This document shows positions 1-21,606 of a stretch of DNA of 21,606 bases, in pieces; the first letter of the stretch is position 1; every line of letters starts with the position of its first letter. The notes beneath the pieces are model-generated. The model did not search any database. It saw only the letters and a list, made by a program, of their open reading frames with translations, and was not told the origin of the DNA. The translations under genes were made by a program, and so were the position numbers. The stretch covers positions 1 to 21,606 of IMG/VR virus record IMGVR_UViG_3300028829_004942, one strand, 5' to 3'. The stretch comes from a virus.

Positions 1-1
1 C

Positions 2-643
2 GATCAAGACGCGACACTGGAAGAGTGTACGATCACGATGGCATATGTGACGGGGGTTCTCGACAATCAATCCACGCTCGTCAACTGCATGGCGGAAGAT
101 CTTGAGATCAGAAACGGTGAGCTTCGCGGCTGTACGCTGATGGGCACGATTACCAAGAATACGGTCGGCGGTGGAAACGCCACAGCCAGTATCGTCGATT
201 GCTGGTCGGGTGTTGCAGGGGTCGGCACACCAATCCTAGACATGGGTGGCGCTGGCGGCACCCTATCAATGCGCGGCTACCACGGTGGTATCACCCTGCG
301 CAATAAAACCGGCCCAGAGAGCGCGTCCATCGACCTAGCCAGCGGTCAGGTTGTGCTCGAGGCTACGGTGACAGGAGGTACGGTGGTCGTGCGTGGAGTC
401 GGCAAGCTCCTCGACTCGTCGGTTGGTGCTACCGTCATAGACGAGTTGCTTGACCCTCGCCGCCTGACGTTAATAGAAAAGATTACGCGCAATCGCTTGG
501 AAACTGATCCGACCGCTGGCACTCTGACCATCTACGACGACGACGGTGTGACACCGCTCGTGTCCTCGTCCATATACGAGGACATCGCCGGGGCACAGAC
601 GTATCGCGGTCAGGGCGTAGACCGGAGGGATCGACTGACATGA
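2..643 (+). CDS. Tail appendage protein with beta-helix-like region, 5' partial
   Basis: The reading frame is open from the left edge, so the start lies outside the window; an internal ATG at 38 is probably not the true start. The visible ~213 residues begin with short repeated strands alternating small, polar and hydrophobic residues (LEECTIT, LVNCMAED, LEIRNGELRGC, TLMGTIT), the pattern of parallel beta-helix or pectate-lyase-like tail fibres. The last ~60 residues contain LTLIEKITRNRLE, then a TLTIYDDDGVTPL strand, a C-terminal pattern I recall from phage tail-tip and baseplate proteins. It overlaps the next ORF by four bases (ATGA) and heads a rightward group with a BppU-like protein, which fits a virion structural role. 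A receptor-binding or tail-spike role is inference; no catalytic residues are recognisable. Confidence 0.7.
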   Translation, partial: DQDATLEECTITMAYVTGVLDNQSTLVNCMAEDLEIRNGELRGCTLMGTITKNTVGGGNATASIVDCWSGVAGVGTPILDMGGAGGTLSMRGYHGGITLRNKTGPESASIDLASGQVVLEATVTGGTVVVRGVGKLLDSSVGATVIDELLDPRRLTLIEKITRNRLETDPTAGTLTIYDDDGVTPLVSSSIYEDIAGAQTYRGQGVDRRDRLT

Positions 644-795
644 TCCCGACCTACGGGTATGGCCGAGGCGATGGTACTGGGCTTATTGCAACATACGGCT
701 ACGGTGGGTCTTTTGTCTTTGCACCTTTTGTCGTTGATATTATTACACTGACACTAGAGTTGTGTCGCACCCTTACATTCAGAGCTGAGCTATGA
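640..795 (+). CDS. Small protein of tail region (51 aa)
   Basis: This 51-residue ORF starts at the ATG overlapping the stop of the tail protein (ATGA). Its own stop overlaps the next ATG in the same way, so it is translationally coupled on both sides. An AGGGA-like site lies about 12 bases upstream (in ACCGGAGGGATCG). The N-terminal half is rich in Gly and Tyr (two TYGYG-type motifs); the C-terminal half is beta-prone with alternating hydrophobics (ITLTLELCRTLTFRAEL). No family is recognised. The context suggests a small structural or assembly protein of the tail. Confidence 0.5.
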   Translation: MIPTYGYGRGDGTGLIATYGYGGSFVFAPFVVDIITLTLELCRTLTFRAEL

Positions 796-947
796 CTGAT
801 ATCGTTGCGTTTACAGCACATCTCTGCCAACTTATAACTGAGTCCGTTAAAGTAGATCAGTTGCTTAGCTTTACATCTACGCTAGAGCAACAAGTAGATT
901 TTACTTCACAAACAGACACAGTGCTCCTCTTTTCTAGAGAGCTCTAA
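792..947 (+). CDS. Small protein of tail region (51 aa)
   Basis: It has exactly the same length as the preceding gene and is coupled to it by an ATGA overlap; it ends one base before the next ATG. The protein is made of degenerate strands with an Leu-x-Phe-Thr pattern (LLSFTSTLEQ, VDFTSQTD, VLLFSREL). The ending SREL resembles the AEL ending of its neighbour, so the two may be diverged copies of one short beta module, but similarity is too low to assert this from sequence alone. No function is recognised; context suggests a minor virion or assembly component. Confidence 0.5.
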   Translation: MTDIVAFTAHLCQLITESVKVDQLLSFTSTLEQQVDFTSQTDTVLLFSREL

Positions 948-948
948 T

Positions 949-1263
949 ATGGCGCAAGAAGTACACCTTAATGACATAGGTACAGTTTTTAGAGTTACCT
1001 TGCTTGACGGTTCTGCCCCTGTAGACGTTTCAACCGCGTCTGTAATGTCTCTTCATTTTAAAAAAGGAGAAACAGGCACCGTAATTACAAAAACAGCAAC
1101 GCACTACACAGACGGAACAGACGGTATTATTGAGTACATTGCTGTTCCTGGTGACATTGATGAAGAAGGGCTTTGGAAGATTCAAGCGGAGATTACATTT
1201 CCGGGTGGATCTAGGTTTGCCGCTGAAGTCGGGAGCTTTGTAGTTAACGCAATAGTGTTCTAA
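949..1263 (+). CDS. Baseplate upper protein (BppU) N-terminal-like domain protein
   Basis: This 104-aa protein looks like a single Ig-like beta-sandwich: an N-terminal GTVFRVTLLDGSAPVDVS strand pair, a LHFKKGETGTVITK hairpin, GIIEYIAVPGDI, then EEGLWKIQAEITFPGG and a final hydrophobic strand. That order (variable linear term, TDGTDGIIEY, GxWKIQA) matches the small phage domain related to the BppU N-terminus, used to anchor baseplate or receptor-binding parts. It begins one base after the preceding stop; a GAGAG sequence ends about 6 bases upstream of the ATG. Its stop overlaps the next start (TAATG). The family assignment is from pattern recognition only. Confidence 0.6.
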   Translation: MAQEVHLNDIGTVFRVTLLDGSAPVDVSTASVMSLHFKKGETGTVITKTATHYTDGTDGIIEYIAVPGDIDEEGLWKIQAEITFPGGSRFAAEVGSFVVNAIVF

Positions 1264-2537
1264 TGCGCGCTTGGACATTAAAAGAAGACTATTTTATTAA
1301 GAGTCTTATTGATGCCAGAAAAAGCAATAAGCACATTACGGAAGCTTTTGTAAAAGAGTTTGGCCAAACAAGATCAAATGCTGCAATAATTAAACGCCGC
1401 ACTCATGTTGCACAAGCTGACTTAGATAAGCTGCATGGTGTTGTAACGCCGAAAGAAGTCGACGAAACGATCGACAAAACGGAAGATGATAACTTCCTAC
1501 AGATTGCCGTCGCGGCTTCTTGTCGTATTAAAACAGTAGAAGATTTACTAGAAGCAGCTGAAGTAGACTTAACTGTCTGGGAAATAAAAGACGGGGAAGC
1601 TCGGTCGCACTACGTTCCCATGAAGGTGAACGACGAGCCTATTGTGGTAGAAACACGATATGTGCGAGTAAGGTTTAAACGTATTGCAGCTGACTATTTT
1701 GATCTATCTCCTGCAATTCTCAAGATTGTTAAACCTCGTCTACCAAAAGCAAAGAAAACGACCACGGATATCTCCGTGCATTTTGGTGATGTTCATTTTC
1801 CTTATCAAGACGACCAAGCATTATCGCTGCTGCACCAAGTTATCGAGATCACAGACCCGTCCACTGTGGTTGATCACGGAGACACATTAGATGCAGAGCA
1901 ATTAAGCAGGTGGGCTAAAGATCCTAATAAACGTGTTTCACTTACAGAAGAAATAAATTTAGGCCGTCAACATTTTGGTCATATTACTTCTTTAACACGA
2001 GAAGGGTGCGCCCACGTCTGGCTAGAAGGCAACCACGAAGACCGGCTGAGGCGCACAATCTGGGACATGGCTGACCGCCGAGCCGCCGGGGAATTGCTTA
2101 CGTTGCCCACGGTCCAGGACGCTTTGCAATGGGGTAAGCTACTCGGGTTAGACTCATTAGGGTGGGACCAATACCCGTATCAGTCTACTGCCGACAAACG
2201 CAACTTCTTTTTGCTCTACGATAAATTGGTGTGCAAGCACGGTGCATCAACCGGGGCGCATCCAGCGGTGGCTGAGTTTAAGAAGTACGGTAAAAGCGGC
2301 ATCAGCGGACACACGCACAGGATGGCGAGCCACCACCATCGCGATTGGAATGGTCAGCTAAGATGGACCTGTATGGGGTTGCTAGGCCGCATCAGAGAAG
2401 ACTATGTAGACCATGCTGCGTGGCAACAGTCTTTGTGTGTGGTAACTTGGTCTGCTGATAAAAGCCGTTGGGGCATGGAACACGTTCAAATTATCGACGG
2501 CCAATGCCATTTTAGGGGCCTAGCCCTACGGGGGTAG
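1263..2537 (+). CDS. Calcineurin-like metallophosphoesterase with N-terminal helical domain
   Basis: This 424-aa protein carries the full metallophosphoesterase signature: GDVH at 175-178, GDT at 206-208, GNHE at 256-259, KHG near 325-327 and GHTH at 349-352, so both metal sites appear intact. Residues 1-50 (WTLKEDYFIKSLIDARKSNKHI...) look like a Myb/SANT- or HTH-like module of the kind used by transcription or packaging regulators. Residues 80-145 form a connecting beta region. The enzyme class hydrolyses phosphomonoesters or phosphodiesters; the substrate (nucleotides, nucleic acid ends or protein phosphate) cannot be read from sequence. It starts on TAATG overlapping the BppU-like gene, is the last gene of the rightward block, and is followed by a hairpin terminator. 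Codon use is AT-richer than in the first gene of the window. Confidence 0.85.
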   Translation: MRAWTLKEDYFIKSLIDARKSNKHITEAFVKEFGQTRSNAAIIKRRTHVAQADLDKLHGVVTPKEVDETIDKTEDDNFLQIAVAASCRIKTVEDLLEAAEVDLTVWEIKDGEARSHYVPMKVNDEPIVVETRYVRVRFKRIAADYFDLSPAILKIVKPRLPKAKKTTTDISVHFGDVHFPYQDDQALSLLHQVIEITDPSTVVDHGDTLDAEQLSRWAKDPNKRVSLTEEINLGRQHFGHITSLTREGCAHVWLEGNHEDRLRRTIWDMADRRAAGELLTLPTVQDALQWGKLLGLDSLGWDQYPYQSTADKRNFFLLYDKLVCKHGASTGAHPAVAEFKKYGKSGISGHTHRMASHHHRDWNGQLRWTCMGLLGRIREDYVDHAAWQQSLCVVTWSADKSRWGMEHVQIIDGQCHFRGLALRG

Positions 2538-2559
2538 CCCCCAGTACCCCAAAGTTGCC

Positions 2560-2580
2560 AACGGGCTTTACAGGCCCGTT
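2560..2580. terminator. Hairpin terminator between convergent operons
   Basis: A perfect 7-bp stem (AACGGGC / GCCCGTT) closes a 7-base loop 23 bases after the phosphoesterase stop. Only a weak ATTTC tract follows on the + strand. Its position between converging genes fits a terminator usable from either side, but the poor U-tract lowers confidence. Confidence 0.5.
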
Positions 2581-2623
2581 ATTTCGGCCCTAGCACTACC
2601 CAGTACCTACCCTGTATAACGAA

Positions 2624-2725
2624 ACCGCTCCGTGCCGTCCTATCGCCCGTGCCCGGTAAGGAGGGTAGCAAGGAGCCAACCGGGGGTAAAATCGGGATCA
2701 GTTTTCTAGGACGGGACGGAGCGGT
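2624..2725. repeat. 102-base inverted-repeat structure in convergent intergenic region
   Basis: The arms 2624-2642 and 2707-2725 are complementary over 19 bp with one mismatch (position 11 of the left arm). Inside, CCCG (2646-2649) can pair with CGGG (2693-2696), and CCCGGT (2652-2657) with ACCGGG (2679-2684), leaving a 21-base purine-rich apical loop. The element fills most of the 238-base gap between the rightward tail operon and the leftward replication operon; no gene is supported in that gap. It could be a bidirectional terminator, a transcript-stabilising hairpin or a small RNA. Read on the minus strand, the loop contains two CTCCTT-type anti-Shine-Dalgarno sequences. Confidence 0.55.
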
Positions 2726-2775
2726 CGCACCGTGTATTTTAACTCTAGTAATTTACCAAATTGCTCAAGGATCAG

Positions 2776-4755
2776 TCAATGGCCATCTTCCACTACTTCA
2801 CCCCAGGACGGTCCGATGTCTAGGCCGACCCTAATCGGCACGTTAAACTTTAGAGCGTTTTCCATGACGTGATAGATGTCTTTAAATACTTCGTCTTTAC
2901 CACCGGGGTCACTAAAGTCAAGTTCATCGTGCACAGTAAGCCTCGGGTAGCCGACTTCTTTAAACAGGCCGTTCTCGTAGCATTGAAGCATAGCGTATTT
3001 AATTAGATCCGCAGCCGAACCCTGCAAGCGCCGGTTCAAAGCCTTGTGGACATAAGCGCGTCGCGGGTTAGGGTACAGCCTTACAGCTTGCTCAAAAGGC
3101 AGTGGTTTTGCTTCTTCTGTCCAAGACGACGGAACCCATGTGTCAAAGTAAGACCGACGTCCGCTTATGGTAGTGATGTAACCCATTGTTTCAGCTTCAC
3201 GCATTGAAGCTTCCATAGTGGCTTTCAAGAAAGGTGCCGCCCTATGTATTTCTTTAAAGAGCGACTTGGCTTTGCTTACATCTAGTTTCAGATAACGAGC
3301 TAAGCCAGTCTCTCCCATGCCGTAAGCGGCACCAAAGTTAATGTTCTTTACCAGAGAGCGTTCCATATCCCTGCCGGTAACTTCTTTAATAATGTTCTTA
3401 ACAATATTATGGAAGTCTGTGTCTGGCTCGGCATTGTATGTGGCCCGAACATTGTCGGCGCCGGGCCCTACTGCGTAATGCGCTAAGGCCCTGTATTCAA
3501 TCTGTGAGTAATCGGCTTTAATCCAACGCCGATGTCCTTCGTCGGGCACAAAACATTCTCGTACCTTATTGCCTAGCTCAGAACGGATTGGAATGTTTTG
3601 TAGGTTAGGTGTAGATGAGGAAAACCGGCCAGACCGGGTGCCCCCGCCCGTACCCCGTAGCTGATGAAACTGCCCGTACAGTCTCCCATTCTTATGTGAG
3701 TTAAGAATGTAGCCCTCGATAAAAGTACCCCGAAGCTTTTCCCGTTCTTTTTTCTGCAAAACCAAACGAGCTAATTCATGGTCTACAGACTGCAAAAAAG
3801 CCTTACGAAAGCTGGGTGCGCCTTTTTCCGTTAGTGGGTAGCGTAAACCAAATACATCAAATGCTTTGCGCAAACTGTCAGAAGCATTTGTATTAACGCT
3901 AAAACCGGCAAGCTCTTTTAACCTTTTGTCGATACCTTTCAAATCGTTTGTAAGCCCATCCCTAATTTGCTCGGTTTTGTCGATGTCTACACGCACACCG
4001 GCAAACCTCATTTCAATCATTAACGGGATTAGCTTACATTCGAGCTCAAACAGCTCCAGGAGCCCGTATTTTTCAAGCTCGGGCCATTGCTTCTCTAAGA
4101 CGCGAAATGGAAGATCGACGTCACTTTGTGCATAAGGGCCGACCAACGTAGGGGGCGCCCTGTGTATGTTCTTTCTTTGGCGCTCTGTATTTGGCCCACC
4201 ATAAAAAGAGGCACACCAATCATAGAGTTCACTGGATTCTTTACCAATGCCTAAGTAGCGCTCGCCTAGATCATCTAATGCAACCTTACGAGACTCTGCC
4301 AACAAAGCTTCGGCAAACTGTACGTCATAGAAAATGCCGCCCATATGAACACCTTCTTGGCGCAGCCATCCTACGTCGTATGTAATGTTTGCACCGATCT
4401 TAGGCTGCGGGCCCGTTAAATAATCTCTTGCCCAAGCAAGAACTTTATCGGGGTCGAGATTATCATCTGGCCGAACGGTGTGACGCATAGGAAAGTACCA
4501 ACGCCCACCATCAGGGGTGCCGACTGCAATACCCACAATATGGCCGGAATCCCTAGCCCATCCTGGCCCGTTTGTTAACAGTTCCGGGTCGTAGGTTTCC
4601 ACGTCCACGGCCAGTGCCGTTGCCCTAGACAAATTCGGTAGGTCTGTCGGCACTGGCCAACCCGTGTCCGGAATTGGGGGCATAACCCGTGCAGTTCGCT
4701 CACCCCTAACACGAGGTAAATCCTGCCAAAAGATGCCGATTGCGTCGGCTCTCAC
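2776..4755 (-). CDS. polA: Family A DNA polymerase with 3'-5' exonuclease domain
   Basis: This is a replicative PolI-type phage polymerase (~659 aa). The exonuclease domain shows ExoI DVE (about residues 51-53), ExoII NITYDVGWL (Asp ~127) and ExoIII YAQSD (~208-212). The polymerase domain has motif A KADYSQIE (Asp ~415), motif B with Lys ~470, Phe ~474 and Tyr ~478 (KNINFGAAYG), and motif C VHDE (His ~609). No N-terminal 5' nuclease domain is present, as usual for phage enzymes. I chose GTG at 4755 because it makes a GTGA overlap with the clamp stop, and because IGIFWQDLP downstream of it looks like part of the conserved N-terminus. An ATG at 4809 would overlap the clamp gene by 58 bases; an ATG at 4683 would lose that N-terminus. 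It is the last gene of the leftward operon. Confidence 0.95.
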   Translation of the reverse strand: MRADAIGIFWQDLPRVRGERTARVMPPIPDTGWPVPTDLPNLSRATALAVDVETYDPELLTNGPGWARDSGHIVGIAVGTPDGGRWYFPMRHTVRPDDNLDPDKVLAWARDYLTGPQPKIGANITYDVGWLRQEGVHMGGIFYDVQFAEALLAESRKVALDDLGERYLGIGKESSELYDWCASFYGGPNTERQRKNIHRAPPTLVGPYAQSDVDLPFRVLEKQWPELEKYGLLELFELECKLIPLMIEMRFAGVRVDIDKTEQIRDGLTNDLKGIDKRLKELAGFSVNTNASDSLRKAFDVFGLRYPLTEKGAPSFRKAFLQSVDHELARLVLQKKEREKLRGTFIEGYILNSHKNGRLYGQFHQLRGTGGGTRSGRFSSSTPNLQNIPIRSELGNKVRECFVPDEGHRRWIKADYSQIEYRALAHYAVGPGADNVRATYNAEPDTDFHNIVKNIIKEVTGRDMERSLVKNINFGAAYGMGETGLARYLKLDVSKAKSLFKEIHRAAPFLKATMEASMREAETMGYITTISGRRSYFDTWVPSSWTEEAKPLPFEQAVRLYPNPRRAYVHKALNRRLQGSAADLIKYAMLQCYENGLFKEVGYPRLTVHDELDFSDPGGKDEVFKDIYHVMENALKFNVPIRVGLDIGPSWGEVVEDGH

Positions 4756-5723
4756 TCCTGTACCATGCCTATGCAAACACCCCGTAGTCCGGGCCCGGTA
4801 AAAGGACACGGCTTGGGATGCTTAGTAAAGTCTATCTTAGTTACTGCACCCTCGAGAAGCTTTAGCATAGCGTAATTGTACGCGCCAAAATGCGGAAGCC
4901 CTTCATAGGCTATTGCTGCACCAGAAGTTTCTAGATGCCCGGCAACAAGCCCATCTTCCGTAAACCGTACACAACCTTTACGGTCAGCGTTTTCAGCAAA
5001 AGGCTTGAGCTTGTCTAGTGTCTCATAAAAGCCTTCAGGCAATGGGGTTAAGTTAGCGTTCTCAAAGCCTTTATCGACCAAAGCGTCCACGTCAGGCCAT
5101 TCGGGGTCCAGTAACTGAGTCCGTAGCCAGCGTTCCCCAAAGTAAAACGTAGCCGAGTTTTTAGAGAGAGTTATTCTGGTGGGTTCTTGCCCAATCCGAA
5201 TAAGCGCATCAATCGCGGACGCGGGTATTGTGATGTTAGGCATGGGTTCACCAATCCAATGCTGCCCAATAATGATATTATTAGTCGCATAAATAGACTT
5301 GTCACGGACAAGTACGCCCATAGCCCAAGGCCGAGAAGCATCAACACCAATAAAAGGACGGACTGTACGCAAAGCTTGAACAAATGTACTAGGAAGCTTA
5401 ACATCATTGCCTTCAGGTTTAATGCTACGCAATACGTCGTATTCTTCGGTGCATTCAACAGTTGCCCTAAAAGAGCCAGACCGGACGCTAATACGCCCGG
5501 CCTGTGTTAAATTCAAAACAACTTGCTCGTCACAACGCTCAATGGCCTTAACAAAGGTGTCAGCTTTAGGTGCAGCTTGGACATCTAGGTCAATGGGTGA
5601 GCAAAGAGCTATAGTTCCGTTATAGCTTTTGATATGCCCGTCAGCTATTAGGAAATGTGTAAGCTCCGCTTGGTAATCTTTTTTTGAAACTGCACCCTTT
5701 ACAAACTTAAGCGCCTGCAACAT
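4752..5723 (-). CDS. dnaN: DnaN-like DNA polymerase sliding clamp
   Basis: This ~323-aa protein resembles the shortened beta-clamp homologues of phages. It opens with LQALKFVKGAVSKKDYQAELTHF, followed by repeated beta-alpha-beta-type units such as GRISVRSGSFRATVECTEEY, NITIPASAIDALI and YEGLPHFGAYNYAMLKLL. Clamps encircle DNA and hold the polymerase; the polymerase gene follows directly with a GTGA overlap, which supports the assignment. I prefer the ATG at 5723, which overlaps the upstream gene by 17 bases. An in-frame start at 5765 adds 14 residues encoded wholly inside the upstream gene. No obvious Shine-Dalgarno precedes 5723, so coupling to the upstream gene is likely. Clamp-loader genes are not seen in the window. 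Confidence 0.75.
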   Translation of the reverse strand: MLQALKFVKGAVSKKDYQAELTHFLIADGHIKSYNGTIALCSPIDLDVQAAPKADTFVKAIERCDEQVVLNLTQAGRISVRSGSFRATVECTEEYDVLRSIKPEGNDVKLPSTFVQALRTVRPFIGVDASRPWAMGVLVRDKSIYATNNIIIGQHWIGEPMPNITIPASAIDALIRIGQEPTRITLSKNSATFYFGERWLRTQLLDPEWPDVDALVDKGFENANLTPLPEGFYETLDKLKPFAENADRKGCVRFTEDGLVAGHLETSGAAIAYEGLPHFGAYNYAMLKLLEGAVTKIDFTKHPKPCPFTGPGLRGVCIGMVQE

Positions 5724-6102
5724 TGTAGTTAATCCAGTAGAAGGCGTCATCCAGGTCAGGTACAATCTGTGTCACATGGTACTCAACCCACGGACTCAAA
5801 GGCTTTCCTTGATAAACAAGCACAATGGGCTTACCTAGATCGTATGCGTAGATAATCTCCATACTGGTTCCTGCCGACGGTCCTTGCCAGTTAACCAGAA
5901 GCACATCGCTAAGCGTGATTTCTCTTTTGTCGAGAACTACAATGCTGCTTTGATTCTCTTGCTGTACACCCCTGTAGTCTCTGCGCATCGGATTAAAGAC
6001 GTCAATGCTGTACTGATCAGCAATCTCCGTGGCGTAACTGCGCCAACCCCGGCATTCGTCGTTAGTCTTTTCAAAGATTGGCCCACATAGATAAACACGC
6101 AT
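5707..6102 (-). CDS. Nucleoside 2-deoxyribosyltransferase-like / deoxynucleotide N-hydrolase-like protein
   Basis: This 131-aa protein has the family's landmarks: an N-terminal VYLCGPIF strand-loop (residues 3-10), VFNPMRRDY (~35-43), SDVLLVNW (~65-72) and PSAGTSMEIIYAYDLGKPI (~75-93) with the putative catalytic Glu82. Members either move 2-deoxyribose between bases (NDT) or hydrolyse the N-glycosidic bond of deoxynucleotides (DNPH1/Rcl-like); the sequence does not decide which. It starts at a TAATG overlap with the DpdA stop and overlaps the clamp start by 17 bases, so it is tightly embedded between DNA modification and replication genes. A role in handling bases or deoxynucleotides around 7-deazaguanine modification is inference. 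Confidence 0.75.
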   Translation of the reverse strand: MRVYLCGPIFEKTNDECRGWRSYATEIADQYSIDVFNPMRRDYRGVQQENQSSIVVLDKREITLSDVLLVNWQGPSAGTSMEIIYAYDLGKPIVLVYQGKPLSPWVEYHVTQIVPDLDDAFYWINYNVAGA

Positions 6103-7004
6103 TAGAACAATAGCTCCTGTTCGACAGTAAAACGGTCCGTAGCAGTTTCTGACATCATACTATATGTAACCATGTTGAAGCATTTACGAGTCAAATGCTC
6201 TTTACGCATTCGTGCGATGTCAAAACCAAGGTCTTCAATAATGCCGTAAAGAACGTCCCTGTGCTCCGGTGGCAAGTTATCAATGTGTTTGTCTTTTTCT
6301 TTTAACTGAGGTGCTAGTTCGGACACACTCATCATTCCCCACTTGGGAAAAAACACGTTTCCGATACCACCAAGCTGCACCCAAGACGAAGAATCCACCG
6401 AGTACCAAGGGTACCGCGCCATTAGAGGTATAGATGTTAACCCGAACCCGTGAACTTTCAGCTTTGGTGTACCATCTTTGTGCGTCATCCATTTGCCCCA
6501 AATCCTGTCTAGCCATATGCGCAACTGCGGTGTGGCGATCGGCACCATGCCGCCAATCGTAATGTATTCATAATGCTCCACATAGTAGGCCAAGACTTCT
6601 TCAGGCTCACCGTAGTGATAGCATGGCAGAACACTGATACCTTGTGATTCTATGTATTGCTGATTATGCCAAGTCCCGTCCGCGTCTCCAATAGCATCCA
6701 AAACAGATGCAACCTCTATCCATTCACTGTGCTCTTTGCAGTAAGCGCAGTAGGCATCTATATCCACGTCAATGCCTTGGGTAAAAGAGGAGAAAGCACC
6801 GGAATCTAAAAACACTTTACGTCCAGTTGTTTCCCAGTTGAACTTAACGCGCTCGATCATCCTAGGCTTATGGATGTAATGGTAAGAGTCGAGCAAGTAA
6901 GGAACTTCAAAGACAGCCCGTTTCTCGCGCTCATTAAGACGCGGCCAAAACGGGCTGCCTTCTCGGAAGTCGTTGTAAAGCAATGCTGCGAGATAGACTT
7001 TCAC
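6102..7004 (-). CDS. dpdA: DpdA-like DNA 7-deazaguanine transglycosylase (TGT-related)
   Basis: DpdA proteins are TGT-fold enzymes that replace guanine in DNA with preQ0 or a related base. This 300-aa protein shows the phage DpdA pattern: VFLDSGAFSSF (Asp67, nucleophile or base-recognition site), VLDAIGD (Asp103), YITIGGMVPI, KVHGFGLTS and YSVDSSSW (Asp204). The tRNA-binding zinc motif of bacterial TGT (CxCxxC...H) is absent, as in DpdA. Translation starts at GTG 7004 behind AAAGGA with a 6-base gap. It lies directly downstream of FolE, QueD, QueC and QueE, the preQ0 pathway, which makes the DNA-modification role strong. Which DpdA subfamily, and exactly which base it inserts, cannot be settled here. 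The preceding 39-base gap holds no gene. Confidence 0.88.
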   Translation of the reverse strand: MKVYLAALLYNDFREGSPFWPRLNEREKRAVFEVPYLLDSYHYIHKPRMIERVKFNWETTGRKVFLDSGAFSSFTQGIDVDIDAYCAYCKEHSEWIEVASVLDAIGDADGTWHNQQYIESQGISVLPCYHYGEPEEVLAYYVEHYEYITIGGMVPIATPQLRIWLDRIWGKWMTHKDGTPKLKVHGFGLTSIPLMARYPWYSVDSSSWVQLGGIGNVFFPKWGMMSVSELAPQLKEKDKHIDNLPPEHRDVLYGIIEDLGFDIARMRKEHLTRKCFNMVTYSMMSETATDRFTVEQELLF

Positions 7005-7043
7005 GATGTTCCTTTACGGGTGTACCTTATAGTAACACTTTGT

Positions 7044-7961
7044 TCAGGGACCAAACAACCCTAAGAACTCGGCCCTTGCCGCAGTGTCAGTACGAAATAC
7101 ACCACGCAGAACATTTGTTACGGTCTCGCTACCCTGACGCTTAATGCCGCGACTCTCCATGCACAGATGTCTAGCACGGATAGAAACTGCTGCACCTCTT
7201 GGTTTAAGGTGGTCCATAAGAGCGTCAGCAACTTGCGTCGTTAACCGCTCCTGTACCTGAAGCCTGTTGGCAAATACGTCCAAAAGACGAGACAACTTAG
7301 ATAACCCAACAATCTTTCCGTTCGGGATGTACCCTATGTTTGCTGTTCCAAAGAACGGAGCGAGGTGGTGCTCGCAATGGCTGTAAAAAGGAATGTCTTT
7401 TACCACTATCATTTCGTCGTACGTTTCTCCCCCGTCTTCGAATTCCTTAAGGACGGTTGACGGGTCCACATTGTACCCGGAACTCCAGTGTTGCCAAGCT
7501 TTAGCAACCCGACTGGGGGTTTCCAGTAAACCACCCCGTTTGGGGTTTTCGCCTATTTGTTGGAGCAGGCGAGTTACGGTAACTGTGATGTCGCCCTCTA
7601 CATCTTGGTGCTCCCAAGGAAAGATTACCCAGGAGTCAGCAAACTCCTCAGTGCGTTGCTTGTTCACCAAAGCGTAGAAGGGTGTGGTCGGGCAGATGTT
7701 ATCGTAGTGACGCAATGTGTCACCGCTGTCGATAATATCGTCTAAGATAAAATCAGCTTGGTGCGGATTGCTTCTCATTGTAATGCTCGGCTCTTGTCCG
7801 GCAGTTACAATCTTCAAAATGTAAGACGCCGGTACACCCCCTCGCGGAACAGCAAAACAGGTGAGTTGGGTACGGCCAGGAAATTGCTGGCGCAAAGCTT
7901 TGGCCACGCCTTCTGCGTAAAGCGTCAGGTCGTTAAACTTTAGGTGATGTACTTTGCTCAT
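7044..7961 (-). CDS. folE: Fusion: Gpt-like phosphoribosyltransferase + GTP cyclohydrolase I
   Basis: This is a two-domain protein of 305 aa. Residues 1-118 form a type I phosphoribosyltransferase: FAVPRGGVPAS (36-46), the PRPP loop ILDDIIDSGDT (72-82) and SWVIFPWE (110-117). The last resembles the WIEQPW base-binding segment of E. coli xanthine-guanine phosphoribosyltransferase. Residues ~125-305 are GTP cyclohydrolase I: GENPKRGGLLETPSRV, SHCEHHLAP with zinc ligands Cys196 and His199, SKLSRLLDVFA, and Cys267 in HLCMESRGI. FolE converts GTP to dihydroneopterin triphosphate, the first step toward preQ0. Its usual length (~180-220 aa) is covered by the C-terminal domain alone. The start is ATG 7961 after AAGGAG with an 8-base gap. 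Guanine recycling by the first domain is inference. Confidence 0.93.
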   Translation of the reverse strand: MSKVHHLKFNDLTLYAEGVAKALRQQFPGRTQLTCFAVPRGGVPASYILKIVTAGQEPSITMRSNPHQADFILDDIIDSGDTLRHYDNICPTTPFYALVNKQRTEEFADSWVIFPWEHQDVEGDITVTVTRLLQQIGENPKRGGLLETPSRVAKAWQHWSSGYNVDPSTVLKEFEDGGETYDEMIVVKDIPFYSHCEHHLAPFFGTANIGYIPNGKIVGLSKLSRLLDVFANRLQVQERLTTQVADALMDHLKPRGAAVSIRARHLCMESRGIKRQGSETVTNVLRGVFRTDTAARAEFLGLFGP

Positions 7962-7977
7962 CGGTCAGCTCTCCTTA

Positions 7978-8442
7978 TTATGCGAACAAAGGTTCGTCGA
8001 GCCATTGGCCAAGTACAAACGTCGCAGAGCATTTACGGGTTTCTTCTACAGTCACAGCGGTCAGTATTACGTCTGTGTCAGCCAATACTTCCGGGCCAAT
8101 AGCGAGAACTAGGTACTCCGCCATATTCTCTGCCGTCGGGTTAAACGGCACCGTCACAACGCTCGGCGCTAGTGCCCCCTTACGGGTAAAAGCTTCAAGC
8201 ACTTCCGTATCCTCGTCCCAGAGAATCATTCTGTGGTCCCAGTTGTCTTCAAGCCACTGGCAAAGACGCTCTTTCATTACACTGAAGTCAATAACCCGGC
8301 CGACGCTGTCTAACCCTTTAGCTTCACAGGTAAAATAGATTCTGTAGTTATGGCCATGAAGCCAACGGCACTTGTTCTCGTGCCCCTTTACTCGATGCCC
8401 GGCTGAAAAATCGTGGTACCGAGTTACCTTGTGTGCGCCCAT
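7978..8442 (-). CDS. queD: 6-carboxy-tetrahydropterin synthase (QueD)
   Basis: QueD turns dihydroneopterin triphosphate into 6-carboxy-5,6,7,8-tetrahydropterin, step two of the preQ0 pathway. The 154-aa protein has the family zinc ligands His16 (SAGHR), His29 and His31 (LHGHNY), the catalytic Cys25 (KCRW), and the Asp69-His70 (NWDHRM) and Glu133/134 (TVEET) positions. I chose ATG 8442 because it overlaps the queC stop (TAATG) and has GGAG 7-8 bases upstream; an in-frame start at 8490 would add 16 residues inside queC and lacks support. It ends in two consecutive TAA stops just before the Shine-Dalgarno site of the FolE fusion gene. Confidence 0.95.
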   Translation of the reverse strand: MGAHKVTRYHDFSAGHRVKGHENKCRWLHGHNYRIYFTCEAKGLDSVGRVIDFSVMKERLCQWLEDNWDHRMILWDEDTEVLEAFTRKGALAPSVVTVPFNPTAENMAEYLVLAIGPEVLADTDVILTAVTVEETRKCSATFVLGQWLDEPLFA

Positions 8443-9266
8443 TATAAATCTCCGAGTTTGCGAGCCAATGCAACAACTTGAACGGACCATGAGACACGTT
8501 GTAGTTGTTCCTGGACGAAAGGTTTATTTAAATCATAGATTGGGTTGTCCGGCAAATCGTGGCCAAATAGATGAGCTCTTAGCCACAGCGGGTCAGGGCA
8601 CCCCGCCTCCTCGAAACCTTTCTCCCGTAGCAGTGTTGCATGATCGTTGCCCATTGGCGGGAATTGACCGTCGTAAGCGGTGTGGGTGTATGCCAGAGCT
8701 TCATAGCAGTTTCCGAGGTTCATAGCAAGCTCTACAGTCTTTCGCTTGTCAAGCTTCATTAACGGTGTAATAACCTGTAGCCCAGAAGGGGCTCCGTCTT
8801 CACCAGTAAACGTGCCAAGTGACGAAACCTCAGCAAACGCTGTAATAAACTCTTGGCGACAGTCAGGGTACCCGCCGTAGTCTTCACCAGACACCCCAGT
8901 AATGATGTTCGTAATTCCCAAGTTGTACGCTCGGTTGGCGGCAACCGTTAAAAAAAGTTGGTTGCGCATAGGCACAAAAGTCTTTTCTAGCCCTTCTGGC
9001 AGAACATCGTGGCTATCATACTGTTCGAGTTCGTTATCGGATACAAGAGGCGAGGTGCCTTTAAGGATATCGAAACCGAGGTTTACAAACTCGTGTGACT
9101 CAACACCGGCAAGCACACCCACGATCTTCGCGGCTTGCATCTCAATGTTATGTCTTTGTCCGTAACCAAACGTAATAGCGTGAACTTCGTCGTAATGCTG
9201 CATTGCCCAGTAAAGGCAAGTAGTCGAGTCTTGGCCACCCGACAGAACAACTAAACAGGCACTCAT
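8442..9266 (-). CDS. queC: 7-cyano-7-deazaguanine synthase (QueC), zinc cysteines replaced
   Basis: QueC uses ATP and ammonia to convert 7-carboxy-7-deazaguanine to preQ0. The 274-aa protein has the PP-loop SGGQDS (9-14), TFGYGQRH (32-39), FVPMRNQLFL (97-106) and GVSGEDYGGYPDCRQEF (124-140), all typical. The normal C-terminal zinc site, of the form SCY-x-G followed by CG-x-C-xx-C, is present as a frame but with every cysteine changed: Ala197, Met205, Asp208 and Thr211. The flanking Tyr-x-Gly, Pro-Pro and Arg-xx-Gly-Phe anchors are kept, so this is not a frameshift. The start is ATG 9266 (ATGA overlap with the upstream stop); a GTG four codons earlier sits on its own Shine-Dalgarno and is less likely. 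Confidence 0.93.
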   Translation of the reverse strand: MSACLVVLSGGQDSTTCLYWAMQHYDEVHAITFGYGQRHNIEMQAAKIVGVLAGVESHEFVNLGFDILKGTSPLVSDNELEQYDSHDVLPEGLEKTFVPMRNQLFLTVAANRAYNLGITNIITGVSGEDYGGYPDCRQEFITAFAEVSSLGTFTGEDGAPSGLQVITPLMKLDKRKTVELAMNLGNCYEALAYTHTAYDGQFPPMGNDHATLLREKGFEEAGCPDPLWLRAHLFGHDLPDNPIYDLNKPFVQEQLQRVSWSVQVVALARKLGDL

Positions 9267-9529
9267 TGTTTCTGCCACCCTTTGTCGAATTGGTCAATAG
9301 TTATAATCCGCTTTGGTTCAGCGTCTGCATAATAAGGTGGTTGGATCATAACCCATCGACCACCGACACTTACCGTAGCTTCAAGGGCAGTTCGTCCTAC
9401 CACTACGCCTTCGAGGTTGTCTTGCAGCCGTCTTATATGGTCGCCTACGTTCCAGATGTAAATGCCGTTTGACGTTTCTTCGGGCAGCACTCGATCGTAA
9501 TGCCAGTCCCATTCTGTTCCTGTGCTCAT
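9263..9529 (-). CDS. Conserved-position hypothetical protein (88 aa)
   Basis: I do not recognise this protein. It is acidic and soluble, with a Trp-rich N-terminus (EWDWHYD) and beta-type segments (GIYIWNVGDHIRRLQ, VVVGRTALEATVSVGGRWVMIQPPYY), suggesting a small beta-barrel. It sits inside the preQ0 gene run, joined by ATGA overlaps to queE upstream and queC downstream. It is therefore translated with the pathway and may serve it or regulate it. No metal or nucleotide-binding motif is visible. Confidence 0.7.
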   Translation of the reverse strand: MSTGTEWDWHYDRVLPEETSNGIYIWNVGDHIRRLQDNLEGVVVGRTALEATVSVGGRWVMIQPPYYADAEPKRIITIDQFDKGWQKQ

Positions 9530-10248
9530 GGTAACCCCACAATCTTGTGCATCTGTACACCAAGAATCATTGGTCCAATCCAGTTACCGGTTCCGTTCAT
9601 TACCGCATTAACAGCAGCTTTGTAATTGTTCTCATTTAGCCGGGTACTGTACTCGTCCATAGGGTTGATGTACACCTCGCCAACCCACCCGACCGGTGGC
9701 CTAGCCACAGTTCTGCCCTCGGGCAGCGGGTGGTGCAAGGCACTGATTGGAAGTCCGTCTTCGGCTACGTTGCTTTCACAGATAACGTACTTGTACACGT
9801 GCGCTGCTTTAGCAGTCATAGGGTGTATCTTGGCCGTCTTTGGGCTCACAACAAGAGTAAATCTTTCGTCGTCAAACGGCAGTCCAGTAGACGGAGCAAA
9901 AACACCATTGCTCTCTACTTGAACGTTATAGCCCTGACTTATTAGATGCCAAACTGTTGCGGTAATGTTCTGGCGAAAAGGTTCGCCCCCGGTAATTACA
10001 ATCAAACCAGCGCTGTGCCCGGTATCCCGAACTTGCCGGGCAATCATATCTGGCGTCAGCTTTAGCAAACTGTCCGTGTACTCTGTGTCGCATCCCGGGC
10101 ACTGAAGATTGCAACCGTGCAGTCTAATAAAGACTGCCGGATGCCCGGCATATGGGCCCTCTCCTTGGATAGTTAAAAAGATAGAATGCACGTCCAACGT
10201 GCCTACATCTTCTTGGGCCGGAGGGAGAGGTGTCTGAGTATTAAGCAT
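9526..10248 (-). CDS. queE: 7-carboxy-7-deazaguanine synthase (QueE), radical SAM
   Basis: QueE is the radical SAM enzyme that contracts the pterin ring of 6-carboxy-tetrahydropterin to 7-carboxy-7-deazaguanine. The 240-aa protein has the substrate-side motif FLTIQGEGPYAG (24-35), the 4Fe-4S motif HGCNLQCPGCD with Cys46, Cys50 and Cys53 (CxxxCxxC), and the SAM-binding VITGGEP loop (~88-94). The start ATG 10248 has GAGGA with a 4-base gap. It is the first que gene transcribed, just after a strong hairpin, and couples through ATGA to the 88-aa gene. Extra residues before SIFLTIQ (1-21) are slightly longer than in many bacterial homologues. Confidence 0.95.
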   Translation of the reverse strand: MLNTQTPLPPAQEDVGTLDVHSIFLTIQGEGPYAGHPAVFIRLHGCNLQCPGCDTEYTDSLLKLTPDMIARQVRDTGHSAGLIVITGGEPFRQNITATVWHLISQGYNVQVESNGVFAPSTGLPFDDERFTLVVSPKTAKIHPMTAKAAHVYKYVICESNVAEDGLPISALHHPLPEGRTVARPPVGWVGEVYINPMDEYSTRLNENNYKAAVNAVMNGTGNWIGPMILGVQMHKIVGLP

Positions 10249-10265
10249 TAAGTCCTCTTTGGAGA

Positions 10266-10305
10266 CATCGGGGGTGAGCCTCGAGAGAAAGGCTCACCCC
10301 CGATG
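10266..10305 (-). terminator. Perfect 15-bp hairpin upstream of queE
   Basis: The arms 10266-10280 and 10291-10305 are exact complements around a 10-base loop. On the transcribed minus strand it lies after the 92-aa gene and ends 17 bases before the queE start. No U-tract follows (TCTCCAAAG), so a classical intrinsic terminator is not supported. It may be a partial terminator, an RNase processing site or an mRNA-stabilising hairpin that sets different levels for the 92-aa protein and the que enzymes. Confidence 0.55.
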
Positions 10306-10335
10306 GATGCTCGGCTTGGCTCGAGTAGCCGCGCC

Positions 10336-10614
10336 TTATGCAGCAGCCTTTTCAGGAGCTTTGCGCTTCGAAGCGAGGCCGTGAAACTGCCGCCACCGTC
10401 CATACTGCGTAGCAATCGTGGCCTTGTTCAGCCCCTCTGCTTCGGCCTTTGCCATAACAGCGCCGCGACCAATCGGCTCGCCAGAGGCTTCCGAGAGTTC
10501 ATCGGCAATGGCCCACACACGACCCGTCAATGTACCGTCCTTCGGGCGAGTGATTCCGTTGGCTTGTGGCTGCTTAGGCTTTGCCTCAGCCGCTTCTTCC
10601 TTCTTCTTGGCCAT
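10336..10614 (-). CDS. Small basic HTH-like protein, paralogue 1
   Basis: This 92-aa protein has a Lys/Ala/Glu-rich flexible N-terminus (1-25) and a compact helical domain from TGRVWAIADEL to ATQYGRWRQFHG (~29-78). The domain is shared with the next gene upstream and with the partial gene at 21177: a VWA-type first helix, an EGLNKATIATQY recognition-like helix and a terminal aromatic-basic patch. The composition (Lys-rich tail plus small helical domain) suggests DNA binding, perhaps nucleoid-like or regulatory; the family is not recognised. It starts at ATG 10614 behind a strong AGGAGG with a 5-base gap, so it is probably well expressed. It follows its paralogue after a 62-base gap and precedes a strong hairpin. 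Confidence 0.75.
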   Translation of the reverse strand: MAKKKEEAAEAKPKQPQANGITRPKDGTLTGRVWAIADELSEASGEPIGRGAVMAKAEAEGLNKATIATQYGRWRQFHGLASKRKAPEKAAA

Positions 10615-10676
10615 TGTGGCCTCCTAACGAGAGTGCTTCCCAAAAAGGTCTATTGCAGAGCAGGGAAGCGGTTGCT

Positions 10677-11102
10677 CTACTTACTTTTCTTCCAGCGATA
10701 ATACTGTGTCTTAGCTGTAGACGCATTAACACCGTCGGCAATAGCGCGCTTAACCATTTCGTCACGCATTGCCGTAGTAATCTTTCCTTCTACAGCGTTA
10801 AACATTTCGTCACAAAGAGCCCATACCACCTCAGTAGGCTTACGAACCTTACTGCGATTGGCTGACCGCGAAGAGCCTTCACCAAAGCTTTGCTCGTGAT
10901 ACTCTTCGGCTACACATGGGGAAACTTCTGTGCTGTGCGAGACGGAAGTACGTTCCCAACCGTTCCCTTCGTGACGTGGTACGTGAACAGTTACAGAACC
11001 AAGGCCAACACGTTCTACCCTACCCGCACGCTGCCCGTAAGGACGCCAAGGGTAAATAAAAGTGTCGCCTTCAACAAGTGACCCTAATGGTACGATCTTC
11101 AT
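10677..11102 (-). CDS. HTH-like protein with N-terminal beta domain, paralogue 2
   Basis: This protein of 141 aa has two parts. Residues 1-~50 look like a small beta-barrel (VPLGSLVEGDTFIYPW, GRVERVGLGSVTVHV). Residues ~92-141 repeat the helical module of the downstream 92-aa protein: VVWALCDEMF, RDEMVKRAIADGVN and STAKTQYYRWKKSK. The two are linked by a Ser/Glu-rich stretch. A DNA-binding or regulatory role is inference from the module and the basic C-terminus. The start is ATG 11102 behind GGGAG with a 7-base gap, and a good promoter lies just upstream, so this gene heads the transcription unit that includes the que and dpdA genes. Confidence 0.75.
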   Translation of the reverse strand: MKIVPLGSLVEGDTFIYPWRPYGQRAGRVERVGLGSVTVHVPRHEGNGWERTSVSHSTEVSPCVAEEYHEQSFGEGSSRSANRSKVRKPTEVVWALCDEMFNAVEGKITTAMRDEMVKRAIADGVNASTAKTQYYRWKKSK

Positions 11103-11131
11103 TATTGGCTCCCTAGTTTAAGGTACCCACT

Positions 11132-11161
11132 AATTTACAAAGGGCCACGTGAATATGTCAA
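11132..11161 (-). promoter_or_regulatory. Leftward sigma70-like promoter for HTH/que/dpdA genes
   Basis: On the minus strand a perfect TTGACA (-35, 11161-11156) is followed after 18 bases by TAAATT (-10, 11137-11132). It lies in the 70-base gap after the membrane-protein gene and about 30 bases before the 141-aa HTH-like gene. It could give the preQ0/DpdA genes expression separate from the upstream helicase and nuclease genes. Confidence 0.6.
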
Positions 11162-11172
11162 GGGGTGCTGGA

Positions 11173-11568
11173 TTAACCGTGAATATCCGGACTCATCCAA
11201 TGATCGTACAACCACACACCGATCGCGGTTCCGATAACTATCTGGGCTGTTTTTTCTTCAACCAGAGAAACAGAGACCCAAGAGATTATTAACACCAGAA
11301 CAAAAATAGCAGCGTTCCATCCGCGAAAGAACATTCTGTGTTTGCTTAGGTGCCTCTGAACCCATGTCATTGTCTCGGACAAAGTATCCCTATGGTCTTC
11401 TGCGCTTTGCCAAAGCACGCCTACGATTTCTACTAGCATGAAAGCTGTGAACCACAGTGCCCAGATTTCTTTCGCGACTGGGCCGGTGATAAAGATTGCT
11501 ATTGTGCTGAGCACCCAAAGGGCCCAGTACAAGGAGAACCAAGGATGTGGATTTCTTTCAATTGTCAT
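11173..11568 (-). CDS. Four-helix membrane protein (hypothetical)
   Basis: This ~131-aa protein has about four hydrophobic segments (roughly residues 12-31, 36-53, 84-102 and 108-124). A charged middle (SAEDHRDTLSETMTWVQRHLSKHR) divides them into two pairs. It is predicted to sit in the host inner membrane. No holin or superinfection-exclusion family is recognised, though either is possible. The ATG at 11568 overlaps the helicase end by 11 bases; a TTG one codon earlier is possible. It is the last gene before the internal promoter at 11132-11161. Confidence 0.7.
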   Translation of the reverse strand: MTIERNPHPWFSLYWALWVLSTIAIFITGPVAKEIWALWFTAFMLVEIVGVLWQSAEDHRDTLSETMTWVQRHLSKHRMFFRGWNAAIFVLVLIISWVSVSLVEEKTAQIVIGTAIGVWLYDHWMSPDIHG

Positions 11569-13381
11569 CAAACGTATAGGTTATGATTTCTGGATATTTC
11601 CCTTTCTCGATTACACCAATCGCCGAAGGGGTTCGTAAATAATCTATAGCCTTCATGCCTTCGTGTGCATTGGGTGGCACACCCCAAGGAGACCTTAGCT
11701 CCCACCATTGTTGAGCAACTTTAGTGGCGTAGCCTCCGTGGTCCAGACAAATGTATTCATTAAAATGACGCAAGCCACAGTAGTATGTCACGCGCATAGA
11801 GTCTGGCTTGCCTTGCTTCTTGTGCAGACTGTAAAGCACTTTTGTGATTTTATGCGACGTTGGCGAGGGGATGTCCCCGGCAATAAGTTCGGCTGAGCTT
11901 GCCGCTGCTCCAATCTTGACACTCTTAGGAAACTCAGCATTACAGTGTTCACAGTGCCTAGCAGAAGCATGGGAGTAGCAAAGGCAGTGTTCACATAGCC
12001 GTACAGGGGCAACACCTTTGGGCCCTCTCCCTTTACGGCTTCTTCTAGGCAAGACAGGATCATTAATGGGTCCGAGTCTTTCTGTGTTCCCGGCAAAGTC
12101 CAGCACTAAGCAATCTTTTTTGCCCTCAGCCGGACGTGTTCCACGGCCTAGCATCTGCACCCACAGTCCTGGGGACTGGGTTGGGCGCAGCATTACAATG
12201 CAGTCGATTTCGGGGAAGTCAAAACCCGTGGTCAGAATATTGTTATTGACCATTACCTGTACACGGCCTTCTTTAAAGGCCGCTATACGCTCGTCCCTGT
12301 CCGTCACCTTGTTATGCACAGCAGTAGAGCTAATGTTGAATATATCCTCAAGGTACCCGGCAATGTGTTCGGCATGATCGATACCGCTGGCAAACACGAG
12401 CCAGTGTTTGCGATCACTAGCTAGTTGTACTGCCTCTTTTAAAGCGGCAATCGTAACGCTTTCTTGGTCCACTTTGGCTTGCATTTGCTTGAGCACATAC
12501 TCACCGCCTTGTACAGCGACGCCTGTTAAGTCTAGTTGTGAGTGCGTTCTCTTGGGCACTACCGGGGCAAGCCACCTTTCCTGAATTAACCAGTTAAAAG
12601 ACTTACGGTCTGTTAGATCAAATGCTACGTCGGTAAAGATACCTCCAGGATCGGTAAGCATCCCGGAGCTTAATCTATACGGTGTAGCGCTGAACCCTAC
12701 CACTTTTAGCTTCGGGTTTGTTTCCTTTAGAGAATCAATAAAGCGTCTATACATGGTGTTGCCGTTGTTGCTCACCAAATGACATTCATCGATTAACACT
12801 AAATCGATGTGCCCAAACAACTCGGCCTTACGATGAACAGATTGGATACCGGCAAACGTGATAGCGGCATCTGCTTCCTTACGTTTCAAACCGGCACTAT
12901 AGATACCGACGGGTGCCGTCGGGAAAACATTGCGCAACGTGTCGTAATTCTGCCCAATAAGCTCTTTTACATGGGTTAGCATCATAATGCGGGTGCCCGG
13001 CCATTGACTAAAGCTACGCCGGATAAACTCTGCTATGATGATAGACTTGCCCGTGCCTGTGGGCAGCGCAATAATTGGGCTTCCAGATTTTTCCGTGAAG
13101 TATTTGTGCAGAAAATCTATAGATGCTTCTTGGTAGTCGCGTAGGCTTATTGGTGTGGCTACGGGCACGGGCTTATCCGGGGCCCGGTTAGCCTGTAACC
13201 ACAATTTCGCCCCGGCACCGGTAGTGTGCCACCATAAACACGCCTTGCCCCTGTACGGCCTTTGGGGCTTTGAGTTAGCCAAGGCAAAACGCTTAGCTTG
13301 ATCTTCATTTTTGTATGCCACCTTGTCACAATGAACACATATGTACTTGCCCCCACGAAACTCGAGAGTAGCCGGGTTCAT
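11558..13381 (-). CDS. SF2 DEAD/DECH-box helicase with zinc fingers
   Basis: This 607-aa helicase has motif I LPTGTGKS (106-113), Ia LTHVKEL, motif II DECH (198-201), motif III SAT (231-233), a motif V region around TTGFDFPEID and motif VI QMLGRGTR (409-416), so both RecA-like lobes are complete. A CxxC...CxxC zinc knuckle (Cys463, 466, 477, 480) follows the core. The N-terminus has another possible metal site (Cys15, Cys18, Cys48, His52). It resembles RecQ/UvrB-type phage helicases used in replication or recombination. Its start overlaps the stop of the Cas4-like nuclease (ATGA), implying co-translation and joint action on DNA ends. Confidence 0.93.
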   Translation of the reverse strand: MNPATLEFRGGKYICVHCDKVAYKNEDQAKRFALANSKPQRPYRGKACLWWHTTGAGAKLWLQANRAPDKPVPVATPISLRDYQEASIDFLHKYFTEKSGSPIIALPTGTGKSIIIAEFIRRSFSQWPGTRIMMLTHVKELIGQNYDTLRNVFPTAPVGIYSAGLKRKEADAAITFAGIQSVHRKAELFGHIDLVLIDECHLVSNNGNTMYRRFIDSLKETNPKLKVVGFSATPYRLSSGMLTDPGGIFTDVAFDLTDRKSFNWLIQERWLAPVVPKRTHSQLDLTGVAVQGGEYVLKQMQAKVDQESVTIAALKEAVQLASDRKHWLVFASGIDHAEHIAGYLEDIFNISSTAVHNKVTDRDERIAAFKEGRVQVMVNNNILTTGFDFPEIDCIVMLRPTQSPGLWVQMLGRGTRPAEGKKDCLVLDFAGNTERLGPINDPVLPRRSRKGRGPKGVAPVRLCEHCLCYSHASARHCEHCNAEFPKSVKIGAAASSAELIAGDIPSPTSHKITKVLYSLHKKQGKPDSMRVTYYCGLRHFNEYICLDHGGYATKVAQQWWELRSPWGVPPNAHEGMKAIDYLRTPSAIGVIEKGKYPEIITYTFDDN

Positions 13382-14205
13382 GGTGTGTCGACGAGCACAT
13401 TGTAATCAGCACAACCCTTCTTTTGCTGTTCTGGTGTCAGGTGGTAGTTGTACTTCTGGCAAATCCACGCGCCGTTTTCAATTGGATCAGCGTGTATGCA
13501 AGTGCGGCAGTGCTGTTCTTTGTCGGCACCGTGAAAGCAGATGTCTGTGTAATCACAGAAACGGCAAATAAACCAACCTGGACTCGCGTTCTTTATGCGT
13601 TCGGGTGTATCGGGCGAGTGTATGATAAAGTGTGCTCTGTCAATGTACCTCAAAGCTACTTCTTCGTCATACTCGACAATAGGCATATACAAATCGTCGT
13701 CATTTTTGTTAACGGCAATGTAAAGAGCAGCCGGTAGCTCCCTATAATGCATATAGATTTGCATCTGTACAAAATGTTCGTACTTAGATTCTTCTACACC
13801 TTGTTTGGCTGTTTTTTTGAAGCTCTTATCTGAGTGTGTTTTGTACTCACCTAAAATCCACTGCAAAGGATATTCGGGTGTGTCAAACAGCAAAGAGTCA
13901 AGACTTCCACCGAAATGGCCGTCGTGATCGACAATACGAAACTGTTCGCCGGTTTCAGGGTCTTCCTGGAGCACATGGACACCGGCTTTGCGAAGAAACT
14001 GTGAGATCCGATCTTCTTCTTCGTGTCCACGTTGGAACAGCCGGAGGATACGGCCACCGTGGTTTGATTTTTTGGCCCAGCGAAAAGAGTACCATAGTTG
14101 CCGAGCGCACGGCTTTCCAATAATGCTCGCACCAAGATGTTTACGGAACCCGTTGCCTTGTCTGCCTTCCAGGTCAGCGTTAATCGCGTCTTTGGTAGTC
14201 GTCAT
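13378..14205 (-). CDS. Cas4/RecB-like PD-(D/E)XK exonuclease with Fe-S cysteines
   Basis: This ~275-aa nuclease has the RecB/Cas4 core: Cys33 (GKPCARQLWY), Asp103 (GSLDSLL), ILGEYKTH with Glu120 and Lys122, and Gln147 (QMQIYMHY). Cys214, Cys217 and Cys223 (CRFCDYTDIC) complete a Cas4-type 4Fe-4S set with Cys33. After it comes a second Cys cluster (233, 236, 249, 265) that could bind another metal. Such phage proteins resect DNA ends for recombination. I chose ATG 14205 because the conserved N-terminus follows it; an ATG at 14223 and an in-frame start at 14277 add residues that overlap the 41-aa gene. It is paired with the helicase by an ATGA overlap. Confidence 0.88.
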   Translation of the reverse strand: MTTTKDAINADLEGRQGNGFRKHLGASIIGKPCARQLWYSFRWAKKSNHGGRILRLFQRGHEEEDRISQFLRKAGVHVLQEDPETGEQFRIVDHDGHFGGSLDSLLFDTPEYPLQWILGEYKTHSDKSFKKTAKQGVEESKYEHFVQMQIYMHYRELPAALYIAVNKNDDDLYMPIVEYDEEVALRYIDRAHFIIHSPDTPERIKNASPGWFICRFCDYTDICFHGADKEQHCRTCIHADPIENGAWICQKYNYHLTPEQQKKGCADYNVLVDTP

Positions 14206-14305
14206 AACCGTAATCAACCTCATCAAGTTTCGCGATAATACAAAGTGCGGACACAAAAACACCCATTGCACAACCAACGATTAAACCAAGCGCAAAATAG
14301 AGCAT
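14180..14305 (-). CDS. 41-aa single-pass membrane protein
   Basis: This short ORF encodes 41 residues beginning MLYFALGLIVGCAMGVFVSA, a clear N-terminal transmembrane helix, followed by an acidic, Tyr-rich tail (DEVDYGYDDYQRRD). It starts behind a near-perfect GGAGGT Shine-Dalgarno with a 4-base gap, which makes it convincing despite its length. Its end overlaps the start of the Cas4-like nuclease gene by 26 bases in another frame. Function is unknown. A longer overlapping frame on the same strand (14223-14420) lacks such support. Confidence 0.65.
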   Translation of the reverse strand: MLYFALGLIVGCAMGVFVSALCIIAKLDEVDYGYDDYQRRD

Positions 14306-14327
14306 TGTTACCTCCGGTGAGAGAAAT

Positions 14328-14399
14328 CGCGCCGTAAAGGAATCGAACCTTTAAAGCCGCAGCAGGTGCTCGACTTGTTCTATTTGCCTGAACCGGCGC
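14328..14399 (-). ncRNA. Compact tRNA-like RNA element (72 nt)
   Basis: Read on the minus strand, four stems follow one another with no unpaired linkers: acceptor-like GCGCCG/CGGCGC; D-arm GTTC-(9)-GAAC; a central arm AAGTCG/CGGCTT with an 11-base loop; and a T-arm TAAAGG-TTCGATT-CCTTTA with a canonical T-loop. A G follows the acceptor in the discriminator position; no CCA is encoded. The acceptor and T stems add up to 12 bp as in tRNA. The central loop lacks a normal 7-base anticodon loop with U33, and positions 8-9 are missing, so it is not a standard tRNA. It may be a degenerate tRNA or a tRNA mimic. Confidence 0.5.
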
Positions 14400-14406
14400 A
14401 TTTTTA

Positions 14407-14598
14407 CTACGTGTGGTCAAGGGTCCGCGTGGCTAACGCGGAAAGCCGCATTGGGATTACAAACTCTGCGTTACATAGATCGCAAACCCAAGCGTTTACA
14501 AACGGATCTCCGTTGTTTCTTTGGTGCACAGACTCAATAATTCTGTCGCAGTTAGGATTGCCGCACTGCCACGGGCCCTCTTCCTTTACTGAGCCCAT
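14407..14598 (-). CDS. Small zinc-ribbon-like protein (63 aa)
   Basis: The protein has a CGNPNC pair (Cys12, Cys17) and a CDLC pair (Cys39, Cys42), spaced as in a zinc ribbon, with EFVIPM after it. Its start ATG lies within the end of the SSB-like gene (13-base overlap), with no independent Shine-Dalgarno apparent, so coupling is likely. Such small zinc-ribbon proteins in phage replication operons may bind nucleic acid or host proteins; the family is not identified. A tRNA-like element follows it. Confidence 0.65.
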   Translation of the reverse strand: MGSVKEEGPWQCGNPNCDRIIESVHQRNNGDPFVNAWVCDLCNAEFVIPMRLSALATRTLDHT

Positions 14599-15101
14599 GG
14601 TGGCGTACCTCCCCCTCCAGGAGCAGGGGCAGGGGCCGGGGCCGGGGCCGCTGCCGGTGGGGTAAACTGGGGAGCCGCTGGGTTGGCGGTTGCACCACCC
14701 TCCACGGTCTTGTAGCCTTTGATGTCGTTAGAGGCATCATAACCGTCTCTTGCCTCTCGTACCACAACACGCGCCTGCACCGGGATGCCGTGCAGTTGTG
14801 TCGAGTCATTAAGCTCGTGCACATTGGTAGCATGGCAGATCGCAGACAACGTCTTGTTGGCAATCTCAACCGCCACGGGGTTCGGGTTGTCGATATTAAG
14901 ACGATCCCAAACCATCCGCCCGTTATGCTCTCCGTCCATCACCTTCATGGTAAGCTCGAGATAATGCCCCGTACCGGCCTTAGTAGCCTTCATCTCGCTT
15001 TCGGTAATCATTACGTTGTACCAACCTGTTGGCAGTGGCGCGGGACGGCCCATGTCAGGTTCGTGATTAGCGGCATTAAAGCCGCCGGGGATTGTCGCCA
15101 T
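14586..15101 (-). CDS. DUF669-like single-stranded DNA binding protein
   Basis: This 171-aa protein resembles the DUF669 phage proteins, which pair with Sak4-like ATPases and probably act as SSBs. The N-terminal ~120 residues form an OB-like domain (GWYNVMITESEMKATKAGTGHYLELTMKVMDG and AIVWD-type strands). The C-terminal ~45 residues are a Pro/Ala-rich flexible tail ending GGGGTPPWAQ. The tail tip carries a Trp but lacks the acidic residues of bacterial SSB. The start ATG 15101 lies one base after the ATPase stop, behind GAGGTG. The Ala-Pro repeat coding region is a simple-sequence GGGGCC-type tract. Confidence 0.8.
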   Translation of the reverse strand: MATIPGGFNAANHEPDMGRPAPLPTGWYNVMITESEMKATKAGTGHYLELTMKVMDGEHNGRMVWDRLNIDNPNPVAVEIANKTLSAICHATNVHELNDSTQLHGIPVQARVVVREARDGYDASNDIKGYKTVEGGATANPAAPQFTPPAAAPAPAPAPAPGGGGTPPWAQ

Positions 15102-15102
15102 G

Positions 15103-15801
15103 TTAATTCACCTCAGAGGTTGCCACACCGAGAATCTTGTCGATGATTTGGCCGAGGTGTGGCGGCTCGGCGGCATCGAGTATTCCAGACCGGTCTTTTG
15201 CTTCGTACTGCAAGTCGGCAGCAGTCTTTAGGTACCGGTATTCAACACCTTCTTGTGAACGCGCGATCTCCATCGCGAATAGCTCATCGAAGAAGTAGGG
15301 CATATCACCAGTAAGCTTCTGGCCGGGCATAGACGGTCCGTACCGGCTTACACCCGTAACAGCATCTTGGTTATGGCTCTGTTTCGCACTGAAGTAAACG
15401 TGCTTGCCGGGCAAATCCCGGAACTGGCGTATTAGAGCTCGCATCCGGTCTTGCATCTCACCGTAAGCGCGTCGGCCGTCTTTGGTTTTGGCCTTCTCGC
15501 CGTTAAGGCACACTTCTGCAATCTCAGAGATGCTGTCTAAAGCAACAGTTTCAAACTTTTCAGCGTGTTCAGATTTTGTCAGGAACGCATACGCCTCGTC
15601 CATCTCGTCGATGTTAGTGATAGTAATCTGCGGGATATCGTAGTCCCGTAGGCTAAGCACACCAGACTCAGCAGAGAGCAAAATGGGTTGGGGCAATGTG
15701 CTCACCAGCGTAGTCTTACCCATCCCTGCCCTTCCGTGGACGCAAATTTTTACGCCGTGGGACCTAGCCGCTTCGCTCGTCGTTGTAAAGTTAAGAGCCA
15801 T
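15103..15801 (-). CDS. Sak4-like RecA-fold ATPase (recombination)
   Basis: This 232-aa protein has Walker A GRAGMGKTT (23-31), Walker B VALDS (~85-90) and a KHVYFSAKQSH segment (~133-143) typical of the phage nucleotide-binding proteins grouped as Sak4/AAA_24. These RecA-like ATPases promote single-strand annealing recombination together with the SSB-like protein encoded next to them, which fits the following DUF669-like gene. The start ATG 15801 overlaps the upstream stop (TAATG). Length is normal for the family. Confidence 0.88.
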   Translation of the reverse strand: MALNFTTTSEAARSHGVKICVHGRAGMGKTTLVSTLPQPILLSAESGVLSLRDYDIPQITITNIDEMDEAYAFLTKSEHAEKFETVALDSISEIAEVCLNGEKAKTKDGRRAYGEMQDRMRALIRQFRDLPGKHVYFSAKQSHNQDAVTGVSRYGPSMPGQKLTGDMPYFFDELFAMEIARSQEGVEYRYLKTAADLQYEAKDRSGILDAAEPPHLGQIIDKILGVATSEVN

Positions 15802-16199
15802 TAGCCTACCTCAACAACAGCTGAGTCGGGCTTAGGCTCGAGAACGGACAAAGTGGGCAGTCCCGGCTTAATTTTTAAAGTCATATCTACCTGTAGCTGC
15901 TCGGTTGCCGAGAGCTCGCGGTAAGCTTTGACATTCAAAACGTGCTTAACCTTGTACACCTGCTTCCTTAGCTTGGCAGGAAGCGCGTCCACGTTTGCTT
16001 CAATGGTTGTACGGTTAATCTTGTACACACCTTTCAGCTGTTGCCCGTTATCAAGCTCGTAGATGTTTGTCCCCTCAACAGGGTCGGGGAAACTACCGCG
16101 GAACAAACCTTCTCGCAAGGCACGTTCTTCTCCCTGGAGCTTACTGATGGTTTCTTTTAGTTCAGACCATCTCTCCAACGTCGCGTAGTAATCGCTCAT
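15801..16199 (-). CDS. Conserved phage protein next to Sak4 (hypothetical, 132 aa)
   Basis: The N-terminus is a likely coiled coil (residues 1-32: LERWSELKETISKLQGEERALREGLF), followed by DPVEGTNIYELDNGQQLKGVYKINRTT, then a mostly helical and beta C-terminus. This layout is familiar from genes beside Sak4-like ATPases in other phages, but no biochemical function is known to me. It is joined to neighbours by ATGA upstream and TAATG downstream, so it belongs to the recombination module. A structural or accessory role with the ATPase is inference. Confidence 0.75.
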   Translation of the reverse strand: MSDYYATLERWSELKETISKLQGEERALREGLFRGSFPDPVEGTNIYELDNGQQLKGVYKINRTTIEANVDALPAKLRKQVYKVKHVLNVKAYRELSATEQLQVDMTLKIKPGLPTLSVLEPKPDSAVVEVG

Positions 16200-16492
16200 A
16201 CTTCCTCCTCGGGTGGAAACAAATCTGGTACGTTTTCTAAATCTTCGTCAAAGTCGAAGCCTTCCATACGCATTGCATTTTTGCCTTGTTCATCAAACAC
16301 AGACGCAACCCTACGCAGTTCTTGGTCAATGGAGACGACAAGCTCCCCAATATGGCAATCGATAGTTAAGAACTTGCGTAGCCTGTAAAGAGCAATACAG
16401 TACAGCACCGGGTCGTGCGTAGAAAGCTCTACTCTCTCAGTGTGCAAACGTAATTGTGATTGCAAGCTACGGGCTTTGTCGATGTTGTGCAT
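16196..16492 (-). CDS. Hypothetical protein (98 aa), first gene of leftward operon
   Basis: I do not recognise this protein. It is largely helical with a very acidic C-terminus (FDFDEDLENVPDLFPPEEEV). The ATG at 16492 has no clear Shine-Dalgarno, so the start is uncertain. It is the first gene after the divergent control region, and its stop overlaps the next start (ATGA). The acidic tail might contact an SSB- or DNA-binding partner, which is speculation. Confidence 0.65.
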   Translation of the reverse strand: MHNIDKARSLQSQLRLHTERVELSTHDPVLYCIALYRLRKFLTIDCHIGELVVSIDQELRRVASVFDEQGKNAMRMEGFDFDEDLENVPDLFPPEEEV

Positions 16493-16585
16493 AGGTGGAC
16501 TGGACGCTCTTTTTTAATGAATAGTTGGCCGGACTACACTAACGCAGAATCGTTTCAGTAAATGCACGCACACTTTACTCCAGTC

Positions 16586-16614
16586 ACATTAGTTAGTGGG
16601 CTAATAAGGTACAA
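16586..16614 (-). promoter_or_regulatory. Candidate leftward promoter in divergent region
   Basis: On the minus strand TTGTAC (16614-16609) and TAATGT (16591-16586) are separated by 17 bases. They would start transcription about 85-90 bases before the 98-aa gene. On the plus strand the same bases include a TACAAT hexamer, so opposing promoters may overlap here. Confidence 0.4.
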
Positions 16615-16652
16615 TGGTGTTCACAGGTTAGGCAACCCCCTATGGGGCACCC

Positions 16653-16682
16653 TTGTATAGACCGGGATGGGGCTACTATACT
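16653..16682 (+). promoter_or_regulatory. Candidate rightward promoter for Cro-like/primase operon
   Basis: TTGTAT (16653-16658) and TATACT (16677-16682) are separated by 18 bases. Transcription would begin near 16689, about 47 bases before the GTG start of the Cro-like gene. The 16493-16735 gap holds no supported gene; it is the divergent control region. Confidence 0.45.
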
Positions 16683-16690
16683 ACCCTAAC

Positions 16691-16720
16691 GGGTTGGCAT
16701 ACAGTCAACCCTTTTTCTTT
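16691..16720 (+). promoter_or_regulatory. Leader hairpin / operator-like inverted repeat with T-tract
   Basis: GGGTTG (16691-16696) and CAACCC (16706-16711) form a 6-bp stem around 9 bases, immediately followed by TTTTTCTTT. It looks like a small terminator in the leader of the Cro-like gene, or an operator for the Cro-like protein. It begins at the predicted transcription start, which makes true termination doubtful. Confidence 0.35.
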
Positions 16721-16735
16721 ACAGGAGATGTTAAA

Positions 16736-16948
16736 GTGTCTGAGACACTAATGGAACGTACAAGTCGGTTGCTTCACAGTTCTGAACAAACGCTACCAGA
16801 GACCTACGCCGCGCTTCATGCCAATGGTTCCAACATTACCTATTATTGGCTGCGTAAGTTCAGTGCCGGTAACTTCGAGAACCCAAGTGTGAACAAGGTA
16901 GAGGAGCTTTACACGCACCTCTCCGGTGATGTCTTGTTTGAAGGGTGA
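16736..16948 (+). CDS. Cro-like helix-turn-helix regulator
   Basis: This 70-aa protein has the layout of small phage XRE/Cro-type regulators: LPETYAALHANGSNITYYWLRKFSAG, in which SNITYYWLRKFSAG fits the HTH recognition segment, then NPSVNKVEELYTHLSG. The start is GTG 16736, chosen for its AGGAGA with a 7-base gap. An upstream ATG at 16667 falls before the predicted transcription start, and an internal ATG at 16751 has no good ribosome site. It is the first gene of the rightward operon and couples to the primase by GTGA. It likely controls the divergent region it faces. Confidence 0.75.
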   Translation: MSETLMERTSRLLHSSEQTLPETYAALHANGSNITYYWLRKFSAGNFENPSVNKVEELYTHLSGDVLFEG

Positions 16949-19149
16949 GCTTACCGAAAGCCCTAATAGACTGTCCACAATGGTTGGTTAGCGGTCCCGA
17001 TAAAGCGCCTCGTTCTGTGCATACGGGCGTTTATGCCGATGTACGCGACCCTAATGCGTACACGGGCTATCAAGAGGCTTTTGAGTATGCCAGTGTGCGC
17101 GGTTGGAACGTCGGGTTTGCCTTACGCGCTGAAGACGGCTTTGCTGTTATCGACCTGGACGAGCCGGATACCCCGGAACAGGCCGAAAGGCATAGCAAAC
17201 TGATCGACGCTTTTCACAGCTATACGGAACTTTCCCGGAGTGAGCAAGGTGCCCATATATGGTTACGGGGAAATGTGGCTCGAGGTGTGCGCCGTAGTAA
17301 GGTAGAATTGTATAGCGAGGCCCGTTATATGATCTGCACCGGCAACACCATACGCGATCTGCCTATTGCTGAGGGCGGGGAGTTGCTCGCCGCTTTATTT
17401 ACTGAGATGGGTGGGCAGGACGAGCAAAGCGAAAGCGAGCTGGTAGAGGTTGGGGAAGTTAAAAGCGACATGGTTGTAATTGACATGGCCAGCCGCGCCG
17501 TAAATGGCGATAAGTTTGATATGCTCTGCCGAGGTGAGTGGGAGCTGTACTACACGAGCCAATCAGAGGCCGACTACGCACTAATGAATATGCTGGCGTT
17601 TTATAGCGCTAGTAATGAGCAATGTCGTCGGCTGTTTAGGTATTCGGGGTTAGGCAAAAGAGCGAAGGCCCAGCGGGATAAGTACCTGAACTATATGCTT
17701 ACTAAGATCAGGTCAGAAGAGCCAGAACCAGTTGATTTAAGTGTACTGGTCGAAAGAGTGGCTGACAGCAAAAGGGAAGGTGTGGCTGAAGATGCAGATG
17801 TATGGGACCGGCGGTTGCCTCCTGGTTTGGTGGGTAGGTTGTCACAATACATTACGGAATCTGCGCCAAGGCCGGTAAAGGAAGTCGGCATTGTGGCTGC
17901 GCTCAGTATGTCTGCCGGGATTATGGGACGGCAGTTTAATGTGAGCGGTACCGGCCTGAACCTGTACTGCATCCTGTTGGCTAAGACGGGCACGGGTAAA
18001 GAGGGCGGTGCAAGCGGCATCGAAAGACTGCTGCACGAAGTGAGGCAGAAGGTACCCAGTGTTGAGGTGTTCTTAGGGCCCGGTACATTTGCTTCTGGGC
18101 AAGCCATTATTCGGGCACTGGACGAAAAACCAAGCTTCTTTAGTGTGCTAGGCGAGTTCGGGCTAACCTTGCAAATGATGAGCGACCCAAGAGCGGGTAG
18201 CCATCTCGTTGTAATGCGGCGGGTGCTTTTGGACCTGTATGGCAAGAGTGGGAAGACATCTGTTTTGTACTCTACTGCCTACAGCGACAAGGAAAAGAAC
18301 ACTAAAATGTTGACGGCCCCGGCCATGACAATGTTTGGTGAGTCTACGCCCGACAGTTTTTATGCAGGGCTGTCCGAATCCCAGATTGCAGACGGGTTAA
18401 TCCCTCGTTTTCTCATTATGGAGTACCACGGTAGCCGTACAGCCAGGAACGACATGGCTTTTGCCAGTCCGGACGAGGCATTAGTAGACGAGCTATGCGA
18501 GCGGGTGGTTACGGCTTTGCAAATGATGAGCAACAACGTGTTTATGGATGTGCAAATCGGGCCGGATGCAACTGCTTTGTACGATAAGTTTGACCAAGAA
18601 TGCGATAATCATATTAATGCGGGTGGGGATGAGGCGACGAGGCAGATGTGGAATAGGGCACATCTCAAGGCACTGAAAATAGGTGGGGTGCTTGCCGCGA
18701 TGGACCGGCCACACAAACCTGTGATTAATGCCGAGGAAGCCCAATGGGCAATCGATGTGGTAATGACTGATCTCATTGGGCTTAATGCCCGGTTCGAACG
18801 AGGGGACGTTGGGGAGGGAGACAGCAAGCAGTATTCAGACTTGGTGCGTGTCCTTGCTCAGTACAGGAAATGGGATTACGAGACACTATCTAAATACAGG
18901 GTGCCACGACAACTGCATCGAGTAGGTGTTGTGCCGTTCACTTACTTGCAGCGGCGAGTAGCGGGTCTGTCTGCCTTTAAAAAGAGCAGAGTGGGCAGTA
19001 GGAGTGCTCTGGCAAGTGTAGTCAAGGAGGCCGTCGATACCGGCCTTTTAGTTCAGGTTTCTGCCAAACAGTTACAAATCGAAATGGATGTGGGTGAACG
19101 TAAATGGAGTGGTAGATTTTACAAAATTCGCGATAAGATGTTAAAGTAA
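16945..19149 (+). CDS. PrimPol-helicase (AEP primase + DUF3987-like ATPase)
   Basis: This 734-aa protein is a bifunctional replication initiator. The N-terminal archaeo-eukaryotic primase domain shows motif I VIDLDE (Asp70, Asp72), motif II SEQGAHIW (Ser99, His104) and motif III near VELYSEARYMICTG (120-133). Residues ~190-255 look like the helical bundle that follows PrimPol in NrS-1-type enzymes. Residues ~290-580 are a DUF3987-like ATPase with Walker A AKTGTGKE (346-353). The C-terminus holds a winged-helix-like region (YETLSKYRVPRQLHRVG...). It starts at GTG overlapping the Cro-like stop. It would synthesise primers and open DNA for the PolA/clamp system encoded leftward. Confidence 0.87.
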   Translation: MSLPKALIDCPQWLVSGPDKAPRSVHTGVYADVRDPNAYTGYQEAFEYASVRGWNVGFALRAEDGFAVIDLDEPDTPEQAERHSKLIDAFHSYTELSRSEQGAHIWLRGNVARGVRRSKVELYSEARYMICTGNTIRDLPIAEGGELLAALFTEMGGQDEQSESELVEVGEVKSDMVVIDMASRAVNGDKFDMLCRGEWELYYTSQSEADYALMNMLAFYSASNEQCRRLFRYSGLGKRAKAQRDKYLNYMLTKIRSEEPEPVDLSVLVERVADSKREGVAEDADVWDRRLPPGLVGRLSQYITESAPRPVKEVGIVAALSMSAGIMGRQFNVSGTGLNLYCILLAKTGTGKEGGASGIERLLHEVRQKVPSVEVFLGPGTFASGQAIIRALDEKPSFFSVLGEFGLTLQMMSDPRAGSHLVVMRRVLLDLYGKSGKTSVLYSTAYSDKEKNTKMLTAPAMTMFGESTPDSFYAGLSESQIADGLIPRFLIMEYHGSRTARNDMAFASPDEALVDELCERVVTALQMMSNNVFMDVQIGPDATALYDKFDQECDNHINAGGDEATRQMWNRAHLKALKIGGVLAAMDRPHKPVINAEEAQWAIDVVMTDLIGLNARFERGDVGEGDSKQYSDLVRVLAQYRKWDYETLSKYRVPRQLHRVGVVPFTYLQRRVAGLSAFKKSRVGSRSALASVVKEAVDTGLLVQVSAKQLQIEMDVGERKWSGRFYKIRDKMLK

Positions 19150-19361
19150 ACTTATACTACAAGGCATCAGGAAAGGGGTTAAGTTGTTATGGGGCAACGA
19201 GGTATAAGGGTTTATAGTAAAAACCCCCCCTATATATGTTACCCCCCCACCCCCCCCTTATACCCCTTATACCCTTATACTACTCTTATATATATTAAGT
19301 AAATACGGGGGTTGTTGGGGTGCTTGAGTAGTGAAAGGGAGCGTTATACTTCGTTATACTT
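19150..19361 (+). repeat. TTATAC repeats and C-tracts: candidate replication origin
   Basis: The 257-base gap after the primase gene holds no gene. It contains TTATAC at 19152, 19258, 19267, 19275, 19344 and 19354, plus the reverse complement at 19202. The 10-mer CGTTATACTT is tandemly repeated (19342-19361). GGTATAAGGG (19201-19210) is inverted at 19255-19264. C-runs of 7, 7, 8, 4 and 3 (19224-19274) could form a G-quadruplex on the minus strand. An AT-rich TATATATATT-like stretch follows (19286-19295). Repeats, an easily melted stretch and proximity to the PrimPol gene suggest an origin. Confidence 0.5.
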
Positions 19362-19369
19362 TAAGGTAG

Positions 19370-19393
19370 TCTACCATTGTTTGGTCTACCATT
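19370..19393 (+). repeat. Short direct repeat upstream of nuclease gene
   Basis: TCTACCATT occurs at 19370-19378 and 19385-19393, 15 bases apart; the first copy is part of a GGTAG-T-CTACC palindrome. It lies just before the ribosome binding site of the resolvase-like gene and may be an operator. Confidence 0.4.
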
Positions 19394-19406
19394 ACTGGAG
19401 TTTGAC

Positions 19407-19862
19407 ATGGCAGGGAGATCGAGTAGGAACAAAGGTGCCCGAGGTGAGCGCGAAGTAATTCAATTGCTGCAACCCGTGGTTGATGCAGTGTGTAATGATT
19501 TAGAGCAACCAACACTTGTCCTGCGTAGGAACGCAGACCAGAGATTTGCATCAGACCAGTATGATATAATCGGGTTGCCTTGGTTGGCTATTGAGGTGAA
19601 GAGGGTAGAGAACTTGAGCGGCATTAATAGTTGGTGGAGTCAAGTAATGGATGCTACTGGGCTCTACCAGATACCAGTTCTGTTTTACAGGCAAAATCAC
19701 AAGCGGTGGAATATTAGAACTAAGTTGCCAGTCTCCGTATTACCGGGCTCTAGCTTGCGTTCCCACCAGTCCGGGGCCTACCCGCAAGAACTTGTGGTAG
19801 ATATGAAAATCACAGAGTGGTTGACTTGGTTCGAGAAGAAACTTCGACATGAGTTAGGATGA
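19407..19862 (+). CDS. Holliday-junction-resolvase-like PD-(D/E)XK nuclease
   Basis: This 151-aa protein matches small phage nucleases of the Hjc/VRR-type endonuclease fold: KGARGEREVIQLL (Glu ~15), ADQRFASDQYDIIG (catalytic Asp in QYDI) and LAIEVKRVE (ExK). SINSW/WWSQV-type helix residues follow. These enzymes cut branched DNA from recombination or replication, which fits its place after the primase. The start is ATG 19407 with GGAG 7-8 bases upstream; an earlier in-frame ATG at 19377 lies inside the short repeat region. One copy of the GAAAATCACA repeat lies within its 3' end (19805-19814). Confidence 0.82.
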   Translation: MAGRSSRNKGARGEREVIQLLQPVVDAVCNDLEQPTLVLRRNADQRFASDQYDIIGLPWLAIEVKRVENLSGINSWWSQVMDATGLYQIPVLFYRQNHKRWNIRTKLPVSVLPGSSLRSHQSGAYPQELVVDMKITEWLTWFEKKLRHELG

Positions 19863-19925
19863 TGAAAATCACACTTGAGTAAAGATTAGCAAAAATCACA
19901 CTGAAAATCTCAAATGAAAATCACA
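19805..19925 (+). repeat. GAAAATCACA repeat cluster
   Basis: GAAAATCACA occurs exactly at 19805-19814 (inside the nuclease gene), 19864-19873 and 19916-19925. AAAATCACA also occurs at 19892-19900, and a partial GAAAATCTCA at 19903-19912. Spacings are irregular. This is an iteron-like array that may bind a replication or regulatory protein. The surrounding 19863-20145 stretch has no supported gene. Confidence 0.5.
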
Positions 19926-19991
19926 TTGGGGGCCCTCTGTTGGTTGGCTCATGGTCCGGGTTTGGGGTGGGGGCTGGGCGCGGATCAGGCG

Positions 19992-20021
19992 CAGGCGCGG
20001 CCTCTTCCGCCTGTTTTTCTT
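19992..20021 (+). terminator. Intrinsic terminator after primase/nuclease operon
   Basis: CAGGCG (19992-19997) pairs with CGCCTG (20008-20013) around a 10-base loop and is followed directly by TTTTTCTT. The strength is moderate. It separates the nuclease operon from the small-gene cluster starting at 20147. Confidence 0.6.
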
Positions 20022-20073
20022 CAGCCGCACCGGATCGTGTAACAATCTACTGCGCCCGGATCGTGAGCCCCTT

Positions 20074-20147
20074 TACATCCTCCTTGCGCATAGGGTAAAT
20101 TACTCTATGAACACGGGCACTGGGCTCGTGACAACAAGGAGGATGTA
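20074..20147 (+). promoter_or_regulatory. Three-way-junction 5' leader sequestering a Shine-Dalgarno site
   Basis: Outer stem P1: TACATCCTCCTTG (20074-20086) pairs perfectly, 13 bp, with 20135-20147, which contains AAGGAGG (20136-20142) and the first base of the start codon. Inside are P2 (20089-20098 with 20100-20109, CATAG/CTATG plus GTAA/TTAC around a G-U pair, tight at the tip) and P3 (CACGGG 20112-20117 with CTCGTG 20125-20130, 7-base loop). The junction linkers are only 2, 2 and 4 bases. Such a layout resembles a riboswitch or protein-binding leader that blocks translation; it matches no riboswitch class I know. CGGATCGTG is repeated upstream (20031-20039, 20057-20065). Confidence 0.55.
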
Positions 20148-20380
20148 TGTACGTGAACCGTACCGAGATCCACGTTATTGAAGCCTACGGGCGCTCGTAC
20201 AACGAGCTCCACGAGGCGCGAACAGCGTGGCACAACAACCTCGACTTTAGGGTCGTGGCTGTGTTCCCCCCGTTGCGATCGGGTAGGCACATCAACCGTA
20301 GCGACGCAATTAATTTCTCGCCCAATGCTACGATCACTTGGGTGGATCGTTACGGACACGAACTGGGAGTGTTAGCATGA
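20147..20380 (+). CDS. Hypothetical small protein (77 aa)
   Basis: This is a soluble protein of unknown family, mixed alpha/beta (TEIHVIEAYGRSYNELHEARTAWH, FRVVAVFPPL, ATITWVDRYGHEL). It starts at ATG 20147 behind AAGGAGG with a short 4-base gap, and that site is the one hidden in the leader structure. It heads a coupled run of small genes and overlaps the next by ATGA. Coding is GC-richer than in the replication genes. The context suggests an early accessory or host-takeover protein, which is inference. Confidence 0.65.
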   Translation: MYVNRTEIHVIEAYGRSYNELHEARTAWHNNLDFRVVAVFPPLRSGRHINRSDAINFSPNATITWVDRYGHELGVLA

Positions 20381-20592
20381 GCGAAGCGACACTCGCGGAA
20401 TGGCGCCAAGAAGGGTTCGGGGTATGGCAGTTCACGTTTGTCGTCGACGGCTATGATGACAAATATGTGCATCTTGTGCCCGGACGCCTTACGGAAGTCA
20501 TTGCCGAGGGTCTGGCCAAGCATCACTGTGCCACCGAGCTCCGCACCAAGCGTAGGTTCGTATATACCATCTATGCCGAGAAGCTAACATGA
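20377..20592 (+). CDS. Hypothetical small protein (71 aa)
   Basis: No family is recognised. It has a beta-hairpin-like centre (FGVWQFTFVVDGYDDKYVHLVPG) followed by a helix (LTEVIAEGLAKHHC) and a basic strand (RTKRRFVYTIYAEKL). I chose ATG 20377, which overlaps the preceding stop (ATGA), rather than an in-frame ATG at 20338 inside the upstream gene. Its stop overlaps the duplicated mini-ORF start at 20589. Confidence 0.65.
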   Translation: MSEATLAEWRQEGFGVWQFTFVVDGYDDKYVHLVPGRLTEVIAEGLAKHHCATELRTKRRFVYTIYAEKLT

Positions 20593-20608
20593 GCCGCTTA
20601 GAGACATT
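20587..20608 (+). repeat. 22-bp direct repeat, copy 1 of 2
   Basis: These 22 bases are identical to 20846-20867, 259 bases downstream. Each copy holds the start codon and first six codons of a gene (MSRLETL). The copies flank the 68-aa gene, suggesting its insertion with partial duplication. Confidence 0.75.
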
Positions 20609-20630
20609 GACTGGAGATTTTACATCATGA
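20589..20630 (+). pseudogene. 13-codon remnant: duplicated start of the 20848 gene
   Basis: The ATG overlapping the previous stop (ATGA) opens a 13-residue frame, MSRLETLTGDFTS. Its first seven residues equal the start of the gene at 20848, after which the sequence diverges and stops. Its stop overlaps the next ATG (20627). It probably survives only as a coupling leader peptide for the 68-aa gene. Confidence 0.5.
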
Positions 20631-20833
20631 CGACGGCAGAATTCGACAGCGACAAGCTGACAGATGAGCAGCGCAAGGCCATGCGTAACCTGCAAGAGCG
20701 CAGCGGCATCCCTTGGGACGAGTTCCTGAAGAACAGCTACCCGCCTGCTGGCACCATCGCCCCGTATGTGAGCGTCACCAACTTCCACGGCATGTTCGTC
20801 GGCATCGAGCCTGACGGACACACTCACAGCTAG
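20627..20833 (+). CDS. Hypothetical small protein (68 aa)
   Basis: This protein has a helical N-terminal half (DKLTDEQRKAMRNLQERSGIPWDEFLKNS), then a Pro/Gly-rich turn and a beta-type C-terminus (APYVSVTNFHGMFVGIEPDG). The family is unknown. A GGAG lies about 11 bases upstream, rather far, so translation may depend on the mini-ORF that overlaps its ATG. Flanking 22-bp repeats mark it as a likely inserted cassette. Confidence 0.65.
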   Translation: MTTAEFDSDKLTDEQRKAMRNLQERSGIPWDEFLKNSYPPAGTIAPYVSVTNFHGMFVGIEPDGHTHS

Positions 20834-20845
20834 GGGGAGGGAAAG

Positions 20846-20867
20846 ACATGAGCCGCTTAGAGACATT
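20846..20867 (+). repeat. 22-bp direct repeat, copy 2 of 2
   Basis: This is the exact match of 20587-20608; it begins two bases before the start codon of the 81-aa gene and runs into its seventh codon. Confidence 0.75.
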
Positions 20868-21093
20868 AAAGCAGCGCGCCGAAGTGGCGGGGGTGAAGCT
20901 AAGTAGCTGGAGCCCCGGCGACGGCGTGACCAGATACCGGATCCATTTAACCAAGGACGAGTACTTTAGTGCGGGGGGAACAGGATGTATGACGTACCTC
21001 GGGATTGCCGAAGCGGAAGTAGCGGTATCCACGCTACTGTGGGCACAGTGGACACTCCCGAACCTTTGTAACAATGTGCCGATCGGGGGTTGA
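20848..21093 (+). CDS. Hypothetical small protein (81 aa)
   Basis: No family is recognised. The N-terminal helix (SRLETLKQRAEVAG) is followed by beta segments (TRYRIHLTKDEYFSAGG) and a hydrophobic, Trp-containing helix (AEAEVAVSTLLWAQWTLPNL). It starts at ATG 20848 behind GGGAGGG with a gap of about 6 bases. The same start sequence is duplicated at 20589, showing this gene once probably followed the 71-aa gene directly through an ATGA overlap. Confidence 0.65.
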   Translation: MSRLETLKQRAEVAGVKLSSWSPGDGVTRYRIHLTKDEYFSAGGTGCMTYLGIAEAEVAVSTLLWAQWTLPNLCNNVPIGG

Positions 21094-21118
21094 CGATCCT
21101 ATACCCCCACCATTAAAT
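21090..21118 (+). promoter_or_regulatory. Candidate promoter for the last gene
   Basis: TTGACG (21090-21095) and TTAAAT (21113-21118) are separated by 17 bases. It begins over the stop codon of the preceding gene, and the 83-base gap before the next start would carry a leader of about 50 bases. Confidence 0.5.
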
Positions 21119-21176
21119 TTGTTCAGTGAGTCGGGGGGTTCGCCCTCGACTACTTCATCACCGGCTAGGAGCCAAA

Positions 21177-21606
21177 ATGACAGACGCACAGAAGCAGATC
21201 CGACAGTCCTTGAAGACCATCGAGCGGGCCCAGTACCTGAAGGCCAGCCCGAAGGCGGACCTGATCACACGGGCGACGGCCCTTGGGGCGGACCTGGAAG
21301 GCGCCAAGACCAAGGACGACATCTACGACGCCATGATCGCTGTGGCCAACCTTCCCGACCCGTCCCTCCGGGGCCGGAGCTTGATAGAGGCTCCTGTGGC
21401 CTACGTCTGGCACTGGCTCAACGAAAGGCGCGAGGCCGTGAGCTCCAAAGAGCTCCGTCGTAAGGACGCAGTTGCTGACCTCCAAAAGGAAGGGATCGCG
21501 TACCACACCGCACGGACCCAGTTCCAGGTGTGGTTCAGCACCACGAACCGCGGGGCACGCGCCATCACTGAGCTCACTGGGGACGATCTCCCTAAGTCGA
21601 TGCGCG
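21177..21606 (+). CDS. HTH-like protein, paralogue 3, 3' partial
   Basis: The frame runs open from ATG 21177 to the window edge (143 codons seen). It has AGGAG with a 6-base gap. The first ~60 residues are helical and basic (TDAQKQIRQSLKTIERAQYLK...). Residues ~75-125 contain the module shared with the proteins at 10336 and 10677: VAYVWHWLNER, then RKDAVADLQKEGIAYHTA and RTQFQVWFSTT. The downstream part (ARAITELTGDDLPKS) continues outside the window. DNA binding is inferred from the module. Frames in other registers here, on either strand, lack this support. Confidence 0.72.
   Translation, partial: MTDAQKQIRQSLKTIERAQYLKASPKADLITRATALGADLEGAKTKDDIYDAMIAVANLPDPSLRGRSLIEAPVAYVWHWLNERREAVSSKELRRKDAVADLQKEGIAYHTARTQFQVWFSTTNRGARAITELTGDDLPKSMR

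Follow-up and report, generated by a model that had tools for sequence, protein, structure and literature searches.

Insertion of preQ0 into phage DNA by DpdA, with guanine exchanged for it, has been described (PMC6884629), and the base-exchange mechanism of DpdA is presumed by analogy with TGT. Phages CAjan and 9g (Hutinet 2019, PMC6884629) have the FolE, QueD, QueE, QueC, and DpdA set in common with the locus studied here; unlike it, they show no phosphoribosyltransferase (PRTase) match, and that work makes no mention of a PRTase. Earlier studies of 7-deazaguanine DNA in phages dealt with the synthesis and insertion of the modified base, and the fate of the guanine expelled by base exchange, potentially thousands per genome, seems unaddressed in the literature searched. 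Within that literature, most subscription papers being outside its scope, we found neither a fusion of a PRTase with FolE nor a link between DpdA and a PRTase.

Among described PRTases, E. coli XGPRT (Gpt; PDB 1a95, 1a96, 1a97, 4jls) and Sulfolobus HGXPRT (5bqp) resemble the domain in our locus in fold, PRPP loop, RGG loop I, purine-site Lys, W-x-x-x-P-W-[ED] segment, and the order of all these elements. In contrast to them, the phage domain has a loop reduced from ~22 to 7 residues, is fused to FolE, and falls below the PF00156 cut-off. The PRTases of PHROG 8995 (phages CP220, phiST, immuto, and MaInes) are homologous to it, and the phages that encode them have 7-deazaguanine genes together with a TGT-fold enzyme, but these PRTases are encoded by separate genes and vary in their loop, which is full in MaInes and phiST and short in immuto and CP220. 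Finally, some phages with DpdX, our name for relatives of the immuto "DNA guanine transglycosylase" (phrog_19058), carry a canonical HGPRT (TIGR01203) at the place of the short PRTase, just before folE and DpdX (L181, L183, L187, L193, L195, L196); unlike our domain, it is full-length and unfused, and its flexible loop is present.

The fusion gene and its neighborhood

The window is the whole 21,606-nucleotide stretch of viral DNA that was analyzed (IMGVR_UViG_3300028829_004942). Its preQ0/DpdA cluster, recognized with Pfam and PHROG, occupies positions 6102-10248, and the gene order is QueE, QueC, QueD, PRT-FolE, DpdA, a nucleoside 2-deoxyribosyltransferase-like gene, clamp, and PolA:

6102-7004, minus strand: DpdA-type DNA guanine transglycosylase, directly downstream of the fusion (PHROG 887, E 1.1e-62)
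7044-7961, minus strand: PRTase-FolE fusion gene, 305 aa (ORF, Pfam/PHROG, AlphaFold2 model)
7047-7589, minus strand: FolE (GTP cyclohydrolase I) domain, residues 125-305 (PF01227, zinc-site residues, fold)
7608-7961, minus strand: Gpt-type PRTase domain, residues 1-118 (PHROG 8995, PDB profile search, fold Z 11-12)
7978-8490, minus strand: QueD, whose start may be an internal ATG at 8442 (PF01242, E 2e-25; PHROG 2389, E 1e-47)
8442-9278, minus strand: QueC (PF06508, E 2.8e-54)
9526-10248, minus strand: QueE-like radical SAM protein (PHROG 2076, E 4e-44)

No QueF was seen in the window and QueC has no amidotransferase (GAT) domain, so dPreQ0 would be the expected product, as reasoned from PMC6884629.

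Other ORFs flank the cluster. Between DpdA and the clamp, 5707-6102 (minus strand) encodes the nucleoside 2-deoxyribosyltransferase-like protein (PF05014, E 4e-12), which has counterparts in only 8 other fetched loci, e.g., L205 and L206, and which could act on (deaza)purine deoxynucleosides. Upstream of QueE, 10336-10614 and 10677-11102 (both minus strand) encode two small related proteins with no Pfam match. The former matches 196 ORFs among the fetched loci and is therefore conserved beside many Que/DpdA clusters; a DNA-binding partner of the modification system is a possible role for these proteins.

We confirmed that the product of 7044-7961 is a real two-domain protein, a domain of Gpt-type PRTase fold followed by FolE. 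The ORF runs on the minus strand from an ATG at 7961 to a stop at 7044, with 305 codons and no internal stop, and an AAGGAG resembling a Shine-Dalgarno ribosome-binding site lies upstream of the ATG. The AlphaFold2 model of the whole 305-residue protein, built from an alignment of 60 sequences, reached a pLDDT of 94. A sequence-only reading of this gene had taken residues 125-305 for a complete FolE, and this holds: PF01227 matches residues 128-302 (E 1.8e-71, 239.7 bits against a cut-off of 27), model residues 119-305 adopt the FolE fold (Z 24.9), and C196, E197, H198, H199, and C267, which comprise the CEHH motif and the Cys/His/Cys zinc site, are invariant in the 60 sequences. A Pfam QueF match over residues 202-259 was rejected, as the T-fold is common to both families and this is not a QueF. 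In another locus (L016:6001-7740, on the same contig as L035), an intein-like insertion splits the FolE of the fusion directly after FYSHC in the CEHH motif.

We propose, with a probability of roughly 60%, that this protein is a FolE with an N-terminal, loop-shortened Gpt-type PRTase domain that serves DpdA base exchange by converting the released guanine to GMP. FolE would start preQ0 synthesis from GTP, and QueD, QueE, and QueC would complete it, a route that, like preQ0 insertion by DpdA, is established from other work; DpdA would insert preQ0 into the phage DNA and release one guanine with each exchange; with PRPP bound, the PRTase domain would turn that guanine into GMP, removing the by-product of DpdA; and GMP and GDP kinases, of the host or the phage, would return the GMP to the GTP pool used by FolE. 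If true, this recycling loop pays back purine spent on preQ0. The sequence-only reading had suggested such a loop, and it is partly supported. In its favor are the predicted fold, the conservation of the active-site residues, the presence of DpdA in the same loci, and an HGPRT that takes the place of the PRTase in a second phage group, each shown below by sequence comparison or modeling. Against it speak the lost flexible loop, the 48 of 79 DpdA loci that lack the domain, and a bacterial clade in which the fusion occurs and no DpdA was detected; hosts, moreover, usually have guanine PRTases of their own. We infer that the domain is probably catalytic, that guanine is its likely substrate, and that the product would return to FolE through the GMP and GDP kinases.

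The PRTase domain and its shortened loop

Family searches place the N-terminal domain among PRTases at some distance from the curated models. PHROG 8995 ("phosphoribosyl transferase") matches window residues 71-119 with an E value of 2.6e-5, and the top PDB-sequence match of a profile made from 12 homologues is XGPRT (E 6e-5). With Pfam, the N-domain of the window protein has no match of its own (none to PF00156 at 0.1), and the NCBIfam XGPRT model NF006613 gives 23.7 bits against a cut-off of 138. PF00156 misses most fused domains, and for this reason absence was never judged with PF00156 alone; PHROG 8995 was run alongside, and itself missed the fusion of phage MMDA13. The comparison with Gpt and other type I PRTases for which the sequence-only reading had called was made with the model: residues 1-123 have the fold of type I 6-oxopurine PRTases, matching E. 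coli and Y. pestis XGPRT with Z 11.4-12.0 (several entries) and Sulfolobus HGXPRT 5bqp with Z 11.4 (rmsd 2.9 Å over 114 residues).

The PRPP motif with its acidic pair (DDxxDSGxT), the loop I RGG, and the purine-site Lys with the aromatic segment are all present, and ILDDIIDSGDT, PRGG, and WVIFPWE lie where they had been placed from the sequence. The counts below refer to 71 nonredundant fusions:

7836-7847, minus strand: loop I, P39-R40-G41-G42 (R40 67/71, G41 70/71, G42 71/71)
7752-7772, minus strand: flexible-loop remnant, residues 64-70, ~22 residues reduced to 7 (RGG-DD spacing; model strands)
7716-7745, minus strand: PRPP loop LDDIIDSGDT, residues 73-82 (D74, D75, and G80 71/71; D78 and T82 70/71)
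7659-7661, minus strand: K101, the counterpart of Gpt K115, which contacts purine O6/N7 (69/71; alignment to Gpt)
7611-7631, minus strand: base-binding segment WVIFPWE, residues 111-117 (W111, P115, W116, and E117 71/71)

Active-site residues are thus 94-100% conserved in this set, against a domain mean of 48%. PRGG and ADxFxDDI belonged to the patterns used for retrieval, so that their conservation in this set is partly selected for. An alignment of 12 sequences whose members were not fetched by these patterns has nearly the same invariants, and nearly all of its 12 invariant columns fall on known PRTase active-site motifs. In addition, RGG, DDI-D-G-T, and W-PWE are 100% conserved in 41 nonredundant stand-alone PRTases, which were fetched only through their DpdX neighbor.

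Alignment to Gpt gives R37-G38-G39, D88/D89/D92, K115, and W134 as counterparts (the central stretch of the E. coli Gpt sequence used for numbering was confirmed against PDB 1a95). The likening of WVIFPWE to the guanine-binding WIEQPW of Gpt was borne out, as residues 111-117 align with WIEQPWD at 134-140. Window D78 aligns with Gpt D92 and human HGPRT D137, a residue that contacts purine N7; preQ0 has a carbon at that position, so a purine such as guanine should fit this site better than the 7-deazapurine preQ0.

The likeness to Gpt stops at the flexible catalytic loop, which in type I PRTases connects strands 2 and 3 and which this domain nearly lacks. The spacing from RGG to DD is 31 residues in the window and most often 26-27 in the fusions, against 48 in E. 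coli Gpt, and the model has a connection of seven residues between strands 59-63 and 71-77. This is the main reason why the domain is ~34 residues shorter than Gpt. The flexible loop closes the active sites of type I PRTases; with most of it deleted, catalysis may be poor or absent. If the domain is active, it poses the problem of how a type I PRTase manages without its catalytic loop. The claim of a Gpt-like domain therefore stands for the XGPRT fold and the conserved PRPP/purine site and not for length and loop: by alignment and model, the N-domain is PRTase-like with a conserved site but no textbook Gpt. The notion that the short loop goes with DpdA and the full loop with its absence was discarded, as phiST and MaInes combine a full loop with a TGT-fold relative.

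A loop deletion that leaves the ligand-binding motifs in place would also suit a sensor of PRPP or purine nucleotides that acts allosterically on FolE, for example by turning on preQ0 synthesis when PRPP or guanine is high. PurR uses the PRTase fold without catalysis, the fusion partner catalyzes the committed first step, and FolE is allosterically regulated elsewhere (by GFRP in animals, also among the PDB matches). We nevertheless consider a sensor improbable: the short PRTase also exists as a stand-alone gene, and a canonical HGPRT occupies its slot at 9 loci, which fits an enzyme better. In addition, the domain has kept K101, W111, and E117 of the base site as well as D78, the general base.

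Company of the fusion in phages and bacteria

The same fusion, sought in other DpdA-encoding phages, proved to be widespread. An IMG/VR scan with the N-domain returned 223 relatives, and 78 of the best 80, which include some near-duplicates, are fused to FolE. Among the fused loci of these best 80 of 223, 74 have no contig end within the fusion or shortly behind it, and all 74 have DpdA. FolE matches were obtained in 393 GenBank phage records, and in 33 of these the match covers the full length, N-domain included; the fusion phages comprise Nipunavirus (NP1, PaMx25, JG054, DoCa3), 42-kb Stenotrophomonas/Pseudomonas phages, Vibrio phages of the VpKK5, 033B, and 1.117.O types, Sphingomonas phage MMDA13, and Variovorax phages. 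DpdA was found in 13/13 whole records checked (8 from GenBank, 5 from IMG/VR). A fusion occurring mostly without DpdA would have spoken against a tie between the two; in phages the fusion occurs near-exclusively with DpdA.

The reverse does not hold. Among 79 DpdA loci close to that of the window, the fusion is present in 26, a FolE that lacks the PRTase in 48, and neither in 5, and PF00156 and PHROG 8995 together found no PRTase in the DpdA phages 9g and CAjan or in nt-1. DpdA therefore works without the domain in the 48 loci, 9g, and CAjan; the PRTase domain seems to need the company of DpdA, and DpdA does not seem to need the domain. In favor of the tie, no PRTase was found in HVTV-1 and NCTC12673, which have 7-deazaguanine DNA and no DpdA. 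At one locus (L042:5992-7035), the PRTase and FolE are adjacent separate genes, and at another (L060:5878-7017) a similar extra linker joins them in one protein; the two loci look as if the fusion had been split or formed recently.

Outside phages, the fusion is carried by 12 related bacterial genomes of ~1 Mb, one of them titled Candidatus Dadabacteria (L122:7018-9406 and L289-L296 are such sites). Where the context is readable, the gene is chromosomal and lies beside two PTPS genes, in L122 also beside an SDR gene, a context that is suggestive of a pterin pathway. No DpdA was found in the two genomes searched (G010, G011). In all 10 aligned bacterial sequences (at least eight of them distinct), loop I reads PKNG in place of PRGG, and the PRPP loop is kept. 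This clade could be a DpdA-free offshoot in which the PRTase function has decayed or changed. In L121 and L122, two adjacent QueD/PTPS paralogues precede the fusion, and the viral L108, with a related fusion, has one. The 8 loci of the bacterial genome scan include several that are probably viral contigs in bins, L121 and L122 being chromosomal; conversely, the PRTase matches of MT835497 and similar "Bacteriophage sp." records were set aside, since they resemble bacterial contigs. One 57.5-kb contig, L104, has a lone short PRTase and no match to DpdA or DpdX.

A general salvage of 6-oxopurines from host nucleic-acid breakdown, which would raise GTP for FolE and replication independently of the guanine released by DpdA, is suggested by the bacterial clade in which DpdA is undetected, by the fusion to FolE, and by the HGPRT replacement, which would suit any 6-oxopurine. 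We hold it to be unlikely, slightly more so than a sensor. DpdA or a DpdA-like TGT-fold enzyme is present in essentially every adequately covered phage record, with L104 as the main exception; among the 33 GenBank records with the full-length fusion, DpdA was present in every one examined; and the bacteria without detected DpdA have lost the RGG of loop I.

DpdX phages and the HGPRT swap

Stand-alone relatives of the N-domain occur in Flavobacterium immuto, Campylobacter CP220/F379, Cellulophaga phiST, and Brevundimonas MaInes phages, and no DpdA of the phrog_887 type was found in these. A DpdX profile matches a protein in immuto (E 1e-159), CP220 (2e-61), phiST (5e-11), and MaInes (5e-5). The AlphaFold2 model of DpdX (pLDDT 91) has the TGT fold, with Z 17.9 to archaeal TGT 1iq8 and 17.5 to DpdA 7ui4. 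When the DpdA (phrog_887) profile was compared directly with that of DpdX in hhalign, no match was significant, and the link between DpdA and DpdX rests on the predicted fold. Three proteins formerly called hypothetical belong to this TGT-fold family, namely, Brevundimonas MaInes_00850 (L024:12861-13661), Cellulophaga phiST gp42 (L123:32547-33326), and Campylobacter CP220 gp56 (L124:2676-3452); they are probable DNA guanine transglycosylases and make up a set of TGT-fold enzymes that had gone unrecognized in these phages.

DpdX loci are ordered QueD, QueE, PRTase, FolE, DpdX. A PRTase lies nearby in 72 of the 80 IMG/VR DpdX loci, of the short type in 63 and a canonical HGPRT in 9, and 7 of the 8 loci without one are shortened. 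At the 9 loci, which represent about six distinct sequences, the hypoxanthine-guanine PRTase sits immediately upstream of folE. With TIGR01203 (cut-off 150), L193 and L195 score 154-155 bits, L183 scores 150.7, and the others 149, so that 3 of the 6 tested are above the cut-off. HPRT is otherwise nearly absent from phages: among 50,697 phage records, 18 have close relatives, and most of these 18 are fragments or lack annotation. We regard the replacement by HGPRT as the strongest functional evidence found here: by gene content, the slot would serve to salvage a 6-oxopurine, for which the guanine that DpdA sets free is the simplest candidate.

More broadly, base-exchange phages may have a dedicated guanine-recycling step in which a PRTase joined or adjacent to FolE converts the guanine expelled by DpdA to GMP, a step for which two types of PRTase and two TGT-fold enzymes would have come into use. 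We see the odds for this wider proposal as even. As a PRTase is tied to DpdA in two phage groups, the question of the guanine's fate becomes directly testable, and the PRTase is a possible marker for base exchange rather than insertion at the dNTP level.

Insertion at the dNTP level would follow if the PRTase acted on preQ0 itself, with the preQ0 ribonucleotide ending up as a modified dNTP. PRTases acting on preQ0-type bases have been proposed in tubercidin and toyocamycin biosynthesis (PMC6112128), and the MaInes and immuto clusters encode nucleotide kinases, with an RNR beside the PRTase in MaInes. We had been led to this idea by MaInes, which has a PRTase, an RNR, a dNMP kinase, and no annotated DpdA, and we dropped the dNTP route because MAINES_00850 is a relative of DpdX (BLASTP E 1e-6; profile E 5e-5). 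All tested phages with a stand-alone PRTase carry a TGT-fold enzyme, HVTV-1 and NCTC12673, which are thought to use another route (one by modified dGTP is mentioned for Campylobacter phages in PMC6884629), have no PRTase match, the N7-contacting Asp is conserved in spite of the missing N7 of preQ0, and the HGPRT replacement argues for a normal purine, making a preQ0 PRTase very unlikely. Just as little probability falls to a structural or docking module that, for example, recruits FolE to DpdA or DNA, which the loop deletion and the constant DpdA neighborhood would allow, since the PRTase motifs would then be relics, and it is unlike relics that several catalytic and ligand residues are kept in 71/71 sequences when the domain averages 48%; stand-alone and HGPRT versions also exist. 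Conversion of the released guanine to GMP remains our preferred reading, and a connection between PRTases and queuosine genes has already been noticed by annotators, as the F379 protein is labeled "purine phosphoribosyltransferase / queuosine biosynthesis protein".

Follow-up and report, generated by a model that had tools for sequence, protein, structure and literature searches.

Gene cluster and QueC homolog of the window

The window, i.e., the whole stretch of DNA that was analyzed, is a virus record of 21,606 bases from IMG/VR. Its minus strand carries a gene cluster of the preQ0 type, which comprises QueE, an open reading frame (ORF) of 88 amino acids, QueC, QueD, FolE, and DpdA, together with a polymerase processivity factor and a family A DNA polymerase. 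All positions of cluster genes given below refer to this strand. QueE (9526-10248) was identified by profile matches and contains the CX3CX2C radical-SAM motif. It is followed by the 88-aa ORF (9263-9529), for which no family and no relatives were found, and by a zinc-free QueC homolog (8442-9278), which was assigned as ATP-dependent 7-deazaguanine ligase based on Pfam and TIGR00364 profiles, an AlphaFold2 model, and a fold match. The next gene encodes QueD (6-carboxytetrahydropterin synthase, 7978-8442, profile matches); its ATG at 8442 overlaps the QueC stop codon, and the protein has the His and Cys residues that we take to be its zinc ligands.

FolE (GTP cyclohydrolase I, 7044-7961) was matched with 239.7 bits at residues 128-302. 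It has an additional N-terminal phosphoribosyltransferase-like domain, with a weak match to xanthine phosphoribosyltransferase at residues 69-117, and a match to this N-terminal part was found in 32 of 100 zinc-free loci (see below). The DpdA-type transglycosylase (6102-7004), which putatively inserts the base into DNA, was matched by phrog_887 with 213.6 bits and matches the DpdA of phage Iggy with 244 bits. It is adjoined by a gene for a nucleoside 2-deoxyribosyltransferase-like protein (5707-6102; PF05014, 46.7 bits), relatives of which were present in 6 of the 100 zinc-free loci. Elsewhere in the window, two ORFs next to each other, at 10336-10614 and 10677-11102, match the same PHROGs (phrog_7864 and phrog_18634) and possibly represent a tandem duplication.

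The QueC protein has 278 amino acids when translation starts at the GTG at 9278, or 274 when it starts at the ATG at 9266. The latter overlaps the stop codon of the 88-aa ORF as ATGA and is the more likely start. Residue numbers are counted from the GTG at 9278 throughout, while those of the first-pass annotation of this DNA were counted from the ATG at 9266. The protein scored above the curated cut-offs of both families, with 184.3 bits for Pfam PF06508 (cut-off 22) and 173.9 bits for TIGR00364 (cut-off 150.3). Neighboring queD and queE genes, a feature of cluster 1 of PF06508, are present in the window (7978-8442 and 9526-10248), and the zinc motif of this cluster, C(x)8CxxCxxC, is absent from the window QueC.

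The catalytic motifs, which are named in the accessible part of PMC13329287, were all recovered in the alignments. They are the PP-loop SGGQDS (residues 13-18, 9225-9242), the YxQxHxxE motif (YGQRHNIE, residues 39-46, 9141-9164), the VPxRN motif (VPMRN, residues 102-106, 8961-8975), and the YPDC motif (residues 137-140, 8859-8870). The essential tyrosine of the CYNG segment is also intact, as Y202 is the equivalent of Y189 of E. coli QueC. According to the same accessible text (PMC13329287), the E. coli enzyme is inactivated by the mutations Y35A, R99A, Y131A, and Y189A. The equivalent residues Y39, R105, Y137, and Y202 are kept in all 101 zinc-free sequences, and the same is true for S13, G14, G15, D17, and S18 of the PP-loop. 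The four motifs, K178, and Y202 are likewise present in 101/101 of these sequences, with the exceptions of V102 (100) and P138 (92).

Loss of the zinc site in a group of phage QueC proteins

The first-pass annotation had proposed that the window QueC has lost all four cysteines of the zinc site, and the alignments bore this out. The former zinc lobe (8634-8678) has A201, M209, D212, and T215 at the four cysteine positions, which correspond to residues 197, 205, 208, and 211 in the earlier numbering. It had also been proposed that the flanking anchor residues and the PP-loop are kept, which holds for the PP-loop and the essential tyrosine. The retained Pro-Pro turned out not to be a general QueC anchor, because among 95 zinc-type sequences P207 was present in only 14 and P208 in 36; some of the zinc-type phage enzymes closest to the window QueC do have it.

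When IMG/VR was scanned with the window QueC, 54 relatives with 54-67% identity were obtained. In all 52 of these relatives that cover the site the cysteines are absent, and they have the motif HT[S/A/G]YDGx[Y/F]PPxxxDHA in common, with D203A in one sequence as the single exception. The selection on these genes was analyzed with six pairs of zinc-free sequences, for which dN was between 0.08 and 0.23. In the four pairs with finite dS, dN was 0.08-0.16 and dS was 0.94-1.31, while dS was saturated in the other two. The zinc-free QueC genes of the six pairs compared are thus under purifying selection. The absence of the cysteines from 52/52 relatives and the purifying selection rule out chance or a sequencing error. 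By sequence comparison it was confirmed that the loss reaches far beyond the contig of the window and is not a local oddity.

A second scan was performed with a mixed alignment and with search patterns outside the zinc lobe, and a scan of genome contigs and the QueC proteins of 25 named phage records were added as sources. After 39 duplicates had been dropped from 238 proteins, 199 were aligned. Left out of the counts were two loci in which the match stops before the site (L051, L053), one in which the frame stops before the site (L229), and the second QueC-like gene of Vibrio phage GR7B. L071, which is among the 25 named records, is labeled as a phage but contains genes of a bacterial chromosome, and it was counted among the zinc-type loci. 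The site was readable in 117 loci from viruses or named phages, of which 100 were zinc-free, 16 were of the zinc type, and one had three cysteines (L120); as these were the best matches ranked by likeness to the window, 100/117 is not a frequency or a census of phage QueC. Of the 79 readable genome-contig loci, 78 had kept the cysteines, and the exception was a locus of Adhaeribacter aerolatus (L168), which has a different replacement. Counts of 101 zinc-free sequences include the window and omit L120 and L168, while counts of 103 rows take in both. A viral scan using the zinc-type enzyme of GR7B yielded no matches.

The zinc-free group has essentially one replacement motif, HT[S/A]YDGxYPPxx[D/N]HA. 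Among named phages, zinc-free QueC proteins were found in Dinoroseobacter phage R5C, Pseudanabaena phage Pan1, Stenotrophomonas phage Bhz54, Achromobacter phage ART, Microcystis phage Me-ZS1, Sphingomonas phage MMDA13, Edwardsiella phage ZHS, Acinetobacter phage HD01, Rhizobium phages X3_2 and I36, Aminobacter phage Erebus, Pseudomonas phage Iggy, and Vibrio phage 83AMN. Zinc-type QueC proteins were found in Cellulophaga phage phiSM, Hafnia phage yong3, Escherichia phage GottfriedDienst, Mycobacterium phages Laurie and Saguaro, and Campylobacter phage CPt10. The possibility had been raised before that loss of these cysteines is common in active QueC enzymes; in the aligned sequences it is common within one phage group.

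Three individual loci should be mentioned. The QueC of L120 (L120:4001-4717) has three cysteines (HTCYDGCYPPCPNNHAS) and a C-terminal extension, and is an apparent intermediate of the loss. The QueC of Iggy (L064:7001-8062) has 353 amino acids, more than any other phage QueC in the same alignment. GR7B (L066:6992-8582) has two adjoining genes that are annotated as 7-cyano-7-deazaguanine synthase; one of them encodes a zinc-type QueC, and the other is divergent.

It had also been considered that the zinc ligands might be placed elsewhere in the protein. This was not borne out, because the alignment of the 101 zinc-free sequences contains no new conserved Cys or His, and, thus, the metal site was lost and not moved. 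In comparison with the eight nearest zinc-type sequences (L119, L125, L127, L141, L143, L148, L160, and GR7Ba), the residues M104, D203, A219, P228, A235, P243, N247, and Y248 are fixed only in the zinc-free group, besides the ligand positions.

C-terminal tail, predicted structure, and evolution

P243, N247, and Y248 are the conserved positions of a C-terminal tail (residues 229-278, 8445-8594) that is typical of the zinc-free group and that the zinc-type relatives lack. P243 is present in 101/101 zinc-free sequences versus 2/8 of the nearest zinc-type sequences, and Y248 in 100/101 versus 0/8, indicating that the zinc loss came with a tail and not with a new substrate pocket. Position 247 is Asn in the zinc-free group and Ile in the window.

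The AlphaFold2 model of the whole protein had a mean pLDDT of 93.4, and the blocks across residues 191-230 averaged at least 90. The window QueC is thus confidently predicted to keep the QueC fold without zinc. In the tail, helices were predicted for residues 230-237 and 253-275. VIA-align superimposed the model onto B. subtilis QueC (3bl5) with a Z score of 20.5 and 2.5 Å over 189 residues (range 5-228), and the scores were 20.3 for Cap9 (9nto) and 19.5 for Erwinia QueC (2pg3); the absence of a fold family from the matches excludes nothing. When residues 1-228 were modeled alone, the fold was kept and the mean pLDDT was 91.8. Without the tail the values fell from 96 to 92 for residues 191-200, from 90 to 84 for residues 201-210, from 94 to 91 for residues 211-220, and from 98 to 92 for residues 221-228. 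These drops in confidence are small, and the models weakly suggest that the tail supports the region of the zinc lobe structurally.

In a tree based on residues 8-195 (71 rows), the zinc-free phage rows, the eight zinc-type rows, and L120 formed one strongly supported group (100/99). A single clade made up of the zinc-free enzymes alone was rejected (p-AU 0.0026), as the zinc-type sequence L143 nests inside the zinc-free set. A clade of the zinc-free set together with L143 was not rejected (p-AU 0.26). This stretch is short of signal, with 25 of the 68 inner branches open and the bootstrap unsettled. A single zinc loss, after which L143 exchanged or regained the site, may explain this and is the reading we prefer; several separate losses within the phage group would also be compatible with the tree.

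By its position apart on the tree, the Adhaeribacter sequence L168 is a separate zinc loss. The only full-length QueC of A. aerolatus is this zinc-free version with its different replacement (L168:3473-8652; L244:7258-13665). The surrounding island encodes QueD, a DUF6884 protein, NurA, a HerA-like ATPase (recognized by eye), and a protein with a weak TGT match (DpdA-like), and it is adjoined by an HNH endonuclease gene. A canonical TGT is encoded elsewhere in the genome, in which no match to the QueF family PF14489 was found.

Product of the zinc-free enzyme and comparison with known systems

Among the 100 zinc-free loci, FolE was found in 93, DpdA in 83, QueE in 80, and QueD in 77, numbers that are lowered by fragments and short flanks. 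The QueC of the window would be one step of a phage pathway for 7-deazaguanine DNA modification (FolE, QueD, QueE, QueC, DpdA). We consider it probable that this QueC is active and synthesizes preQ0 for DNA modification independently of zinc. The zinc of QueC would then be mainly structural, and the lobe with the essential Y202 would be held not by metal but by protein packing, for which the Pro-Pro/Asp(Asn)-His loop and the newly gained tail would be responsible. Canonical QueC makes preQ0 from 7-carboxy-7-deazaguanine, two ATP, and ammonia; the zinc-free enzyme would still convert 7-carboxy-7-deazaguanine to preQ0 with two ATP. The base would then be transferred to phage DNA by DpdA and would shield this DNA from restriction enzymes. 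The first-pass annotation had left three readings side by side, i.e., an enzyme that works without zinc, a different product such as the amide, and a dependence on a partner. The first of these is the best supported one, given the shared loss, the retained catalytic residues, the predicted fold, and the presence of QueF.

QueF genes adjoin zinc-free queC genes in 18 of the 100 loci, and all of the encoded proteins have the Cys/Asp motif CPxTGxPD, which is presumably catalytic. No QueF was seen in the cluster of the window or in most zinc-free clusters. The phages R5C and Pan1 have a true QueF (105 and 110 bits, respectively) and a single PF06508 gene each, and, therefore, these phages themselves can provide the nitrile only through their zinc-free QueC. 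The DNA of QueF carriers would be expected to contain bases of the preQ1 type. All 13 named phages with a zinc-free QueC whose genomes were searched have this one PF06508 gene and no second one (13/13). The hosts of R5C and Pan1 may have a QueC of their own. P. aeruginosa has its own QueC, and the dPreQ0 of phage Iggy may stem from this host enzyme and not from the phage enzyme. Iggy has been cited for dPreQ0, as judged from the title of Olsen et al. 2023, and phage Knedl is described in excerpts of PMC11008142 as having dPreQ0 genes "similar to phage Iggy". Zinc is stated to be required for QueC function in the accessible part of PMC13329287, which counts against a zinc-independent enzyme. 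Rosebush, whose host is reported to be without a preQ0 pathway, was considered as a test case and was of no help, since the QueC of the related phage Laurie (Rosebushvirus) is of the zinc type.

The enzyme might instead stop at the amide, 7-amido-7-deazaguanine, if the dehydration in the second ATP step could not proceed without the zinc lobe; dADG would then be present in the phage DNA. Amide formation is the first half reaction of QueC, some phage DNA contains dADG, and the window has no visible QueF. Nevertheless, this reading is unlikely, as it is weakened by the nitrile-acting QueF with its intact motif beside zinc-free QueC in 18/100 loci and by the comparison of two phages: CPt10, which is listed as dADG-carrying in the accessible part of PMC8306585, has a QueC with all four cysteines, while Iggy, cited for dPreQ0, has none of them. 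In the few cases compared (CPt10, Iggy, and the QueF carriers) the loss of zinc is not accompanied by an amide product.

Somewhat less probable still is a metal site that was changed and not lost, in which His199, Asp203, Asp/Asn212, and His213 would bind another metal. These positions are indeed conserved in the zinc-free group (H199 in 100/101, H213 in 101/101, D203 in 98/101, and D or N at position 212 in 103/103 rows, including L120 and L168). However, the nearest zinc-type enzymes have conserved H213 (8/8) and H199 (7/8) to about the same extent, and, thus, these residues are not replacement ligands, the D/N exchange at position 212 is unlike a strict ligand, and new conserved Cys or His residues are absent.

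The protein encoded by the 88-aa ORF had been suggested as a partner that replaces the zinc, and its gene does adjoin queC with the ATGA overlap. It had no match in Pfam, NCBIfam, or PHROGs, and tblastn at a threshold of 1e-4 revealed a relative in none of the 100 zinc-free loci (0/100), the best other match, with E values up to 10 allowed, having an E value of 1.0. In addition, fewer than 80 bases separate QueE from the QueC match in 41 of the 59 measured zinc-free loci, so that a gene of this size would not fit between them. The ORF was, therefore, rejected as a partner, and this role is very improbable. A decaying, inactive queC gene, with preQ0 supplied by the QueC that many bacteria have, is the least probable of all in view of the low dN/dS and the catalytic positions kept throughout the zinc-free group. 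Zinc shortage as a driver for the whole pathway was also not favored, because QueD and FolE of the window presumably retain their zinc ligands.

Returning to a zinc-independent QueC, it may be asked why the zinc was lost. One speculative answer, which we regard as rather unlikely, is that the phage branch dropped zinc and gained the tail because it serves DNA rather than tRNA modification; the tail would dock on DpdA or another enzyme of the pathway and pass the product, be it preQ0 or the amide, on directly, and metal would have been traded for a protein contact. If this were true, the independent loss in the Adhaeribacter island (QueD, DpdA-like protein, HerA, NurA) would represent the same trend.

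A large natural zinc-free branch with otherwise identical active-site residues separates structure from catalysis. If its enzymes make preQ0, zinc is dispensable scaffolding; if the amide is their sole product, nitrile formation is linked to zinc. An annotation that relies on the zinc motif would miss these enzymes. No mention of a zinc-free phage QueC was found in the literature on QueC zinc, phage preQ0, and 7-amido-7-deazaguanine that was covered, and it may be mentioned elsewhere; the accessible text of PMC13329287 does not discuss phage QueC.

Among known systems, the zinc motif is absent from the LarE and GMP synthase clusters, as stated in excerpts of PMC13329287. Gat-QueC (9g type) belongs to the same phage pathway, but the 278-aa protein of the window has no glutamine amidotransferase domain in the profile search. 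The Gat-QueC of 9g is reported not to have restored queuosine in tRNA, although DNA modification was obtained with it (PMC6884629). Cap9 (type IV CBASS) and QatC, QueC relatives that deazaguanylate proteins, have a similar fold (Z scores of 20.3 and 15.7, respectively). In contrast to the window QueC, which is devoid of the cysteines, both retain the zinc site according to the accessible parts of PMC13329287 and PMC13279940. Their context, with a CD-NTase or qatA/qatB/qatD, is also absent, and the window QueC is located in a phage preQ0 cluster (FolE, QueD, QueE, DpdA) and not in a defense locus.

The likeness to canonical QueC (PF06508 cluster 1; B. subtilis 3BL5 and Erwinia 2PG3) includes Z scores of 20.5 and 19.5 with 39-42% identity over 189 residues, the PP-loop, the YxQxHxxE, VPxRN, and YPDC motifs, the essential tyrosine, and the neighboring QueD and QueE. 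The window protein differs in the absence of C(x)8CxxCxxC and in the extra conserved C-terminal tail, and because the zinc motif fails it is a zinc-free variant of QueC and not a canonical QueC. The zinc-type enzymes of the same phage group (L119, L125, L127, L141, L143, L148, and Vibrio GR7B) agree with it at almost every position that is specific to the group, H213 and E98 among them, but they have kept the four cysteines and are devoid of the tail. Thus, natural zinc-type and zinc-free phage relatives are available side by side for comparison.

Follow-up and report, generated by a model that had tools for sequence, protein, structure and literature searches.

How can a gene be expressed when its ribosome binding site is folded away by the leader that precedes it? 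The question is raised by a 21,606-base IMG/VR fragment of a siphophage (IMGVR_UViG_3300028829_004942; the whole of this stretch is called the window below), in which the Shine-Dalgarno sequence (SD) of a small gene, ORF1, lies within a branched leader that a preliminary description regarded as riboswitch-like. In our judgement a promoter-like site explains the anatomy of this leader better than a riboswitch does, and we consider it rather likely that the leader is a promoter-embedded lock on the ribosome binding site (RBS), of the kind described for gene e of phage T4.

Genomic context of the locus

The relatives of the window siphophage are BcepGomr, Stenotrophomonas phage ply2008005c, Me-ZS1 and the Queuovirinae. 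That the phage makes deazaguanines, as had been stated, is supported by QueC, QueD, a QueE-like radical SAM protein and FolE, together with a DpdA-like protein at 6102-7004. The minus strand carries all of these genes and also those for PolA and a beta-clamp-like protein, with the que, folE and dpdA genes ~10-14 kb from the leader; the primase and RusA-like resolvase genes are on the plus strand. In the relatives, RusA is followed by small unknown genes and then by lysis genes and terminase. A second record, IMGVR_UViG_3300028829_002310 (L023), continues the same phage, with 144 identical bp at the right end of the window, and beyond this overlap carries small genes and then a terminase-like ORF in the L010 portion, recognised by eye. 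The gene order in the relatives and in L023 thus places ORF1 at the transition from replication genes to late genes.

Searches for ORF1-4 against phages, PHROGs, Pfam and viral contigs gave no usable relatives; a weak match of ORF1 in MW202622 was rejected for its unrelated context. The ATGA overlap suggests that ORF2 is probably translationally coupled to ORF1, so that locking ORF1 should affect ORF2 too. Elsewhere in the window, an exact 22-bp repeat, ACATGAGCCGCTTAGAGACATT, stands at two gene starts (20587-20608 and 20846-20867); its first copy opens a mere 13-codon frame and is probably the relic of a duplication. A 92-aa protein encoded before QueE (10336-10614, minus strand) has 52% identity over 73 aa to a protein of Pseudomonas phage Iggy annotated as a putative transcriptional activator, and ORF5 (21177-21606, plus strand) is a distant relative. 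The gene right after RusA in the relative G002 (L009, 3658-3837) encodes a short hydrophobic protein which by eye resembles a Flp-type pilin.

Table 1. Features of the leader, its surroundings and comparable hairpins (window coordinates unless a phage is named).
Feature	Position	Strand	Remarks
Helix A, 5' arm	19946-19961	+	pairs with 20054-20069; 16 bp, 3 G-U
Terminator-like hairpin	19986-20019	+	CAGGCG...CGCCTG, then TTTTT; -12.8 kcal/mol; between RusA and leader
Helix A, 3' arm	20054-20069	+	adjoins P1 in read-through RNA
Promoter-like site TTTACA-N18-TAAATT	20072-20101	+	sigma-70-type scan; predicted start ~20106-20110
P1, 5' arm (anti-SD arm)	20074-20086	+	TACATCCTCCTTG; perfect 13-bp complement of 20135-20147
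P2 hairpin	20089-20109	+	20089-20097/20101-20109; 9 bp, one G-U
P3 hairpin	20112-20130	+	20112-20118/20124-20130; 7 bp, one G-U
P1, 3' arm	20135-20147	+	CAAGGAGGATGTA; holds SD and, as its last base, the A of the ORF1 ATG
SD of ORF1, AAGGAGG	20136-20142	+	unpaired probability 0.0008
ORF1, 77 aa, locked gene	20147-20380	+	ATG at 20147; SD in P1
ORF2	20377-20592	+	ATG overlaps ORF1 stop (ATGA)
Second rightward motif copy	21090-21119	+	before ORF5; 9-bp hairpin at similar offset
Leftward motif copy	11132-11161	-	exact TTGACA-N18-TAAATT; before 11102 gene
Leftward motif copy	2750-2779	-	end of DNA polymerase gene
Promoter-embedded SD-locking hairpin, RHEph05	L031, 33355-33440	-	
Promoter-embedded SD-locking hairpin, Y55	L037, 405-490	-	
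Promoter-embedded SD-locking hairpin, N17	L038, 420-505	-	
Promoter-embedded SD-locking hairpin, Erebus	L039, 411-498	-	

The leader folds into a three-way junction

The fold of the leader (20074-20147) as first drawn is real. The closing stem, P1, is paired at 13 of 13 positions by Watson-Crick pairs, the two internal hairpins P2 and P3 complete a three-way junction, and the linkers are indeed of 2, 2 and 4 bases (CG, AA and ACAA); the minimum free energy and centroid folds agree, and none of 200 shuffles was equally stable (z = -4.8). The AAGGAGG of ORF1, which had been described as buried in P1, has the lowest unpaired probability among the 17 starts scored and is the fullest anti-SD match among the window starts checked. 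Among 1,832 SD/start sites surveyed in 18 pieces of phage sequence, P1 is the third-longest SD lock; the two longer ones are both simple hairpins, and the leader is the sole clean three-way junction among the top locks.

Directly 5' of the leader, read-through RNA would carry a helix larger than P1, helix A, and the segment that comprises both (19938-20152) folds with z = -6.2. Helix A encloses the terminator-like hairpin (19946-20069). Further upstream, TGAAAATCACA occurs in four degenerate copies after the RusA gene (19863-19930), with one more ATGAAAATCACA at the 3' end of that gene. The gap between primase and RusA holds a very C-rich and then a TATA-rich tract (19215-19300), possibly a replication origin region; L004 has a G-run 5' of its RusA.

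A promoter-like site coincides with the parts of the junction

By promoter score, using a matrix entered by hand, the site at 20072-20101 ranks third on the plus strand. Junction and promoter share their parts: the -35 TTTACA (20072-20077) overlaps the 5' arm of P1, whose remaining bases occupy the spacer between -35 and -10, and the -10 TAAATT (20096-20101) sits inside P2. An RNA with the predicted start at ~20108 drops the 5' arm of P1 and retains the SD together with P3, which would become its 5'-terminal hairpin. The -10 matches the sigma-70 consensus, which may not be that of the host, at only four of six positions, and this counts against our proposal.

Four matches to the motif TTGACA-N18-TAAATT, allowing one mismatch at most, are present in the window, where 0.08 would be expected; none of 100 shuffles reached this number. 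The motif was picked from the leader site itself, and without that site three copies remain against 0.08 expected. Among spacers of 10-26, only 18 gives more than one match in the window. No copy was found in ~500 kb of other phage sequence, a small set chosen by kinship that includes the contig continuing this phage. A gene start lies just downstream of three of the four sites, both rightward sites have a strong hairpin 10-11 nt past the -10 (P3 and 21129-21151), and the sites at 20072 and 2779 share GGTAAATTACT around the -10, which in the leader is part of P2. The site at 2779 reads leftward (2600-2779, minus strand) into a strongly paired 100-nt element between convergent genes (2624-2732), which may be a small RNA or a terminator acting in both directions.

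Two RNA species would differ in access to the ribosome binding site

We propose that RNA reading through from the primase/RusA region would carry the anti-SD arm (20074-20086), which, being made first, would capture AAGGAGG once this is transcribed, so that the junction would prevent translation of ORF1, and of the genes coupled to it, from this RNA. The internal promoter would start RNA near 20108, and this RNA, with no anti-SD arm and P3 as its 5' hairpin, would expose the SD. For RNA truncated to start at 20108, the predicted SD accessibility is ~0.63 instead of 0.0008, and opening the SD is predicted to cost 1.3 kcal/mol (5.6 when a shorter context is modelled), where the full leader requires 16-18. 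Because the internally started RNA is without the anti-SD arm, expression of ORF1 would follow this promoter and not read-through. The terminator-like hairpin may reduce read-through, with the lock silencing the remainder; the same hairpin can be held against the proposal, since there may then be hardly any read-through RNA for the lock to act on. The proposal is built on the computed fold with the energy needed to open it, the repeated occurrence of the motif, the better access to the SD after truncation and the presence of the design in four related phages; promoter activity, the position of the RNA start, the existence of read-through RNA and late timing are what we infer.

Related phages carry putative promoter-embedded locks

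We collected the starts whose SD lock has at least eight pairs and scored, for each, the best promoter with a start falling between the arms. Four of 50 locks scored 10.8-13.8, with the next best at 6.8: this leader, gp047 of RHEph05 (TTGACA-17-TAAGAT with an 11-bp lock, between folE and dpdA), the terminase small subunit of the Microcystis phage Me-ZS1 (L029, 36610-36700, minus strand; TTGACA-18-TAACAT with nine pairs, one G-U, before the gene) and a weaker case in Iggy. Compared with other starts (54 of 1750), this frequency of strong promoters is not significant alone (Fisher p 0.07).

More telling than this count is the conservation, at sequence level, among the Rhizobium phages RHEph05, Y55 and N17 and the Aminobacter phage Erebus, all of them deazaguanine phages. 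In each, TTGACA is followed by an anti-SD arm, a -10-like element, a loop, the SD arm and a small gene after folE, near dpdA. Whereas neither TTGACA nor the SD arm GGAACCCC varies, the 5' arm changes its position with respect to the -35. Two of the phages have a helix lengthened inward and the other two one lengthened outward, and an outer pair that is A-T in N17 appears as G-C in Erebus, with the helix preserved. The locks of these other phages are not homologous to the leader, which counts against our proposal; they show, at sequence level, that related phages use the arrangement. As a reading that we consider less likely than not, we put forward that siphophages which make deazaguanines have in common, across several hosts, a hitherto unreported regulatory unit, in which an anti-SD arm in or beside the promoter spacer would make read-through RNA silence itself and leave only RNA from the local promoter to be translated, here in the form of a three-way junction.

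In G002, a phage with a 46% identical primase, a 20-bp hairpin buries the AGGAGG of a 110-aa gene (L024, 16370-16464, plus strand); this hairpin (16413-16456) follows a capsid-like gene and its terminator.

Alternative readings of the leader

The alternative that survives best, although we think it unlikely, is a lock without an internal promoter, always on or controlled by processing, in which RNase III cleavage or a ribosome from an upstream or overlapping frame (e.g. 19951-20181) would release the SD, or ORF1 would simply be kept low. Long stacked helices would suit RNase III, an open frame does cross the leader, and the G002 hairpin is a simple SD lock after a terminator. However, the promoter-like motif is present many more times than chance would give, and the overlapping frame shows no sign of being a gene besides its openness.

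Less likely still is that the locus functions in DNA only, as a promoter with a palindromic operator and activator sites, the RNA lock being a by-product. P2 does correspond to a near-perfect 21-bp DNA palindrome over the -10, CATAGGGTAAATTACTCTATG, which occurs once in the window, and CCGGATCGTG is directly repeated at 20030 and 20056, just 5' of the -35, where the copies could be activator sites. Against this, a 13-bp partner covering this SD arose in 1.75e-5 of 400,000 Markov shuffles (150 nt upstream), so that a perfect complement of this kind has a chance of ~2e-5, and the non-Watson-Crick positions of P2, P3 and helix A are all G-U on the plus strand, as a helix search that permitted G-U would favour. 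A DNA-level function and the RNA lock are not mutually exclusive.

That the leader is a translational riboswitch or a protein-responsive aptamer, with a ligand (preQ0, preQ1 or another) at the junction setting whether P1 hides the SD, appears very improbable, for all that the compact junction, the buried SD and the deazaguanine pathway of the same phage would fit it. In the ligand-free full leader, the P1 state lies 16-18 kcal/mol below any SD-open state (modelled at 37 C), and we found no SD-free competing fold of similar energy, so there is nothing for a ligand or for heat to switch. Moreover, the distant que genes on the other strand provide no link, and the junction parts double as promoter parts. 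The leader belongs, as had been thought, to no known class: an Rfam scan at E up to 5, preQ1-I/II/III included, returned only a chance snoRNA match. Nor did we find a second copy in the record or a relative in 2.9 million viral contigs, where P1 as an exact pattern is absent; a junction-specific pattern search gave no match. A shorter P1 core matched 11 stretches, about as many as by chance and none of them a clean three-way junction before a gene, and the single match of the P1 pattern in bacterial genomes, in a Sumerlaeia MAG, is without the architecture. The nearest relative, L008 (82% DNA identity), stops at window position 18869, short of the leader, and in L004 and L009 the small genes that directly follow RusA come without such a leader. 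Of the initial interpretation, the junction, the buried SD, the lack of a known class and the deazaguanine phage stand, and the riboswitch is not supported.

An RNA thermometer, for which an SD held in a helix near the start codon would speak, is the most improbable reading of all, since the model requires 16 kcal/mol to open the SD at 37 C and 11 even at 60 C, where it stays shut, and so gives no opening in the physiological range.

Discussion

The promoter-embedded lock proposed here has its closest counterpart in T4, where a long early RNA hides the RBS of gene e and an RNA from a late promoter in the structure's 5' strand is translated, and where soc, 49 and I-TevI have RBS locks too (PMC3014915). 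As in gene e, the SD of ORF1 and the A of its start codon lie in a stable helix of upstream-started RNA, a site that is promoter-like in sequence overlaps the 5' strand of this helix and would yield RNA lacking that strand, and the SD is predicted to be accessible in the internally started RNA. The T4 locks, however, are simple stem-loops with sigma-gp55 late promoters (TATAAATA), whereas the leader is a three-way junction with a -35/-10 site and an arm mostly in the spacer; gene e encodes lysozyme, which ORF1 does not. The hairpins of Aeromonas phage Aeh1 mobE and T4 segB, cited in the same work (PMC3014915), precede free-standing homing endonuclease genes, whereas here a branched fold precedes the gene of a 77-aa protein for which we found no relatives.

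Inverted repeats also stand beside translation starts in cluster K mycobacteriophages, whose extended start-associated sequences (ESAS) occur many times per genome upstream of a conserved 13-bp start-associated motif, with spacers of mostly 4-13 bp (PMC3203893). In contrast, the leader is present in one copy, has the SD inside one arm and encloses a branched interior of 48 nt. With the preQ1 riboswitches of Rfam it shares SD occlusion and a related metabolite pathway in the phage, but its architecture is different and it does not precede a pathway gene. The maturation gene of MS2 has a branched cloverleaf leader, closed by an upstream sequence that pairs with the SD, and is translated during a folding delay of one RNA species; here, two RNA species are proposed.

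Should our reading hold, a candidate orphan riboswitch would turn out to be a simple timing device based on two transcripts, and the principle of T4 gene e would extend from T4-type phages to siphophages that have small genomes and -35/-10 promoters. For orphan SD-hiding leaders, it would be worth looking for a promoter inside the fold before the label of riboswitch is applied. The Rhizobium and Aminobacter phages that provide the other examples can be grown, which makes the idea directly testable.
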